Assembly: GCA_903913285.1 (NCBI GenBank)
Contig: CAIWKO010000045.1
Location: forward strand, 130,068 to 194,067
Length of the DNA stretch: 64,000 bases
Reading direction: 5' to 3'
DNA from: an uncultured Bacteroidales bacterium
GTDB taxonomy: Bacteria > Bacteroidota > Bacteroidia > Bacteroidales > CAIWKO01
Positions 1 through 64,000 of this stretch are shown here, piece after piece. Position 1 is the first letter of the stretch, and each line of letters opens with the position of its first letter. A program made the position numbers and the translations under genes. Under the pieces are notes generated by a model. The model did not search any database. It was not told where the DNA came from and worked only from the letters and a program-made list of their open reading frames with translations.

Positions 1-639
1 CCAAGTGTCTTTTCCTTTGATTTTATTCAAGAGAATTTGAAAAACATTTTTTAGTTTGCCATTTCTTAACGCCCAATAAACATCTTCTTTCCATCCCGAA
101 TTGCACGAATCGATATCATGAGTGAGGCAAACCGCAAATCTTGCATTTTCGGGCAGCATTTTTCTTATCAGTTTCGTTTTGTACGAATGCTCAATCGCTT
201 GTTTCAATATTTCAAAATAGTAATTTACTACAGGGATTTTAGTGATTTCAAGCTTTTTTTGCAGGCTGTTTTCAAATTGATAACGTCCGTATCTGTCAGT
301 CTCTTCAGAAACGTACTCCTGCCAACAAGTTAAAAAATAAAATGCAGATGAAATTATGTCGTAATTAATTACAACTTTATTTTCCGTTATTGTAAATATT
401 TCTTCTCTATCCGATTCTGAAAATAATAACGGGATTTTTCGATCAAAAAAATATTTCCATACGGTTTTCGAGTCATCCCAATCATTTTTGTTTTGAAAAA
501 AAATGCCGGAAGTGTTCTTTATTGATATCGGAAAGTTATTACTGGTTCCGAAATTGATTTCAATAAAATCGCAATTAAGATAATTGCTCTTGAACGTATC
601 AAAAACATATTTTAAAACATTTTCCGAAGTAATATCCAT
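1..639 (-). CDS. polysaccharide deacetylase-like protein, C-terminus cut by window edge
   Basis: I translated this frame by hand. It is open for 213 codons from ATG at 639 to base 1 with no stop, so the protein continues beyond the window. Residues 1-165 are a mixed alpha/beta region of the type found N-terminal to large Bacteroidota polysaccharide deacetylases (DUF7033-like, from memory). Residues 173-177 read THDID, which matches the first metal-binding motif of the NodB fold, where the usual form is TFDDG. It is the last visible gene of the minus-strand set that starts at 6726, with 4 nt to the gene before it. The likely role is removal of acyl groups from a surface or cell-wall glycan, or a related hydrolysis. 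The fold call is fairly safe; the substrate is unknown because the catalytic domain is mostly outside the window. Confidence 0.7.
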   Translation of the reverse strand, partial: MDITSENVLKYVFDTFKSNYLNCDFIEINFGTSNNFPISIKNTSGIFFQNKNDWDDSKTVWKYFFDRKIPLLFSESDREEIFTITENKVVINYDIISSAFYFLTCWQEYVSEETDRYGRYQFENSLQKKLEITKIPVVNYYFEILKQAIEHSYKTKLIRKMLPENARFAVCLTHDIDSCNSGWKEDVYWALRNGKLKNVFQILLNKIKGKDTW

Positions 640-643
640 TTTA

Positions 644-1279
644 TCAGATTAAGGATTTAATGCTAATATCTTTTAGCCTGAAGCTTTCTCCATGACCCGG
701 GAAAATCAAGGTGTTTTCGTCAAATGTATTAAAAATTTCATTCAAAGATGTAATCAACTGTTGTTTATTTCCTCCCACAATTTTAACTACTGTTTTATGA
801 TCCTTTATCAGCGTATCACCCGCAAACAAAATATCATCAATTTGAAAGCACAAACTACCCTGCGAATGCCCCGGTGTTTTAATGAAATTTAAAGTTTTAC
901 TTCCCCAAGGGATCAAAAAATGTTTCTGTTTTAATTCTATATCGGCAGGGGCACAGATAAACCCGACATTATCACGGAATATTGACAGATTTTTTTTTGA
1001 GTTTTGTATTGCACAAGAACAGTCACTTGTGGCAATGACATTGCATGAATAAGTTTTTTTAAAAAGATTTACACCTGAGATATGATCGAAGTGCTCATGG
1101 GTTAAAATAATAAAATCAGGAGTCAGTCTTTCGTTATTCAGATAATTGATTAATTCCTTAGGATTATTATCTGCGGGATCAACTATCAAGCAAGTTTCCG
1201 CACCTTTGTAATGAACCACAAAACAATTTGAAGGAACAGGATTATTCAAAAATCGTGTAACAATAATGTCATCACCCAT
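644..1279 (-). CDS. metallo-beta-lactamase-fold hydrolase (glyoxalase II-like)
   Basis: This is a 211-residue single-domain MBL hydrolase. The metal ligands are all visible: THEHFDH (H61, H63, D65, H66), H138 in TPGHSQG, D155 in FAGDT and H196 in FPGHGE. This is the pattern of glyoxalase II and related thioesterases, two-metal enzymes that hydrolyse thioesters, lactones or phosphoesters. There is no signal peptide, so it should be cytoplasmic. The ATG at 1279 lies 5 nt after the stop of the upstream SDR gene, so it is co-transcribed with the acyl carrier protein set. In that setting a plausible job is hydrolytic release or proofreading of an acyl thioester. That role is inference; ordinary detoxification of S-lactoylglutathione-like compounds is the alternative. 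Confidence 0.8.
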   Translation of the reverse strand: MGDDIIVTRFLNNPVPSNCFVVHYKGAETCLIVDPADNNPKELINYLNNERLTPDFIILTHEHFDHISGVNLFKKTYSCNVIATSDCSCAIQNSKKNLSIFRDNVGFICAPADIELKQKHFLIPWGSKTLNFIKTPGHSQGSLCFQIDDILFAGDTLIKDHKTVVKIVGGNKQQLITSLNEIFNTFDENTLIFPGHGESFRLKDISIKSLI

Positions 1280-1284
1280 TGTTA

Positions 1285-2022
1285 TCAGGCACTAATATTT
1301 ATTGATCGGCCTCCGTCAACCACAAATTGTTGTCCTGTTATCCACCGCGACTTTTCAGAAATTAAGAAATTCACCATTTCATAAATATCGTGAGGGAAAC
1401 CTAAGCCAAGTGGATAATCTTTCGACATTTTTTCAATTAATTCACTATCGTTAAACATTGTGTCTGTCATTTGAGTTTGCACTCCTCCGGGTAATACCGA
1501 ATTAAGCCTGACCTTGGGTGCCAATTCAACAGCCAACGAGCGCATCATGGCGTCCATTGCGCCCTTCGAAGCGCTGTAAATATTGAAAGCCTTGGCTCCT
1601 CTAATACTTGCCGTGCTGGATATTTGAACCACATTTTGCAGTGCTGAATCGTTTGCCTTTTTATTTATTAATGTTTTTATGATCATCACGGAAGAAAAGA
1701 AATTCGTATTCATGGTTTCTTGAATAACATTTAATGACATCGTTTTAAGAGGAAGCATTTTCAAAAAACCCGCACAATGTATGAATGTTGTTACCTGAAT
1801 ATTGTTTATTTGAAGAAACTCTGTGAGATTTGAGTCCAGATGTTCAATATTGTTCAAATCGAATTTCCATATCAGGTGTTGTTTTCCTTTATCGCAGAGG
1901 TTAAGAGTTTTTGACAGTTTTTCGCCGTTACGACCATTTAATATCAAATTATACTCTTTTGATAATTGAACAGCCAGATATTGGCCAATACCCGATGTTG
2001 ATCCGCTTATTAATAGATACAT
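1285..2022 (-). CDS. short-chain dehydrogenase/reductase (FabG-like), second of pair
   Basis: This is a classical SDR of about 245 residues. The NAD(P)-binding glycine motif GSTSGIG lies at the extreme N-terminus, and the catalytic Ser and YxxxK are seen in ISSTAS and YSASK. I place the start at ATG 2022, directly before the first beta strand (MYLLISG). The in-frame ATG at 2073 would add 17 residues unlike the family and would overlap the upstream gene. No strong ribosome-binding site separates the two, which is normal for Bacteroidota. It follows another SDR by 22 nt. In a set with KAS III and carrier proteins it may reduce a beta-ketoacyl thioester or an exported sugar or aldehyde. The substrate cannot be read from the sequence. 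Confidence 0.85.
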   Translation of the reverse strand: MYLLISGSTSGIGQYLAVQLSKEYNLILNGRNGEKLSKTLNLCDKGKQHLIWKFDLNNIEHLDSNLTEFLQINNIQVTTFIHCAGFLKMLPLKTMSLNVIQETMNTNFFSSVMIIKTLINKKANDSALQNVVQISSTASIRGAKAFNIYSASKGAMDAMMRSLAVELAPKVRLNSVLPGGVQTQMTDTMFNDSELIEKMSKDYPLGLGFPHDIYEMVNFLISEKSRWITGQQFVVDGGRSINISA

Positions 2023-2044
2023 AGACTCATATTGGTTTTGATTA

Positions 2045-2815
2045 TTATATGGCAGTAAAACCGCCGTCAACATTCATTATACTTCCTGTTATCCATTTAC
2101 TTAAATCGGACAAAAGAAAAGCAATAGCATTAGCAACATCTTCGGGCTCTCCCAAACCTAAAGGGTGCATCTGACCAATCTTTTCGTCATGGCCTTCGGC
2201 AAAAAAATGACTGATGTTATCGCCCATTTTTGTTTTTATAAAACCGGGAGCAATACAGTTCACTCTTATCTTTCTTGGGCTTAGTTCAACTGCCAGCGAT
2301 TTGGTAATGCCATGCAATGCCGATTTGCTCATAGAATATCCGACATTGGCAGAAGAACCTACAAGAGCATAAACCGATGAAATATAAACAATGGAGCCGC
2401 CTTCTTCTGCCGAGATGCTTCTGTTAGCAAAGGCTTTGGACAGCTCTAAGGCGGTCATTGTATTTATTTGAAAAACTTCAAGAGCTGTTTTTTCGTTCAG
2501 GCTTTTTAAGGGTGAAATATACGGTTTCCCTGCAATATGAACACATCCGTTAAGTTTTCCGAAACTTGCAACTAACCCGCCTAAGCGTTCTTTTATGATA
2601 CCGCTTTGACTGAAATCCATCACGGAAATAATATCTGTGGGTTTGCATTCTTTTGCCGTTTCTTCTAATCCTTTCAGGTTGATGTCAGCCATAATCAGGT
2701 CTGCATCAAGTTTAGAAAGCAAGATACAAGTAGCTCGTCCAATTCCCGACGCAGCTCCGCTGATAAAAAACTTTTTTCCGCTTAAATTTAGCGGATTAAA
2801 ATCGGATGTTCCCAT
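2045..2815 (-). CDS. short-chain dehydrogenase/reductase (FabG-like), first of pair
   Basis: This is a classical SDR of 256 residues with GAASGIG for cofactor binding and the active-site residues in ISSVYAL and YSMSK (Tyr-xxx-Lys). The C-terminal WITGSIMNVDGG is typical of 3-oxoacyl-ACP reductase relatives. The ATG at 2815 lies 4 nt after the carrier-protein stop (2820) and fits the family N-terminus; an upstream ATG at 2839 would overlap the carrier-protein gene. Tight spacing to the carrier protein suggests that it acts on an ACP-bound intermediate made by the neighbouring KAS III. The family is clear; the exact reaction (beta-keto reduction, or oxidation of a hydroxyl) is inferred from context only. 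Confidence 0.87.
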   Translation of the reverse strand: MGTSDFNPLNLSGKKFFISGAASGIGRATCILLSKLDADLIMADINLKGLEETAKECKPTDIISVMDFSQSGIIKERLGGLVASFGKLNGCVHIAGKPYISPLKSLNEKTALEVFQINTMTALELSKAFANRSISAEEGGSIVYISSVYALVGSSANVGYSMSKSALHGITKSLAVELSPRKIRVNCIAPGFIKTKMGDNISHFFAEGHDEKIGQMHPLGLGEPEDVANAIAFLLSDLSKWITGSIMNVDGGFTAI

Positions 2816-2819
2816 GTAC

Positions 2820-3038
2820 TTATGCCTTTTTTGCAACAAACAGATCTTTTAATCCGTTAACGGTTTTTGCATTGTTAACTTCGGCGGCTGTCAGGGTAAT
2901 TCCGTAATTGTCATCTGCATGTGCAATTATTGATAATATTGTCAGCGAATCCCAACATTTAAAACTATTCAAGGCCTCATTTCCCGTTACCGAATCAACT
3001 TCTAACAGTTCGGCGATTTCATTAAAAAAATTTTCCAT
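2820..3038 (-). CDS. acyl carrier protein, second copy
   Basis: This small acidic carrier protein has 72 residues from ATG 3038. The phosphopantetheine attachment serine is in CWDSLTIL (Ser31 from this start), followed by the usual helix II and a conserved C-terminal helix. An in-frame ATG at 3062 would overlap the KAS III stop; the later start matches the normal ACP beginning MENFFNEIAELL. It lies between the KAS III and SDR genes, so it probably carries the condensed beta-ketoacyl product. It is too divergent, and in too odd a context, to be the housekeeping AcpP, which normally sits beside fabF. It needs a phosphopantetheinyl transferase encoded elsewhere. Confidence 0.85.
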   Translation of the reverse strand: MENFFNEIAELLEVDSVTGNEALNSFKCWDSLTILSIIAHADDNYGITLTAAEVNNAKTVNGLKDLFVAKKA

Positions 3039-3051
3039 AGTATTATAAGAT

Positions 3052-4116
3052 TTAGTATTCAATTAGTTTGCAAAAATTCAAATTTCCGATTTCTATAAGC
3101 ATTGAACCCCATGTCAAACCCACTCCGAAGCCTGAAAGGCACATCAGATATTTTTCTGAAAGGAGCTTTTCGCCAAGGTTAAAGGCTATCGTGGTTGGTA
3201 TAGTAACACCGCTTGCATTACCAAAATTTTCACCTGTGTTGTGCGGCATTTTTTCGTGTGGTATACCCAATTTATCAGCCACTTTTTTTAGCATAAACTT
3301 ATTGGGTTGGTGAAACATATAATAATCAACTTTGTCTTTATCCGTATTGGCATATTCAAGCAGATCCTGAATTAAAGGCGGAACTTTAGCCTGTACAAAA
3401 CTGAATACAGCATCGCCTTTCATAACCAAATTATCTTTCGACCTTAAATTTCCAGCGCCATCATCATTGAGAATTGCCGTTTCGGGGGAAGAGGGTAATT
3501 TAAAACCTCCGGCAGGTATCATCAAAGCATCCCAACCGCTTCCGTCAAATTTTATGTTGGCAAATATTTCGGAATCGCTTGTGTCTTTTTCAACGATAGT
3601 AATAGATGCGGCATCACCTACAAGCGGGTAGCTGTTTCGGTCTTTTTTACTGACCTTTTGGCTTAAAATATCTGCGTTGGCAAGTACTACTTTGTTTATG
3701 TTTTCTTGTTCAAGCAACATGAACGCCTGATATAAGCCAACAATATATCCTGTACATCCCTGACTGATATCCAAACAGAAAATATCTTGTTTTAAACCGA
3801 GTTTGTAGTGTATAATGGTGCTTGTAGGCGGCATGAGATAATCGGGCGACTGGGTTACTACCACCAAAGCATCAATATCTTCTTTGTTCAGTTTATTTTG
3901 GTCAAATAGATAATTCATGCCTTTCACAATCAAATCAGAAATACAAACACCCGGATCGAAGATGCGATGCCTGTCGTAGCCCATCACCATTTTCAGTTTC
4001 ATTGATTGCGCTTTGGTGAAATTGAAATTTTCCAATTCGTCTTCAAAAGCTCTTTCGTGCTCAGGAATTATTGTCAGTATACCACTGATCTTTTTATTCC
4101 GAAATTTTAAGTTCAT
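3052..4116 (-). CDS. 3-oxoacyl-ACP synthase III family (KAS III-like)
   Basis: This 354-residue protein has the thiolase fold of FabH-type enzymes. The catalytic triad is intact: Cys121 in SQGCTGY, His269 in MFHQPN and Asn300 in ENFGNASG. KAS III enzymes condense an acyl-CoA or acyl-ACP starter with malonyl-ACP; relatives in secondary pathways also transfer acyl groups. The ATG at 4116 overlaps the upstream carrier-protein gene by 4 nt (ATGA-type coupling), a strong sign that the two work together. A second carrier protein follows directly. The C-terminus is slightly longer than in housekeeping FabH. It is probably a pathway-specific enzyme and not the fatty acid initiator, because the other fatty acid synthesis genes are absent. 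Confidence 0.88.
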   Translation of the reverse strand: MNLKFRNKKISGILTIIPEHERAFEDELENFNFTKAQSMKLKMVMGYDRHRIFDPGVCISDLIVKGMNYLFDQNKLNKEDIDALVVVTQSPDYLMPPTSTIIHYKLGLKQDIFCLDISQGCTGYIVGLYQAFMLLEQENINKVVLANADILSQKVSKKDRNSYPLVGDAASITIVEKDTSDSEIFANIKFDGSGWDALMIPAGGFKLPSSPETAILNDDGAGNLRSKDNLVMKGDAVFSFVQAKVPPLIQDLLEYANTDKDKVDYYMFHQPNKFMLKKVADKLGIPHEKMPHNTGENFGNASGVTIPTTIAFNLGEKLLSEKYLMCLSGFGVGLTWGSMLIEIGNLNFCKLIEY

Positions 4117-4343
4117 AGTTTAGCTCCGTTTTTTATCAATAAACTTTTAATAGCATCTAAATTTTTGAAATTTTCCTGATTGATGTCCATCCCGTCAATA
4201 GAGATAGAAAAGTTTTCGTCTAATTCCGAAACTAGGCTTATCAAATCAAATGAATCCAATAAGCCGTCCGAGATAAAATCTTCTGATGTAGTAAAATCTT
4301 CTTCAGGTCTGATACTGTTTAAAATACTTAATATCTTTTCCAT
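4113..4343 (-). CDS. acyl carrier protein, first copy
   Basis: This is a 76-residue carrier protein with Ser31 in GLLDSFDL as the phosphopantetheine site. It resembles the small D-alanyl or peptidyl carrier proteins that pair with free-standing adenylation enzymes (DltC-like) more than housekeeping AcpP. It starts one base after the GNAT stop and overlaps the KAS III start by 4 nt, so three genes are translationally coupled. With the adenylation enzyme two genes upstream, the simplest reading is that this protein accepts the activated amino or carboxylic acid and presents it to the KAS III or GNAT. That assignment of partners is inference from gene order. Confidence 0.85.
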   Translation of the reverse strand: MEKILSILNSIRPEEDFTTSEDFISDGLLDSFDLISLVSELDENFSISIDGMDINQENFKNLDAIKSLLIKNGAKL

Positions 4344-4344
4344 T

Positions 4345-5157
4345 CTAATTGTGTTTAACCATTATTGTATCCTTTAAACTTTCCTTCTTGTAGCCGTAAT
4401 GCTCGTATTTGCTTATGGCATTATCATTATTTTCTTTGACCCATAAAATAAAACGGTTGCAATTATTGCACAAATAAAAAAAGGTCTTTATCAATTTAGA
4501 GCCAATCTTGTTTTCTCGATAGTTTTCGTTCACGAGCCATTCTTTCAGATGAGCCGTAAATCCTATCTTTTCAAAATAAAGTAACCCCGCAATTTCGTTG
4601 TTGTTTTTTGATATCAACAGGGTTTGGTTATCAATAGCAAATTGTATTTCTTTGATACTGGGGATTTGTTCGGAGTATTTATCTAATCTTTGTGTTAGAA
4701 AATCAAAAACAGGTTTTGCATCCGCCTGAGTTGCAAATTCAATTTCGGATGATAAGTCTTTTTCGTCAACGGTATTTGTTTTCATCATAAACATCCTTTT
4801 CAGTGTTTCGTGGTGTATAAATCCTTGCGATTGAAAGCCATTCGATATTTGATTCGTCTCGTCTGCTTTTCCAACGATGTCAGCAACAAAATCCAAGTGT
4901 TCCGGAAATTCCAGATTATTTAATTCAATAAATAATTCCGATAAATCGGTCGAAATATAGTACAGATAAAAAAAGTCTGTGTGTTTTCTGAAGATGAAAA
5001 TTACCTTACCCTTTTCAACGGTAAATAAAGATTCGTCTTCAATCCATTGATTTATTTTTGTTTCGTTTAAAAAAAAGTTAGTAACAAACCTCGTATTAAG
5101 TTTTTTAATTTTCTCAATATTCTCACTGATTTCTTTATAAGAACGGATTGCTAACAT
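4345..5157 (-). CDS. GNAT-family N-acyltransferase
   Basis: This is a 270-residue protein. The C-terminal third is a GNAT fold with the acyl-CoA pyrophosphate-binding segment NYRENKIGSKLI near residues 215-226 and a final YEHYGYKKE strand typical of the family. The N-terminal half (residues 1-130) is poorly conserved and may be a degenerate second GNAT domain or a substrate-recognition domain. No signal peptide is present. It lies between the adenylation enzyme and the first carrier protein, so it may acylate an amino sugar or amino acid intermediate, possibly taking the acyl group from ACP instead of CoA. The donor and acceptor are unknown. Confidence 0.75.
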   Translation of the reverse strand: MLAIRSYKEISENIEKIKKLNTRFVTNFFLNETKINQWIEDESLFTVEKGKVIFIFRKHTDFFYLYYISTDLSELFIELNNLEFPEHLDFVADIVGKADETNQISNGFQSQGFIHHETLKRMFMMKTNTVDEKDLSSEIEFATQADAKPVFDFLTQRLDKYSEQIPSIKEIQFAIDNQTLLISKNNNEIAGLLYFEKIGFTAHLKEWLVNENYRENKIGSKLIKTFFYLCNNCNRFILWVKENNDNAISKYEHYGYKKESLKDTIMVKHN

Positions 5158-5196
5158 GGATTATTTTTTCTTAAAGAAATTATTCAGGTTTGTATT

Positions 5197-6726
5197 TCAA
5201 TTATAGTTTTCTTGTAAAAAATTTCGGTCAATTTTACCGTTTGAGTTTCGTGGCATTTCCGAGAAATAATAAAATTTGGTTGGAATCATGTATTTGGGTA
5301 AATATTTCATCAGTTCTTTACGGATTTCAGATGGGGCTGTTTCCGACTTCGATTCATAGCACAAAATTATGTCTTTTTTCTCAAAATTATAGAGAACGCA
5401 GGCATTATTAATAAAATTTAATGAATTAACGATCACATGTTCAATTTCGCTCAAGTCGATACGGTAGCCTAAATGCTTTACCTGAAAATCGGCACGACCT
5501 ACAAATATAATTTCATCATCATCATTAAGATATACGATATCGCCTGTTCGGTATATTAATTCGGGATATTTTGTGTTTAGCGGGTTTTGAGTAAAGGCTT
5601 TTGCTGTTTTTTCAGCGTCGTTCCAATATCCCATCGCTAACGACGAACCCCTGACACAGAGTTCGCCTTTTTCGTTTTTTGCTGAAAGCTGATTTTGTTT
5701 ATTCAGAATAAGAATACTTGTATTTCGGCATGGATACCCTATCGGAACCGGCACTTCGTCCGGAATGTCCTTTTTAATGATATAATAGGTGCAATCAAGC
5801 GTAATTTCAATGGGTCCGTACATATTGACAAACGTCGCTGACGGAATGTTCTTGCGCCAATAGTTTAAATGTTTTGTCGGGAACACTTCACCTGCAAATA
5901 ATACCTTTTTTAGCTCTTTTAAATCGAACTTCGAGAGGATATCCATGTTGGCGATGTTCACCATGATAGTCGGCACCCAAAAAATAAAATTAATATTTGT
6001 TCCCTGAAAAAACGAGATCAGTTTAACGGGGAATATTGCTAACGAATCGGGAATGATTGTTATTGTTGCGCTCTTTGCTGCCATCATGCAAAGCTCAAAG
6101 CTGTATATATCAAAATATAGCGGCGACAAGCTGCCAATATTTTCGTTTTGTGATAAGTGCAGAGCTTCAACAGCCCATTCAATAAAGTCGATGAAGCTCC
6201 TGTGATTTAAAACCACACCCTTAGGCGTGCCTGTCGAGCCCGATGTGTTTATGATGCAATACGGATCCGTATCAATCAGTTTGCTTAATTTTTCTTTATA
6301 TGAATTCGGGTCAACGGTTTCAGGCAAGTGTTCTAATTCCGTATCAATGCAAATTACCACCAACGATAAACGGCTTAAATAATCATTCTTTTTTAAGTGT
6401 TCCGAATGAGTGATTATTATTTTCGGTTCAATTTTAGTAATGATGTTTTCAATTCTTTGAGCTGGCGCTTTCGTATCGAGATTCATATAAATATTTCCGC
6501 TGTACGAAATTGCCATATTTGCCGTAATGCTGTCGATACTTTTGGGTAATAAAACCGCAACAGGCTGCAACAAACAGTCATAAGCTTCATTGATCTTTGA
6601 TGCTAAATACTTTGAACGTTTTTGTAAGTTTTCAAAATCAATAGTTTTTTCCCCCTCTGCAACGGCTGTTTTATGCGGATATTCTTCAACTGTTCGTTCA
6701 AAATATTCAATAATATTGATAACCAT
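5197..6726 (-). CDS. stand-alone adenylation enzyme (amino acid/acyl-AMP ligase, DltA-like)
   Basis: This 509-residue enzyme belongs to the ANL superfamily of adenylate-forming enzymes. The ATP-binding A3 loop (TSGSTGTPKG, residues 161-170), the A5 region YGPIEIT, the A7 motif RTGD, the hinge and A8 region, and the A10 lysine (Lys498 in NGKIDR) are all present. There is no condensation, carrier or thioesterase domain, so it must load a separate carrier protein, most likely one of the two encoded downstream. Length and architecture match DltA and the free-standing A domains of small surface-modification pathways. It is the first gene of the minus-strand set, with a 439-bp divergent intergenic region upstream. 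I cannot deduce its substrate code with confidence. Confidence 0.88.
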   Translation of the reverse strand: MVINIIEYFERTVEEYPHKTAVAEGEKTIDFENLQKRSKYLASKINEAYDCLLQPVAVLLPKSIDSITANMAISYSGNIYMNLDTKAPAQRIENIITKIEPKIIITHSEHLKKNDYLSRLSLVVICIDTELEHLPETVDPNSYKEKLSKLIDTDPYCIINTSGSTGTPKGVVLNHRSFIDFIEWAVEALHLSQNENIGSLSPLYFDIYSFELCMMAAKSATITIIPDSLAIFPVKLISFFQGTNINFIFWVPTIMVNIANMDILSKFDLKELKKVLFAGEVFPTKHLNYWRKNIPSATFVNMYGPIEITLDCTYYIIKKDIPDEVPVPIGYPCRNTSILILNKQNQLSAKNEKGELCVRGSSLAMGYWNDAEKTAKAFTQNPLNTKYPELIYRTGDIVYLNDDDEIIFVGRADFQVKHLGYRIDLSEIEHVIVNSLNFINNACVLYNFEKKDIILCYESKSETAPSEIRKELMKYLPKYMIPTKFYYFSEMPRNSNGKIDRNFLQENYN

Positions 6727-7165
6727 TAAATTTTAGTTTAAGTACTGAATACAAGTCTGCAATATGTTGGCTGACATTTATAATTAAACAAATTTATAAA
6801 AAAATATCCATGCAGTGTATTAACCTCAGTTTTTTTTATCGGTGTTTCCCGAAAAACCCAATTGAACAAAATTATAGTGCCAGTGTTTGTCGCGAAGTCA
6901 TCAGATGTTGCGAAGTTAGCGGATGACCATACTGAAAATAGTTTTATAAGGCAATAATGGAAATCAAAAAATATAGTACTAGTTTTACAATGTTATTACA
7001 AAAAGCATCAGCAAATTAAAGGGGAGATTAGCATAGCAGAAGAGCGATAGGCATTTTGTTTATTAAAAAAAAATAACCAATTTTGAAACAACCTTTTTTA
7101 AATTTTATGTAAGTTTGTCTGATTAAAATTTAGTGCTTCGAGCTTGAATATAATATGTTTTTTAA
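6727..7165. other. divergent intergenic region
   Basis: This 439-bp AT-rich spacer lies between the minus-strand ACP set and the plus-strand T9SS cargo gene. It should contain both promoters. A TAAGTTTG match to the Bacteroidota -7 element lies at 7110-7117 for the plus gene. A pair of 18-bp-spaced direct repeats (GCGAAGT-N5-GATG) lies at 6892-6907 and 6910-6925. I see no coding frame or RNA gene. Confidence 0.6.
7110..7117 (+). promoter_or_regulatory. putative -7 element, TAnnTTTG type
   Basis: TAAGTTTG matches the Bacteroidota primary sigma -7 consensus 48 bp before the ATG at 7166. A TTTG at 7082-7085 would be the -33 element, but the 24-nt spacer is longer than the usual 19-21, so this call is weak. 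Confidence 0.3.
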
Positions 7166-9412
7166 ATGCGGCGTAGTGTATTTATTTTACTTCAGTTTAT
7201 ACCTTTATTAATATTTGCTCAGGGTCAAAACAATAATTGGTATTTTGGTTTAAATGCCGGTATCACTTTTAATACAACTCCACCGTCTGCTCTTACTAAC
7301 GGACAGCTTAATACTTTTGAAGGTTGTGCTGCAATAAGCGATAATGCCGGCAATTTACTTTTTTATACAGACGGAACTACAGTTTATAATAAACTTCACG
7401 CCATTATGGCAAATGGTTCTGGTTTATTCGGACAACTGAGTTCCACACAAAGTGCCATAATTGTTCCTCTTCCAGGAAGTCATACGATTTATTATATTTT
7501 TACGCTGGATGCTTTCGCAGGGGTTCATGGAGTGTGCTATTCTATTGTTGATATGACACTTAGTAGTGGTTTTGGATCTGTTACAATTAAAAACCAACAA
7601 ATACTTACTCCTGCCTCTGAAAAAATTACTGTCATTAAAAATTCAAATAATCACGACTTTTGGGTTTTAATACACGGTTGGAATAATAATAATTTTTATG
7701 CCTATCAACTAACATCAGCAGGATTCAATTTAACTCCTGTAATTACTCCAATTGGAAGTTCTCAAACTGGTGGAGGTGGTCCTAATAATGCAAACAATGC
7801 AATAGGCTATTTAAAAGTGAATTCAGCAGGAAATGTTATTGCGTTGGCAATTTCGATGTCTTTTGTTTACGAAACATTTCAGTTTAATAATTCTACCGGA
7901 GTACTTTCAAATTTTATTTCAATACCTAACCCTGATATTTCCAGCGTAATGTATCCTTATGGGCTGGAATTCAGTCCGGATAGCCACTACTTATATTTAA
8001 AGGACTTTTATTCGCAGAGCATCTATCAATATGACATGTCTGTATACAATGCCACCTCAATTGTCAATTCAAAAACTTTAGTCGGAACTATAAGTGGCAC
8101 CCCAATTTATTATAATGGTGCCATGCAATTGGGACCCGATAATAAAATTTATTTGGTTGAATATGGTCTTACCAATCTTGCTGTAATAAATAATCCTAAT
8201 AATCCGGCAGCTACATGTGGATTAGTTGATAATGCAATATCACTCAACGGGCGTTCAGGACAATTGGGTTTACCCTGTTTAGTAAACCAGATTTTTTATA
8301 ATAACCCGATAATAATTTCTGCTCAGGGATGTTATAACCAGATGTTTCATTTTTATTTATCCGATTCCACATCAATTTCTGGTGTGAATTGGAACTTTGG
8401 TGATCCTGCTTCAGGTACGGGCAATACATCAATACTTTTTTCTCCAACTCACTTGTTTTCTAACACAGGTAATTATGTAGTAACTGCTGTAGTATCATAC
8501 TCATCAGGCATAAGTGATACTTCAACTTACAATGTTACTATTTCAGCACCACCGAATCTTTTTTTAGTTGATTCAGTTTTCCAATGTAATGGCAGTGCTT
8601 ATGCGGCTCAGGTTTCTGGTTCTTGGAATTCGTATTTATGGAGCACCAATGCAACCACATCATCTATTCCAATAACTCAATCAGGAATTTATAGAGTGAC
8701 TGTTACCGATACTTCAGGATGCAAAGTTTCCGACACACTCAAAGCGGTTATCGGTAATTCAGCTCAAACTCATATCGACACTACTTTTTGTGAAGGCTTA
8801 TCAGTAATTATTGACGGGCATACCATCACATCATCAGGCACATACACAAACAACTATTCAACCAGTCAGGGATGTGATAGTGTGGTAATAGTTCATGCAA
8901 CAGTTAATATTGGTCCTTCAATAAACCTGCCTCATGATACAACTCTTTGCATAGGAGAGAGTATTACTATCATTCCGGCAATTATTGGTTCCTATAATAC
9001 AATGGAATGGGGCGATGGGTATTTGGGTGCCTCCCGTGTGATCTCCGACGCAGGGGTTTATTCGGTAAAAATTGAAGGCAATTGTGGTAGTGCCCAGGAT
9101 CAAATGACCGTTTCATACGAGAATTGCCAAAGTGAGTTATGGTTTCCAAACACATTTACTCCGAATGGCGATATGATAAACCCTGTTTTCAAGGCTGAAG
9201 GAATAAATATTTTAGAATTCCATCTTTTAATTTACAATCGATGGGGACAATTGATATACGAAGGTTCATCTATTGATCAAGGTTGGGATGGTACATTTAA
9301 TGGTAAGGAATGCATGGAAGGCATCTATGCATGGATAGCAAATTATCGCCTTTATCGAAACAGCAATAAGGTGGAAGAAACAGCAAAGGGAAGTGTTTTG
9401 TTAATCAGATAA
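7166..9412 (+). CDS. secreted T9SS type-B cargo protein with PKD-like domain
   Basis: This is a 748-residue secreted protein. A signal peptide occupies residues 1-19 (hydrophobic stretch ending IFAQG). Residues 20-390 hold repeated beta-strand units of propeller type, with phrases such as GNLLFYTDG and PDNKIYLVEYG. Residues about 400-460 are a PKD-like fold (WNFGDPASGTG), and two further Ig-like units carry Cys-rich phrases (CKVSDTL, GCDSVVIVHATV). The C-terminal 85 residues are a gliding-motility-associated (type-B) sorting domain with NTFTPNGD, IYNRWGQLIYE and WDG. Such proteins cross the outer membrane through the T9SS and are attached or released at the surface. The gene is monocistronic. 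Adhesion or scaffolding is plausible; no catalytic motif is visible. Confidence 0.85.
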   Translation: MRRSVFILLQFIPLLIFAQGQNNNWYFGLNAGITFNTTPPSALTNGQLNTFEGCAAISDNAGNLLFYTDGTTVYNKLHAIMANGSGLFGQLSSTQSAIIVPLPGSHTIYYIFTLDAFAGVHGVCYSIVDMTLSSGFGSVTIKNQQILTPASEKITVIKNSNNHDFWVLIHGWNNNNFYAYQLTSAGFNLTPVITPIGSSQTGGGGPNNANNAIGYLKVNSAGNVIALAISMSFVYETFQFNNSTGVLSNFISIPNPDISSVMYPYGLEFSPDSHYLYLKDFYSQSIYQYDMSVYNATSIVNSKTLVGTISGTPIYYNGAMQLGPDNKIYLVEYGLTNLAVINNPNNPAATCGLVDNAISLNGRSGQLGLPCLVNQIFYNNPIIISAQGCYNQMFHFYLSDSTSISGVNWNFGDPASGTGNTSILFSPTHLFSNTGNYVVTAVVSYSSGISDTSTYNVTISAPPNLFLVDSVFQCNGSAYAAQVSGSWNSYLWSTNATTSSIPITQSGIYRVTVTDTSGCKVSDTLKAVIGNSAQTHIDTTFCEGLSVIIDGHTITSSGTYTNNYSTSQGCDSVVIVHATVNIGPSINLPHDTTLCIGESITIIPAIIGSYNTMEWGDGYLGASRVISDAGVYSVKIEGNCGSAQDQMTVSYENCQSELWFPNTFTPNGDMINPVFKAEGINILEFHLLIYNRWGQLIYEGSSIDQGWDGTFNGKECMEGIYAWIANYRLYRNSNKVEETAKGSVLLIR

Positions 9413-9496
9413 TTTATTGATTTTATAGTTGCGTGCTAATAAAAAAAGAGAACTTTTTTATTCAAGTCTCCACCTTTCCATTTTTCCTCCCATCTC

Positions 9497-9551
9497 CTTT
9501 TCTGCCTTTTCCTCCCTTCAGGGATGGGGCAAAGAAAAGGCAGAAAAGAAT
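9497..9551. repeat. dispersed hairpin repeat, copy 1
   Basis: This is a 55-bp sequence with a 14-bp perfect inverted repeat (TTTTCTGCCTTTTC at 9498-9511 against 9534-9547) around a 22-nt loop. It recurs at 11217-11271 with 54 of 55 bases identical. The two copies flank the FISUMP-domain gene in the same orientation. Confidence 0.85.
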
Positions 9552-9590
9552 TCTTCCACCTTTCCACTTTTCCATATATCCATCCTTCCC

Positions 9591-9650
9591 TGCCAACCAT
9601 TCAGGTTGGCGATTAATCCCTGCCGGCCGAATAGGCTGGCGTGTCAATCC
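9591..9650. repeat. two tandem REP-like hairpins
   Basis: Two diverged 30-bp units stand side by side. Each forms a 7-bp stem with a 5-nt loop: GCCAACC/GGTTGGC (9592-9610) and GCCGGCC/GGCTGGC (9622-9640). One stem pair changes from A-T to G-C on both sides and another from A-T to G-T, so pairing is kept while sequence drifts. Confidence 0.7.
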
Positions 9651-9796
9651 GTTCAATCCCCTTAAACTTGCATTGAGCCTTGTCAAAGTGTCAGCCGTTT
9701 CAACAATTCCCCGTTAAATAATATTTTCTAAAGTAAACAAATAAAATCTGATTTTTTTGCTAATTTTGTTACTATATATTAAACCCAAACAGTATT

Positions 9797-11101
9797 ATGA
9801 AAAAAAAGTTCTTGTTGTTTATTTTGGTATTCTATTCTTTAATATCCTATGCCGAGGCTCAACTGATATTAGAATTCAGCGCGAAACATAACGCTTCTCA
9901 CATCGCATTAGATAGTATTTATATTAAAAATGTAACAAAAAGTTGCGACACCATGCTGTATTTTCCGGATAGCATTCTCGAAATACAAACGAATGTTGGT
10001 ATTAATACTAATCAACCGGTTAATAATAATTTTTTATCGCAAAATTATCCCAACCCGTTCGGCGAAGAAACTTCATTTAGTGTTTTCTTGCAAAAAAATG
10101 ATTTTGTAACGATTAGTATTTTCGATGTTTTAGGACGTGAATTAACAAATTATAAGAGTTCCTTATCGGCAGGAACACATTTGTTTACTTTTTATGCCGG
10201 ATCAGAAAATTATTACTTTGTAAATGTAACTACCAGCCAGAGAAAAGAAGGATTAAAAATACTTCATATTAATAATGGGATTGAGCCCGATTGCAAACTC
10301 GTTTATAAAGGCATATCCTATAATTCAAAAGAAAGAAAATCGACAAAATCTACATTTATAATTAATACCGGCGACCAATTGATGTATATCGGATATTCCA
10401 CAATAACTGGCGGAATTTGTGGTAGTGATATCATTACCGACTCCCCTCTGACAAGTACAAATTATTTGTTCCAAATTACCAACGGAGTTCCGTGTCCCGG
10501 CACACCATTTGTTACCGACATCGATGGTAATGTATACAATACCGTGCAAATCGGTAATCAATGCTGGATGAAAGAAAATTTAAAAGTCACCAAATATAAC
10601 GACAGTACAGAAATACCATATCCCGGAACCGACATAACATCATGGTATGCCGCTGTTACAACAGGTGCTTATGCCTGGTATAACGATGATTCTACTTACA
10701 AAAATACATACGGGGCTTTGTATAATTGGAACGCTGTAGGCTCTGGCAAATTATGTCCCCCCGGCTGGCATGTTCCGACTAATACCGAATTATTGACATT
10801 GGTGTCTTATTTAGGCGGAGGCAGTGTTGCCGGTGGCAAAATGAAAGAAACCGATACGGTGCATTGGAATAGTCCCAATACAGCCGCCAATGATAGCTTG
10901 GGTTTTTCTGCTTTGCCTGCAGGCTTGAGAGTGCCTGGTGGTACTTATGATGATATCGGAAATTATGGTCGGTGGTGGACTTCAAGTCCGGGAACTACCT
11001 GGGCTTGGTATTGGAGGCTTGAATATAATACGGCTATATTATACGATGTTGGTGGAAATGATAAAAGATTCGGACAATCTGTCCGTTGCATAAAAAATTA
11101 G
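9797..11101 (+). CDS. secreted FISUMP-domain protein with internal type-A-like sorting domain
   Basis: This is a 434-residue protein with a signal peptide (residues 1-21, ending AEAQ). Residues about 75-155 look like a T9SS type-A C-terminal sorting domain (LSQNYPNPFGEE, ISIFDVLGREL), but the domain lies in the middle of the chain, not at its end. Residues about 235-434 form a Fibrobacter succinogenes major paralogous domain (FISUMP, TIGR02145): DIDGNVYNTVQIG, WMKENLK, YGALYNWNAV, CPPGWHVP, GFSALPAG and a final SVRCIKN. FISUMP proteins are common, surface-exposed and of unknown function. The gene stands alone between two copies of the same hairpin repeat. Domain calls are confident; the role is unknown. 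Confidence 0.8.
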   Translation: MKKKFLLFILVFYSLISYAEAQLILEFSAKHNASHIALDSIYIKNVTKSCDTMLYFPDSILEIQTNVGINTNQPVNNNFLSQNYPNPFGEETSFSVFLQKNDFVTISIFDVLGRELTNYKSSLSAGTHLFTFYAGSENYYFVNVTTSQRKEGLKILHINNGIEPDCKLVYKGISYNSKERKSTKSTFIINTGDQLMYIGYSTITGGICGSDIITDSPLTSTNYLFQITNGVPCPGTPFVTDIDGNVYNTVQIGNQCWMKENLKVTKYNDSTEIPYPGTDITSWYAAVTTGAYAWYNDDSTYKNTYGALYNWNAVGSGKLCPPGWHVPTNTELLTLVSYLGGGSVAGGKMKETDTVHWNSPNTAANDSLGFSALPAGLRVPGGTYDDIGNYGRWWTSSPGTTWAWYWRLEYNTAILYDVGGNDKRFGQSVRCIKN

Positions 11102-11459
11102 ATAATCAAATCAATAATCATTAATTCCTATTCTTCCCATTCTGAATCTTGTGCTGAGCATAGTCGAGGCATCTAACTTCTGAATTCCCATTATATCATT
11201 GAATAATTTTCAAATTCTTTTCTGCCTTTTCCTCCCTTCAGGGCTGGGGCAAAGAAAAGGCAGAAAAGAATATCCCAACTTTAGGCACTTTAGTTCACTT
11301 TAGGCACTCCTTTTTCCTCAAATTTTACCGTTAACTTTTTTTATCCTACCGTTAACTGATTTCTACTTGTTTTCACTATAATCATTATTTATTTTTGAAC
11401 CTGTTTTACAAATAAACATATTGTTCTGCACCTTTTATTCATTTTAAAATCAAGTAAAC
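11102..11459. other. intergenic region with dispersed hairpin copy 2
   Basis: This 358-bp spacer holds the second copy of the hairpin repeat (11217-11271). Just before it, near 11149-11172, is a fragment (TGCTGAGCATAGTCGAGGC) that resembles the degenerate REP-type debris common between Bacteroidota genes. The rest is AT-rich and shows no gene. Confidence 0.6.
11217..11271. repeat. dispersed hairpin repeat, copy 2
   Basis: This copy matches 9497-9551 at 54 of 55 positions; the difference is A9524 against C11244. Its stem is longer, 17 bp perfect (11215-11231 against 11254-11270). It is downstream of the FISUMP gene and could fold as a hairpin in that transcript. Confidence 0.85.
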
Positions 11460-11720
11460 ATGAACCGACTTGAAATTCTTATGCAAATGCTAACCAATAT
11501 GAATTATTTTATATTGGAAGGCAAAACAGGCACTCCTACCGAATTTGCTAAAAAACTTCACTGCGAAGTGCCCACGTTCTATCTTTATTTAAGATACATG
11601 CGTCAAAAACTGGCCACCAAAAATATTTTTTTGGTATACGATCGTAGCGAAAAAACCTATCGGTATTCTCAAAATGGTCACTTCACCATAGGTTGGAATT
11701 GGGTTTTTCATACAAAATAA
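11460..11720 (+). CDS. small HTH-like protein, family unknown
   Basis: This is an 86-residue basic protein. Residues about 24-50 (TPTEFAKKLHCEVPTFYLYL) have the spacing of a helix-turn-helix resembling HTH_11-type winged helices, followed by a basic helix (RYMRQKLATK) and two strands that could form the wing (IFLVYDRSEKTYRYSQ). No signal peptide or membrane segment is present. Small HTH proteins of this kind occur as isolated genes in many Bacteroidota. It is followed by the 21-bp array region and then by a cytoplasmic protein of unknown family, both without an obvious regulatory link. DNA binding is an inference from the predicted helices. Confidence 0.6.
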   Translation: MNRLEILMQMLTNMNYFILEGKTGTPTEFAKKLHCEVPTFYLYLRYMRQKLATKNIFLVYDRSEKTYRYSQNGHFTIGWNWVFHTK

Positions 11721-11854
11721 ATACCCTTTTCCTCATAAATTTCGCTTCACTATAAAACTCTTATAGTCGCTCTAACATTTCGACTAGTGAAGACTTGGAA
11801 TCTGGCCTTCAGTTTTAATAGATTTGTATTTTCATTTTCAATCATCAAAATGCA

Positions 11855-12112
11855 ATGAAAAACAAAACCAACTATTGGACATTCAAAAAACGCGAAACCC
11901 AACTTGCGAACAACGATTATCAAAATCTGAACAATGAAGTACAAAATATCGACAATGAAGTATAAAATCTGAACAACGAAGTATAAAATAACGACAATGA
12001 AGTATAAAATCAGAACAACAAAGTACAAAATAACGACAATGAAGTACAAAATCTGAACAACGAAGTATAAAATAACGACAATGAAGTACAAAATGGAGTC
12101 AACGACAATTAA
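11855..12112 (+). pseudogene. heptad-repeat frame interrupted by four in-frame TAA codons
   Basis: A frame opens at ATG 11855, reads 36 codons (MKNKTNYWTFKKRETQLANN, then heptads of type EVQNLNN) and meets TAA at 11963-11965. If the stops are ignored it continues in heptads to TAA at 12110-12112. Of eight array units, four carry CAA (Gln) and four carry TAA at the same place, so each interruption is one C-to-T change. This looks like a decayed coiled-coil reading frame, or a non-coding array whose period happens to be seven codons. I see no homologue. Confidence 0.35.
11911..12099. repeat. 21-bp tandem array (about nine units)
   Basis: Core GAAGTAYAAAAT recurs at 11936, 11957, 11978, 11999, 12020 (as AAAGT), 12041, 12062 and 12083, exactly 21 bp apart, with a degenerate unit at 11915. 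Linker bases vary (TCTGAACAAC, AACGACAAT). There are no unique spacers, so it is not CRISPR. Confidence 0.9.
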
Positions 12113-12244
12113 AATGTAAAATTTCAAACATCGAAAACAAATTAAAACATTAATAAACAACAAACTAAATTAATAATCAAAAATTCCGTTAAGAATTAAT
12201 TAACAAATCAATTCAAAAAATCTCTAACTAAAACCTCAAAAATT

Positions 12245-13462
12245 ATGACAAAATTTGAAATGTCACGCGACGAATCCAACGAAAGAGGAGTAATTTTGCT
12301 CGAAGCCAACGACACCGACCTCCAAACCATCACCCTCTATCCTCCTCTCAAAACAAAGCTGGATAATAAAATGACGCTATGCAGGGCGGCCAAGCAGCGC
12401 CAATACGATCAAACCGGCTACATCACCACCGACAAAGGCGTCCTTCATGCCATAATGGTCGGTGTAATTTTCACTAACATTGGCAACTCCTGTGTTCAGG
12501 CGTATAACCTCGGCAAGCCCGATTTGGCCAAAGCCCTCGACAAAAACTTAACCTATTTAACATCCGGCTCCTTCGCTCGGTCCGTGGGCCGCTGCACCGA
12601 ACTCTTGAATTTTATCATTGCCAACAATACCACACTCACCATCGTAACTCCTGCCGACGTAACCGCCATGACGAAAGCCATAAAAGACTTCAACACAATA
12701 ATTAACATGCCCAAAAGCGAGATCAAGGCCCGCAAAGCCGAAGGCACCGATCCCATTCCGGGCTTACTAAATGATGTTGACGAAATAAAATACTTCATCG
12801 GCAAACTTCTTCATGCCCAACGTCCTGATTTAGCACATAAATGGGACGACGAAATAAAAGTCGGCTCTCCTACAGGCGTTCGCCACACCTCAATTGCTGT
12901 TCAATACACCGATTCCGAGACCGGAGTTCCCATCAAAAATGTAAAAACTACTCTCGACAACGGTGTCAACAAATACATCAAAACAAGCAGCAAAAATGGT
13001 TGGTCCCGTGCCTACAGCCTTTCCTCCGATAACTATAGCGTCACATCCGAACATGCTTCCTTCGTAACCGACACCAAAACCGGTATTGGCATCAACAACC
13101 GCAAAATGGTCACCTTGTTCATCAAACTACAGAAAAAAACCATAACCACCGGAGGTGGCTCTTCCACCGATCCCGAAGCAACAACGGGCATCTTGTCCAC
13201 CTTTGTCTTCATCAAATCCTCCGGCGAACCTCAGCCCGGAGTTCAAATATCCATTCCTGATTTAAACTACGTCAACACCACCGACGAAGATGGCGAAGAC
13301 TACCTCGATGAAATAAAACCCGGCTCTTACGTAGGTACAATTTATTTGGAAGGCTACAACCCCATACCCTTCAACATTGTAATCGTAGCAGGTCAAACCC
13401 TCATCCAAAAATTTTACCTCGAACCAGCCTCCGCTCCCGACAACAACACCCCCAATTCCTAA
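12245..13462 (+). CDS. cytoplasmic protein of unknown family with C-terminal beta-sandwich domains
   Basis: This is a 405-residue protein with no signal peptide or membrane segment. Residues 1-205 are mostly helical and match no family that I recognise. Residues about 218-300 and 315-395 look like two carboxypeptidase-regulatory-like beta sandwiches (SETGVPIKNVKTTL; GEPQPGVQISIPDL, then GSYVGTIYLEGYNPIPF). They are joined by a GGGSSTDPEATTG linker. These domains are usual in secreted proteins, so their presence in a protein without an export signal is odd. Codons are richer in C-ending triplets than in neighbouring genes. The layout resembles the protein at 62858-63838. A bidirectional terminator follows. 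Function unknown. Confidence 0.75.
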   Translation: MTKFEMSRDESNERGVILLEANDTDLQTITLYPPLKTKLDNKMTLCRAAKQRQYDQTGYITTDKGVLHAIMVGVIFTNIGNSCVQAYNLGKPDLAKALDKNLTYLTSGSFARSVGRCTELLNFIIANNTTLTIVTPADVTAMTKAIKDFNTIINMPKSEIKARKAEGTDPIPGLLNDVDEIKYFIGKLLHAQRPDLAHKWDDEIKVGSPTGVRHTSIAVQYTDSETGVPIKNVKTTLDNGVNKYIKTSSKNGWSRAYSLSSDNYSVTSEHASFVTDTKTGIGINNRKMVTLFIKLQKKTITTGGGSSTDPEATTGILSTFVFIKSSGEPQPGVQISIPDLNYVNTTDEDGEDYLDEIKPGSYVGTIYLEGYNPIPFNIVIVAGQTLIQKFYLEPASAPDNNTPNS

Positions 13463-13486
13463 ACCATCATTAAAGATCTTTCAAAT

Positions 13487-13519
13487 AAAAAAGGCTTGTT
13501 ATTTCAACAAGCCTTTTTT
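13487..13519. terminator. bidirectional intrinsic terminator
   Basis: A perfect inverted repeat (AAAAAAGGCTTGTT / AACAAGCCTTTTTT) with a 5-nt loop ends in T runs on both strands. It lies between the convergent genes ending at 13462 (plus) and 13541 (minus) and can stop both. Confidence 0.9.
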
Positions 13520-13540
13520 ATTTCTGCTAAACCCTTCACA

Positions 13541-16054
13541 TTATTTCTCCAGAGTTTTTTCCTTCTTCTTTCTAAACTCAAAAAACAAGCTAATTCCAAT
13601 AAAAAGCAGCAACAATACCGATCCGGCAAACGATATCTTTTCTCCTGTATAAAACGATCTGGGTTCGAACTTAAACTCTATCTTATGATCGCCTGCAGGC
13701 ACCATCATAGCTCTCAGCACATAATTGGCGCGGAAATAAGGCGCTTTCTTACCGTCGATATAAGCATTCCAGCCTCTGCTGTAATAAATTTCCGAAAACA
13801 CCGCCAGTTGGTCGGTTTTCAGGTTTTTGCTTTCGTAGGTCAGATAATTGGGTTTATAATCCGTAAGCTTTATCGACGATTGCGTATCTTTATTGCCTTT
13901 AAAAGTGCTCAGTTCCGTTTCAAAACGTTTATCAACAACAGCGGTGTTGGCAGGATAAAAATTATCCATCGCTTTAATTTCCTCATCTGCATTGGCAACC
14001 ATTTTCACATTCTTCACAAACCATGCATTGCCCAAAGCGGCAGGATTTCTCAGCGGATGAGCATCGGGGTTGTAAATAAAATATTTCGTGTTGAGCATAT
14101 TCAGCGATGTCAGTCCATATAAGGTCGAAACAAGCACTGAGTCGGGAACATTGCCTTGCAGGGTTTTCACCAGGCGGTCGCGTTCTTGTGTCAAATGATA
14201 ATCTATCAGGTCCTGATATCTGCGCAGTTTGGCAGCATGATATCCCCCAATGGATTTATGATAATAAGATGCAGATGCATCGCGTGCAAAATCGCCCGTC
14301 ACCAAACTCAAAACACGATAATCTTTCGTTGTATCCTGCAATATCATATTGTCGCAGTTTGTTGCTTCAAACGGAACATCAACTTTACTCTTGGCAACAA
14401 AATTCTTGGTGTTAAGATATCTTCTGTCTATAGGAACCAGATCGATAAGTATCAACAGGGCAACTCCACCGTAAAGAATATATTTGCTCATTTTCTTTGC
14501 CGAAGCATAGATCCAGATCAAACCTGCACCGATCACAATAAAAGCGATTGTCCGCAAACACGACATTTTAAAGATTGACATACGCGCAATTTCCAGGTTC
14601 GAAATAAACCCGTCTATCTGGACTTTGTCGGCTCCTTGTTTCAGATACTGATTGAACTGCGATAACTCTTCAGGAGTCGTAAAACTAAAGAACAAGCTGG
14701 GCATCAGCACGAACAACAATGTTATCCCTGCAGTCAAACCCAGCGAAACAAAGAAGAACCCTTTTTTTTCTTTCACCAGTTTCGGATTCTCGGCTATTTC
14801 TTTCAGCGCGAGTATCGCCAGGAATGGCATCGTAAACTCAACTATAATTAATATAGATGAAACCGCCCGAAACTTATTGTAGAAAGGAACATAATTAATA
14901 AAGAAGTCGGTCAGGAACATAAAATTATGCCCCCACGAAAGCAAGATGGCCAGAATGGTTGCGCCAAACAAAGCCCATTTGAGCTTTCCCTTTACGATAA
15001 ATAGCCCGAGCACGAAAAGGAACATGATAAATGCCCCCACATAAACCGGTCCTGCAGTAAACGGCAAATTTCCCCAGTAGCGGCTTTGATTTGATACAGC
15101 TTCCTTATATTGTCTGTCAACTCCGTCTAAAGCCGATTTTGTAGTTCCGATAGATTCGCTCTCACCGCCTTTTGCGTCGGGTATCATCAGCGTAAAGGTT
15201 TCGCCAATACCGTAGCTCCATTGGGTGATATAATCTTTATCCAGACCCGAAGATTGAACTTTGGGGTCAAGAGTAAGCTCCGATTTTCCCCGTATAGTTT
15301 CTTTCACGTATTCTGCTGAGGTCCAGAGATTCGTAACGTTGGGTCCTATCGAAATAAACCCTGCAATAGCCAATACACCTATAGCGATAAAAAAAGATCT
15401 GATCTTCTTTTGGAAAAGTGCATAGATAAATTCAAACAAAACAATGAATCCGATGAGCAGTAGCATATAATACGTCATCTGCACATGATTTACTGATATT
15501 TCTAATGCCATGAATAAGGCGGTAAGCGCACCGCCAAGTAAAAATTTTTCTTTAAATGTGAGAATAATTCCTGCAATAACTGTCGGGATAAATGCAATTG
15601 CCATCGCTTGTGAATTATGCCCAACGCTTATATACAATAAAAAATAGGATGAAAAAGCAAAAGCTAAGGCCCCGATAATAGATAGCCACGGATCAACCTT
15701 GAACGTACACAACAATATAAAGAATCCTAGCAGAAGAACAAATAAAATATTAGCAGGAAAAGGTAATCCTGCCGTAAATATTTTTTTAACAGTATATATA
15801 ATATTAGTTCTAGGAACCATATTAATTTGATAAGCCGGCATTCCTCCAAACATCGAATTGGTCCACAAGGCTTCTTCTCCCGTGGCAGTTCTGTAATCTA
15901 CAATTTCTTTCGACGAACCTTTGAACTGCATAACATCGCTTTGATTAATTCTTTTTCCTTCCAATACCGGGCTGAAATAAATTAACGATATAGCAATAAA
16001 AATTGCTATTGCAACCACGTAAGGAATTACTTTTTTAAAATTAAATTTTTTCAT
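13541..16054 (-). CDS. YfhO-family polytopic membrane protein
   Basis: This is an 837-residue membrane protein with an N-terminal anchor (residues 11-30) and about a dozen hydrophobic helices in residues 1-550. A soluble C-terminal part (FSEIYYSRGWNAYIDGKKAP, then MVPAGDHKIEFKFEP) precedes a last helix. This matches the YfhO family, GT-C-fold-like membrane proteins. In Gram-positives YfhO takes part in glycosylating lipoteichoic acid, and in Bacteroidota it is thought to act on lipid-linked sugars. Length and the GWNAYIDGK block are typical. It is separated from DUF4834 upstream by 44 nt and shares the terminator at 13487-13519. The exact substrate in this lineage is not established. Confidence 0.88.
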   Translation of the reverse strand: MKKFNFKKVIPYVVAIAIFIAISLIYFSPVLEGKRINQSDVMQFKGSSKEIVDYRTATGEEALWTNSMFGGMPAYQINMVPRTNIIYTVKKIFTAGLPFPANILFVLLLGFFILLCTFKVDPWLSIIGALAFAFSSYFLLYISVGHNSQAMAIAFIPTVIAGIILTFKEKFLLGGALTALFMALEISVNHVQMTYYMLLLIGFIVLFEFIYALFQKKIRSFFIAIGVLAIAGFISIGPNVTNLWTSAEYVKETIRGKSELTLDPKVQSSGLDKDYITQWSYGIGETFTLMIPDAKGGESESIGTTKSALDGVDRQYKEAVSNQSRYWGNLPFTAGPVYVGAFIMFLFVLGLFIVKGKLKWALFGATILAILLSWGHNFMFLTDFFINYVPFYNKFRAVSSILIIVEFTMPFLAILALKEIAENPKLVKEKKGFFFVSLGLTAGITLLFVLMPSLFFSFTTPEELSQFNQYLKQGADKVQIDGFISNLEIARMSIFKMSCLRTIAFIVIGAGLIWIYASAKKMSKYILYGGVALLILIDLVPIDRRYLNTKNFVAKSKVDVPFEATNCDNMILQDTTKDYRVLSLVTGDFARDASASYYHKSIGGYHAAKLRRYQDLIDYHLTQERDRLVKTLQGNVPDSVLVSTLYGLTSLNMLNTKYFIYNPDAHPLRNPAALGNAWFVKNVKMVANADEEIKAMDNFYPANTAVVDKRFETELSTFKGNKDTQSSIKLTDYKPNYLTYESKNLKTDQLAVFSEIYYSRGWNAYIDGKKAPYFRANYVLRAMMVPAGDHKIEFKFEPRSFYTGEKISFAGSVLLLLFIGISLFFEFRKKKEKTLEK

Positions 16055-16098
16055 TGGTGCTTGTTTTATTTTTTAACAATAGGGTCTGTGGGTATAGA

Positions 16099-16350
16099 TT
16101 ATTTATCTTTTATTTCTTCAAAATCAACATAATCTCCGGGCAGATCAGTTTTATCCTGCTGTTCTTCGGGAATATAATCAATGTTAATAGTGCCTTCGGG
16201 ATTGTTTTCTTTATGATGTGCTTCTTGCGAGCGGCTTGTGAATTTTCTGGAAAGTTTTTGTAAGTAAATGCGGGCGAAAAACGGGATAATGTATAAAAAC
16301 ACCATCCACGAAATAAAAACTATCAGTAAAAACCAGAAAAATGCATTCAT
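16099..16350 (-). CDS. DUF4834-family small membrane protein
   Basis: This is an 83-residue protein. A hydrophobic helix spans residues 3-28 (FFWFLLIVFISWMVFLYIIP), followed by a basic stretch and an acidic tail ending VDFEEIKDK. This is the form of the DUF4834 family, which is confined to Bacteroidota and has no known function. It sits between rpmH (terminator between them) and the YfhO gene 44 nt downstream, so it may be co-transcribed with YfhO. The N-terminal helix probably anchors it in the inner membrane with the tail in the cytoplasm, by the positive-inside rule. Confidence 0.75.
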   Translation of the reverse strand: MNAFFWFLLIVFISWMVFLYIIPFFARIYLQKLSRKFTSRSQEAHHKENNPEGTINIDYIPEEQQDKTDLPGDYVDFEEIKDK

Positions 16351-16362
16351 TTTGTAGGTATT

Positions 16363-16398
16363 AAAAAAAATGAGGAGACAAATTGATTTATCTCCTCA
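16363..16398 (-). terminator. intrinsic terminator of rpmH
   Basis: The inverted repeat TGAGGAGA (16371-16378) / TCTCCTCA (16391-16398) is followed, on the minus strand, by a run of eight T (16363-16370). It lies between rpmH and the DUF4834 gene. Confidence 0.85.
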
Positions 16399-16439
16399 AA
16401 ATTATAATATTTTATTATACCGAAACGGATTCCGTAAAA

Positions 16440-16598
16440 TTATCTTTTATGTAATTTTTCGTCAGAAACGGTTAGTTTTTTTCTTCCTTTTGCCCTACGA
16501 CTTGCTAATACTCTGCGGCCGTTAGCCGATTCCATTTTTTTGCGGAAACCGTGATTGTTTCTTCTTTTGCGTTGCGAGGGTTGAAATGTTCTTTTCAT
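16440..16598 (-). CDS. rpmH: 50S ribosomal protein L34
   Basis: I found this by reading the minus strand; at 52 codons it is easy to miss. The protein begins [18 protein letters not shown], the near-invariant L34 start, continues [20 protein letters not shown] and ends [12 protein letters not shown]. The core signature GFRKKM..NGR.VL..RR.KGR is complete. L34 is a small basic protein of the large ribosomal subunit. Bacterial rpmH often sits beside rnpA, but here the neighbours are a glycosyltransferase gene upstream and a DUF4834 gene downstream, so no rnpA is coupled to it. An intrinsic terminator at 16363-16398 follows, so it is probably expressed alone. Confidence 0.97.
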
Positions 16599-16676
16599 TG
16601 TTTGAAAAATTTAAGGAGTGCAAAGGTATTTATTTTTTTCAATCTGACAAATAATTTCTTACTTTTCTTAAAAAAA

Positions 16677-17804
16677 TTACCTGACAATCGTTTTTTCGAC
16701 ACTTTCCCATAATAATGCCGCTGACTTATCCCACGAAAATTCTTCTCGCCGAATTTGTGCTTTATCAATTAATTCTTTTCGGCAAACCTCATCATTTGCA
16801 ATTTTAAGCAATGCAGCAGCAATGTGTTCAGGATTAAATGGGTCGCAAAGCAGGGCTGCACTTCCTGCCACTTCGGGCATAGAACTTACGTTTGATGTAA
16901 TAACAGGAGTATCGCAGTTAAAAGCCTCAAGGATTGGTATACCAAAGCCTTCAAAATATGAAATGTATGTAAGCCCCAGTGCACTGCCCAGCAAATGGTT
17001 TAATTCTTCAGCAGCCACCCTGCCTTTAAAGATAATATCATTATTAAATTCAAGGTTGCATAAAGTTTGTTCCATTTCTTTTGTCCACCATTTTTCAGCA
17101 CCTACAATAAGCAACTTGATTTCTTTTTGGTTTTTCCTTCGAAAAATATCGAAGGCAAGAAACAGATTTTTTAAATTTTTTCGGGGAAGTAAAGCCCCGA
17201 TAAAAATAAAATAATCACAATTGTTTGAAAATAGCTTTTTTGTTTCAAATTTAACTGCTTCCGAAACGGAGTGGTACTTTTCATTAACACCGTTGTAAAC
17301 CACATCGATTTTTTCGTTTGGAATACCATATTGATTATGGATATCTTTTTTCGAAAACTCTGAAACTGTAGCAATTCTATTAGCTCTTTTAGCAAATCTC
17401 GGAAAAAAGTATTGATAATATTTTGTAATGATCCAGGGCAGATCTTTCGGATAATGCTCAAAGTTCAGATCATGAATAACAGCGAGTGTTGGGGTCTTTG
17501 TTGATAACGAAATATAACCGTCGGGAGACAGAAACAGATCAGCCTTTATTTTTTTCAGCACTTTCGGGATTGAAAATTCGAACCATAAATAGAAAAGAAA
17601 AGGATGGCGTGCTTGTGGCCCTATAACAATAGGAATAATATTACTTGAGAAAATAAATTCCTCATCATAAGCTCTGTCGAAAATAAAATAAAAGGTATGT
17701 TCTTTATGCTGGTTAGTAATTCTTTTGAGAGTTTCAAAAGTAAACCAACCAATTCCTTCAAGTTTGTTTTTGAGTAATAAACGGGTATTAACAGCTATAT
17801 TCAC
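16677..17804 (-). CDS. glycosyltransferase family 4 (GT-B fold)
   Basis: This is a 375-residue retaining glycosyltransferase. The C-terminal Rossmann domain contains YISYFEGFGIPILEAFNCDT, with the E-x7-E nucleotide-sugar signature, then VITSNVSSMPEVAGSAALL. The N-terminal domain includes LAVIHDLNFEHYP and IATVSEFSKKDI, typical of mannosyltransferase-like GT4 enzymes. There is no membrane segment; it probably works at the cytoplasmic face on lipopolysaccharide or exopolysaccharide precursors. It starts 11 nt after the stop of the sigma-54 activator gene, so the two share a transcript driven by the promoter near 19065-19095. The sugar donor and acceptor are not known. Confidence 0.88.
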   Translation of the reverse strand: MNIAVNTRLLLKNKLEGIGWFTFETLKRITNQHKEHTFYFIFDRAYDEEFIFSSNIIPIVIGPQARHPFLFYLWFEFSIPKVLKKIKADLFLSPDGYISLSTKTPTLAVIHDLNFEHYPKDLPWIITKYYQYFFPRFAKRANRIATVSEFSKKDIHNQYGIPNEKIDVVYNGVNEKYHSVSEAVKFETKKLFSNNCDYFIFIGALLPRKNLKNLFLAFDIFRRKNQKEIKLLIVGAEKWWTKEMEQTLCNLEFNNDIIFKGRVAAEELNHLLGSALGLTYISYFEGFGIPILEAFNCDTPVITSNVSSMPEVAGSAALLCDPFNPEHIAAALLKIANDEVCRKELIDKAQIRREEFSWDKSAALLWESVEKTIVR

Positions 17805-17815
17805 AACTTCAGATA

Positions 17816-19045
17816 TTATTTTTCAAGATCATATTCTCTGATTTTACGATATAGTGTCCGTTCAGAGATCCCAAGTTCTTTTGCAGCATTTCTTTTTCTG
17901 CCGCGATATTTTTCCAAAGCTTTTTTTATCAGTTCCTTTTCTCGTTGTTGTAAAGAAAGTGATTCTTCATATACCTCTGGATATTGAATAGATTCTGTAA
18001 TAATGGTATCTGGTTGGTGAATATGAATGTCTTCATCCCGTTTAAAATCCGATTCAAATTCGTTATTGAAATTATTAAGAAACTGCGCTTTTTGATCCTG
18101 CATATTTGCCGAAATGCTTCCGTCTTTTAAAATATCAGCTACCAGCTGTTTTAATTCAGTGATATCTCTTCGCATTTCAAAAAGTACCCGATATAGAATA
18201 TCCCTTTCAGATAATTCCATCTGATCGCCTTGGTTTTTTAATAAAACAGGAAGCTTGCTCATATTTACCTGAGGCAGGTATTTTGTGAGTGTCTGTGCAT
18301 TAATATTCCGTTGTTTTTCGATGATAGAAATTTGTTCGGTAATATTTTTCAATTGCCTGATATTTCCGGGCCAGCGATAATTTAATATTAAGTTTTGCGC
18401 TTCTTCATCCATTTTTATTACCGGCATTTTATATTTGTCGGCAAAATCGGAAGCAAACTTTCTGAAAAGCAAAATAATATCATCTTTTCGGTCTCGTAAT
18501 GGCGGAACCGTGATAGGAACTGAGTTTAATCGGTAATATAGATCTTCACGAAATTTACCGTGTTGGATAGCCTCAGTTAAATTAATGTTGGTAGCAGCAA
18601 TTATTCTGACATTGGTTTTAATAACTTTTGATGAACCAACTCTGATAAATTCTCCCGATTCAAGAACCCGTAATAATCGGGCCTGAGTGGAAAGAGGCAT
18701 ATCGGCTATTTCATCAAGGAAAATGGTACCGCCATTTACAACTTCAAAGTAACCTTTACGAGCTTCATGAGCACCTGTAAACGAACCTTTTTCGTGTCCG
18801 AAAAGCTCAGAATCTATAGTGCCTTCGGGAATTGCGCCGCAGTTTACAGCTATATAAGGTCCATGTTTACGTGCACTTAGTTGATGAATAATTTGAGGAA
18901 AAACTTCTTTCCCGGAGCCCGATTCACCTGTAATTAATACACTCAGGTCAGTAGATGAAACCTGACGGGCAACATCTATAGATAATTCTAATGCAGGAGA
19001 ATTACCAATGATCCCAAAACGTTGTTTTATTGCTAATACGTCCAT
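17816..19045 (-). CDS. sigma-54-dependent transcriptional activator, no receiver domain
   Basis: This is a 409-residue enhancer-binding protein. The AAA+ domain starts almost at the N-terminus: Walker A GESGSGKE (residues 40-47), the sigma-54 contact loop GSFTGA (87-92, Ser replacing the usual Ala), Walker B IFLDEIADMP (108-117, D111 and E112) and the arginine-finger region. A linker of about 90 residues leads to a Fis-type HTH (KRNAAKELGISERTLYRKI) at the C-terminus. There is no response-regulator or GAF domain, so activity is not set by phosphorylation of a fused receiver. In other Bacteroidota a gene of this type stands beside lptE and secG; here those lie 28 kb away. Confidence 0.9.
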   Translation of the reverse strand: MDVLAIKQRFGIIGNSPALELSIDVARQVSSTDLSVLITGESGSGKEVFPQIIHQLSARKHGPYIAVNCGAIPEGTIDSELFGHEKGSFTGAHEARKGYFEVVNGGTIFLDEIADMPLSTQARLLRVLESGEFIRVGSSKVIKTNVRIIAATNINLTEAIQHGKFREDLYYRLNSVPITVPPLRDRKDDIILLFRKFASDFADKYKMPVIKMDEEAQNLILNYRWPGNIRQLKNITEQISIIEKQRNINAQTLTKYLPQVNMSKLPVLLKNQGDQMELSERDILYRVLFEMRRDITELKQLVADILKDGSISANMQDQKAQFLNNFNNEFESDFKRDEDIHIHQPDTIITESIQYPEVYEESLSLQQREKELIKKALEKYRGRKRNAAKELGISERTLYRKIREYDLEK

Positions 19046-19375
19046 ATCTTTATAAAAAACTATACAAAATTAACCCAAAATTATCGATTGACAAATTTTT
19101 ACTTTGTTTTTATGACATTATGGCAGATTTGTTTGTTTCAGATTGGATCCCTTTCCATTATCATTTTAGGGATTTATTTCTAATAAAGCAATTCGGTAAA
19201 TTTATCAAAATAAATAAGTATGAATTATTGTCAGATAATTGTTGTTTATGAAAGAGCTTTCAGAAATAACGATTGTGTTAATGGCTTTGAAAAGATAAGG
19301 ATATTTAGAGTGAATCAAAATATTCTTTATTTTAGCCAATTATTTTAATTCATATTCATAATTTTATTTTAAGCC
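19046..19375. other. divergent intergenic region
   Basis: This 330-bp AT-rich spacer lies between the sigma-54 activator (minus) and the methyltransferase (plus). A full promoter match for the minus operon lies at 19065-19095. I find no clear promoter element for the plus gene and no sigma-54 type -24/-12 site. Confidence 0.6.
19065..19095 (-). promoter_or_regulatory. Bacteroidota-type promoter of the sigma-54 activator/GT operon
   Basis: On the minus strand, TTTG (19092-19095) is followed by a 19-nt spacer and TAATTTTG (19065-19072). Both boxes and the spacing fit the -33/-7 consensus. The -7 box is 19 bp upstream of the ATG at 19045. Confidence 0.65.
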
Positions 19376-20290
19376 ATGCCGAAAATTGTAAAAAAAGTTC
19401 TTAGAAAAATTAGTAAATGCCGCGAAACATGTAAACGTAAGAAAACTAATAATGACGTTATTAATTCATTAGTAAATTCAAAAAACATTTATTTAAACAA
19501 AATTGGTATTTCTTTACGAGCTGTGATTCTTGATGAATATACGGAAACAGAAAGAGCAACTTTTACAAAACTTGAACAGTTCAGGCAAACCCTGATCAGA
19601 TCAAAACAATTGGTACAAATTGAAGATTTCGGAGCCGGTAATTCAGAATCAACAAGAACAGCTGAAGAAATGAGTAAAGGGTCTGTTATCAATTATTCAA
19701 TTGGCTATCTCGCATCAAGTCCATCTTCTCGTCCTGCATATGCCCGTGCATTGTATAAAATACTTGAAGCGTTTGATTTTGCGAACTGCATTGAAATGGG
19801 TACATGTGTGGGCGTTTCTGCGGCTTATCAATGTTTTGCGCTGCAACATAATGAAAGAAGCAGATTGATCACAATTGATGGCTCAGCAAATTTGTGTAAA
19901 ATATCCAGAGCAAATCTGACTTCGCTCGGCTTAACTAATTTTGAAATAAGGGCAGGAAGGTTTGCAGATGTTTTACCCGGCTTGCTTAATGAAGTTAAGA
20001 CTGTTGATTATGTATTTATTGATGGTCATCATGATGAAAGGGCAACCTTTGATTATTTCATGCAGTTGCTTCCTTATCTGTCTGATGTTTCGGTTCTAAT
20101 ATTTGACGATGTTAACTGGTCGGATGGAATGGTTCGAGCATGGAATTTAATTCAGAAACATGAAGTATTTACCGCAGTAATCGATGTCCAAAAATTCGGA
20201 ATAGGATTAATAGATAAAACTTCTACTGAAAAAATATCATCCGATATTTTTAAAATTACTATTGAAAAAAGTTGTTTTAAAAAATATTAA
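19376..20290 (+). CDS. class I SAM-dependent methyltransferase
   Basis: This is a 304-residue protein. Residues 138-150 (CIEMGTCVGVSAA) form the SAM-binding motif I. LITIDGS and VDYVFIDGHHDERATF follow as motifs II to IV, with FDDVNWSDGM near the active site. This is the Methyltransf_24 type, related to catechol-type and sugar O-methyltransferases. The basic N-terminal 30 residues (many Lys and Cys) are not part of the fold. It stands alone, next to a convergent TonB-dependent receptor gene. With the glycosyltransferase operon opposite, methylation of a surface sugar is possible but not shown by sequence. Confidence 0.8.
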   Translation: MPKIVKKVLRKISKCRETCKRKKTNNDVINSLVNSKNIYLNKIGISLRAVILDEYTETERATFTKLEQFRQTLIRSKQLVQIEDFGAGNSESTRTAEEMSKGSVINYSIGYLASSPSSRPAYARALYKILEAFDFANCIEMGTCVGVSAAYQCFALQHNERSRLITIDGSANLCKISRANLTSLGLTNFEIRAGRFADVLPGLLNEVKTVDYVFIDGHHDERATFDYFMQLLPYLSDVSVLIFDDVNWSDGMVRAWNLIQKHEVFTAVIDVQKFGIGLIDKTSTEKISSDIFKITIEKSCFKKY

Positions 20291-20296
20291 CCATTC

Positions 20297-20322
20297 TTTA
20301 AATTCTGTTTTTAGAATTTAAA
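20297..20322. terminator. AT-rich hairpin between convergent genes
   Basis: TTTAAATTCT (20297-20306) and AGAATTTAAA (20313-20322) form a perfect 10-bp stem with a 6-nt loop. It overlaps the last codons of the TonB receptor gene and follows the methyltransferase stop. It lacks a GC-rich stem and a long T run, so terminator function is uncertain. Confidence 0.35.
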
Positions 20323-22641
20323 ACTTATCCCTAAACTTGGCATAATTGGTAACTGATTGATCCGGGTATAGGTTATACGGTCAAAATAAAAGATATTATT
20401 CCGGTCATAGACATTAGTAACGCTTAAGTTAATATCCAAAGAACTTCTTTCGCTGAAAAGGAATGTCTTGCTGACAGAAATATCCAATCTGTGATAATAG
20501 GGCAAGCGTCCGCTATCTTTGTTGGCGTATAAGACTCCTAAGGTTCCGTTATTTGTAGTATAATTTGAGTTTATACCACCCGAAAAGTTGAGAAGTTCAT
20601 AGAATCCTTGAGTTTGAGCAAAAGGAAATCCGGAGCCCAAGTTCCATCTCATATTAACACCCCATCCTAAAGTTTTTCCGAATTTATATGAAGCGACAAT
20701 ATTTATATTATGTCTGCGGTCATAGTGCGGAAAATAAGTATCAATTCCATCATAACGGTGAATAAAGCCATAAGAGTATACACCCCAGAGATATAGCTGA
20801 CGGTATTCATATTTAAGTGTAAAATTCAAACCCTCAGCATCACCTTTTTCAATAATGAAATCTTTTTTCAGGTAATCAGGTTTGTCAGAATATTCAGGTG
20901 CATCATCATAAACTTTATTACTGTTGATATCGGTCAGTTCTGTAAACCATTTATAATAACCTTCAATGTTTAAAGAGAGATTTTTAGCAAGATCGGCCTC
21001 AATTCCGAATATCAGATGGTCGGCTTTTTGTAAGGCGGAATTAACATCTTTTCCATCAAATTGCTTTTGAAGATTATCAGGTGCTGAAATAAAGCCATAA
21101 AAGAGATTTACTACATCGTTATCTGAACTGGCTGAAATAAGATCTTGCGAATACATTCCGGCAGCAAGTTTAAATCGCAGGAATTTTGTGGCATTATATT
21201 TCACTGCCAAACGGGGTTCTGGCGAAAAAGCTGATAAGGAAGCGTATTCCTGACCACGGAAACTGGGTTCAATTATGAATTTGCCAATAACCCATTTGTA
21301 TTTGAGAAAGATTGCAAATTCAGTAGTGGATTCATTTTGAGAGATTGTTCTTTTTGCAGAGTTTTCAAATGAAAAATCGGTTCCAAAGCCTAAAACCTCT
21401 AATCCATATTTAAACTCATTTTTACCCATAAAGGACGTAAAGTTAAGACCCAGATTAAACCCGTTTATCTTACTTGTATTGGTTTGTGCTTCTTTCTCAA
21501 CTTGATTTGAAAGAGAGATTTTATATGATGAATAAGCTAAAATCCCGTCAATAAGCATCGATGCTTTTGCAGGTATAACAACAAAATTCATTCCTGCTCC
21601 ATATGATTTCCATTTGAAATCGGCAATTTGTTTATAATTGGCATCATCATTAAAATTAAACCCATAAAAATTCACTTTGCTGCCATTTCCCGCATTGATA
21701 GAGAGTTTTCCGTAAAGATCAAGATAGTTAAATGGTAATCCATCCTTATTAATATATTGATAAAGAGTTTTTGATGTTTGTTTAAGGTATGAATTTTTTG
21801 CTGAAACAATATAGGACATACTGGGCTTATCGTTTTCTTTTTCCTTAATGATTGGTCCTTCTAATAAAAGTTTTGCTCCAAAAGTGGTTGCATCTACTTT
21901 ACCGGAGAATCTTTTTTTGTTCCCGTCGCGTGTTGTAATATCCATAACTGATGAAATTCGGCCGCCATATTCAGCGCCAAAACCTCCTGTATAGACATCA
22001 GCATTTTTAAGGATATCGGTATCAAAAACGGAAAATAAACCAATAGAGTGAAAAGGATTATAAACAACCATTCCATCGAGCAACACTTCATTTTGAACCG
22101 GAGAACCTCCGCAAATATAAAGTTGCCCCCCTTGATCGCCAGTAAAAACAACACCCGGTAATACTTGTAAATATTGAGCCAGATCAGGAACTCCACCTAT
22201 TGAAGGGATTTGTTCTATTTTTTTTGGTGTAACTGTAATTTCAGATACTTTGGTCTCGGTTTTATTATCTTGCGATTCCGCTGTAATATTAATTCCTTTA
22301 ATATCATATGCAGCTTTTTCTAAATATAGTTTTTTATTGATATTGTCACCTTTTAGAACTTTAATAGGCATTTTTAAGGTATCAAACCCTAAAAATGTAG
22401 TAATTAAAATATATTCTCCGGGAGGTATTTGTGTAATGGCAAAAAAACCATTTACATCTGTTGTTGCACCAAGTGTTGTTTTGTAAAGATATACATTTGT
22501 ATATATCGATGGTTCTCCGGTGGACTTATCATAAACAAAACCCTTGATGGTTCCCTTTTGCGATTGCTGTGCCTTTACTGGGATTGTTATAATAAAAAGT
22601 ATTACAATTAAACAAAAAAACGGGATTCTTTTAAATAACAT
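20311..22641 (-). CDS. TonB-dependent outer-membrane receptor with N-terminal carboxypeptidase-like domain
   Basis: This is a 776-residue protein. A signal peptide (residues 1-24, ending VKAQ) precedes a carboxypeptidase-D regulatory-like domain (about 28-110: GTIKGFVYDKSTGEPSIYTN). The plug domain (about 125-240) carries LPGVVFTGDQGGQLYICGG and DGMVVYNPFHSIGLFSVFD. A 22-strand-type beta barrel follows and ends with an aromatic Phe (SLGISFKF), as required for BAM insertion. No SusD-like lipoprotein is adjacent, so it is not a typical SusCD glycan importer. The substrate may be a metal chelate, vitamin or oligopeptide. A -7 element lies at 22673-22680. It is monocistronic. Confidence 0.9.
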   Translation of the reverse strand: MLFKRIPFFCLIVILFIITIPVKAQQSQKGTIKGFVYDKSTGEPSIYTNVYLYKTTLGATTDVNGFFAITQIPPGEYILITTFLGFDTLKMPIKVLKGDNINKKLYLEKAAYDIKGINITAESQDNKTETKVSEITVTPKKIEQIPSIGGVPDLAQYLQVLPGVVFTGDQGGQLYICGGSPVQNEVLLDGMVVYNPFHSIGLFSVFDTDILKNADVYTGGFGAEYGGRISSVMDITTRDGNKKRFSGKVDATTFGAKLLLEGPIIKEKENDKPSMSYIVSAKNSYLKQTSKTLYQYINKDGLPFNYLDLYGKLSINAGNGSKVNFYGFNFNDDANYKQIADFKWKSYGAGMNFVVIPAKASMLIDGILAYSSYKISLSNQVEKEAQTNTSKINGFNLGLNFTSFMGKNEFKYGLEVLGFGTDFSFENSAKRTISQNESTTEFAIFLKYKWVIGKFIIEPSFRGQEYASLSAFSPEPRLAVKYNATKFLRFKLAAGMYSQDLISASSDNDVVNLFYGFISAPDNLQKQFDGKDVNSALQKADHLIFGIEADLAKNLSLNIEGYYKWFTELTDINSNKVYDDAPEYSDKPDYLKKDFIIEKGDAEGLNFTLKYEYRQLYLWGVYSYGFIHRYDGIDTYFPHYDRRHNINIVASYKFGKTLGWGVNMRWNLGSGFPFAQTQGFYELLNFSGGINSNYTTNNGTLGVLYANKDSGRLPYYHRLDISVSKTFLFSERSSLDINLSVTNVYDRNNIFYFDRITYTRINQLPIMPSLGISFKF

Positions 22642-22672
22642 AAAATGGGTATAAAAAAACTTATAATTTTGC

Positions 22673-22680
22673 CAAAATTA
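22673..22680 (-). promoter_or_regulatory. putative -7 element of the TonB receptor gene
   Basis: TAATTTTG on the minus strand, 31 bp upstream of the ATG at 22641, is a perfect TAnnTTTG match. No TTTG occurs at the expected -33 distance. Confidence 0.4.
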
Positions 22681-22751
22681 AAGATAATATTCGAATAACG
22701 AATTAATGTGTTGTTAATTTGAACAAACTACTTATCATTAAAACAAATAAC

Positions 22752-23324
22752 ATGAAAAAATTAGTAATATTGTTTTTACTGTCGTTTATTTCTTTTCACA
22801 TTACAGCACAATCTACTTCGTACAGAGCCGGAAAATGCACAACCAAAAGTAATTATTGTCCAAAAATAGCTTTGTTCCACGAAACGATCTATAATTTTGC
22901 GGGATTAGGTGTAAACTCTATAAATGCTGATATTGTTTTGATGTGCGATCGCAAATACATGGCGAGTTTACGTGTAGGAATTAACTATTATTCATTTCCT
23001 AAAATATCATCAGCAGGTATTCCTGTTGAATTTAATTTTATGATGGGACGCGGAACATGGCTTTTTGAAACAGGATTGGGCTTGGATTATTTATATGTTT
23101 ATAAAAACTACAGTAAAGATTTAGGTCATTTTAATGATAATGTATCGTATGCAGCACTCATGGCACGTATTGGAGTGAGATACGAGAAAGTGAATGGCTT
23201 GTTTTTCAGAGCAGGGTATAACCCGCATATTTCGTTGATGAATAATAAAAAAATTGAACCCATCAGCGGTAGCATTTGGCTCCACATGATAAGTGTCGGA
23301 ATTGGCTATACTTTTAATAATTAG
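22752..23324 (+). CDS. small outer-membrane beta-barrel-like protein
   Basis: This is a 190-residue protein from ATG 22752, with a signal peptide (KKLVILFLLSFISFHITAQ). An in-frame ATG at 22719 would put 11 extra residues before the signal peptide and is less likely. The mature part alternates polar and aromatic residues in about eight short strands (MASLRVGINYY, FEFNFMMG-like, LMARIGVRYEKV, LFFRAGYNPHISL) and ends IGYTFNN, as 8-stranded barrels do. Its stop overlaps the stop of holA on the other strand by 4 nt. It could be a porin-like or OmpA-like barrel; there is no peptidoglycan-binding domain. Family unknown. Confidence 0.7.
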   Translation: MKKLVILFLLSFISFHITAQSTSYRAGKCTTKSNYCPKIALFHETIYNFAGLGVNSINADIVLMCDRKYMASLRVGINYYSFPKISSAGIPVEFNFMMGRGTWLFETGLGLDYLYVYKNYSKDLGHFNDNVSYAALMARIGVRYEKVNGLFFRAGYNPHISLMNNKKIEPISGSIWLHMISVGIGYTFNN

Positions 23325-24322
23325 TGCAGTATTTTATAGATCATTTCCTTCATCAGGTCACCATCACCGGCCGATGAATTATTAATTCCTTTTGAACGCA
23401 GATCATATTCGCTGAGGATTTTGAATACTTGTTGGAGTTTTGACGGGTTATAATTACGGGCTGCAGTAGCGTAATCATCAACAAACATTCGGTTCACAGT
23501 TAATACTGAAGCAATATTATTGGCAGATTTATCGGCAACATGTTGGTACATGAAAATCTTGATAAAAAAAGTATACAAAATAGGAATTACTTTTACTATA
23601 GGATTTTCTTTTTCGTTTTCTGCAAAGTATTTTATGATTTGATTTGACTTAAAAATATTTTTTGTCCCTAAAGCTTTCTGCAGTTCAAAAACATTATAAT
23701 CCTTGCTTATTCCGATATTTTGTTCAACAAGTTCCGGTGAGATTTCGATACCCGGAGTGGTATTGATTATTATTTTACCTACTTCATTTACTATTTTGCT
23801 AAGGTCAGTACCTAAAAATTCTGCCATCAAAAAAGCTGCTTTCTGATTGATGGTAAATCCTTTTGTTTTTAAATAATTCGTGATCCATGCAGGTACCTGA
23901 TTATCGTATATTCTTGGAGATTCATAAAAAACAGCTTTCTTTTCGAGTAGTTTGGCAAAGGTTTTTCGTTTATCAACTTTATTGTATTTATAGCAGATCA
24001 CCAGAATTGTGGAAGTCATGGGGTTTTCAACATAAGCATCCAGGGTTTCGATGTTTTTTATTTCCTGAGCTTCTTTCACTATCACAACCTGATAGTCTGA
24101 CATCATTGGGAATCGTTTGCAATCGCTTATGATAGTAGGAATATCACATTCTTTGCCGTATAAAACACTTTGATTGAACTCTTTTTCTTCCGGCGAAAGC
24201 AAATGCTCTTCAATATAATCCGAGATCTGATCTATATAATACGGTTCTTCTCCCGAAAGAAAATAAACAGGATGGTAAATTTTGTTTTTTAGATCTTTTA
24301 TTATTTCATCTACACTTTTCAT
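23321..24322 (-). CDS. holA: DNA polymerase III subunit delta
   Basis: This is a 333-residue protein. The N-terminal AAA+-like domain begins IIKDLKNKIYHPVYFLSGEEPYYIDQI, the usual HolA start, followed by the RFPMMSDYQVVIVKEAQEI block. The C-terminal helical collar region contains YNPSKLQQVFKILSEYDLRSKG, also characteristic. Delta is the clamp-loader subunit that opens the beta sliding clamp. It starts 4 nt after the AMP nucleosidase stop, so the two are coupled. The order with an HsdR-N domain gene divergently upstream is one I have seen in other Bacteroidota. Length fits the family. Confidence 0.9.
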   Translation of the reverse strand: MKSVDEIIKDLKNKIYHPVYFLSGEEPYYIDQISDYIEEHLLSPEEKEFNQSVLYGKECDIPTIISDCKRFPMMSDYQVVIVKEAQEIKNIETLDAYVENPMTSTILVICYKYNKVDKRKTFAKLLEKKAVFYESPRIYDNQVPAWITNYLKTKGFTINQKAAFLMAEFLGTDLSKIVNEVGKIIINTTPGIEISPELVEQNIGISKDYNVFELQKALGTKNIFKSNQIIKYFAENEKENPIVKVIPILYTFFIKIFMYQHVADKSANNIASVLTVNRMFVDDYATAARNYNPSKLQQVFKILSEYDLRSKGINNSSAGDGDLMKEMIYKILH

Positions 24323-24326
24323 ATTA

Positions 24327-25106
24327 TCAATTGTAGTCGAAATACAGATGTTTTACCGTAAGGCCATGGTTGATCAGCTGATTTAATGATTCTACACCTA
24401 TTTTAAGGTGACTTTCTAAAAATTGTTCTGTGACTTGTAAATCGCTTTTTTCGGTTTTTATCCCGGTGGAGATCATCGGTTGGTCGGAAACTAAGAGCAA
24501 AGCCCCCATAGGGATATGATTGGAGAAGCCGACAGAAAACAATGTTGCTGTTTCCATATCAATAGCCATCGCACGAATTTTGCGTAAATATTTTTTAAAA
24601 GCTTCATCGTGTTCCCAAACCCTGCGGTTAGTTGTATATACAGTACCGGTCCAATAATCAAAGTTCAGATCGCGTATGGTTGTTGAAACTGCTTTTTGCA
24701 GGTTGAAAGCCGGTAAGGCAGGTACTTCGGGCGGAAAGTAATCATCGGAAGTTCCTTCACCGCGAATGGCAGCAATTGGCAATACAAAATCACCGAGTTT
24801 GTTTTTTCGTTTCAAGCCACCGCATTTGCCTAAAAAGAGAGCCGCTTTCGGACTAATCGCACTTAACAGATCCATTATTGTGGCAGCATTTGCACTGCCC
24901 ATTCCAAAATTCACAATTGTAATATTGTTGGCAGTGGCACTGGGCATAGCTTTATTAAGGCCTTTAATTTCAACATTGTTCCATTTAGCAAAAAGCTCAA
25001 GGTATTTGTTGAAGTTTGTCAACAAAATGTATTTTCCAAAGTCGTTCAATTCGGTTCCGGTATATCGCGGAAGCCAATTTTCAACGATTTCACGTTTTGT
25101 CTTCAT
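24327..25106 (-). CDS. amn: AMP nucleosidase
   Basis: This is a 259-residue member of the purine nucleoside phosphorylase superfamily. Typical blocks are IVNFGMGSANAATIMDLL, ALFLGKCGGLK, LPIAAIRGEGTSDDYFPPEVP and AIDMETATLFSVGF, the last with the ribose-contacting Met-Glu. These match the short Bacteroidota form of AMP nucleosidase, which splits AMP into adenine and ribose 5-phosphate and helps control the AMP pool. It lacks the N-terminal extension of the E. coli enzyme. A -7 element lies at 25136-25143. It is the first gene of a two-gene unit with holA. Confidence 0.87.
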   Translation of the reverse strand: MKTKREIVENWLPRYTGTELNDFGKYILLTNFNKYLELFAKWNNVEIKGLNKAMPSATANNITIVNFGMGSANAATIMDLLSAISPKAALFLGKCGGLKRKNKLGDFVLPIAAIRGEGTSDDYFPPEVPALPAFNLQKAVSTTIRDLNFDYWTGTVYTTNRRVWEHDEAFKKYLRKIRAMAIDMETATLFSVGFSNHIPMGALLLVSDQPMISTGIKTEKSDLQVTEQFLESHLKIGVESLNQLINHGLTVKHLYFDYN

Positions 25107-25135
25107 TCAGTTGCTAATTTATTAGTAATTTTAAG

Positions 25136-25143
25136 CAAAAATA
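25136..25143 (-). promoter_or_regulatory. putative -7 element of the amn-holA operon
   Basis: TATTTTTG on the minus strand, 29 bp before the amn ATG, matches TAnnTTTG. A TTG at 25167-25169 is 23 nt further, slightly beyond the usual spacing. Confidence 0.4.
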
Positions 25144-25155
25144 CAAAATAATATC

Positions 25156-25602
25156 ATGCTTGCTCTCAATCTTCCGCAATACGAATTTTCAATTTCTGAT
25201 GAAACGCCTGCGCGGATATTTGATGCGATCCGGAAGAAATTCGTTGTTTTAACTCCCGAAGAATGGGTAAGGCAGAACTTTTTACAGTTTTTGGTTGTCG
25301 AAAAAAAATATCCTGCAACTTTATTATTGATCGAAAAAACACTGCAAGTAAATAAAATGAAAAAACGTTGCGATACGGTAGTGTATAACAATCATGGTGA
25401 ACCATTAATGATACTCGAATTTAAAAAACCCGATGTTCCGATCAATCAAAAAGTATTCGATCAGATAGCGCGGTATAATATTCCCCTGAAAGTAAAATAT
25501 CTCACGGTTTCGAACGGGCTTTCTCATTATTGCTGTACTATTGATTTTAAGAATAATTCTTATAAATTTTTGGATGGTATTCCTGAATATAATTTCTTGT
25601 AA
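25156..25602 (+). CDS. orphan HsdR N-terminal-domain protein (PD-(D/E)xK nuclease fold)
   Basis: This is a 148-residue protein that matches only the N-terminal nuclease domain of type I restriction HsdR subunits. The catalytic pattern is visible as D73 (RCDTVVY) and E88-F-K90 (MILEFKKPD), with the leading helix EEWVRQNFLQFLV. There is no helicase part and no hsdM or hsdS gene nearby, so it is not a restriction system. Divergent to amn-holA, as in other Bacteroidota from memory; the conserved place beside a replication gene hints at a DNA repair or recombination role, but that is inference. The start at 25156 is 49 bp from the divergent amn ATG. Confidence 0.8.
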   Translation: MLALNLPQYEFSISDETPARIFDAIRKKFVVLTPEEWVRQNFLQFLVVEKKYPATLLLIEKTLQVNKMKKRCDTVVYNNHGEPLMILEFKKPDVPINQKVFDQIARYNIPLKVKYLTVSNGLSHYCCTIDFKNNSYKFLDGIPEYNFL

Positions 25603-25603
25603 C

Positions 25604-25635
25604 TTTGCACTACATTAATTTTTATAGTAATTTTA
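25604..25635 (+). promoter_or_regulatory. Bacteroidota-type promoter of the subtilase gene
   Basis: TTTG (25604-25607), a 20-nt spacer and TAATTTTA (25628-25635, 7 of 8 matches to TAnnTTTG) precede the subtilase start. The -33 box lies just after the stop of the nuclease-domain gene. Confidence 0.45.
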
Positions 25636-25666
25636 GCTTGAAAAATCTTTTATGAGGCTACATTAT

Positions 25667-28492
25667 ATGCGCAAATTCTTATTTATGCTTTTGTTGAGTT
25701 TGACTTTCTCTGGTTTTGGTCAGAATTCATTTTATTTTAAACTCCCGTCCGGTGCTACTGATAAAGACTATATTCAGCATCATATTATTTTTAAAGTAAA
25801 ATCGCAATACGCTTCATCTTGCAGCAACAATCAGGTCAATATCCCGGCTCTAAACCAAATATTCTCTAAATTGGGAATGAATACCTTAATGAAAATGTTT
25901 CCAAATGTAAAACCGCCCGATAGACCTTATAATTCGTTGGGACAAGCTTATGCCGATCTGTCTTTAATTTATGAATTAACTTATCAGACCGAGGGTAATA
26001 TTGAAACCTTTATTAATGATATTTATTCTACAGGTATTGTTGAATATGCTCAGCCACATTATATTTTTAAACAACTTGATTACATTCCAAACGACCCGTT
26101 GAATTTTAATCAATATCACCTGGCCTTGATACAAGCATACAAAGCCTGGGATTATTATAAAGGAGATACAAATACCATTGTTGGCATCTGCGATTGGGGA
26201 ACGGATATCGATCATCCCGATTTGCAAGGCAACATAAAATACAACCACAACGACCCTATCGATGGTATTGATAACGATAACGACGGTTATGTGGATAACT
26301 ACAGGGGCTGGGATATGGGCGACAATGACAATAATCCTCAGGGAATTATTACACACGGTGCTTTTGTTTCGGGCCTTGCTGCTGCAGGCACCAACAATGG
26401 CATCGGCATTTCGGGTACCGGTTTTTTGTGCAAGTTCCTGCCGGTTAAAATAGCCGATTCTAACAACTATGGTACTATGGGTTTCGAAGGTATAGTATAT
26501 GCTGTGGAGCATGGTTGCAGCATTGTGAACTGTTCGTGGGGACAAACTTTCTATTCCGGTCCGTTCGGACAGGATATTGTTGATTATGCATCGATCAACA
26601 AAGGTGCTTTGGTAGTTGCAGCTTGCGGTAACAATAATAATACTATTGTTTTTTACCCGGCATCGTATAATTATGTGCTGAGCGTTGCTGCCAGCAATAG
26701 TTCCGATTTGAAATGGAGCGGTTCGAGCTATGGTTATTTTGTTGATATTGCTGCTCCAGGCGAAGCAGTTTGGTCAACATACGATGGTGGTACTTACGGT
26801 TCTTCGAGCGGAACATCATTTTCTGCTCCCATTGTTTCGGGTTGCGCTGCTCTGCTGAAAAGCAAATTTCCTTCGCTCACCGGATTGCAGATCGGTGAAA
26901 AACTTCGTGTTTCTTCCGACGTGATCGATACCATAACTGCCAACCTCCCGTATAAAGATCTGATCGGTTCGGGAAGAGTAAATTTATACAACGCGCTGTT
27001 CGATTCAGTGCATCCTTCTGTAAAAATGGAGAACGAGGTGTTTAAAGATAAAACCCACTCCGGAGCTTTTACGGCGAATGATACTCTGTTGATCACGGGC
27101 AAATTTCTGAATTATCTGGCTCCTTCCACATCCAATCTGAAGGCTACCATGAGATGCCTTTCAACCCACGCCAGCATGATAGATTCTGTGGTGAATTTGG
27201 GTGCTATAGCCACTCTCGATTCGGTTCTTAATACTTCGCATCCTTTTAAAATATTCTTGAAACCAAGTCTGGCCAGCGACGAAGAATTGTATTTCAAGAT
27301 CACGTTTACGGATGTAAACTATCGCGCGGTGCAATACCTGTATTTATCGGTGAACGCCACCTATCTCAATATTGATACCAATCAGGTTGCAACAACCATA
27401 AACAGTTCGGGAATGATGGGATATAACAATGCAAATAGTTTGCAGGGATTGGGTTTCCGTTATAATAATTCCGAAACGCTGATGTTTACAGGTGGTTTTA
27501 TAGTAGGCAAATCCATCACTCAGGTTTCGGATGCTATTTATGGAGCCACGGCAGGCACCATCGATCAGGATTTCTATCCGCTATCCTATGCCAAACGCGT
27601 GATACCTCCAACAACTGCCGATTTCGAAGCTTCGTGCACATTCAACGATTCGCTTGCAGGAACTTCTAAAATAGGTGTTCTGGTGAAACAAAAAGCGTAT
27701 GCATGGCACAATGCCCCCAACGACAAGTTCGTACTGATGGAATACACGCTTATCAATAAAAACAGCACTGCCTTGTTCGGAATTTATCCCGGCCTGTATA
27801 TGGATTGGGATGTAAATATTTCGGTTTACAACCGTATCGGGTTCGATGCGGCAAACCGCATGGGATATTGCTATTCGCCTTTGGGCGGAACCTACACGGG
27901 CATAGCCCTGATCTCGCAGGGCAATGTTATACATTATGCTTTCGATAACAATGGTTCCAATGGCAGTATTAATGTGCTCGACGGATTTAGTGCCGACGAA
28001 AAATATGTTGCCCTGAAAACCAACCGAAGCGAAGCAGGTATGCTCAACAACGGCAACGATGTTTCCGACCTGGTGAGTTCGGGCCCTTTCACCATACAAC
28101 CCAACGATTCGGTGAAGGTGACCTTTGCCCTTATAGCCGGCGACTATTTGGGCGACCTTCAGGCATCGGCCATTGCTGCCAACCAGATATACAATTATTA
28201 CGGCATAGACCAGTATTCAGAAAAAAGTGGGTCGCAAACCATTTTATTCCAAAACTCGCCCAACCCGTTTACAACGAATACCACCATTTCGTTCTATCTC
28301 AATTGCGACGATAATATTGAACTGACAGTACGCGACGACAAAGCAAACCATGTGGCAACACTGGCTTCGGGCAGGTTTGCCAAGGGGATGCACACCCTGA
28401 CGCTTACTAAAGACTTGAATCCCGGGCTTTATTTTATGACCCTGACGGGAAGCGATTTTTCGCTGAGCAAAAAAATGAGTGTTGTGAAATAA
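25667..28492 (+). CDS. secreted S8 (subtilisin-like) peptidase with T9SS type-A sorting domain
   Basis: This is a 941-residue protein from ATG 25667 (an in-frame ATG at 25652 adds five residues). A signal peptide ends near FSGFGQ. A propeptide-like region reaches residue 165. The subtilase domain has the full triad: Asp176 (CDWGTDIDHPDL), His230 (THGAFVSG) and Ser384 (GTSFSAP), with oxyanion Asn322 in ACGNN. A Ca-binding-like stretch (DGIDNDNDGYVDNYRG) follows the Asp. The C-terminus is a type-A sorting domain (QNSPNPFTTNTTISF to SLSKKMSVVK). It should be exported by the Sec system and the T9SS and act as a surface or extracellular protease. GC content rises along the gene. A promoter match precedes it. 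Confidence 0.92.
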   Translation: MRKFLFMLLLSLTFSGFGQNSFYFKLPSGATDKDYIQHHIIFKVKSQYASSCSNNQVNIPALNQIFSKLGMNTLMKMFPNVKPPDRPYNSLGQAYADLSLIYELTYQTEGNIETFINDIYSTGIVEYAQPHYIFKQLDYIPNDPLNFNQYHLALIQAYKAWDYYKGDTNTIVGICDWGTDIDHPDLQGNIKYNHNDPIDGIDNDNDGYVDNYRGWDMGDNDNNPQGIITHGAFVSGLAAAGTNNGIGISGTGFLCKFLPVKIADSNNYGTMGFEGIVYAVEHGCSIVNCSWGQTFYSGPFGQDIVDYASINKGALVVAACGNNNNTIVFYPASYNYVLSVAASNSSDLKWSGSSYGYFVDIAAPGEAVWSTYDGGTYGSSSGTSFSAPIVSGCAALLKSKFPSLTGLQIGEKLRVSSDVIDTITANLPYKDLIGSGRVNLYNALFDSVHPSVKMENEVFKDKTHSGAFTANDTLLITGKFLNYLAPSTSNLKATMRCLSTHASMIDSVVNLGAIATLDSVLNTSHPFKIFLKPSLASDEELYFKITFTDVNYRAVQYLYLSVNATYLNIDTNQVATTINSSGMMGYNNANSLQGLGFRYNNSETLMFTGGFIVGKSITQVSDAIYGATAGTIDQDFYPLSYAKRVIPPTTADFEASCTFNDSLAGTSKIGVLVKQKAYAWHNAPNDKFVLMEYTLINKNSTALFGIYPGLYMDWDVNISVYNRIGFDAANRMGYCYSPLGGTYTGIALISQGNVIHYAFDNNGSNGSINVLDGFSADEKYVALKTNRSEAGMLNNGNDVSDLVSSGPFTIQPNDSVKVTFALIAGDYLGDLQASAIAANQIYNYYGIDQYSEKSGSQTILFQNSPNPFTTNTTISFYLNCDDNIELTVRDDKANHVATLASGRFAKGMHTLTLTKDLNPGLYFMTLTGSDFSLSKKMSVVK

Positions 28493-28535
28493 ATCCACAC
28501 CAAACGAAGTTATTTATAGTATAAAAACTCAAACC

Positions 28536-28670
28536 ATGCGAAAGAAACTTATTAAAATTCTATTTTTAGTGCTGCTTGCAACAACTGTACTCTCCTCGTG
28601 CCGAACCCACCATGGCTGCCCGGGGATGCGTGCCCACAATGCCGACGTGAAACGCGGATTGGCACATTAG
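28536..28670 (+). CDS. mini-lipoprotein, 44 residues
   Basis: This short gene was read directly from the sequence. ATG 28536 opens a 44-residue product: a basic start (MRKKLIKIL), a hydrophobic core, and a lipobox VLSSC with the lipidation cysteine at residue 21. A short tail follows, RTHHGCPGMRAHNADVKRG. After processing only about 24 residues would remain on the lipid anchor. It lies 43 nt after the subtilase stop and may be on the same transcript. Tiny lipoproteins with a GCP motif are frequent in Bacteroidota and uncharacterised. The signal peptide and lipobox are clear; function is unknown. Confidence 0.7.
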   Translation: MRKKLIKILFLVLLATTVLSSCRTHHGCPGMRAHNADVKRGLAH

Positions 28671-28710
28671 GCGTTTAGGGGTTTAGGCGTATAGGGGTTT
28701 AGGCTTTAGG
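28667..28710 (+). repeat. G-rich TTTAGG-type short repeats
   Basis: TTTAGG or TATAGGGG units recur six times within 44 bp directly after the mini-lipoprotein stop, alternating with CG steps. The spacing of GG runs would allow a two-layer G-quadruplex on the plus strand; this is only a possibility. Confidence 0.55.
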
Positions 28711-28805
28711 AAAAGGTATTTGGTATCATTCCATTGATTCAATTTTCCATTTTCAAATTCTATCCATTTCAAATTGTTTTTTTCCTTTTTTATTGAAAAC
28801 CCTGA

Positions 28806-29013
28806 AAATCTTTCCAGACCCTTTCCTTTTTTTCTGGAAGTCATCTGGAAACCTTTCCAGGCCCTTTCCTTTTTTTATGGAAGTCATCCGGCAACCTTTC
28901 CAGGCCCTTTCCTTTTTTTCGGGAAGTCATCTAGAAACCTTTCCAGGCCTTTCCTCTTTTTCAGGAAGTCATCTGGAAACCTTTTATGGCATTTTCCTGT
29001 TTTTTGGGAACTC
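28806..29013. repeat. 43-bp tandem array (about five units)
   Basis: GGAAGTCATC starts at 28836, 28879, 28922 and 28964, with a degenerate copy at 29007 (steps of 43, 43, 42 and 43). Each unit holds a pyrimidine tract (CCCTTTCCTTTTTTT). The first unit has a 16-bp palindrome CTGGAAACCTTTCCAG that is partly kept in later units. Confidence 0.9.
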
Positions 29014-29076
29014 CAACAAAAACCAACATACATATTTTCTGTTCCAGAATTATCTGGTGAAAAGTCATCCGTCAAC

Positions 29077-29112
29077 AAAAAAAGCTGCCCGAATTAACCG
29101 GCAGCTTTTTTT
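29077..29112. terminator. intrinsic terminator
   Basis: The stem AAAAAAAGCTGCC (29077-29089) / GGCAGCTTTTTTT (29100-29112) with a 10-nt loop has T runs on both strands. It ends pepD (minus) and can also stop transcripts from the subtilase side. Confidence 0.88.
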
Positions 29113-29132
29113 CAAAAGATCATTACTATAAA

Positions 29133-30593
29133 TTATTTTTTCGGAGCATTTTTTAATGTTTCTGTCAAAAACGCCCAGAATTTTTCGACCGAAGCAATAT
29201 TGGCTTTTTCGTCAGGAGAGTGGGGAAAATTGATAGTTGGTCCGAACGATATCATATCCCAGTTTTTGTAAACTCCGCCCAGCAAACCGCATTCCAGTCC
29301 GGCATGTATAGCTCCGATATGTGGTTTGTTGCCGAATTGTTTTTCGTAAGCTGCCAACATTTCTTTCAAAATTGGTGAATCGAGGTTGGGTTTCCATCCC
29401 GGATATTGTCCGTCGAAAACTATTTCGGCGGCAGCCAGTTTATACACACCGGCAAACATATTTTCGAGATCTTCCTTAGCGCTGTCGACCGAACTGCGCA
29501 GCAAACACTGAATATCGATGATCTTATCATACGATTTAACGATAGCCAGATTGGTAGAAGTTTCGACCAAACCTTTCATATCCTGACTTACGCGCATCAC
29601 ACCGTTTGGTGTGGCATAAATAGCGTTGAGCAGTTTGCCGGTGGTAGGACAATCGATAACCCATGCTGGCATTGCACAAGCTTCCATCACGATTTCGATA
29701 TCGGTTTCAACGTTTTTATATTCGTTGATGACGATAGCCGTGAATTCAGTCACGAATTTCTTAAAGTCGTCTACTTTATTCTTGGGTAAAGTAATAATTG
29801 CCATTGATTCGCGCGGAATAGCATTGCGAAGGCTACCGCCGTCGATGGATGCCAAACGCAATCCCATGGTGTTATAGGCATGCCATAGTATGCGGTTCAA
29901 TAATTTGTTGGAGTTGGCCCGTTCCAGATTAATATCCACACCCGAATGGCCGCCTTTTAATCCTTTTACCGTTATCTTGCAAGCCGACATGTCAGCCGGA
30001 ACGGCTTCTTCGGTATAATGAAATTTAATGTTGGCATTGGTTCCGCCTGCACATCCCACACACAGATCGCCTTCTTCTTCGGTATCGAGATTCATCAGAA
30101 TATCGCCATTGAGCAAACCTGCTTTCAACCCGAAAGCGCCTGTCATGCCGGTTTCTTCGTCGACCGTGAGCAACATTTCCAAAGGTCCGTGAACCAGGTC
30201 GGTTGCTTCAAAAACTGCCATAGCTGCTGCCATACCCAAACCGTTGTCGGCGCCCAGCGTAGTTCCGGTAGCTTTCACCCATTCGCCGTCGATGCGCGGT
30301 TTAATAGGGTCGGTCAGAAAATCGTGAGCGGTATCATTATTTTTCTGAGGCACCATATCAAGATGTGCCTGCAAAATAATTCCCTTGCGATTTTCCATGC
30401 CTGCGGTGGCAGGTTTTTTCACGATCACGTTTCCAACTTCATCAACCTTGGTTTCGAGTTGATATTTTTTTGCCCAGTTCAAAACATGATCTCTCATTTT
30501 ATCTTCATATTTTGACGGATGAGGAATGCTGCAAATGTCCTCAAAATTTCTCCATAATGCATTTGGTTTTAAACCACTTAAAATATTTCCCAT
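29133..30593 (-). CDS. pepD: aminoacyl-histidine dipeptidase (M20 family, PepD)
   Basis: This is a 486-residue metallopeptidase. The two-zinc site is visible: QAHLDMVPQ (His and Asp), GADNGLGMA (bridging Asp), VDEETGMTGAFGL (catalytic Glu and ligand Glu) and a C-terminal GAIHAGLECGLLGG with the last His. FGPTINFPHSPDEK is the usual PepD ending. The enzyme cleaves Xaa-His and other dipeptides in the cytoplasm and lacks a signal peptide. The inserted lid domain (GLKGGHSGVDINLERANSNK) is typical. A -7 element lies at 30632-30639 and an intrinsic terminator follows the stop, so the gene is probably monocistronic. Confidence 0.93.
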   Translation of the reverse strand: MGNILSGLKPNALWRNFEDICSIPHPSKYEDKMRDHVLNWAKKYQLETKVDEVGNVIVKKPATAGMENRKGIILQAHLDMVPQKNNDTAHDFLTDPIKPRIDGEWVKATGTTLGADNGLGMAAAMAVFEATDLVHGPLEMLLTVDEETGMTGAFGLKAGLLNGDILMNLDTEEEGDLCVGCAGGTNANIKFHYTEEAVPADMSACKITVKGLKGGHSGVDINLERANSNKLLNRILWHAYNTMGLRLASIDGGSLRNAIPRESMAIITLPKNKVDDFKKFVTEFTAIVINEYKNVETDIEIVMEACAMPAWVIDCPTTGKLLNAIYATPNGVMRVSQDMKGLVETSTNLAIVKSYDKIIDIQCLLRSSVDSAKEDLENMFAGVYKLAAAEIVFDGQYPGWKPNLDSPILKEMLAAYEKQFGNKPHIGAIHAGLECGLLGGVYKNWDMISFGPTINFPHSPDEKANIASVEKFWAFLTETLKNAPKK

Positions 30594-30631
30594 TGTATTT
30601 AGTATTTAAAAATTAGAATTCAATTGAACAA

Positions 30632-30639
30632 CAAATATA
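30632..30639 (-). promoter_or_regulatory. putative -7 element of pepD
   Basis: TATATTTG on the minus strand, 38 bp before the pepD ATG, is a perfect TAnnTTTG match. No clear -33 box is seen. Confidence 0.4.
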
Positions 30640-30740
30640 GGTAATAATCACCGAAAATGAACGCCGGAATTATTTATTTTTATAATTAACCTGAAATAAT
30701 ACAACCTTTTTAATATTTTTATTGTCTTAAAAAAACTTAG

Positions 30741-31277
30741 ATGATTTCGGAAGAAAAAATAATAGAGGGCTGTATTGCAGGAAACAGAAAGGCACAGAAA
30801 GCTCTCTTTGAAACATACAAGTCATCTATGATGGGCGTTTGTTTGAGGTATTGCAAAAGTAAAGATGAAGCGGAAGATGTGCTGATGATGGCATTTATGA
30901 CGATTCTATCGGAGATCCATACTTTCAGAAGAGAAAGTTCGTTAAACTCATGGATACGGAGAATTGTGGTAAACACAGCCATCAACAATTACAGGAAAAA
31001 CCTGAAGCACTATTTCCACTCCGATATTGATGAGGTTTCAGAAATCGATATCGAAGGCGGAGAAGATTTTCAGATTTCCGACAGTCATTCAGCCGATGCA
31101 ATATTGAAAGTGATGCAGGAATTGCCCGAAGGATACAGAATAGTGCTCAACCTTTATATAGTTGAAGGATATAAGCACAGAGAAATTGCTGAAATGCTTG
31201 GAATAACCGATGGAACATCAAAATCGCAGTTATCGAAAGCACGAAAAATAATACAGGAAAAACTGGCAAAACAGTAG
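30741..31277 (+). CDS. ECF-type RNA polymerase sigma factor
   Basis: This is a 178-residue sigma-70-family factor with only regions 2 and 4. Region 2 (about 20-90) shows ALFETYKSSMMGVCLRYCKS, EAEDVLMMAFMTI and the DNA-melting block LNSWIRRIVVNTAIN. Region 4 (about 122-175) has LPEGYRIVLNLYIVEGYKHR and EIAEMLGITDGTSKSQLSKA, the HTH for the -35 element. It directs RNA polymerase to a specific regulon. The next gene begins 7 nt downstream and encodes a membrane-anchored protein that is likely to be its regulator. The start at 30741 fits the family N-terminus. Confidence 0.92.
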   Translation: MISEEKIIEGCIAGNRKAQKALFETYKSSMMGVCLRYCKSKDEAEDVLMMAFMTILSEIHTFRRESSLNSWIRRIVVNTAINNYRKNLKHYFHSDIDEVSEIDIEGGEDFQISDSHSADAILKVMQELPEGYRIVLNLYIVEGYKHREIAEMLGITDGTSKSQLSKARKIIQEKLAKQ

Positions 31278-31284
31278 AATAATA

Positions 31285-32289
31285 ATGAGTGGAACACTAA
31301 ACAACGGTTTGAACAATTTTGATGAACATTTAAAAAATGTTTTCGATAATTATCAGCATTGCCCAAATACAAAGGTGTGGGGCAAGTTGAGATCTAAATT
31401 ATTGAAAAAAGATGCTGTTGATTTTGTTTCCTTAAAAAAACTGAAACAGTCGTTTAAACCGCAAACCAAGGTGGCGGCTATGCACGCAAAAATTTGGGCC
31501 ACATACGCTGCAGCAGCCTGTTTAACGGTAGGGGTTGTGTTTGGTGCAGCATATTATGTAAAAAACAATATACTGAACACGGATACTAAAACAACTTTAC
31601 CTGTTCCTTCCAACAACAATACTAAATCGCTTACCATTCCGGCAGCAACGCTCAACGATAGTCAAACTGTGGTATCATCGCCGAATTCTGTTGAAAATAA
31701 TACTGCAACGGTGATTCAACAAAAATCTACGGTAGTTCCCGATAAACAGTACAACGAAACGGTTAATACTACCACTGCGGTTGTAAATAATAATTCAACA
31801 AATACTACAAAAACTCAATCCGCTAATGTAAATACCACAACTGGGTCTTCTACATCTGCAAACAAGGTTCTGAATTTGTTGAACTACATCAAAAAACTGA
31901 ATCCCCAAAACACAAATATCAGTCAGGAAACGGGAACACAAAATTCTACTTCTGATATACAACCTGAAATTAATCCGAACATTCAGGAAAATGCGGTGAA
32001 TCCAAATATAGACAATCAGGTTTATAATCTTGAAATTCCAAATGTTTTCACTCCCAATGGTGACGGATATAACGACTTTTTTGTAATCAAAAATCTTGAT
32101 AAATATTCGGAAAACTCACTCCTGGTTGCCGACCGCAACGGGAAAATTGTTTATGATAAAAACAATTATCAGAATGACTGGGGCGGACAAAACTTGCCCG
32201 ACGGCACCTATTATTATATCGTAAGCTATAAAGATAAAAACAGCAACAAAGGCTTAATAAAAGGGCAAATCACAATTCTCAGAAAATAG
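31285..32289 (+). CDS. membrane-anchored presumed anti-sigma factor with T9SS type-B-like C-terminus
   Basis: This is a 334-residue protein encoded 7 nt after the ECF sigma gene. Residues 1-65 (NNFDEHLKNVFDNYQHCPNT, then VWGKLRSKLLKKD) resemble the short cytoplasmic N-termini of Bacteroidota anti-sigma proteins. One transmembrane helix spans about 70-91 (WATYAAAACLTVGVVFGAAY). A 150-residue Asn/Thr/Gln-rich linker follows. The last 85 residues form a gliding-motility-associated domain: IPNVFTPNGDGYNDFF, ADRNGKIVYD, DWGG, ending GQITILRK. Such a domain normally directs T9SS export, yet this protein has an internal anchor and no cleavable signal. It may span the periplasm and sense envelope or export state. 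The role is inferred. Confidence 0.75.
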   Translation: MSGTLNNGLNNFDEHLKNVFDNYQHCPNTKVWGKLRSKLLKKDAVDFVSLKKLKQSFKPQTKVAAMHAKIWATYAAAACLTVGVVFGAAYYVKNNILNTDTKTTLPVPSNNNTKSLTIPAATLNDSQTVVSSPNSVENNTATVIQQKSTVVPDKQYNETVNTTTAVVNNNSTNTTKTQSANVNTTTGSSTSANKVLNLLNYIKKLNPQNTNISQETGTQNSTSDIQPEINPNIQENAVNPNIDNQVYNLEIPNVFTPNGDGYNDFFVIKNLDKYSENSLLVADRNGKIVYDKNNYQNDWGGQNLPDGTYYYIVSYKDKNSNKGLIKGQITILRK

Positions 32290-32290
32290 A

Positions 32291-32671
32291 TCAGATCATT
32301 TCTTTTTCGATCTCTTTAAACGAAATATACCGTGCTTCATAAAGCATGGTGAGGAATTTTGTAATACGGTCGTGCACCGGTTGTATCTTTTCGCCTAAAA
32401 GTTCCAGCGACTTATCGCAAAGGGAAGCAACATTTCTTTCTCCATCGATATGAAGCCATACGGTTGATCCTAATTCATCAAGCGCAATATGAAAATAACG
32501 TTTGCGCTGATGGAAGAAAAAGGTGTTGAATTTTTCATTCTTAAATTTAGGAACAATAAGGGTTACAATACCTGCTTCATCCGTTTCAAAATTGCTTTTT
32601 CTGATCGGAGTTGCCTCCATATAGTTCAACTGTTTAAGAATTTTTCTTCTTTGAAAAAATGTTAGGGCCAC
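32291..32671 (-). CDS. PqqD-like peptide-chaperone protein
   Basis: This is a 126-residue protein. Residues about 40-120 fit the PqqD winged-helix fold: HIALDELGSTVWLHIDGERN, VASLCDKSLELLGE and a C-terminal helix with FLTMLYEARYIS. PqqD proteins bind a precursor peptide and hand it to a radical-SAM enzyme in PQQ and related peptide pathways. No radical-SAM peptide enzyme or small precursor gene lies beside it, so its partner is unknown. Its stop is 1 nt from the stop of the convergent anti-sigma-like gene; patatin lies upstream on the same strand, 61 nt away. Bacteroidota have stand-alone PqqD proteins with unassigned roles. Confidence 0.75.
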   Translation of the reverse strand: MALTFFQRRKILKQLNYMEATPIRKSNFETDEAGIVTLIVPKFKNEKFNTFFFHQRKRYFHIALDELGSTVWLHIDGERNVASLCDKSLELLGEKIQPVHDRITKFLTMLYEARYISFKEIEKEMI

Positions 32672-32732
32672 GATAAATGAATTAATAATTAAACTTTTCC
32701 GAAATTAGTTTAAATCTGTCAATCCCGGAATA

Positions 32733-33629
32733 TTATTGGTTAATTTTCTGTGTCAGATTTTCTTTTGCTATTCTGTAGGCTGATTTTCCGGCTTCAATAA
32801 GTTCCTGAGCCCTGTAAAACTCAAATGTAGTTGCAGCATGACGTGATATTTCGACTTTAATACCCGGTTTTTCCTGAACTATAGTAAGTCTGCATATACG
32901 ATCCTGCATGATATCGAAAGTTTTATCAATAACACTCAGATATCCCGGTTTTCCTTCATTTTCGATTTTTTCATTGCCCGTTAAATTAAAATTATTTTTC
33001 ACGAACTCAAAAACTTTTCGTTTAACTGAGAAACTCTTCTGACGTGGTGCTAATGAATTGAAATTAGGTTTTTCATACGGGATATTAGCATTCACATCCA
33101 CAACAACCAAAACATCACCCTCTGAACGCTTGATGCAGTCTGTCGGAATAGGAGAAACAACACCGCCATCAACCAGGATCATGTCTTTATAAAAAACCGG
33201 GGTAACAATTGAAGGTATTGCAACAGAAGCTCTGATGGCCAACAGAAGATTTCCTTTGTCGAAAACAACCTCTTCACGATGTGTTAGATCGGCAGCTACA
33301 ACTGCTAAAGGTATTTTTAGCTCTTCAAAAGTTTTGCATCCGATAAATTCTTCAAGGTTTCTGAAAAAACGTTCGGCTTTGATGAAGCCTTGCCCTGTGA
33401 AAGTAAAATCCATCAAATCGAACACATCTACCTCATCTAATTGACAAACCCACTCTTTAAAGCGCTCAATATTTCCTGAAGCATAAATGCCTCCAATTAA
33501 TGAGCCGATGGATGACCCGGAAATGGATGTGATATCATATCCGTCATTTAATAACTCTTCAATAACACCAATATGTGCGATACCTCGGCAACCACCGCTT
33601 GATAATACTAATGAAACTTTTTGCGACAT
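32733..33629 (-). CDS. patatin-like phospholipase (RssA type)
   Basis: This is a 298-residue serine hydrolase. The oxyanion loop SGGCRGIAHIG (residues 11-21), the nucleophile elbow GSSIG with Ser40 and the catalytic aspartate D154 in VDGGVVSPIP are intact, so the Ser-Asp dyad is complete. There is no signal peptide or barrel domain, which puts it with cytoplasmic RssA-like patatins and not with secreted PlpD-type enzymes. It probably deacylates phospholipids or lysophospholipids at the inner membrane. A terminator separates it from the OPT transporter gene upstream. The PqqD-like gene follows 61 nt downstream and may share its transcript. Confidence 0.88.
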   Translation of the reverse strand: MSQKVSLVLSSGGCRGIAHIGVIEELLNDGYDITSISGSSIGSLIGGIYASGNIERFKEWVCQLDEVDVFDLMDFTFTGQGFIKAERFFRNLEEFIGCKTFEELKIPLAVVAADLTHREEVVFDKGNLLLAIRASVAIPSIVTPVFYKDMILVDGGVVSPIPTDCIKRSEGDVLVVVDVNANIPYEKPNFNSLAPRQKSFSVKRKVFEFVKNNFNLTGNEKIENEGKPGYLSVIDKTFDIMQDRICRLTIVQEKPGIKVEISRHAATTFEFYRAQELIEAGKSAYRIAKENLTQKINQ

Positions 33630-33651
33630 AAAATTAATTTGACCATGAAAT

Positions 33652-33688
33652 TAAAAAAAATGGGGTTCTGATCAACAAAACCCCATTT
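33652..33688 (-). terminator. intrinsic terminator of the OPT transporter gene
   Basis: The stem AAATGGGGTT (33658-33667) / AACCCCATTT (33679-33688) is followed by a T run on the minus strand. It lies between the OPT gene stop and the patatin start. Confidence 0.82.
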
Positions 33689-33693
33689 GTTTT

Positions 33694-35769
33694 TTAGAAA
33701 TTTCCACTTGGTGGAGGTGGTTCATCAGCTGCACCTCTGTGTCTAACCGGTAAATAGATCAAAACAAAAGCAATGATCAGCAATACTAAAATACTTACCA
33801 GGAAAGATGGATTTGTGAAAATTGAAAATGTAGGTACATTCAAGAAATACATTAAAGCAAATATCAACCCCATCAAAGCTTCACCCGCGATAAATCCGGA
33901 TGCAAGCAAAACTCCGGTGTTTTCCATTCGAACACTTTGACCGAGGGAGTAGTTCTTCTTTTTTCCAATAGCTTCAACAATACCTTTAACACAACCACCC
34001 AAAAAGATTGCAAAGGTTGTTTCTAATGGCAGATACATACCAACGCTGACAAGCATCGGGCTTTTAACCTGCATCAAAATCAATCCGAGGCCCATCAGCA
34101 TGCCAACAATTATAAGTGGCCATGCCATTTGTCCGCCCACAATTCCTTTCGATAGCATTGCCATCAAACTGGCTTGAGGTGCAGATAAGTTCTTGCTGCC
34201 AAATCCGCCTTCGTATCCTTGAAGATGTCCCTGTGCAATATCACCCTGATTTAAAATTACCAAAACACCAAACATGACCGAACCGGCTAAAATAACTCCG
34301 ATGATATCACCGATCTGCATTTTCCAGGGGGTCCCGCCTAAAATATGTCCGGCTTTCAAGTCCTGAAGCATCTCGCCTGCAACAGCAGCCGAAACACAGA
34401 CAATAGCAGCAACGCCCAAAACTGTGGCAACACCTTCGGTTCCTTTAACGCCAAGTGCAACCAAAATTAATGCAGTAACAACCAAAGCCGTTAAAGTTAA
34501 TCCGCTGATAGGGTTATTACTCGAGCCCATAATCCCGACCAAATAGCCTGAAACTGCACCAAACAAAAATGCAAGAACAATTAAAACAGTTGCAGCAGCA
34601 AGCGAAACAATAAGACTGGCATTAAATACAAAGAAAGCAATGCAGAATGTTAAACAGGCAACACCCAAAATACCAACGATGATCCATGTAAAAGAAATAT
34701 CTTTTTCTGTACGATCAATTGCTACATGAGTTCCACCGGCAGCTTTACGGACATCACCGATAGCTCTTGCGATTCCGGCACCCAGACTTTTTCTCATTTT
34801 AAATAATGTGAAACAGGCACCCATAAGCATACCACCAATAGCGATCGGACGGACAATGAATCTCCACACCTGTGCAATTTGATATCCTGAATCGCTAACT
34901 TTGGCTAAAGCATCAGCAGTTGATAAGTTGGGATCTTTCACTTGAAGCATTGCTGCCCAGCTGTTCAAGAAGTCCATATTAATAGATGGAGAAATAAAAT
35001 AATAGATTATTGGGGCTAACAACCCCCATGCAATTAAACCCCCGCTGAAGTTTAGGGCTCCGAGTTTCGGGCCGATAATATATCCAACACCCATATAAGC
35101 AGGACTAATTCCTGGAGAGCTGAGTAATAACCCTCCTTTGCCTGTAAACATAGTACCTGTGATAGTTTGTTTGGTGAAAACAATAAATTTTTCCCAGGTA
35201 ACAGCAAAAAATTTGAATTCACCTAAAGCTTTAATAACAGCACCGCCTATCATAGCTCCAAAAAGGAATTTTGAACCGCCACCACTTCTGCGGCCTGCTT
35301 TATGAATTTCAGCTGCTGCTATAGATTCGGGAAATTTTAATTCCACATCTTCAACCATAACCCGGCGAAGCAGTGCTACGAACATGATACCCAAAATGCC
35401 ACCGGCTATCAAAATTAAGGCAGATGTAACATAATGTCCCGGGGTATAAAATTCCGGCCATATTCCGGAAATGAAAAAAGCAGGTAATGTAAAAATTGCT
35501 CCTGCAGCTACTGATTCACCTATCGATCCAACAGTACGTGCAAAGTTTTCTTCCAGTATAGAGCCTTTTACCATTTTTAATATTGCCATACCGATAACGG
35601 CAGCCGGATAGGTTGCAGCAATGGTCATCCCGGCTTTTAGACCCAGATAAGCATTAGCGGCTCCTAATACCACCGACATTAATAATCCGATGAAAATGGC
35701 ACGAAAAGTGAACTCTTTCATCTTGGTCTCCGACGAAACGAACGGCACAAATTTTTTCTGTTCAGACAT
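33694..35769 (-). CDS. OPT-family oligopeptide transporter
   Basis: This is a 691-residue polytopic membrane protein with about 15 hydrophobic segments. Family features are the N-terminal EFTFRAIFIGLLMSVVLGAA followed by NAYLGLKAGMTIAATYPAAV, SIGESVAAGAIFTLPAFFI, the SSNNPISGLT block and KAGHILGGTPWKMQIGD. OPT carriers move oligopeptides or metal-peptide complexes into the cell by proton coupling. The bacterial branch is usually predicted to take up peptides. It has its own terminator and no neighbour in an operon. The secreted subtilase and the aminopeptidases in this window could feed and process peptide substrates, but no direct link is shown. Confidence 0.92.
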   Translation of the reverse strand: MSEQKKFVPFVSSETKMKEFTFRAIFIGLLMSVVLGAANAYLGLKAGMTIAATYPAAVIGMAILKMVKGSILEENFARTVGSIGESVAAGAIFTLPAFFISGIWPEFYTPGHYVTSALILIAGGILGIMFVALLRRVMVEDVELKFPESIAAAEIHKAGRRSGGGSKFLFGAMIGGAVIKALGEFKFFAVTWEKFIVFTKQTITGTMFTGKGGLLLSSPGISPAYMGVGYIIGPKLGALNFSGGLIAWGLLAPIIYYFISPSINMDFLNSWAAMLQVKDPNLSTADALAKVSDSGYQIAQVWRFIVRPIAIGGMLMGACFTLFKMRKSLGAGIARAIGDVRKAAGGTHVAIDRTEKDISFTWIIVGILGVACLTFCIAFFVFNASLIVSLAAATVLIVLAFLFGAVSGYLVGIMGSSNNPISGLTLTALVVTALILVALGVKGTEGVATVLGVAAIVCVSAAVAGEMLQDLKAGHILGGTPWKMQIGDIIGVILAGSVMFGVLVILNQGDIAQGHLQGYEGGFGSKNLSAPQASLMAMLSKGIVGGQMAWPLIIVGMLMGLGLILMQVKSPMLVSVGMYLPLETTFAIFLGGCVKGIVEAIGKKKNYSLGQSVRMENTGVLLASGFIAGEALMGLIFALMYFLNVPTFSIFTNPSFLVSILVLLIIAFVLIYLPVRHRGAADEPPPPSGNF

Positions 35770-35881
35770 ATTTTGTGATTTTAATTAGTAAATAGTTGCG
35801 TAATTTTTTGCTAAATAAGAAAAAATTATTGACAGAAACAAGTAAAAAGAAAATATTAATGTTTTTTAAGAATTCGGAAAC

Positions 35882-38485
35882 TCAACGGAGCAATTGTATG
35901 GTTCCGTTCAGTGTTCTTTTTGCCAGGCCTTCCAATTTGCGTTCGTAAACATCACAAACGTAAAAATAAACGCCTTCGCTGCAATCTTGCTTCGAAGACT
36001 GATCTTTTCCGTTCCAGTTAATATCGGGATTATCAGTTTTGAAAACCAATTTTCCCCAACGGTTGAATATTTGCATATTCACTTTTTCAACAAAACTATA
36101 CGGAAAAGGTTTGAACAGATCGTTCGAGCCATCTCCGTTCGGGGTGAAAACATTCGGCAAAACGTAGGGCGAACACAAATCGATATCAAAACACATTAAA
36201 TTGCTCGGAACACTCACGTTATTTGAGGAATCAACGGCAGTAACATAATAGCATCCCACGATGCTGCCCATACCGGTATGTATAAAAGTGGTATCCGACA
36301 GGTCGTTTGTGGTAAATATTAATGTATAGTCAGAATTATTATCGGCAGAATAATACAAGTTATAACTCATCACGTCATTGGCGCAATAATGATCTGGGTT
36401 TGTCCAAAACAACGTGTTTTTAACCTCATCACAGTTTGTATTCCCATTTAAAACTGGTGGACAGGGAGGTATATTATCTATCGGAACTCCGCAAACACGC
36501 TCCGATAAATTGATTAACGGAAAGGCAAATCCGCTTGCAGTATAACGTCCCACAGATTTTACGTAATAACAATACGAGTTTCCGTTTATCAATCCGCTGT
36601 CCGAATAAAATAATTTTTTCGTGTATCCGATAGAATCATACAGTGTTGTAACAGGGTTTAACCGGTATATCGTATAATAATCATTTTGCCAGGGCACATT
36701 AAAACTCCAATTGAGTATGATCTTATTATCTGTTGGTGCTAAAGTTAAATAAACCGATGAAGCATTGGTGGCAGAGCCCACAAAAAAATGATCACCGGGA
36801 GTGTTGTTGTAAAAATCAATTCGGTAATGATAGGGGAGGTCTCTTGTATTTATCAGTGTGTCGTTATATGTAGTATCATTTATCGAAAACAATGAATCTA
36901 TAAGAGTATAATCACTACCCGTGAAATTCGGGCTTCTGTATATTAAATATTTGTAAGGCCCCGGTATCTCCACAGTATCAAATTCTGTAGGTTTCGACCA
37001 GGCAACAAACATCGAACCATTCACCGCGTCGGTATTCTTAACACTGACATTGGTCAGCACCGGCACATCCTTTTGCAACTGGGCGCAGGCTTCAAGCGAG
37101 GCATAGCTTTCAGCATCGTCGGGATAATAGGCTATAACCATATAGCAATAGTCATCTCCGCAAACCAATCCTGCACCGTTATTATTATCAAGATAGGTAG
37201 TATCGTTAATATTATCTATTTGGGCTATCTTAACATAGCCCGTGTAAGCAGGAACCCCGGTTTCGCAAGGTCCGTGAAAATATCCGTAATACCCGTTGCG
37301 TCTGTATATCCTGTATCCAACGGCATTCGTGCAAATGCTTATATCCCATTTCAGGTTTATGGTATTTCCCGAAGCGATAGCTGTCAGATCTTCGGGAGCC
37401 GGACCAACAACCGTGATTCGCATCGAAGCAAAAGCAACCAGCTCTACAGGATACGAATTATCCTGTGCCTTGAAGTTCATTTGATACGGGCTCTTTTTCA
37501 CATGCGAACATTCGGTTTGCCACATAAACTGCGAATTAACGCTGCCAACTCCATGCACAGGTTGAGTGAAAGTTGCCGGGCTCGACGGTAACTGTAAGGG
37601 CGCACCATCCCCGGTTAATGTAACGATATCCGAAGCATTGGGATCAGAGGCATGAACATTAAACGCAAGATAAGTTCCCGCCAGCACACAAGTATCTCTC
37701 AAGGCATCAATAACAGGAGGCGAGTCATCACACGGAACAACCGTGATCTGCATATCGCGCCGAACCGAACCTATTTTGATACCGTGCCGCCATTCGTCAA
37801 CTATGATACAAAGGTTGTATTCGCCGTTCAGTTGAGGGCTGTCCCAGAGTAATTCTCCTGTGTAAGGATTTATTGTCAAAATGTTGTTGGCTGGTGGATA
37901 AAAATATCCCGGTATATACAATCCTCCCGCCCCTTTGCAACTGTCGAGCCTGTATGATAAACTGTCTCCATCCGGATCATACGCCCATGGATTATGGATA
38001 AAAGGCTGATAAATGCAGGCATTATCGATCGGAGGATTGAGCAATATCGGAGAATTGTCGCCACCTAAAAAGGGATTTATCGTTAAAGTTGTCTCTATAT
38101 AAAATGGAATATTAACCGAATTCGGAATATTGATGATACCTGCATTGCGGTTGGGGTCTTCCATCGACATGGTGTAGGTGCCCGGTGCCGGATAAGTATG
38201 AATACCGCCTCCCACACCATCATAAGTATAGCGGTTGTAATTTATGAGTGATGTGATAGGTGTTTTTTCAACCCGATCTATAACATCCGAAGTTCCGTCG
38301 CCCCAGTTCAAAGTGAGTGTCGGACGGTCGGCAGGGCTTGAAGAATAAGTATAAGTAATAATCGTAACCTCGTAAGTTAATCCGTAAAGCCATTTATACG
38401 AAATTTCCCCGGCTCTTTGGTGGGTGGCAAAGGCAGAAATACTGTAAAGAATAATAAACAGAACCGAAGAGAAAATTTTTTTCAT
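35882..38485 (-). CDS. large secreted protein with T9SS type-B sorting domain
   Basis: This is an 867-residue protein. A signal peptide (residues 1-20, ending SAFAT) is followed by HQRAGEISYKWLYGLTYEVT, a start common to a family of Bacteroidota gliding-motility-associated proteins. Several Ig-like or FN3-like units occupy residues about 120-770 (PPVIDALRDTCVLAGTYLAF; NKIILNWSFN; NGNSYCYYVKSVG). The C-terminal 90 residues are a type-B sorting domain: LPNVFTPNGDGSNDLFKPF, MQIFNRWGKLVFKT, NWNGKD and ending NGTIQLLR. It should be exported by the T9SS and sit on the surface, where such proteins act in adhesion or motility. It has no catalytic motif and is monocistronic. Confidence 0.9.
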   Translation of the reverse strand: MKKIFSSVLFIILYSISAFATHQRAGEISYKWLYGLTYEVTIITYTYSSSPADRPTLTLNWGDGTSDVIDRVEKTPITSLINYNRYTYDGVGGGIHTYPAPGTYTMSMEDPNRNAGIINIPNSVNIPFYIETTLTINPFLGGDNSPILLNPPIDNACIYQPFIHNPWAYDPDGDSLSYRLDSCKGAGGLYIPGYFYPPANNILTINPYTGELLWDSPQLNGEYNLCIIVDEWRHGIKIGSVRRDMQITVVPCDDSPPVIDALRDTCVLAGTYLAFNVHASDPNASDIVTLTGDGAPLQLPSSPATFTQPVHGVGSVNSQFMWQTECSHVKKSPYQMNFKAQDNSYPVELVAFASMRITVVGPAPEDLTAIASGNTINLKWDISICTNAVGYRIYRRNGYYGYFHGPCETGVPAYTGYVKIAQIDNINDTTYLDNNNGAGLVCGDDYCYMVIAYYPDDAESYASLEACAQLQKDVPVLTNVSVKNTDAVNGSMFVAWSKPTEFDTVEIPGPYKYLIYRSPNFTGSDYTLIDSLFSINDTTYNDTLINTRDLPYHYRIDFYNNTPGDHFFVGSATNASSVYLTLAPTDNKIILNWSFNVPWQNDYYTIYRLNPVTTLYDSIGYTKKLFYSDSGLINGNSYCYYVKSVGRYTASGFAFPLINLSERVCGVPIDNIPPCPPVLNGNTNCDEVKNTLFWTNPDHYCANDVMSYNLYYSADNNSDYTLIFTTNDLSDTTFIHTGMGSIVGCYYVTAVDSSNNVSVPSNLMCFDIDLCSPYVLPNVFTPNGDGSNDLFKPFPYSFVEKVNMQIFNRWGKLVFKTDNPDINWNGKDQSSKQDCSEGVYFYVCDVYERKLEGLAKRTLNGTIQLLR

Positions 38486-38638
38486 AAGTGCCGAAAAAGT
38501 TTACTAAGGTACAAAAAAAGCCCGTCCCCACCAAAATAATCAGCCGAAACAGATAGTTTTTCAAAATAACTGATTTTTTTAGGCTTTATTGTTTAAAATA
38601 AAAGCCTCTTTTAACTCTGAATTCTTACAATTCTGAAT

Positions 38639-39301
38639 TCACACTTCTGAGTTCTGAAATTTCTTCATTATTTCCCTGATCAGGTTTTCGGCTCCTTCAG
38701 CAATTTGCGAAATGCGTGCATCAAGCATATAGCAGGGTGTCGTAAAAACATTGTTCTTCTGGTCAACCACCACATCGCCGTGTGTGCTGCGGATGTTGAT
38801 AGCTCCCAGCGATTCCACATGTTTTTCGGTGGTTTCATCGGTGCCGATCGTTAAAGTTACATTGGGGATCAGTTTTGCCAGGATCACCGGCGCAATACAC
38901 AGCGCCCCTATAGGTTTGTTCAGGCTTCGGGTTTTCATAACAGCATAAGCCACTTCGTCGTTCACTTTCATGTCGGGGCCATCCGTAGCGTAGCTACATA
39001 GATTTTTTGCTGCACCATAGCCTCCCGGAAGCACCAGCGCGTCAAATTCGCCGGCATCATATTTCAAAAGAGGCTGAATATTGCCTCGTGCGATGCGTGC
39101 CGATTCCGTCAAAACATTGCGTGTTTCCTCCGTAGGTTTTTTCTTATAATGATCTATCACGTGATGCTGGTTCACATCCGGAGCAAAAATGCTGTACGAT
39201 GCACCCAGTTTATCAATTGCCAAAAGTGTCAGCACGGCTTCGTGAATTTCTGCCCCGTCCAGATTGCCGCATCCGGCCAGTATAACTGCAAATTTTTTCA
39301 T
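38639..39301 (-). CDS. elbB: isoprenoid biosynthesis glyoxalase ElbB (DJ-1/PfpI superfamily)
   Basis: This is a 220-residue protein. It begins MKKFAVILAGCGNLDGAEIH, the ElbB signature, and continues with EAVLTLLAIDKLG, LVLPGGYGAAKNLC and the nucleophile-elbow cysteine C135 in IGALCIAPVI. In E. coli ElbB is reported to have weak glyoxalase activity, and raised levels increase isoprenoid output; its cellular job is not settled. Length and all sequence blocks fit. It is cytoplasmic and probably transcribed alone. The 486-bp spacer upstream carries a 21-bp tandem array. Confidence 0.9.
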   Translation of the reverse strand: MKKFAVILAGCGNLDGAEIHEAVLTLLAIDKLGASYSIFAPDVNQHHVIDHYKKKPTEETRNVLTESARIARGNIQPLLKYDAGEFDALVLPGGYGAAKNLCSYATDGPDMKVNDEVAYAVMKTRSLNKPIGALCIAPVILAKLIPNVTLTIGTDETTEKHVESLGAINIRSTHGDVVVDQKNNVFTTPCYMLDARISQIAEGAENLIREIMKKFQNSEV

Positions 39302-39787
39302 AACGATGATGTTTTTCTACGACAATAAAATTACAAAAATTATAATAGTAAAAACAAAAAACCTTCGCCCCTTTTTAGTTGTTTGGCCTACTATTGATTT
39401 CCCAAAAACAGAAAAATCATTTCCACACGTCGAGTTTGCATTTCCAATGGTCGAGGCAGCATTTCCACACGTCGAGTTTCCATTTCCAATGGTCGAGGTA
39501 GCATTTCCACACGTCGAGTTTGCATTTCCAATAGTCGAGGCAGCATTTCCACACGTCGAGTTCGCATTTCCAATGGTCGTGGCAGCGTTTCCACACGTCG
39601 AGTTTTCATTTCCAATGGTCGAGGTAGCATTTCCACAGCTTCAATTTTCATTGTCGTTGCTACTCTATGTATTTGAGAGGCTAAAAAATGAATATCGCAA
39701 CATATTAAAAATAATTTCGGTAAAGAATCAGCCTTTTCTTCCTCTTCTCTTCCTTATGTTTTGGCTCGTAAGTTCAAAATTATTGAA
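39302..39787. other. intergenic region dominated by a 21-bp tandem array
   Basis: This 486-bp spacer lies between mqnC and elbB, both on the minus strand. It contains the array at 39415-39648. Because the unit is seven codons long and lacks stops, both strands are open across it; neither frame has a recognisable domain. The flanks are AT-rich and featureless. Confidence 0.6.
39415..39648. repeat. 21-bp tandem array of alternating A and B units (42-bp higher order)
   Basis: Unit A (TTCCACACGTCGAGTT) starts at 39421, 39463, 39505, 39547, 39589 and, degenerate, 39631, exactly 42 bp apart. Unit B (TTCCAATGGTCG) lies midway, 21 bp after each A. Differences are single bases at few positions, so the array is young or still homogenised. 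Confidence 0.92.
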
Positions 39788-40876
39788 TTACTCCACCCTT
39801 TCAAACCTCTGGTTTCTGAGCTGAGGTTCAAATCCCGCTTCCCGAATGGCGGTTATCATCTCGTCGGGAGTAATTTTAAAATTAGCTCCGGCTTTCGAAA
39901 CCACGTTTTCTTCTATCATCACCGAACCAAAATCGTTGGCGCCCGCATGAAGGCAAATCTGTCCCACGGGCACTCCCACCGTCAGCCACGATGGCTGCAA
40001 ATTGGCAATATTATGCAACACCAGTCGGCTCACAGCAATAAAACGAATATAATCCAGTGCCCTCATCGAATTTTCTATGCCGAGTTTTTTTTGCAGCGCC
40101 GTATTCTGATGTTGAAAAGGCCAGGGAATAAACGAAACAAAACCCAAACTTTCTTTGGGCTTTTCCTGTTGCACATCGCGGATGGCTATCAGGTGGTCGA
40201 TACGTTCTTCAAGCGTTTCAACATGTCCTAACATCATGGTAGCAGAAGTCGGGATATTTAATTTATGTGCAGTGCGCATCACGTCGAGCCACTCGGTAGC
40301 ATTGCATTTTGCAGGCGAAATAAGTTTCCTAACCCGGTTCGACAAAATTTCGGCTCCCGCACCCGGCAGGCTATCCAAACCTGCATTCCTCAACGCAACC
40401 AAAACCTCCTTGTACGTCGTTTTCTCTTTCTTTGCCAGATACACAATTTCTGGTGGCCCCAAAGCATGCAATTTCAACGCAGGATACAGTTTTTTTAATT
40501 CCGCAAACAGCGTAATATAAAAACCAAGTCCCAGATCGGGATGCATACCTCCCTGCAACAAAAGTTGCGAACTGCCCATGCCGATCATTTCATCAATTTT
40601 CTGCACATATTCTTCCATCGAAGTGATGTAAGCATCCACATCGGTTTTCTTTCTGCAAAAATTGCAAAACATGCATTGCGAAACGCACACATTTGTAATA
40701 TTCACATTGCGGTCGATGATCCAGCTAACACTATTTTCGGGATGAAGTTTCATCCTGATCCCATGCGCTGCCATCATCAGCTCGGGCAATCGAGCGTTCA
40801 CATAAAGGTATAAAGCTTCATCCTTAGTTATGGGCTGCAATTGAACTGCTTTTTCTAAGATCTTTCCGATATTCAT
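39788..40876 (-). CDS. mqnC: cyclic dehypoxanthinyl futalosine synthase (radical SAM)
   Basis: This is a 362-residue radical-SAM enzyme with the CxxxCxxC cluster motif at C64, C68 and C71 in NVCVSQCMFCNFC. The blocks LLLQGGMHPDLGLGFY and LHALGPPEIVYLAKK, then GLDSLPGAGAEILSNRVR and TSATMMLGHVET, match MqnC. That enzyme forms the spiro ring of cyclic dehypoxanthinyl futalosine in the futalosine route to menaquinone. The related MqnE and CofH share the fold, but the IIDRNVNITNVC start and the PPEI block favour MqnC. No other mqn gene is in the window. It is cytoplasmic and lies head-to-head with the M17 aminopeptidase gene. Confidence 0.82.
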   Translation of the reverse strand: MNIGKILEKAVQLQPITKDEALYLYVNARLPELMMAAHGIRMKLHPENSVSWIIDRNVNITNVCVSQCMFCNFCRKKTDVDAYITSMEEYVQKIDEMIGMGSSQLLLQGGMHPDLGLGFYITLFAELKKLYPALKLHALGPPEIVYLAKKEKTTYKEVLVALRNAGLDSLPGAGAEILSNRVRKLISPAKCNATEWLDVMRTAHKLNIPTSATMMLGHVETLEERIDHLIAIRDVQQEKPKESLGFVSFIPWPFQHQNTALQKKLGIENSMRALDYIRFIAVSRLVLHNIANLQPSWLTVGVPVGQICLHAGANDFGSVMIEENVVSKAGANFKITPDEMITAIREAGFEPQLRNQRFERVE

Positions 40877-40909
40877 AAAAGCAAAATTAAATCATTTGCG
40901 CAGAAAAAC

Positions 40910-40917
40910 TATTTTTG
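40910..40917 (+). promoter_or_regulatory. putative -7 element of the M17 aminopeptidase gene
   Basis: TATTTTTG is a perfect TAnnTTTG match 30 bp before the ATG at 40948. It overlaps an alternative ATG at 40915, which argues for the later start. Confidence 0.4.
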
Positions 40918-40947
40918 TATAACCAAATTCGTTTAAAATCCATTGCA

Positions 40948-42405
40948 ATGAAAATCGAAATACTTAAAACCAGCAGCCCGGGTGCCGACAACTCATTATT
41001 TTTTATCGAAAAATCCGAAAAACAACTATTCTCCGAGGTAAAACTTCTCCTTAACCCAAAAGAACTCACCTTTCTGAAAAAATCCTTGACCGACACTAAA
41101 AAAAACATCATAACCATCAATCGGTTCGATAATCAATTGTTTTTTGCTGTGATAAAAAAACCTGCTTTGCCCGAACATCTGATTTTAGAAGAACTTCGCA
41201 AAACAGGAAATGAATTTCTATGCAAAGCAAAAAAGTTTGAAACATCCACCGTCACAATGATTTCAAAAGATCTGAACAAAAATGAGATTATGGCATTTAT
41301 AGAAGGCGTGGTGCTTTCATCCTATCGTTTCGATAAATACAAATCAGATGCTGCCGATGACAAAAATCCTTTAAAAAAACTCGAATTATTTTCGGATGCC
41401 ATAAAAGAGTCTGACATTTTGTCACACAATTTGGTATTAGAATCGGTTTGTGCTTGCCGCGATTTAGTGAACGAACCGGTTTGTTTCATGAATACACAAG
41501 CATTTGCAAAGCAAGTAAGCTCTATGTTCAAAAACACAAAAGCAAATGTTGAGGTATTGAATAAAACAAAGATCGAATCCCTTAAAATGAACGGGCTTTT
41601 ATCCGTTAATAAAGGCAGCGTTGATCCGCCTGCATTAATAGTCATAGAGTGGAAACCGGCAAAAGCTAAGAACAAAGCTCCTTATGTATTTGTGGGTAAG
41701 GGATTGGTGTACGACACGGGTGGCATAAATGTAAAAACTGCTGCCGGCATGGAAACCATGAAATGCGATATGGCAGGAGGGGCAGGTGTTGTTTCTGCCA
41801 TGCACGCTATTGTCAGATCAGAACTTCCGGTTTATGCAGTGGGCATTGTTCCCGTAACCGACAACCGTCCGGGTGGAAATTCTTTGGTTCCGGGCGATAT
41901 CATTAATTATTCAGATGGTACCAACGTAGAAGTTCTGAACAGCGATGCTGAAGGCCGTTTGATTTTGGCCGATGGCATTCTATATGCAAATAAATACAAA
42001 CCAACATTGCTTATCACCATGGCAACCCTCACCGGGGCCGCTCATGCCGCAATTGGTAAATATGGCATTGTGGCCATGGGAAAAGATTCAGAAGCTGAAT
42101 TTAGTGAGTTGCAAGAGTCAGGAAACGAAGTCTTCGAACGCTTGGTTGAATTTCCTTTTTGGGATGATTATGATGAACTGATCAAATCAGACATTGCCGA
42201 CATTAAAAATATTGGAGGTCCGGTCGCAGGTGCTATCACTGCCGGAAAGTTTTTGGCTCACTTCACCAAATATCCTTTCATACATCTTGATATTGCCGGT
42301 CCTTCATTCAATGAAAAACCAGATAACTACCGAGGACAAGGCGGAAGTGGAGTAGGGGTACGTTTACTATTTAATTTTATTCAGAATAAATCAAAGGCCA
42401 AGTAA
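40948..42405 (+). CDS. leucyl aminopeptidase family (M17) peptidase
   Basis: This is a 485-residue protein from ATG 40948. The two-metal catalytic domain is complete: VGKGLVYDTGGINVK (Lys and Asp ligands), METMKCDMAGGAGVV, NRPGGNSLVPGDII and NSDAEGRLILADG with the bicarbonate-binding Arg. The N-terminal domain (residues 1-150) is divergent, as usual. M17 enzymes are cytoplasmic hexamers that remove N-terminal residues from peptides. The start at 40915 is unlikely because it would lie in the -7 box. Its 3-prime end overlaps the convergent yqeY gene by 15 bp. In this window it could complete degradation of peptides imported by the OPT carrier. Confidence 0.92.
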   Translation: MKIEILKTSSPGADNSLFFIEKSEKQLFSEVKLLLNPKELTFLKKSLTDTKKNIITINRFDNQLFFAVIKKPALPEHLILEELRKTGNEFLCKAKKFETSTVTMISKDLNKNEIMAFIEGVVLSSYRFDKYKSDAADDKNPLKKLELFSDAIKESDILSHNLVLESVCACRDLVNEPVCFMNTQAFAKQVSSMFKNTKANVEVLNKTKIESLKMNGLLSVNKGSVDPPALIVIEWKPAKAKNKAPYVFVGKGLVYDTGGINVKTAAGMETMKCDMAGGAGVVSAMHAIVRSELPVYAVGIVPVTDNRPGGNSLVPGDIINYSDGTNVEVLNSDAEGRLILADGILYANKYKPTLLITMATLTGAAHAAIGKYGIVAMGKDSEAEFSELQESGNEVFERLVEFPFWDDYDELIKSDIADIKNIGGPVAGAITAGKFLAHFTKYPFIHLDIAGPSFNEKPDNYRGQGGSGVGVRLLFNFIQNKSKAK

Positions 42406-42843
42406 AAGTTTCACCTTTTCGGATATAGCTTTATTATCAGCTTTTCCCGCAAGCTTTTTAGAAGCAAGGCCCATCACCTTCCCCATATCTTTAATAGAGC
42501 TGGCACCGGTTTCAGCAATAACTGCCTTAACGATGTTGGTCAATTCTTCATCGCTCATTTGTTCTGGCAAATAAACTTGAATAATATCTGCCTGAAACGT
42601 TTCAACGTCTGCCAAGTCTTTTCTGTTTTTCGAATTATAGATTTCGGCTGTTTCGCGGCGTTGTTTCACCAACTTTTGCAGGATTTTTATTTCGGCATCT
42701 TCATCAACAGTTCCATCTCCTCCTTTTTCTGATTTAGCGAGCAACAAAGCTGATTTAATAGCGCGCAAAGCTTCAAGCTTCTCTTTATTTTTCGAGAGCA
42801 TAGCTTGTTTTATGTCCTCGTTTATTTTTAATTCCAGACTCAT
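42391..42843 (-). CDS. GatB/YqeY-domain protein
   Basis: This is a 150-residue helical protein. It begins MSLELKINEDIKQAMLSKNK and contains LEALRAIKSALLLAKSEKG, LQKLVKQRRETAEIYNSKNR and DMGKVMGLASKKLAGKADNK, the YqeY family blocks. The fold equals the C-terminal tRNA-binding tail of GatB, so it may bind tRNA or act with amidotransferases, but no function is proven. It starts 7 nt after the ftsZ stop, an order seen in other Bacteroidota, so it is co-transcribed with ftsZ. Its stop overlaps that of the convergent aminopeptidase. Confidence 0.9.
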   Translation of the reverse strand: MSLELKINEDIKQAMLSKNKEKLEALRAIKSALLLAKSEKGGDGTVDEDAEIKILQKLVKQRRETAEIYNSKNRKDLADVETFQADIIQVYLPEQMSDEELTNIVKAVIAETGASSIKDMGKVMGLASKKLAGKADNKAISEKVKLLLGL

Positions 42844-42850
42844 GATTTAA

Positions 42851-44464
42851 TTAATCAACGTTATCGTGCAAAAAGGAGTTAGGTCTTATTTCGGTTTTAT
42901 CATCTCCTTCATTTCCTATTGAAAGTTTTGAGATTTCTGACTCTGAAGAAGGACGGGTATTTGATAGAACAACATTTCTGCGTTGATAAGCAGGTTGCTT
43001 TTCAAGTTCATTTAATCCATCGGGATGTTTGAGTTTTTGACTCATTTCACGCAAACGGTTAACGCGGTCACGTTGCCGTAAGATCATAATTTCATCCTCT
43101 TCGGTTGAAATAGCAGGAGCCGGAATTTCGTTGTTTAAATCATTGGTAGTATTTGAAGATACATTTGAAGAAGGTTCTTCTGAATTTTCCGATTTTGTGA
43201 AAACAAACATTTCTTCTGGGTTGCTATACGCCTGAAATTCCATTTTTGTCTCCTGAATAGGATGGGAAATAAAATTTGGAATATTCATTGAAATATTTTC
43301 TTGTTCGGAAGTATTTTCTTCCTGAATTTCTTCTCTAATTTCTCCAACTTTTATTTCTCGGGTAAAAAGTTTTATCTCATCATCCACAAATTGATTAGGA
43401 AGAGGAGTTATAGGTGTTTTTATTTCTTCAACAATCGGGTCTAATTGCAAAACGGTTTTTTCCACATTAACATTTGAACCTGAAGAATATTCAAAATTTT
43501 TCGCAGCGTTAAAACCTGTGGCAATTAAAGTAACACTTATTTTATTTCCTAACGATTCATCATTCCCGTTTCCCCAAATGATTTCGGCGGTTGAACCGGC
43601 AGCTTGTTGAATATAATCGGTAATTTCCGAAACCTCATCCATCGAAATTTCTTCAGTTCCGGATGAAATATACAATAAAATATTTTGAGCGCCTGTAATA
43701 TCACTGTCATCAAGCAATGGTGAAGATAATGCAAGTTCAACGGCTTTAATGGCTCTGTTTTCACCTTCTGCCAAACCTGTGCCCATAATGGCAGCGCCAC
43801 TGTTACGCATAACCGTATTGACATCATTAAAGTCAACATTGATATAGCCTGTAACTGTAATAATTTCTGCAATTCCTTTGGCTGCAATGGTAAGTATGTT
43901 ATCAGCTCTTTCAAATGCTTCTGAAAGCTTAAGGTCACCATGTAAAATTCTAAGTTTATCATTACAGATCACCAGAAGCGTATCAACATATTTGCGTAAT
44001 TCTTCCAAACCTTGTTCCGCTTGTTGTTTACGTTTTCTACCCTCAAATGAAAAAGGAATGGTTACTATCCCAACAGTAAGGATTCCCATTTCTTTTGCGA
44101 TCTGAGCAATAACAGGTGCAGCTCCGGTACCGGTTCCACCACCCATTCCTGCAGTGATGAAAACCATTTTGGTGTTTTGCTGTAATATCTCTTTTATGCC
44201 ATCAATAGATTCCAATGCCGCTTTTCTTCCGGTTTCAGGAATAGAACCTGCTCCCATACCATCAGTAAGCGATGCCCCAAGTTGAATTTTATTAGGAATC
44301 GGACTCGTTTCCAAAGCTTGTTGATCAGTATTAGAAATGATAAAATCAACTCCTTTAATTCCTTGATCATACATAAAATTTACAGCATTGCTGCCACCAC
44401 CGCCTACTCCAATCACTTTAATGATTGAGGATGATTCTTTTGGGCTATCGAATTTGATTGTCAT
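42851..44464 (-). CDS. ftsZ: cell division protein FtsZ
   Basis: This is a 537-residue tubulin homologue. The GTP-binding loop GVGGGGSNAVNFM (residues 19-31), the tubulin signature GGGTGTGAAPVIA (108-120) and the T7 loop NVDFNDVNTVM are intact. A long, poorly conserved linker (about 320-520) leads to a final NSFLHDNVD peptide. This is the form seen in several Bacteroidota and presumably binds FtsA or other partners. FtsZ polymerises into the division ring. No ftsA, ftsQ or mur genes lie upstream; the preceding gene on this strand is groEL behind its own terminator, so ftsZ is outside a dcw cluster here. A 20-bp palindrome lies 172 bp before the start. Confidence 0.96.
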   Translation of the reverse strand: MTIKFDSPKESSSIIKVIGVGGGGSNAVNFMYDQGIKGVDFIISNTDQQALETSPIPNKIQLGASLTDGMGAGSIPETGRKAALESIDGIKEILQQNTKMVFITAGMGGGTGTGAAPVIAQIAKEMGILTVGIVTIPFSFEGRKRKQQAEQGLEELRKYVDTLLVICNDKLRILHGDLKLSEAFERADNILTIAAKGIAEIITVTGYINVDFNDVNTVMRNSGAAIMGTGLAEGENRAIKAVELALSSPLLDDSDITGAQNILLYISSGTEEISMDEVSEITDYIQQAAGSTAEIIWGNGNDESLGNKISVTLIATGFNAAKNFEYSSGSNVNVEKTVLQLDPIVEEIKTPITPLPNQFVDDEIKLFTREIKVGEIREEIQEENTSEQENISMNIPNFISHPIQETKMEFQAYSNPEEMFVFTKSENSEEPSSNVSSNTTNDLNNEIPAPAISTEEDEIMILRQRDRVNRLREMSQKLKHPDGLNELEKQPAYQRRNVVLSNTRPSSESEISKLSIGNEGDDKTEIRPNSFLHDNVD

Positions 44465-44635
44465 ATTTGGGCTAATTTAGATCACTAAAATAAATGAAAT
44501 TAAAGGTTTCATTATTATAAAATAAAATAATTATTAACTGTTGATTGTTAATTCTGTTATCATATTAGTCGCATTAAGATGGTTCTTTAGAGTATTGCAT
44601 GAATTAAAATATTTAAAAACCAATAGTATGGATGC

Positions 44636-44655
44636 GTTTTTTTGTACAAAAAAAC
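44636..44655. promoter_or_regulatory. perfect 20-bp palindrome upstream of ftsZ
   Basis: G, seven T, GTAC, seven A and C form a perfect dyad in the 298-bp spacer between groEL and ftsZ, 172 bp before the ftsZ start. It could be an operator for a dimeric regulator or a weak hairpin; no regulator is known. Confidence 0.4.
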
Positions 44656-44710
44656 ATTTGTAAATTTAGAGTAATATTTCAAATAATGAAAAGATTTTTA
44701 ATAGAATTTA

Positions 44711-44747
44711 AAAAAAAAGTCCTGTTTTTTTAAACAGGACTTTTTTT
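44711..44747 (-). terminator. intrinsic terminator of groES-groEL
   Basis: The stem AAAAGTCCTGTTT / AAACAGGACTTTT ends in a T run on the minus strand (A run on the plus strand, 44710-44718), 16 bp after the groEL stop. Confidence 0.9.
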
Positions 44748-44762
44748 GAGAGTGAAATAATC

Positions 44763-46415
<1,653 letters not shown>

Positions 46416-46448
46416 TTATTAATATTGTTTGAACGTTAATTGAAAATT

Positions 46449-46727
46449 TTAGATGACCATATAAATATCATCTTCTCTCATAATAAGATAGGTTTTGCCT
46501 TCAATGATAACTTCTGTGCCGGAGTATTTGCCATATAAAACATTATCACCGACTTTTAAAGTCATTGGTTCGTCTTTTTTACCTTTACCAATAGCAATCA
46601 CTTTTCCTTTTTGTGGTTTTTCCTTTGCCGTATCGGGGATGATAATTCCACCTGCAGTTTTTTCTTCTGCCGGAGCTGGTTCAACCAGGACTCTGTCTTT
46701 TAATGGTGTTCCTAAACTTTTTGCCAT
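46449..46727 (-). CDS. groS: co-chaperonin GroES (10 kDa)
   Basis: This is a 92-residue protein with the GroES blocks [55 protein letters not shown] and the C-terminal [12 protein letters not shown]. The mobile loop that contacts GroEL corresponds to [12 protein letters not shown]. It caps the GroEL ring as a heptamer. It is the first gene of groES-groEL; upstream is the terminator of the secG operon (46859-46899) and an AT-rich promoter region without a clear TAnnTTTG box, which might reflect heat-shock control by another sigma factor. Confidence 0.97.
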
Positions 46728-46858
46728 ACTATTACGTTTTTAAATTATAAATTATTTTAATTTTTTTTGTTTTTTTGTCGAATTGCGTTTTTCATATATT
46801 GTGCCAAATGCATTTCTGGATAAAAAGTACGACATTTTTTCAGGTTTTTATCCTAAAT

Positions 46859-46899
46859 AAAAAAAAGTGTCAGATGCAAATGACATTCTGACACTTTTT
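46859..46899 (-). terminator. intrinsic terminator of the lptE-TPR-secG operon
   Basis: A 13-bp stem (AAAAAGTGTCAGA at 46862-46874 against TCTGACACTTTTT at 46887-46899) with a 12-nt loop is followed by a T run on the minus strand, 17 bp after the secG stop. Confidence 0.9.
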
Positions 46900-46915
46900 A
46901 GTCGTAGAATATGAT

Positions 46916-47230
46916 TTATTTTTTTGGTGCAGGTTGATAATCGATAGGTTTACTATTCATTTGATCTTGTAGTTCAGAATTGACACTTGATTTAGTGGAG
47001 GAGCGAGGAATTACAAAAATTGAAGCCATACAAAGAAGTAATAGTGCTATAGCAAGGGTCCATGTGGTTTTTTCCAAAAAATCAGCAGTTTTTCTTACTC
47101 CCATGAACTGGTTTGAGGATGAAAAGTTTGAAGCAAGTCCACCGCCTTTTGAATTTTGAACTAATACAACAAGCACTAACAAAATACAGACGATAAAAAT
47201 CAATACTGAAATTACAATGTAAGCTCCCAT
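46916..47230 (-). CDS. secG: preprotein translocase subunit SecG
   Basis: This is a 104-residue membrane protein. Two hydrophobic helices (about 3-25 and 54-73) flank the conserved loop LVQNSKGGGLASNFSSSNQF, the SecG hallmark. In Bacteroidota the loop continues MGVRKTADFLEKTTW, as here. SecG helps SecYEG move proteins across the inner membrane. It is the last gene of a set with lptE and a TPR-like gene (20 nt apart), an order typical of this phylum, and is followed by a strong terminator. Confidence 0.93.
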   Translation of the reverse strand: MGAYIVISVLIFIVCILLVLVVLVQNSKGGGLASNFSSSNQFMGVRKTADFLEKTTWTLAIALLLLCMASIFVIPRSSTKSSVNSELQDQMNSKPIDYQPAPKK

Positions 47231-47250
47231 TTTAATTTATTTTAAATCAG

Positions 47251-48123
47251 TTATTTATTTAGTTTTTTTCCCAAAATTTCAATTTGGGCTGCAAAGTACG
47301 TGCTTTTTTCCGGAAATACCAAATATAATTTATGGTAAATTTTAAGTGCTTTTTCATATAATCCCTGTGAAACATAGATTTTTGCTAAGGTTTCTGTAAC
47401 AATATCTTCTTTATCCACATTACTATTTTCTGCCATATTTACCGGGTTGAAAAAATCTCGTTTAGGCGTGGAAATTCGCGGTTCTTCTATTAGAAATTTA
47501 TCAATAAGGGAATAGTCTTTAGGTAGTTTTGATGATTCAGGGATATGTTTAGCTGTATGTTGAGAAACAGTTGTTGATTTTTGATTAGCACTTATTGATT
47601 TGGTGATCAGGTTCAATAAAAATGAATAAGGATGGTTAATATTGCTGGTTTGTTCCGAATTTAATATTTGGTTTGATTCCAGAGGGTCTTTCAATTTGAG
47701 CTCGTCAATCTCTATATCAATTTCATGAACAGACTGTATTGTTTTTTCGGGTTCGATTTTTTCTTCCGTATTTTTTTCTTCAAATTTTAACTTGGAATCA
47801 AGCGGAATAACATTTTCATTAGCTAAAACGGAACTTTGTTCAAGAGGAAGAATCTTATTTTCGAGCTTAAGTAATTGTTCGGATGTAACATTTTGTGCAA
47901 ATATTTGCCAATAAAGTACTGATCTGTCATTGATATGAGTTGCTGCAACTTTTAATTGATCGTGGAATTGAATATCGTTATTAATACTAAGGTAGGTTGC
48001 AAATAATAAATGAGCAGTTTGAAAATAAGGATATTGGTTCAATAAATAAGTAATATCTTCCGGTTTTAATGTATCAATAGCGGAAGGTTGTTTAATAAAT
48101 TGGATGAAATCCGTCCTGTTCAT
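47251..48123 (-). CDS. tetratricopeptide-like protein of the lptE-secG operon
   Basis: This is a 290-residue soluble protein. The N-terminal part (residues 1-85: TDFIQFIKQPSAIDTLKPED, LNQYPYFQTAHLLFATYLS) and the C-terminal part (about 245-290: LAKIYVSQGLYEKALKIYHK, FPEKSTYFAAQIEILGKKL) are conserved in a Bacteroidota family that stands between lptE and secG. The C-terminal motif is a single TPR-like helix pair. The middle is charged and low in complexity. No signal peptide is visible, so it is probably cytoplasmic, perhaps at the membrane. The link with LPS assembly or secretion is by gene order only. Confidence 0.75.
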   Translation of the reverse strand: MNRTDFIQFIKQPSAIDTLKPEDITYLLNQYPYFQTAHLLFATYLSINNDIQFHDQLKVAATHINDRSVLYWQIFAQNVTSEQLLKLENKILPLEQSSVLANENVIPLDSKLKFEEKNTEEKIEPEKTIQSVHEIDIEIDELKLKDPLESNQILNSEQTSNINHPYSFLLNLITKSISANQKSTTVSQHTAKHIPESSKLPKDYSLIDKFLIEEPRISTPKRDFFNPVNMAENSNVDKEDIVTETLAKIYVSQGLYEKALKIYHKLYLVFPEKSTYFAAQIEILGKKLNK

Positions 48124-48132
48124 AAAACGTAG

Positions 48133-48642
48133 TTACCAGTTAACAGCAGTTTTATTAAAAACATCATCAACCAAATAGCCGATAACCTCGTCAAGTATAG
48201 AAGATTCAACAGAAGCAAGTGATTGTGAACTGGGATAATCAACATAGCGCGAAAAACTTGTTTCGTAATTTTGCTTTTCGTTCAGCTTGTTTACAAACTT
48301 AATATTGATTGTTATTGTTAAACGATTCATAGCTGCTGTCTGATTCCCTTGTATTGCAATTGGAGCAGTGGTGTAATTTGTTATTTCTCCTGAAATATCA
48401 AAATCGCCACCGCTGTTAACTTGATTTAAATTAGTTTGCGAGGTAAAACGTTCACGAAGTGCATCGGTAAGCTGTTGGCTCAGGGTGGGTTTTATTAGTG
48501 AAGCAACGTTTTTAAGATAATGTATGGAAATTGTTTTTACTTCAGGAGGTATGGAGGCTCCAGAAAACGAATAATTTATTTTACAGGATGTGATTGTTAA
48601 AATAACTATTCCAAAAACAATATTAATGAGATAACGTTTCAA
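48133..48642 (-). CDS. lptE: LPS-assembly lipoprotein LptE-like
   Basis: This is a 169-residue lipoprotein. The lipobox TITSC puts the acylated cysteine at residue 20, after a hydrophobic signal peptide. The mature part begins KINYSFSGASIPPEVKTISI and contains LIKPTLSQQLTDALRERFTS and SGEITNYTTAPIAI, the Bacteroidota LptE pattern. LptE sits inside the LptD barrel at the outer membrane and helps insert lipopolysaccharide. It leads the operon with the TPR-like gene (9 nt) and secG. In other genomes a sigma-54 activator gene precedes it; here that activator lies at 17816-19045. Confidence 0.87.
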   Translation of the reverse strand: MKRYLINIVFGIVILTITSCKINYSFSGASIPPEVKTISIHYLKNVASLIKPTLSQQLTDALRERFTSQTNLNQVNSGGDFDISGEITNYTTAPIAIQGNQTAAMNRLTITINIKFVNKLNEKQNYETSFSRYVDYPSSQSLASVESSILDEVIGYLVDDVFNKTAVNW

Positions 48643-48696
48643 TCAGGTTTTTTACAAAATTAGAAAATTTGACGAAGAATGATAAAAATCCTTTTG

Positions 48697-50118
48697 TCAT
48701 TCTTTCATTAAAGGATACGAATTTTTGTAGTAGAACACGTAATTGCATCCAAAATGGATATTCATATCCTTGGTGTGATAAGGAATAATTGCCGCAAGCA
48801 GATTATCGGTTGATAAAAATATTTGGAATGGGCCAAAACGGACCGATGACCCAAATCCTAAATTCAGGAAGTCTCGGTTCATGTATGCATAACTAACCGC
48901 CAAATCTAAAATATTTCCGAATTTGCAATTATAGGCCAGTGAGAATGCCGGATGAATAGTACCTTCGAAAATATCGCCACGGAATACAACAGAAACTCTT
49001 TCTCTTTTTGAAATATTGTAAGTGGCGCTTAAATAGATTTTTGGATTCAACGGGCTTGCATAAGTTTTATTCTTTTCAGTAATTTTAAAAACATTGCCTA
49101 ATGAATCAACAAGTTGTTTGGCAAGATCGGAAAATGTTTTGGTGCTGTCTTTAACCAGTTCGCCTAAATCAAAACCTTGGAATGTAAAACTGGTATCTTG
49201 TGATTCGAACTTCCGTGTTCCGGTTTTCCAGAAAATATATCCGAAATCGATCATACTTGCGGCAAACGACCATTTATCGTCTAATTTATAATTAACTCCC
49301 AAATCCAGTCCAAAACCAGGATTTTTGAAGTTAAACATATATTCGGAAAAGTCATGACTATACATATCAATTTTTCCAGAAGCATTATTACTAAAAGCAT
49401 CGTAAATTTTTTCAGGTCCGGAAGTATATACTATTAGGTTTGATTTTCCCGTCAGATCGAAATAGTCTTTATCAACGGCTAAAGTTGCTTTACTTTTAGC
49501 TGTCCACATATTTGATAGTCCGAATAACAATTTAGCCCTGCCTCCAACAGTCCATTTGTTATCGATCTGATTGGTATAGCCGAGGGCAAATTCACGATAA
49601 TGTGTCATATCGATACCAATTCTGTCAAGATTTGCTTCAGATCCAATAAACTGTGAATCTCCGTTTAATAATCTAACAAAGTCGCCGGGATATGTGAATC
49701 GGAAATTGAATTTTTCTGTTATTGAAAAATTGACATATTGGGTTCGTTTTATCTTGAATCCAAAAGAAATCAATTCAGCTTGCTGGTTTAATGAAAGGTA
49801 GTTTTTTTTGTTTAATCTCTTAAGAAATTTGTCGATGTTAGGTTTGATGGAGTCTGCTGCTTTATCATATTGCATCAGATTATCCCATCTGAACCCTGTG
49901 TTTGATATACTGGTATAATTTGAAGATAAAATAGGGATAAAAACTATGGGCATGCAACCTATATGGAATTTGCAATCGGGCATCAATGCGGGATTATCGT
50001 AATAGGATTGAGGAACCGAACTTAATTTATATATGGTCATATCATCCTGTGCCATTACAAAACCTGATGATATTAGCAGCAGAAAGAAAGTTATAATTTG
50101 CAGTATAATTTTTTTCAT
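48697..50118 (-). CDS. DUF5723-family outer-membrane protein
   Basis: This is a 473-residue protein with a signal peptide (residues 1-23, ending GFVMAQ). The mature chain has the look of a long-chain fatty acid transporter-like (FadL/PorV-like) barrel: YYDNPALMPDCKFHIGCMPI, EFALGYTNQIDNKWTVGGRA, GLDLGVNYKLDDKWSFAASM, NPKIYLSATYNISKRERVSV. These match the DUF5723 family, frequent in Bacteroidota and not characterised. The end is FGCNYVFYYKNSYPLMKE, not a terminal Phe, so barrel insertion is not certain. The lipoprotein gene upstream ends 23 nt before it, so the two are probably co-transcribed. Confidence 0.82.
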   Translation of the reverse strand: MKKIILQIITFFLLLISSGFVMAQDDMTIYKLSSVPQSYYDNPALMPDCKFHIGCMPIVFIPILSSNYTSISNTGFRWDNLMQYDKAADSIKPNIDKFLKRLNKKNYLSLNQQAELISFGFKIKRTQYVNFSITEKFNFRFTYPGDFVRLLNGDSQFIGSEANLDRIGIDMTHYREFALGYTNQIDNKWTVGGRAKLLFGLSNMWTAKSKATLAVDKDYFDLTGKSNLIVYTSGPEKIYDAFSNNASGKIDMYSHDFSEYMFNFKNPGFGLDLGVNYKLDDKWSFAASMIDFGYIFWKTGTRKFESQDTSFTFQGFDLGELVKDSTKTFSDLAKQLVDSLGNVFKITEKNKTYASPLNPKIYLSATYNISKRERVSVVFRGDIFEGTIHPAFSLAYNCKFGNILDLAVSYAYMNRDFLNLGFGSSVRFGPFQIFLSTDNLLAAIIPYHTKDMNIHFGCNYVFYYKNSYPLMKE

Positions 50119-50141
50119 GGTAATAGAGTTTTGTAATTAGA

Positions 50142-51746
50142 TTAGTATTGAATATCAAATTTTACCCTGGCAGCCAATCTCACTTCTAACGAATAATCAT
50201 TATAAAATTTAACGATTTGATTTCCGTTTTGAGAAGTTGCCAGTTTTCCCCGAATTATTATTTTTTTTGTATTTTTAATTCCTTCTATTCTGGATTTTAC
50301 AAAAATAATATCGGTTAGTGCGTGAGTTGATTGATAAACGCGATAATCGGGAGCCCCTCCGGCTAATGCTGCGCCTAATATTTCTTGTTCAGGCGTTAAA
50401 AGCGAATCCAGAACATGGTAGAGGCTATCAACAAAGAAAAGCTGGGTAATGGCTTGTGCCGGAAATCCGTTTTGAGTATTAAGTCTGAATTCAATATATT
50501 CGGCATTGTCGATATCTGTTCCGAATGTAGCACTGGTTGTATCTTGCAAAACGATGTTGCATTTTCCGTATAACGGGAGTTCCACTTGTGCATTAATATC
50601 AAAATGACTTAATGCAGTTGCAAAATTTGAAGCCGGAGCGCCTGATGGATTTGACATGCCGGTAATATCGGTAGTTACATATTTCGGTAATATAGCAATG
50701 GCATTATAGATGGTGCTGTTAGTTCTGTTTAGGCCAAATTCGGTAATTGAACTGTCTCCTAAAGACGGTGCTGCTGCGATAGACCAGGGAATCGGAACGC
50801 CTGTTATTGCTACCGGTGAACTTATTCCTGCAGTGGCAGTCAGATTATTCAGGTTAATATTTATGGGCATGCCGAATGAGTTTGTTGCAAATACATAAAC
50901 CCGCGGGTCTTCAAAATCAACAGTTCCATTAATGGTTTTATCGAAAAGACCAATGCTAACCGAATCGCCGGGGAAATTAAATGCAAGTTGTTTAAAATCG
51001 CCGTGGATATCCTGAAACATAATATTATTGAATGATTCGCCCATATTTGCCGTGTAAGGTGAATTGTTTGTGCCGCCTTGCCCGTGAACGGTTACTGTAT
51101 AGATAATTGCTAACCGGTTATGATTTAAGCCGGTATTGTCGAATACAATATTATAGCCCGAAAGATTTATGGATGAAGTTGTGGTGGAGCTTCCGGTAAT
51201 ATTAATATTTTGGCTGAAAGGAATTCCCCCCAAAGTGGCTGTAGGAATAGACACATTGATAGTTGCATTGTGGTTAAATCCTGAAATATTAGTGACAAAA
51301 TCAAATGTTCCGCTCAATAAAGTAATATTGTTGATGGTAAAATTGTTGGGTGTAGTGAACGAATAATATGAAGTATAGGGCGATGCTGTAAGGTCAGTTC
51401 CAAATGGTAGCGCACCTGTAACACTGAATTGAAAGGTGGAGTTTACGTTTTGGTTCGGAATTCCCAATAATTGTTCGGCAGTTTTTGAATATACCTTGTT
51501 CCAATATACCAGATACAGGAGATTTGTGGTATCATTTACATGAAGATCGCTCTGATTGATATTATCGAGCACATCTTTCATGGTTAAACTTGTATAGACC
51601 AATGGGGCTGCCACATCGGGCGACCATGTGTTGTTTTTTTCGATTTTGTTCAAATCGAACCGGTCTTTATAGCACGAAAACATTCCTGTTGCTAAAAAGA
51701 GCAATAGAATAAGCTTAGCGAACCTATTGAATAATTGTGTTTTCAT
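50142..51746 (-). CDS. secreted lipoprotein of unknown function (beta-rich)
   Basis: This is a 534-residue lipoprotein. The lipobox GMFSC gives an acylated cysteine at residue 25. The start of the mature part, YKDRFDLNKIEKNNTWSPDV, is known to me from uncharacterised Bacteroidota proteins. The rest is beta-rich, with many short polar strands (FTINNITLLSGTFDFVTNIS, NINLNNLTATAGISSPVAIT), and resembles a carbohydrate-binding or adhesion scaffold, without catalytic motifs. It is followed after 23 nt by the DUF5723 gene, and a -7 element (51772-51779) precedes it. Together they may form a surface complex; no substrate can be given. Confidence 0.7.
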   Translation of the reverse strand: MKTQLFNRFAKLILLLFLATGMFSCYKDRFDLNKIEKNNTWSPDVAAPLVYTSLTMKDVLDNINQSDLHVNDTTNLLYLVYWNKVYSKTAEQLLGIPNQNVNSTFQFSVTGALPFGTDLTASPYTSYYSFTTPNNFTINNITLLSGTFDFVTNISGFNHNATINVSIPTATLGGIPFSQNINITGSSTTTSSINLSGYNIVFDNTGLNHNRLAIIYTVTVHGQGGTNNSPYTANMGESFNNIMFQDIHGDFKQLAFNFPGDSVSIGLFDKTINGTVDFEDPRVYVFATNSFGMPININLNNLTATAGISSPVAITGVPIPWSIAAAPSLGDSSITEFGLNRTNSTIYNAIAILPKYVTTDITGMSNPSGAPASNFATALSHFDINAQVELPLYGKCNIVLQDTTSATFGTDIDNAEYIEFRLNTQNGFPAQAITQLFFVDSLYHVLDSLLTPEQEILGAALAGGAPDYRVYQSTHALTDIIFVKSRIEGIKNTKKIIIRGKLATSQNGNQIVKFYNDYSLEVRLAARVKFDIQY

Positions 51747-51771
51747 AATGTTTTTTTCTGGTGAGAGTAAA

Positions 51772-51779
51772 CAAAAATA
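51772..51779 (-). promoter_or_regulatory. putative -7 element of the lipoprotein-DUF5723 operon
   Basis: TATTTTTG on the minus strand, 25 bp before the ATG at 51746, is a perfect TAnnTTTG match. A TTG at 51795-51797 is closer than the usual -33 distance. Confidence 0.4.
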
Positions 51780-51929
51780 ATAAAAATTAGTTTACAATAA
51801 TTTTTTTTTATTTTACGATAGAAATGGTTAAAAAAAATGTTTTATCAGAAACTTTTTAGTTTTTGAATGTAGTTGAGAGCCGTGTTGGATTACCGGCCAT
51901 GCAAACTCATACCGGAGTTATGAAAAATG

Positions 51930-52110
51930 GCTTCACAAACGTGAAAAGTGACTTCTAAAACATATTATGTCACTTCTAAAAAGTGTTATGTCACTTCAAA
52001 GAAGTTTTAAGTGACTTCTAAAAAGATTTATGTCACTTCAAAGAAGTTTTAAGTGACTTCTAAAAAGTTTTATGCGACATTTCAAACATTTTAAGCGATT
52101 TCGCTACGTT
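51930..52110. repeat. 21-bp tandem array (about nine units)
   Basis: ACTTC recurs at 51951, 51972, 51993, 52014, 52035 and 52056, exactly 21 bp apart, with degenerate units at 51930, 52077 and 52098. Two linker types alternate (TAAAAAG..TTATGTC and AAAGAAGTTTTAAGTG). There are no unique spacers. Confidence 0.9.
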
Positions 52111-52161
52111 AGAGATTGTTTTAAAAAAAGGCATGTCGTTTAGCAACGTGCTGTTATGAAA

Positions 52162-54903
52162 TTATTCAACAATATAATTGAGTAATTTTGAGCTGTCGGA
52201 TACAATAAGGCTGGGAGTTTTGTCGCCAAACAAGAAATTTACTTCAATATCGGAATTTTCGATAGTATATGTTTTGGCTTCTTTTATGCCCATATTATTG
52301 ATAAATGCAAGCGAATTGTTGGAACGGACAGGATAAATAATATAAAATTTGGTCTTACCCAATTTAATATAGATAGGTTTACGGTCGGGTTCATATTTAT
52401 TGGGTGTTTCAAAGATTTTTCGCTTGAGATGATTATAAACAAATATTTTGCCCTGGTCAAAAAAGATAAAATCATTTTGAGAGTCGTTATTAAAATCGCC
52501 GTAAAGGAAATAATGATTCTCCGAAAAACGATTCACAGTAACTATATCGGTGTTTCCATTCGGGGAAATAAATATCAGTTTTCCTTTTCTGTCGCTGGTG
52601 AGCAAATATTGTTTTTTTCCATCAAAATAGTTAATAAAATTACTGTTTTTTGCTTTCAAAAATGCTTGTTTAGGCTTAAGGGTTTCGTTTCCTTTTCGGT
52701 CAAGGAAATAATTCTTCCCGTTTTTATCGGTAGCAATCAGCAATTCTTTTTTCCCCAGCTTTATAAATTCTACAGGTGAAGTGAGAATTGCCTGAGTAGA
52801 AAAATTATTCCATCCTGCGGTTGGCTTCCCATTAACAGAATAGTTGTATATTTTTTGGTTGTTGCAGGGAATGATGATGCGATAATTTTTATTGTTATCG
52901 AAATCAAAAACACTCATGCCCGTGCTGGTTTCAAATGGCAAAATAAACGAACTGATGTCGGATTGGCTTCCGTTGATATTGATGATAAAGATGCGGTCGG
53001 TAGTATTGAAAGCCAGATAACTTTGTTGATTTTTTAAAGTAATAACAAAAACCTTGCTTTTGGGTATCACCCCAATATGTTTTCGCCAGATCAAACCCCC
53101 GTTTTTGTTCAGCAAATACATATTCCCGCTGATATCGAACAAGGCAATTTTCTTAGTACTGTCAATCGGATCAAAAACGATGCTGGTTTTATTGTAAATG
53201 CTTGTATCGGCAATAAATTCCCAAATGGCAGGATTTTCTTCAATATAGTTGGCATTATGTTTCAGGTATCCGTTCAAATAATATTTATTGCCATCGTTTG
53301 AAAACTGAAAAGCTAAAGCCTGAAAGTTTCTCAAACTACTTTCGTTTTTTTCGAAATCCTTTCTCAATACCGGATTTAAAAGAGATAAGATCAAATCGAA
53401 GCTTTTTCGTATGTTGGCATAAAAGCAAAAGTTAGCTTTACCCGACACATTGTTGGCAAAACTCTTATAATTTTCGTTTTTATCGAGCGTTTTGCCTGAT
53501 AAATAACCCGAAATAAAAAGATTTAAAGATAAGGGATCTTGACCAAAGATCACATAATTGTTGATAGTGGTGTAATATGCTGAATCAAGAGGCGTAAAGG
53601 TTCTGCCGAAAAAATTATGTAACAATCCCGTAGCATAAAACTTCTTGATAGCAAATGTGTCCTGTTCTGATGCAAAATGTCTATTTGTAACACTCGATAT
53701 CGGCTCAATTATTTTTTGAAAATCATCAATATCATTTGTTTTAAAGATGGCATAATCTCTAAACGGCTCATCAACGTTTGGATTTTCAGTAATAACAAAG
53801 GCAAATTCATTCCCGAGCCGGTTTAAAATATCTTCTGAAATATCTTTCTGATAATTCGTATCATAAAAATCACAAATACTTTGAAAAGACCGTTTACGGA
53901 AATTAGTTTTTTGATAATCGGTAAAATCTTCAACGTATTTTTCAGTATTGCTCATGCCCCAGAAAAAGAATACTGCCGTGTTGTATGGACAAATTTTTGT
54001 TAGTGTGATTTCCTGCGGTGATTGATTATTGTAAACTTTGTGAAACAACTGATTTGTATCACCCGATAATGCATAACCATTAAAAAGCAGTTCTTCATTT
54101 TTCACAGTAACGTCAAGGCTTATCATATCTGTTGTCAACGAAATAAATTTTAATTCGCCTATTTTATTTTGTGCGGTAAATGGTTCTAGTAAATTGTCGA
54201 AATACGACATATTGATAAAAACATTGGCATCCACATTTTTCCCCGACATCGAGTTGAGCTTTTTAAAAGCTTTAACTTCTTCGATATTGATACCTGTTAT
54301 CAGAGCGCTTAAAGAAGTTTCAATAACACTCGGCGTTTCTCCGGCAATAAATATTCCCTGATAAACGGTGTAGGCAAAAAGAGTTTTAATGCCCGAACGG
54401 ATCTCAAATATTTCGTAATCCAGAAATTGGTGTTCAACAAAACTGTTACCAGCTGACAAATTGTTCTGAATAAAACCGCTTACCGTATTCTCTTCGTGCG
54501 GCCCACCAAGATTTATGGCAAACAGATATTTGTAAACGCCCCGGTCGGGAACCCAGGCCATATATAAAGGGTTTTTTGAAAATAGATCGCTTACGCTACT
54601 GTTCGTTGATGTGAGCGAATCTGAAAGTAAAAGTTTCGGTCGGAATTTATTAATAAAACTCAGGCATTGCAGTTCTTTCCAGATCTTATTTTTTTCGTCC
54701 ACATGTTTCCAAAGTTCTTTTAGATCATGGATTTCAACCAAACAAACGCTGCTTTCGGGTATGGCCTTTATGGCGGGAGTAACAGGGTCTTTTAATCGTT
54801 TGATATAAATATACCCGACAATACACAACCCGATTATTCCGAGTGCAACTAAAGAAATGATAATGTATCTTTTAATTTTCGATGGTTTGGACGGGTATAT
54901 CAT
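52162..54903 (-). CDS. DUF3352-like membrane-anchored protein with propeller-like C-terminal half
   Basis: This is a 913-residue protein with one N-terminal transmembrane helix (residues 13-34) and no cleavable signal. Residues about 40-560 resemble DUF3352 proteins (IPESSVCLVEIHDLKELWKH; NVFINMSYFDNL; LGNEFAFVITENPNVDEPF; YVIFGQDPLSLNLFISGYLS). Residues about 580-910 contain at least six similar beta-blade units (ALFDISGNMYLLNKNGGLIW; LLIATDKNGKNYFLDRKGNE; YLLTSDRKGKLIFISPNGN; NDSQNDFIFFDQGKIFVYN), which suggests a beta propeller facing the periplasm. Function unknown. It follows the RNase HII gene by 45 nt on the same strand and may be co-transcribed. Confidence 0.72.
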   Translation of the reverse strand: MIYPSKPSKIKRYIIISLVALGIIGLCIVGYIYIKRLKDPVTPAIKAIPESSVCLVEIHDLKELWKHVDEKNKIWKELQCLSFINKFRPKLLLSDSLTSTNSSVSDLFSKNPLYMAWVPDRGVYKYLFAINLGGPHEENTVSGFIQNNLSAGNSFVEHQFLDYEIFEIRSGIKTLFAYTVYQGIFIAGETPSVIETSLSALITGINIEEVKAFKKLNSMSGKNVDANVFINMSYFDNLLEPFTAQNKIGELKFISLTTDMISLDVTVKNEELLFNGYALSGDTNQLFHKVYNNQSPQEITLTKICPYNTAVFFFWGMSNTEKYVEDFTDYQKTNFRKRSFQSICDFYDTNYQKDISEDILNRLGNEFAFVITENPNVDEPFRDYAIFKTNDIDDFQKIIEPISSVTNRHFASEQDTFAIKKFYATGLLHNFFGRTFTPLDSAYYTTINNYVIFGQDPLSLNLFISGYLSGKTLDKNENYKSFANNVSGKANFCFYANIRKSFDLILSLLNPVLRKDFEKNESSLRNFQALAFQFSNDGNKYYLNGYLKHNANYIEENPAIWEFIADTSIYNKTSIVFDPIDSTKKIALFDISGNMYLLNKNGGLIWRKHIGVIPKSKVFVITLKNQQSYLAFNTTDRIFIININGSQSDISSFILPFETSTGMSVFDFDNNKNYRIIIPCNNQKIYNYSVNGKPTAGWNNFSTQAILTSPVEFIKLGKKELLIATDKNGKNYFLDRKGNETLKPKQAFLKAKNSNFINYFDGKKQYLLTSDRKGKLIFISPNGNTDIVTVNRFSENHYFLYGDFNNDSQNDFIFFDQGKIFVYNHLKRKIFETPNKYEPDRKPIYIKLGKTKFYIIYPVRSNNSLAFINNMGIKEAKTYTIENSDIEVNFLFGDKTPSLIVSDSSKLLNYIVE

Positions 54904-54948
54904 TGGATTGAATATCGCTATAAAAGTACTATAAATCGAAATGTGAAA

Positions 54949-55545
54949 TTAAAAATTAAACCGTAATTGTTCGTTCAGATTAAAACTTTTCCGGTGGAAA
55001 GATGTAATTCCATATCGGTTAATAGCATCTTTATGCTCGCGGGTTGGATAGCCTTTGTTTTGAGCCCAGTTGTATTGAGGAAATTGTTCATGAAGATTAA
55101 GCATATACTCATCCCTATGCGTTTTTGCCAGAATCGAAGCGGCTGCTATCGACATGTATTTGCCGTCGCCTTTTATGATACACACATGAGGGATGTTTTC
55201 GTAAGGTTTAAAACGGTTTCCGTCTATCAAAAGCAATTCGGGTTTTTTGTTGAGTATCTTAACGGCTTCCTGCATGGCTCTGATAGATGCGTTCAGAATA
55301 TTGATCTCATCAATAACAGTATTGTCGAGCATAGCGACTGCCCATGACAATGCATTTTTTTCAATATCAACCCGCAATTGGTCACGTGTTTTTTTCGACA
55401 ATTGTTTTGAATCGTTTAATTGCTCATTTTTATATGTTGATGGAAGAATAACTGCCGCGGCAAATACAGGTCCGGCCAAACAGCCTCGTCCGGCTTCATC
55501 GCAACCGGCTTCAACTGTATTTTTTTTATACCAGGCCTTTAACAT
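54949..55545 (-). CDS. rnhB: ribonuclease HII
   Basis: This is a 198-residue protein with the RNase HII active site: [20 protein letters not shown] (Asp16 and Glu17), LLIDGNRF (Asp) and [17 protein letters not shown] with the final Asp. The ending [20 protein letters not shown] then FHRKSF is characteristic. It removes RNA from RNA-DNA hybrids and single ribonucleotides from DNA. Its ATG is the base after the stop of the polysaccharide deacetylase gene, so translation is coupled. The fit to family length is good. Confidence 0.96.
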
Positions 55546-56241
55546 CTATTTGTTTACTTTACGCCTGAATGAAAACATCCTGGTGTGGGGGTGTATCTCT
55601 TTGCGACGTATCTGAAAAACATCTTCAAAGAAATTTTCAGGGCCGGTGTTGGTCGAAATGCCATACTCAAAACCGCATTCGGTTACTATCTTTATAATGT
55701 TCGAATTAATAGCTCCAAAAGGATAAGCAAAACTTATTATTTTCTTATGCAGTTTTTCTTCAATATCAGCCTTACATCCTGCAATTTCGTTGTGGGCTTC
55801 ATCCAAACTGAGTTTCTTCAAATCTTTATGATACATGGTGTGTCCGCCAAACTCAATTCCGTATTGATTCATTTCCGTTATCATTTCATCGTTCATCATA
55901 TCAATTGCGGGTTCTCCTTCAGCAATGCCCCATTCGTTGCGTTTCAAGCGCGTAACCAAAAATATCACTGCCTTAAAACCGAATTCTTTCAGCACAGGGA
56001 ACGCCGTTCTGTAATTGTCTTCATACCCGTCATCGAAGGTAATAATTACAGGTTTTTCGGGAATATTCCCCTTTGCAATATCTTCAAATGTAATTGCAGT
56101 AAAACCGGCTTTTTTTAAATACGACATTTGTTTGTAAAAATTCTTTTCGAACACATGTATTTTATGCCGGCCAATACTTTCGTTTTTTTTAACGATACGG
56201 TGATAGAGCAATACAGGGATGTTTGTGGTCGTCATTGGCAT
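55546..56241 (-). CDS. polysaccharide deacetylase (NodB homology)
   Basis: This is a 231-residue carbohydrate esterase 4-type protein. VIITFDDGYEDNYRTAF gives the two metal-binding aspartates, and HTMYHKDLKKL the His-x3-His triad part (GGHTMYH). FAYPFGAINSNIIKIVTECG is the third motif. It begins MPMTTTNIPVLLYHRI; the second Met (residue 3) is an alternative start. No signal peptide is visible. It removes N- or O-acyl groups from glycans. It stands directly before rnhB with no gap. The substrate is unknown. Confidence 0.9.
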   Translation of the reverse strand: MPMTTTNIPVLLYHRIVKKNESIGRHKIHVFEKNFYKQMSYLKKAGFTAITFEDIAKGNIPEKPVIITFDDGYEDNYRTAFPVLKEFGFKAVIFLVTRLKRNEWGIAEGEPAIDMMNDEMITEMNQYGIEFGGHTMYHKDLKKLSLDEAHNEIAGCKADIEEKLHKKIISFAYPFGAINSNIIKIVTECGFEYGISTNTGPENFFEDVFQIRRKEIHPHTRMFSFRRKVNK

Positions 56242-56275
56242 GAGGTTTCTATGATTTAGCGAAAATACTAAAAAA

Positions 56276-57502
56276 TCACGGACCGATATTCAGGTGTTTA
56301 CTCATTTTTGGGTCGAACAAATTCATTTCTTTTTCTTTCTTTTTATGATTTTTATGATTTGTTCGGGAAAACAAGTCCCACAAAACGCCACCGTGATGTC
56401 TGACTCTTTTATTTTTACTGCTGAAAGTATGTTGATGCATGGTATTTCTGTTGCGGGTTTTTCCACCGAAAGTTCCTGCATCAGTATCATGGGGTTTAAA
56501 CAACAGGAATTTTTTACCGACACGTTTTTTCTTTTGTTTGTAGCCGAATTCACCTGTTCTTCCTTTATGTCGGCCGCTGAATGTGTCCGAACCACCTCTG
56601 ATACGCTTATATCCTTTTAAATCGGCTCTTTTTTTGGTCACCTGTTTCTTTTTGGCATTGAAAGCAAATTGTCCTGACTGATGGTGATGCCTTACTCTGA
56701 ATGAACCGCTTTCCCGCTCACGTTTTTTCGTTCCGAATTGCAGGAACTTTCTTTTGGTAACGACATGATTGTGCTTTTTGTCAAAACGAAACATGCCCGA
56801 TTCGTTTCTTTTCCTGCCCGAAAAACTATCACTGTTTCGGTTTTTTCTTCCCGAAAATGTGCTTTTATTCACCACCCGATGCTTATGGTTGCTGAACCGG
56901 TTTTGTTTCCGGTCTTTTTTAACATGTCTCGAATATGAGTCGCCTCCCGAACTGTTATCTCCTTTATGTTTTTTGCGCGAGCTATACGAATCTTTGGTTT
57001 TTTGGCCTTTCAACCCGAAAGTGCTTTTGTTTACAACCCTTTCTTTCGATTTGCTGAATCGGTTTTGTTTCTGACTTTTTTTAGCACGATGCGAATATGA
57101 ATCGCCTCCCGAACTATTGCTTCCTTTATTTCTTTTTCGCGAACTGAACGTATCGTGGTCGCGTTTGCTTTTGGGCGATCCTTTGCTTACAACTCTGTCT
57201 TGAAATATACTGAAACGATGTCCCGACTTATTTTTCTTCTTCGGCGAAGAATAAGAGTCGTTCCCTTGTTGATGATTTGTGCCGCCATGCTTTCTTGCCT
57301 TATAGGTATCGCTGAATTTCCCTTTCTTTTGTGCCAAGCCCGAATGCTTCTCCACAGTTCTGTTTTGTTGTTTGCTGAATTTGAACTGAGTCTTTAATTC
57401 TCTTTTTTTGGGAGCAAATGAATCGGAAAAATCGTGATGACATGCACTTAAAAGTACTGAGAATAGTAAAAAAACAAATAGTACATGTCGTCTTTTGTTC
57501 AT
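56276..57502 (-). CDS. highly basic repeat lipoprotein, family unknown
   Basis: This is a 408-residue protein with a lipoprotein signal (LLSAC, Cys21). The mature part is one long series of about eight repeats of 36-54 residues. The pattern is an aromatic strand (RFSxxKxRVVNK), a short turn, then DSYSSRKKHKG or similar, with SSGGDSYS inserts in the first repeats. Lys, Arg, His and Ser dominate and acidic residues are rare, so the chain is strongly positive. The C-terminal part has WDLFSRTNHKNHKKKEKEM. It lies 23 nt after an M16 peptidase gene and ends the M16/SnoaL/M16 unit. Such a chain could bind LPS, DNA or acidic glycans at the envelope; that is inference. Confidence 0.75.
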   Translation of the reverse strand: MNKRRHVLFVFLLFSVLLSACHHDFSDSFAPKKRELKTQFKFSKQQNRTVEKHSGLAQKKGKFSDTYKARKHGGTNHQQGNDSYSSPKKKNKSGHRFSIFQDRVVSKGSPKSKRDHDTFSSRKRNKGSNSSGGDSYSHRAKKSQKQNRFSKSKERVVNKSTFGLKGQKTKDSYSSRKKHKGDNSSGGDSYSRHVKKDRKQNRFSNHKHRVVNKSTFSGRKNRNSDSFSGRKRNESGMFRFDKKHNHVVTKRKFLQFGTKKRERESGSFRVRHHHQSGQFAFNAKKKQVTKKRADLKGYKRIRGGSDTFSGRHKGRTGEFGYKQKKKRVGKKFLLFKPHDTDAGTFGGKTRNRNTMHQHTFSSKNKRVRHHGGVLWDLFSRTNHKNHKKKEKEMNLFDPKMSKHLNIGP

Positions 57503-57525
57503 GCTGTTTAATTCAGCTGTTTTGT

Positions 57526-58806
57526 TTATTTTTTTCCAACCACCAATTCAAACATGTTTTCTTCCATAAAATAGTTACGGGCAGTATCAAGCAATTCTTG
57601 TGGTGATATACTTTTTATAGTGTCCACCAGGTCGGAGTAATAGCTTTTGAAATTGATATTCAGTTCCAGAAGACTTTTAAAGCGTTCTGAGGTTTGAAAA
57701 GGACCGTCGAACGAACATAAGATACTTCCCGAAAGATATTTTTTCACCAGATCAAGTTCCTGTTCCGATATAGCCTCTGTTCTCAGTTTTCTTAGTTCAG
57801 CATATATTTCCTTTACGGCAGATTCACTAACATCAGACCCTACTTCCGAAATAATAAAAAATGCTGCCGACTCCTGAAAAGAAATTAGCGCTGAATATAT
57901 CCCGTAAGTATACCCCTTGTCTTCACGGATATTTTTCATCAATCGCGAACCGAAGTAACCCCCAAGGATGGTGTTTAAGATAAATAGTTTGTGATAATCC
58001 TCATGAGTTTTATTAATAGTGATGTTCCCGATTCGGATAGCCGACTGCACCGATTTGGGCATATCGATAAACTCTTTTTGATTGCCGGGGGTAATTGCCG
58101 GAAAAATGTTTTTTCGGGTGTTTTTTGAATGCATTTTGTATTTCCCGAAATACCGGTTCAGCAATGAAAGCATATTTTCGGGGAGCTTACCAGCGACAAC
58201 TATTTTACACGAATCGGGCCTATAATGTTGTTTGTGAAATTCAACCAACGAATCACGTTCTAAACGGTCGAAATCGGAAACGGCAATCATTTTTCCATAC
58301 GGATGTTCTTGCCCGAAAATTTGCTGGTTAAAGTTCATGGCAGCCAGTTCGCTCACTTTGCGAATGTCGTCCATATAGGCCTGCTTGCCTTTTTTGGCTA
58401 TGGTTTGCAGTTCGGTTTCGGGGAAAACCGGCGCGATGATGATTTCAGCAACTATAGGCAACACATCTTCCAGATGTTTTTTCAACATCGATATCGAAAC
58501 GATGCTGTTATCTTTATAGGCCATTTTACCCAGGTAGGCTCCGAAGTAATCGAGTTTTTCGGCAATTTCGAAGGCTGTGTAGCTTTGCGTGCCTTCCGAC
58601 AACATTTTGTTGGTGAACCTGGCCACCAGAGGTTGTTGCTGAAAACGGCCCCCGGCTTCGAACAGCATATCTATCTTAACGATATCCTGTTTGCCTGCAT
58701 TAAACATATAAACGGGTATGCCATTATCGAGCCGGGCAACTTCAGGTTCTGCTATTTCCAGCCGGTCTATCAGGTTCAGGGCAGGGGGTTTGGTTCTGTC
58801 AATCAT
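57526..58806 (-). CDS. M16-family peptidase homologue, likely inactive subunit
   Basis: This is a 426-residue protein with both M16 fold halves. Where active enzymes have HxxEH it reads VARFTNKMLSEGTQ, so the zinc site is lost. It keeps NIREDKGYTYGIYSALISFQ, the Arg-Tyr pair that forms the substrate pocket in M16B partner subunits. Such proteins pair with an active subunit (like mitochondrial processing peptidase or the PqqF-like pairs). The active partner is encoded at 59200-60438, with a SnoaL-like gene in between. The ATG overlaps the SnoaL-like stop by 8 nt. There is no signal peptide, so it is probably cytoplasmic. Confidence 0.88.
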   Translation of the reverse strand: MIDRTKPPALNLIDRLEIAEPEVARLDNGIPVYMFNAGKQDIVKIDMLFEAGGRFQQQPLVARFTNKMLSEGTQSYTAFEIAEKLDYFGAYLGKMAYKDNSIVSISMLKKHLEDVLPIVAEIIIAPVFPETELQTIAKKGKQAYMDDIRKVSELAAMNFNQQIFGQEHPYGKMIAVSDFDRLERDSLVEFHKQHYRPDSCKIVVAGKLPENMLSLLNRYFGKYKMHSKNTRKNIFPAITPGNQKEFIDMPKSVQSAIRIGNITINKTHEDYHKLFILNTILGGYFGSRLMKNIREDKGYTYGIYSALISFQESAAFFIISEVGSDVSESAVKEIYAELRKLRTEAISEQELDLVKKYLSGSILCSFDGPFQTSERFKSLLELNINFKSYYSDLVDTIKSISPQELLDTARNYFMEENMFELVVGKK

Positions 58807-59194
58807 GATGCTTGTTTATAATGTTAAATGCGGGACTATTGTCGGCATATACCTGCCAGAGTTTTATTTTGTTTTCGGCAATTACTGCTCTGAATGCAGC
58901 CGGAACTTTCCAATGCTTGCTGTTTTCTTCGGTCTTCAGGTTCTTATACGTTGCTTCTGCATAGCCAAGCAGAACGATGATATTCTCGTTTTCCAGAGTT
59001 TCCGCTATTTCGATGGTGTAATCGGGAAACATCTCAAAATACCCTTGCCAGGCATGTTTCATAGTATCTTTTCCTGCGAGTTTGTTGCCCTGCGAATCAA
59101 TAAACAGATGGTTATCGGTCATCAAATTGCAGATGGTATCAACATTCCGGCTATTGATGGCTGCAACAAAATCCAAAGCTGTGTTACGTTTCAT
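58799..59194 (-). CDS. SnoaL/NTF2-like domain protein
   Basis: This is a 131-residue protein from ATG 59194. An in-frame ATG at 59233 would overlap the upstream M16 gene by 34 bp and add 13 residues unlike the fold. NTALDFVAAINSRNVDTICN, DSQGNKLAGKDTMKHAWQGY and FPDYTIEIAETLENENIIVL show the cone-shaped NTF2 fold. Members include polyketide cyclases and many small isomerases or binding proteins; catalytic residues cannot be assigned. It lies between the two M16 genes with tight coupling on both sides (5-nt gap and 8-nt overlap), which suggests a role with them. Confidence 0.8.
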   Translation of the reverse strand: MKRNTALDFVAAINSRNVDTICNLMTDNHLFIDSQGNKLAGKDTMKHAWQGYFEMFPDYTIEIAETLENENIIVLLGYAEATYKNLKTEENSKHWKVPAAFRAVIAENKIKLWQVYADNSPAFNIINKHHD

Positions 59195-59199
59195 ATTGC

Positions 59200-60438
59200 T
59201 TATTTTTTTGCATGGTAATATAGTACCGAACAATTTGAATCAATAAGTATCTTTCGGGCAACATCTTGAATTTCCGAAGCGCTCACGCTAAGATAATTGT
59301 CGATTTCGGTATTAACAAGCTGCGTATCGCCCAACAGATTTGATACGCCCAGTTTCATCGCCCGGTTCAGTATGCTTTCGTTCGAAAATACCATGGCCGA
59401 TTCCAGTTTGTTTTTAATTTTATCCAGTTCCTTTTCGCCTATGGTGTTGTTTTTAATATGTTCAATTTCCTCGTCGATGGCTGCTTCGGCCTGTTCCAAG
59501 CTGATGCCCTTCATCGGTTTGCCGCTGAACACAAACAGCCCTTCGTCCATGTCGCTTGTAATGTATGCATCCAGCTCGCTGAAAAGTTTCTTTTCTTTCA
59601 CCAGAATATTGTAGAGGCGCGACGAATTCCCGTTCGATAGTATGTCCGAAAGCATATCGGTGGCATAAAACGCTGCATCTTTGCGGGCGCACATGTGATA
59701 AGCCTTGCACAACATATCAAACGGCACATCGCGTTCCACATGCAGGTTCTTACGTTCGGTCTGCACAGGCTCTTTGGGAATGTTCCGCACATAGACTTCG
59801 CCTTTCACGATAGGAGCAAACCACGTTTCGCAAAACTTCCTGACCTCATCTTCGGTGATGTTGCCGACAACCGACAAAATGGCATTCTTCGGATGATAAA
59901 ACTTTTTATAGAAGGTGCGCACATCGTCCATGGTGGCATTTTCAATGTGGCTGATGTCTTTGCCTATGGTCGACCAGCGATAGGGGTGTGTGGTATAAAC
60001 AAACGGGCGCATCAGCAGCCAGAAATCGCCGTAAGGCTGGTTCAGATAGCGTTGTTTAAATTCTTCTATCACCACGTTGCGTTGCACTTCGAGGCTTTTT
60101 TCGGAAAAGGCCAGATCGAGCATTCGGTCCGATTCAAGCCAAAAAGCGGTGTCCAGATTTTGGAACGGAATAGTAAGGTAAAAGTCAGTGAAATCGTTAT
60201 TGGTAAAGGCATTGTTTTCGCCTCCGGCTTTTTGCAGAGGTTCGTCGTATGAAGGGATATTCACCGAACCGCCAAACATCAGATGCTCGAACAAATGTGC
60301 AAAGCCTGTTTTGTCGGGATGCTCGTCGCGGGCGCCGACATTATACAATAGGTTCATGGCCACCATAGGGGTGGAGGTATCGGTGCTCACAATAACCTGC
60401 AATCCGTTTTCGAGTTTAAATTCCGAGTAATCTATCAT
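59200..60438 (-). CDS. M16-family zinc peptidase, active subunit
   Basis: This is a 412-residue protein with the inverted zinc motif HLFEH (His48, Glu51, His52) in TGFAHLFEHLMFGGS and the downstream Glu in the NDFTDFYLTI/LE region. The PFVYTTHPYRWSTIGKDISH block is typical of M16B peptidases. It has no signal peptide; its natural partner is probably the inactive homologue encoded at 57526-58806. These heterodimers cut small peptides inside a closed chamber. The promoter element at 60458-60465 precedes it. The three-gene unit continues into the basic lipoprotein gene. Confidence 0.92.
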   Translation of the reverse strand: MIDYSEFKLENGLQVIVSTDTSTPMVAMNLLYNVGARDEHPDKTGFAHLFEHLMFGGSVNIPSYDEPLQKAGGENNAFTNNDFTDFYLTIPFQNLDTAFWLESDRMLDLAFSEKSLEVQRNVVIEEFKQRYLNQPYGDFWLLMRPFVYTTHPYRWSTIGKDISHIENATMDDVRTFYKKFYHPKNAILSVVGNITEDEVRKFCETWFAPIVKGEVYVRNIPKEPVQTERKNLHVERDVPFDMLCKAYHMCARKDAAFYATDMLSDILSNGNSSRLYNILVKEKKLFSELDAYITSDMDEGLFVFSGKPMKGISLEQAEAAIDEEIEHIKNNTIGEKELDKIKNKLESAMVFSNESILNRAMKLGVSNLLGDTQLVNTEIDNYLSVSASEIQDVARKILIDSNCSVLYYHAKK

Positions 60439-60457
60439 CTTGGTTTTTTTCTAATAG

Positions 60458-60465
60458 CAAAGGTA
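60458..60465 (-). promoter_or_regulatory. putative -7 element of the M16 operon
   Basis: TACCTTTG followed by C on the minus strand, 19 bp before the ATG at 60438, is a perfect TAnnTTTG match. No -33 box is seen at the usual distance. Confidence 0.45.
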
Positions 60466-60573
60466 GCGGTTTTTTGGTATTTCCGATGTCATAAGCATTC
60501 GGGCATAAATACAGAAGTGCTGTCGGCAATTCAATAAAATTATGTTATTTTGCATCGTAAATAACGTGCAATC

Positions 60574-62052
60574 ATGAATCAACCCATCCAGATCTATAAT
60601 ACTTTAAGCCGTACCAAAGAAAAATTCCAACCCATCAACCCGCCCTTTGTGGGGATGTATGTTTGCGGGCCTACTGTCTACGGTGAGCCGCATCTGGGTC
60701 ATGCGCGGCCTGCCATCACGTTCGATTTGATTTTCCGCTATCTCAAATATGCAGGTTACAAAGTGCGCTATGTGCGCAACATCACCGATGTGGGACATCT
60801 GGAAAACGATGCCGACGAAGGAGAAGACAAGATAGAAAAGAAAGCCCGTCTCGAAAAGCTCGAACCCATGGAAGTGGCACAATTCTATACCAACAGCTAT
60901 CACGAAGCCATGCGCCTGCTGAATGTATTGCCTCCAAGCATCGAGCCCAAAGCTTCCGGTCATATCATCGAGCAGATGGATATCGTGAAAAAAATACTGG
61001 ATGCAGGCTTTGCTTATATCTCGAATGGTTCGGTCTATTTCAATGTGAAAAAATACAGCGAAACCCATCAATACGGAAAACTTTCGGGCCGCGTACTCGA
61101 CGACCTTCTGGCCAACACCCGCGAACTCGACGGGCAAGACGAGAAACAAAACCCCTACGACTTTGCCTTGTGGAAAAAAGCTTCGCCCGAACACATCATG
61201 CGCTGGAAATCGCCCTGGAGCGACGGCTTCCCCGGATGGCATCTCGAATGTTCGGCCATGAGCGCCAAATATCTCGGCGAACATTTCGACATACACGGCG
61301 GCGGCATGGACCTGATGTTTCCTCACCACGAATCCGAAATTGCCCAATCCGTGGCTGCAAACCGTGTAGAACCCTGCAACTACTGGGTGCATAACAATAT
61401 GATCACCATCAACGGCCAGAAGATGGGCAAATCATTAAACAATTTCATCAACCTTGCCGAGTTTTTCAGCGGCAAGCATCCTTTGCTCACTCAGGCATAC
61501 AGCCCCATGACCATCCGCTTCTTCATCCTGCAGGCCCACTATCGCGGCACCCTCGATTTTTCGAACGAAGCACTGCAGGCTGCCGAAAAAGCTTACAAAC
61601 GATTGCTGACAGCTTATAACATCCTTTTGAAAATTGTTCCCGCCCAACAAACCGATGCCGAACTCGCGCAGTTCATCCCCGCTTTTGCCGCCAAATGCCA
61701 CGAAGCCATGAACGACGATTTCAACAGCCCCATTCTCATAGCCAATTTGTTCGAAACCACCCGCTGGATAAACGGCCTCAACGAAAACAAATTCAGCATC
61801 AATAAAACCGACCTCGACGCGTTTACCCATACATTCCATACCTTTATGTTCGACATACTGGGCCTCACCAACGAAACCGCCGCCGACACCACACTAACCA
61901 CCGAAGGCCTGATGGACCTCATACTTTCCATACGTCAGCAAGCCAAAACCAATAAAGACTTTGCCACTTCCGACAAAATACGCGACGAACTGAAAAAACT
62001 AAACATCACTATCAAAGATACCAAGGACGGGGCAACCTGGAATATGGAATAA
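60574..62052 (+). CDS. cysS: cysteinyl-tRNA synthetase
   Basis: This is a 492-residue class I aminoacyl-tRNA synthetase. The zinc-binding start [18 protein letters not shown] contains Cys31 and the HIGH-like HLGH (40-43). [18 protein letters not shown] holds further zinc ligands, and [10 protein letters not shown] is the KMSKS loop. The C-terminal helical domain with LRDEL-type [19 protein letters not shown] completes the protein. It charges tRNA-Cys. Codon choice is more GC-rich than in most of the window. It is transcribed alone on the plus strand and ends close to a palindrome (62063-62082) that may serve both convergent genes. Confidence 0.97.
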
Positions 62053-62062
62053 TTATTTGTAG

Positions 62063-62082
62063 GGACACGACATGTCATGTCC
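62063..62082. repeat. near-perfect 20-bp palindrome between convergent genes
   Basis: GGACACGACA / TGTCATGTCC pairs at all but one of ten positions. It lies between the cysS stop and the stop of the convergent lipoprotein gene. Similar GACATGTC-type palindromes occur as dispersed intergenic elements in Bacteroidota, from memory; it may also act as a terminator hairpin. Confidence 0.5.
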
Positions 62083-62088
62083 TTCAAC

Positions 62089-62724
62089 CTAATTTTTCAA
62101 ATACCACAAGAGCCCTTCATCTGTTTTAAACCCAAGCAGACCTTGGCTTGTATTATAATAGGCTGTTTTAATGTTATTATTAGAAGTTAATGTATAAACA
62201 TTATAATACTTGTTTGGCCCGACAAACAGGCTGTCACTAAAAGAAACGTTATCAGCATGTATTCCCATTAATACAGACAAATCATTAAATGCAAATCTGC
62301 TATCAAAAACCCAATCTTGAGAATCAGTATATTGAATTTGCAAATAAAATAATTTATGGAAAGCATTATCATAATAATAAACAAGCAATTCAAGTTCCAG
62401 ATAACCATAATTATTTGCTTGTTCAAAGTGAGTAACATTATTTCTAATATAATAATAGTCAGGTTCGCATTCGCCATAGTAATATTCGAAAATGTGATCT
62501 TTCTCGTATTCACCAAATTTTCTATAACCGGAGTAAAAATAAAGCGAATATCCAACCGAATCTTTAAAAACAATTTTTTCGGTTCCGCTATAGGGTACAA
62601 TACTTAAATCGGTTGAAATGAAATCAACAGTGCCTAAATTTTTTGGCTTACCGCATTTATTACATTGAACAAACACCATCACCAAAATCATCCCAACGCT
62701 CAACAGAAATATTTTTCTTTTCAT
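62089..62724 (-). CDS. lipoprotein of unknown function
   Basis: This is a 211-residue protein with a lipoprotein signal (VFVQC, Cys21) and the mature start NKCGKPKNLGTVDFISTDLS. The rest is beta-rich (KIVFKDSVGYSLYFYSGYRK; YLELELLVYYYDNAFHKLFY; YYNVYTLTSNNNIKTAYYN) and ends with GLLGFKTDEGLLWYLKN, a phrase common in small Bacteroidota lipoproteins of unknown function. It is probably attached to the outer membrane. It lies alone on the minus strand, 36 bp from the convergent cysS stop. No domain is recognised. Confidence 0.72.
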   Translation of the reverse strand: MKRKIFLLSVGMILVMVFVQCNKCGKPKNLGTVDFISTDLSIVPYSGTEKIVFKDSVGYSLYFYSGYRKFGEYEKDHIFEYYYGECEPDYYYIRNNVTHFEQANNYGYLELELLVYYYDNAFHKLFYLQIQYTDSQDWVFDSRFAFNDLSVLMGIHADNVSFSDSLFVGPNKYYNVYTLTSNNNIKTAYYNTSQGLLGFKTDEGLLWYLKN

Positions 62725-62794
62725 TGTAATTTATATTGACTTCGAAAGTTTTCTACGCATAAAATTACTAATTATAACCATTCAACCTCAAAAA

Positions 62795-62831
62795 AAAAAC
62801 TCCCTCAGCCATCACAACCAAGAGAGTTTTT
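62795..62831 (-). terminator. weak intrinsic terminator of the terminal unknown gene
   Basis: AAAAACTC (62795-62802) pairs with GAGTTTTT (62824-62831), and the stem can extend with mismatches (CCT / AGA). A T run follows on the minus strand (A run from 62790). It is 26 bp after the stop of the gene at 62858. Confidence 0.55.
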
Positions 62832-62857
62832 CACTTTTATCTATTCACTATTACCTA

Positions 62858-63838
62858 TTAACTACCAGGTGTTCCATCATCAATAGCCTTCATCTCCGTA
62901 ATAACTTCCGTCGTTTCCCCTGCCTTAATATCAAACTTAATAACCACGTCATTATACGTAGCTTTTCTCAAAATCGCCGTATAACTGCCTTCCTTCAAAT
63001 CCACCAACAGTCCGCCTTCATCGTCTGTGTTCAACACATAATCCGTACCTTCTATCGTCAGTTCGGCATCCTCTATCCAACTGTCGTCTATACCAAAATC
63101 TTTCGCCGTAAAATCCAGTTCACCCATTTTGGCTGCCAGTTGTTCAGCCAGTTTCTGTTCTTTCTCAACCTTAGTAGTTCCATCATGTCTGATTCGTTTC
63201 AGCAGCAAACTAATCGTATATTCCTTTGCTCTCACATTTCCCTTAAACAAAGTCTTCCCTGCCAAACAAATGTTCAGCGTCATGTTCCACATATCATCAA
63301 ACTTAACGTGATTTTCGCTCACAGCCAATTGCTTATCTGCTTCCATTTGATTTTGTTTCTGATTCAGCAGCCTAACCTGCTCAGCTTTTGCTTTCATGCC
63401 GTCCCATTGTCCTGAACTCCATCCCTGATCTTCCAGCGCATCATTATTATCCTCTATATTCTTATTCAGCACCGTCATCGCCAAAGCCAAACCTTCCATA
63501 TTATCTCGCGAAATACATTTCCGAACATCGCTCACACCCATATCTTTCACCTCCATATTCAAATTACTGCCTGCATTAGTAGCAAAAACAATAATATCAT
63601 CCAAATCCGTTCTCAGGCTTATCGCGGTGGTCATCAACAATTTTGTAATCGTAGCTTTTTGCTTAATATAAAACTTAGTAGCCACAATACCTTCACACAC
63701 CTCTATCGCTGCTATTGTATCATCTTCAAAAGTGCCCAGATATTTTTTATACTTTGTCGTAAACTTTGTTTTATCAGTATGAAAACTGTCGATAACAAAT
63801 CTCGACAAAACCGTTTTATCTTCAATTTTTGGATGCAT
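62858..63838 (-). CDS. cytoplasmic protein of unknown family with C-terminal beta-sandwich
   Basis: This is a 326-residue protein with no signal peptide or membrane helix. Residues about 1-250 are helical and charged (KFTTKYKKYLGTFEDDTIAA; NQKQNQMEADKQLAVSENHV; TKVEKEQKLAEQLAAKMGEL). Residues about 258-320 look like a single carboxypeptidase-regulatory-like sandwich (AELTIEGTDYVLNTDDEGGL, KEGSYTAILRKATYNDVVIK, AGETTEVITEM). This plan, helical N-terminus plus such a sandwich, and the C-ending codon preference resemble the protein at 12245-13462, though I see no clear sequence identity. A full promoter match precedes it at 63876-63908. Function unknown. Confidence 0.75.
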   Translation of the reverse strand: MHPKIEDKTVLSRFVIDSFHTDKTKFTTKYKKYLGTFEDDTIAAIEVCEGIVATKFYIKQKATITKLLMTTAISLRTDLDDIIVFATNAGSNLNMEVKDMGVSDVRKCISRDNMEGLALAMTVLNKNIEDNNDALEDQGWSSGQWDGMKAKAEQVRLLNQKQNQMEADKQLAVSENHVKFDDMWNMTLNICLAGKTLFKGNVRAKEYTISLLLKRIRHDGTTKVEKEQKLAEQLAAKMGELDFTAKDFGIDDSWIEDAELTIEGTDYVLNTDDEGGLLVDLKEGSYTAILRKATYNDVVIKFDIKAGETTEVITEMKAIDDGTPGS

Positions 63839-63875
63839 AATACTAGATTTTTAAATTAATACTAAAAATCAAAAG

Positions 63876-63908
63876 CAAATATAAATAAAAAAACAAGAAA
63901 ATTACAAA
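63876..63908 (-). promoter_or_regulatory. Bacteroidota-type promoter of the terminal unknown gene
   Basis: On the minus strand TTTG (63905-63908), a 21-nt spacer and TATATTTG (63876-63883) fit the -33/-7 consensus. The -7 box is 37 bp before the ATG at 63838. The remainder to 64000 shows nothing else. Confidence 0.55.
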
Positions 63909-64000
63909 AATTAACAAATTAATTTTACACTAATAATCGATAATACGTACATGCCTTAATCCACAAGCATTTTAGACAGTACACTTAACCATCAACAAAC

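Follow-up and report, generated by a model that had tools for sequence, protein, structure and literature searches.

A gene for a predicted repeat lipoprotein downstream of two M16 peptidase genes

The window, by which we mean the whole 64,000-nt stretch of DNA analysed from an uncultured Bacteroidales bacterium, carries a gene for a predicted repeat lipoprotein on the minus strand at 56276–57502, an ORF of 408 aa with an ATG start. Two M16 peptidase genes recognized by Pfam, the nearer at 57526–58806 and the second at 59200–60438, lie directly upstream on the same strand, as the original prediction had it, and 23 nt separate the stop codon of the nearer one from the start codon of the repeat gene. 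A SnoaL-like ORF (58799–59233, minus strand) overlaps both M16 genes at its ends. The downstream neighbour is a polysaccharide deacetylase gene (55546–56241, minus strand; Pfam), and 52162–54903, also on the minus strand, encodes a protein of 913 aa that has DUF3352 and, towards its C-terminus, weak beta-propeller-like matches.

The N-terminus of the repeat protein, MNKRRHVLFVFLLFSVLLSAC, has the pattern of a signal peptide (residues 1–20; 57443–57502) with the lipobox LSAC and a predicted lipid-anchor cysteine, Cys21 (57440–57442), so the lipoprotein call holds at the level of pattern. The mature chain of 388 aa contains 27.6% K+R and 7.5% D+E, with a net charge of about +78 and a pI of 11.1. 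Its self-similarity is pronounced: autocorrelation peaks at 0.315 at a lag of 54 residues (99th percentile of 300 shuffles, −0.039), and the best 54-aa pair, residues 109–162 (57017–57178) and 163–216 (56855–57016), is identical at 34 of 54 positions, with 75% DNA identity over 137 nt.

Eight units can be assigned in the protein, each following the scheme aromatic-x-aromatic/Ser ... K-x-(K/R)-V-x-K-K, which matches the prediction of about eight basic repeats. Seven come from a repeat model built on distant relatives only and one (residues 97–108) from a pattern scan; the model reports eight domains, of which that at 387–394 (−3.0 bits) was left uncounted. Singly the seven counted matches are weak (1.6–10.9 bits), and an independent E below 0.001 was obtained for 279–293 only. 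From the N-terminus, all on the minus strand, the candidate hairpins lie at residues 40–52 (57347–57385; within model match 27–60, 1.6 bits), 97–108 (57179–57214; pattern scan only), 149–160 in the first copy of the duplication (match 132–170, 1.6 bits), 203–214 in the second copy (match 186–218, 5.4 bits), 238–251 (56750–56791; match 224–263, 5.9 bits), 279–292 (56627–56668; the best match, 10.9 bits), 319–331 (56510–56548; match 321–331, 1.7 bits, with AlphaFold strands at 319–322 and 327–330) and 358–370 (56393–56431; match 358–374, 5.2 bits). A Lys-rich end and conserved C-terminal tail follow at residues 387–408 (56279–56344), with LF at 395–396; the tail is also seen in alignments A4–A6. 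Two finer claims fared less well. The SSGGDSYS inserts, said to occupy the first copies only, occur twice, at residues 130 and 184, right before units 3 and 4. Of the KxRVVNK-like strand, the general K-x-(K/R)-V-x-K-K form was found, and the exact string RVVNK occurs only twice.

The gene is under purifying selection

A search of 98 genomes with the window protein found relatives in three genomes of the same genus. The repeat proteins of two relatives, G001 and G003, are 97.7% identical, with a pN/pS of 0.06 (0.09 for the neighbouring M16 gene and 0.10 for rnhB), indicating strong purifying selection on the gene at short range. Between the window and G001, identity is 51% for the repeat protein, 68% for the M16 neighbour and 77% for rnhB, and the corresponding pN/pS values, at saturated silent sites, are 0.38, 0.23 and 0.18; over long range the repeat gene thus diverges in length and sequence more quickly than the genes beside it. 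A low-complexity or spurious ORF might be suspected from the biased composition of the window protein and from a fold predicted at low confidence. Against this, the matched frames of the relatives contain no stop, the tail is conserved, and shuffle controls are beaten, which together with the pN/pS of 0.06 already refutes the idea; its probability is negligible. The window gene therefore encodes a real, selectively conserved protein.

A scattered family across one class

The family is present in at least 9 of the 393 genomes of the order and in 6 of the 294 other genomes of the class; these span at least four families of the order, plus two families elsewhere in the class. The order members (G000, which is the window genome, G001, G002, G003, G015, G030, G143, G238 and G307, from four families) were found by protein search, by growing profiles run on the 393 genomes and by inspection upstream of S46 peptidase genes. 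The last order search, at E 0.01, listed 13 of the 393 genomes; G118, G127, G262 and G347 were not counted, with the ORFs of G127 and G347 read and those of G118 and G262 unread. G030 was found by its locus before any profile, and its E value of 1.9e-28 was obtained with G030 already in the profile. For the class, the A4 profile, which covers the C-terminal part, was run against 295 genomes (294 besides the window's own) and listed 16, nine of which were not counted (G887 and G903 among them were read). A separate search, from which G057 (below) comes, listed 11 genomes, seven of them uncounted and unread. The six class members are G789, G802, G840, G871, G925 and G950, of which five belong to one family and the sixth to a different one. 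Those complete in one contig measure 523, 743 and 919 aa, and their repeat of about 39 aa, with the model consensus PKEEKDAFTTKVKKDDKPMYAYNEKKKQVTENGGLLVKKPKEEKD, reaches up to 13 copies in one open frame by pattern. Complete members of the whole family range from 173 to 919 aa.

Beyond the class, the widest profile found no match in 197 other genomes of the phylum, and an earlier, narrower profile found none in 394. Neither a tblastn search of plasmids with the G950 protein nor one of phages with the window protein gave a match. The family is scattered rather than universal, and its absence from the 197 genomes means that the phylum as a whole has no general need of it. The single match of a contig search, L010, was discarded, as it lies opposite another gene, presumably cobalamin adenosyltransferase-like.

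Homology was separated from composition in both directions. The A4 profile, which contains no class members, scored seven class-member sequences at 19.9–37.0 bits (best domain), with controls at no more than 10.1 bits in 100 residue shuffles per sequence and no more than 1.9 bits for reversed sequences. In the reverse test, a repeat model built from 46 class-member units only was used to search 18 sequences. It matched the window protein at a full-sequence E of 3.9e-4 (reversed, 0.39), and gave clear matches to G307, G015 and G238, all at E 5.1e-8 or better, and a fair one to G143 (E 0.0049). The proteins of G001, G003 and G030 scored no better than reversed controls (E 0.12–0.38) and that of G002 failed (E 18), so for these four it is the C-terminal profile that carries the case for homology with the class members.

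Several sequences outside or at the edge of these counts were also noted. The G057 protein (L190, 1084–1965, plus strand) scored 21.4 bits, with at most 6.1 in 200 shuffles, and is probably a further, tenth order member; it has an AYAQ-type signal instead of a lipobox, and by eye a possible polysaccharide deacetylase gene adjoins it. A basic, lipoprotein-like protein in G903 (L210, 5511–6215, minus strand), not counted as a member, has ANIESGxF repeats and a late GLFPPE and scored 15.0 bits, where 197 scored shuffles reached no more than 5.0. In G238 and G030 (L024, 2617–3255, minus strand; L030, 3803–4324, plus strand), the front half consists of Trp-rich GWAVDF repeats, and the basic unit and tail occupy the rear half only.

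Shared ends and variable charge

Of the 14 family N-termini, 12 have a lipobox with a small residue before the cysteine, 11 of them identified by pattern and one, LMGC of G925, by eye; the proteins of G143 (P at that place) and G789 (C or F) have no clean lipobox. All 12 complete C-termini, a set without the entries cut by contig ends (G002, G015, G802 and the front piece of G840), have a Lys-rich stretch and an LF 6–14 residues from the end. Four complete class-member tails end LDLF(G/N)(R/K)PMF, and G789 ends MDLFDKPMF. Judged from these sequences, the family is defined by an aromatic/Lys repeat, a Lys-rich end and an LF tail, and the window protein carries all of them.

Charge is not shared in the same way. 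The nine counted order members, two of them cut by contig ends, have net charges of +20 to +78; among class members, G789 has +6 over 507 aa and G925 has +54 over 743. Per residue, net charge across the family runs from +0.24 (G307) to +0.01 (G789). Strong positive charge is therefore a local feature that is not kept in the wider family. As the net charge of G789 is near zero, a purely electrostatic role cannot hold family-wide.

Comparison with known families

The absence of a named family, as originally predicted, was borne out: no Pfam, NCBIfam, PHROG or PDB match could be accepted. DUF1180 matched the window protein at E 0.042 and 14.7 bits, under a cut-off of 27.7, and a PDB profile match, to Cas11b, had an E of 0.22; both were rejected. 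For the repeat proteins, the Pfam and NCBIfam matches were dismissed as repeat artefacts. Five Pfam rows exceed their whole-protein cut-offs (Quaking_NLS and DUF6527 on G950, DUF6527 and Cas6_N on G840, FAINT on G789); because no single stretch passes, these are sums of weak repeat pieces. A stretch does pass for PROCT on G143, at E 0.01 and under the family's cut-off, and for an acetolactate synthase model on G840, at 32.5 bits against a cut-off of 970.

Four known systems invite comparison. The YD-repeat pattern of RHS proteins is Y-x-Y-D-x-x-G-R-L, which the family motif Y-x-Y-[DN]-x-x-K-K-x-V resembles; however, the family unit is basic and longer (about 39–54 aa), its predicted hairpins are isolated and form no shell, and a putative lipid anchor and LF tail are present. 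Pfam found no RHS/YD match in the window protein (E up to 1) or in ten sequences from nine relatives (E up to 0.1). Braun's lipoprotein, Lpp, is a helical coiled coil whose C-terminal lysine is linked to the wall, and is alike in idea only, with a lipid anchor at one end and a conserved binding end at the other; the family models have no long helix over the repeats, the length varies, and none of the 12 complete C-termini has a terminal lysine. NHBA belongs to another phylum, and the window protein, which has repeats, shows no C-terminal 8-stranded barrel in low-confidence models and no Pfam or PDB match. The two are alike in being lipoproteins with a disordered basic region, which in NHBA binds an anionic polymer (PMC7857515). 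Lipoproteins with the surface-export signal LES are of the same phylum, but no signal like the K-(D/E)2, SDDDD or SDDFE forms was seen at any of the 12 scored family N-termini. Judged from the open-access literature and family libraries, the family is apparently undescribed. A single odd ORF is now part of a family that shares a conserved tail and a defined repeat and has no accepted library match.

Neighbouring genes change with lineage

In G001 and G003 the repeat gene again lies directly downstream of an M16 gene and upstream of rnhB, and no polysaccharide deacetylase gene stands between the repeat gene and rnhB. M16 adjacency is thus found in three of the nine counted order members (G000, G001 and G003). 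In five others (G002, G015, G030, G238 and G307), from three families, the repeat gene lies divergently beside one for an S46 dipeptidyl peptidase; for G307 the link is a 141-nt overlap between the end of its contig and the beginning of one with an S46 gene. The G143 copy comes after metF. Upstream sequence is available for five of the distant loci (G789, G802, G840, G925 and G950), and in each of them the divergent gene on that side is RNase R-like (Pfam was run on two of the five). Downstream, a gene for an LD-carboxypeptidase (S66), an enzyme type of peptidoglycan recycling, begins 9 nt past the stop codon of the G789 repeat gene.

These arrangements raise the possibility that the protein serves an envelope peptidase encoded next door, S46 or M16, as partner or chaperone, or is its substrate, a reading that the divergent S46 genes of five order members from three families and the M16 genes of G000, G001 and G003 would favour. 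The neighbour changes, however, to metF in G143 and to an RNase R-like gene in the five distant loci, and S46 is common without the family. Among 90 S46 loci, some overlapping and with the already known linked loci left out, 71 could be oriented, and a single family member (G030) lay upstream; it was missed with a charge filter, which returned no member, and found without it. In the S46 tree, the five linked genes share a 16-leaf clade (support 0.96) with 11 genes that are unlinked, and form no clade of their own. Within the order the linkage to S46 is genuine, yet it is a local feature and does not define function; since neighbours differ by lineage (S46, M16, metF, RNase R), function is not tied to them, and we consider a peptidase partner unlikely.

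Other features of these loci were recorded. Look-alike outer-membrane-like proteins with no Pfam match (L203, 5164–5895, plus strand; L202, 7833–8723, plus strand; L206, 2–799, minus strand) sit downstream of three distant members. Downstream of rnhB in G003, an ORF of tandem 7-residue ALRSRFC-like units (L008, 327–689, minus strand) resembles a variable repeat array. An S46 gene of the window's own genome (G000:C10:35529–37657) is in two pieces with an internal TGA, either a broken gene or an assembly error.

A candidate outer-membrane tether

AlphaFold predicted the window protein (seven sequences in the alignment) as mostly unstructured, with a mean pLDDT of 45.9 and a pTM of 0.16, a hairpin at 319–330 and a weak helix at 373–395. 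For the last 240 residues of G789 (13 sequences), five hairpins were predicted, with 10-residue blocks at pLDDT 60–78; they are unpacked, and the model as a whole has a mean pLDDT of 56.4 and a pTM of 0.15. The models weakly suggest hairpins strung like beads along a flexible chain; predictions of this type can be led astray by tandem repeats.

Which side of the outer membrane the protein faces bears on its role. In published work on surface lipoproteins, the Bacteroidetes export signal consists of acidic residues behind the +1 cysteine, in the forms K-(D/E)2 in Capnocytophaga canimorsus, SDDDD in Bacteroides fragilis and SDDFE in Flavobacterium johnsoniae (PMC5080379). Two acidic residues at +2 to +6 occur at none of the 12 scored family N-termini, those with a small residue before the cysteine, a result with no positive control for the signal in this organism. 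The only other pattern-found lipoprotein in the window likewise has one acidic residue at +2 to +6. The missing signal weakly favours the periplasmic face; the evidence is weak because the signal varies by species (PMC5080379) and the other window lipoprotein also goes without it. As for type IX cargo, the Pfam library, which did pick up Por_Secre_tail in a neighbour of G925, detected none in the window protein or in ten sequences from its relatives. The S46 and type IX genes of related genomes suggest a Bacteroidota host.

Binding of the window protein to LPS, DNA or polysaccharide is possible, and the protein might instead be a surface polycation that points outward, binds eDNA, LPS or acidic polysaccharide and forms an adhesive or protective, NHBA-like coat. 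The net charge of +20 to +78 in nine order members and the disordered chain of the AlphaFold model would suit such a coat, as would the changing repeat number, which is common among surface proteins. NHBA offers a precedent, a surface lipoprotein whose disordered Arg-rich region binds heparin (PMC7857515). Yet the acidic export signal, scored with no positive control, is missing from all 12 scored N-termini, and distant members carry less charge per residue. Exposed proteins often evolve fast, unlike the G001/G003 pair with its pN/pS of 0.06. The cationic coat of the original prediction is unsupported as stated: with the charge local and the export signal absent, it is not the best reading, and we regard an outward-facing polycation as conceivable but doubtful.

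We favour, with a probability of roughly 0.38, a flexible multivalent outer-membrane tether, probably facing the periplasm, that binds an anionic envelope polymer and docks on a partner through its tail. The signal peptide and lipobox pattern would place the protein on a lipid anchor, most likely on the periplasmic face of the outer membrane, and the chain would consist of short, weakly predicted aromatic/basic beta-hairpins on flexible Lys/Ser/Gly linkers. The basic hairpins may bind an anionic polymer multivalently, either peptidoglycan or the lipopolysaccharide side; the conserved tail probably docks on a partner and would thereby fix the far end, so that repeat number would set reach. The anchor motif, repeats, tail, selection and length variation seen in these genes argue for a tether, as do a repeat and tail kept across distant families, the hairpins predicted for G789 and the missing export signal, and the span from 173 to 919 aa is as expected of a spacer. 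An acidic polymer as ligand would suit the strongly positive proteins of the window clade, with near-neutral G789 as a warning that charge is not the core function, and the S66 gene beside G789 is a hint of peptidoglycan at one locus. Against a tether stand the low confidence of both AlphaFold models, the lack of a clean lipobox in G143 and G789, a repeat model that does no better than reversed controls on G001, G003 and G030 and fails on G002, and the patchy occurrence of the family. A bolder version, improbable in our estimate, would be an undescribed class-wide tether in the role of Braun's lipoprotein, in which the number of hairpin beads sets reach and the LDLFGRPMF-type tail docks on a conserved partner.

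The same repeats could in principle build a self-assembling matrix, their aromatic and Gly/Ser/Lys-rich units forming an amyloid-like or condensate-like fibre or gel. Regular Y/F-x-Y/F strand repeats with flexible linkers and the DSYS, DTFS and GTFGG segments would fit such a matrix, but strong like-charge repulsion in the window clade, models without stacking (pTM 0.15–0.16) and the lack of a matching family make it very improbable.

Returning to the tether, if its tail docks on a fixed partner, it would offer a handle on how the outer membrane is held in lineages that may have no textbook tether. Even if the function proves dull, a family model would annotate junk-looking, assembly-breaking genes such as that of G840, which appears split between contigs C92 and C93 (L205 end, L204 start) with the break inside the repeats; repeats of such a kind break assemblies and may hide the family.
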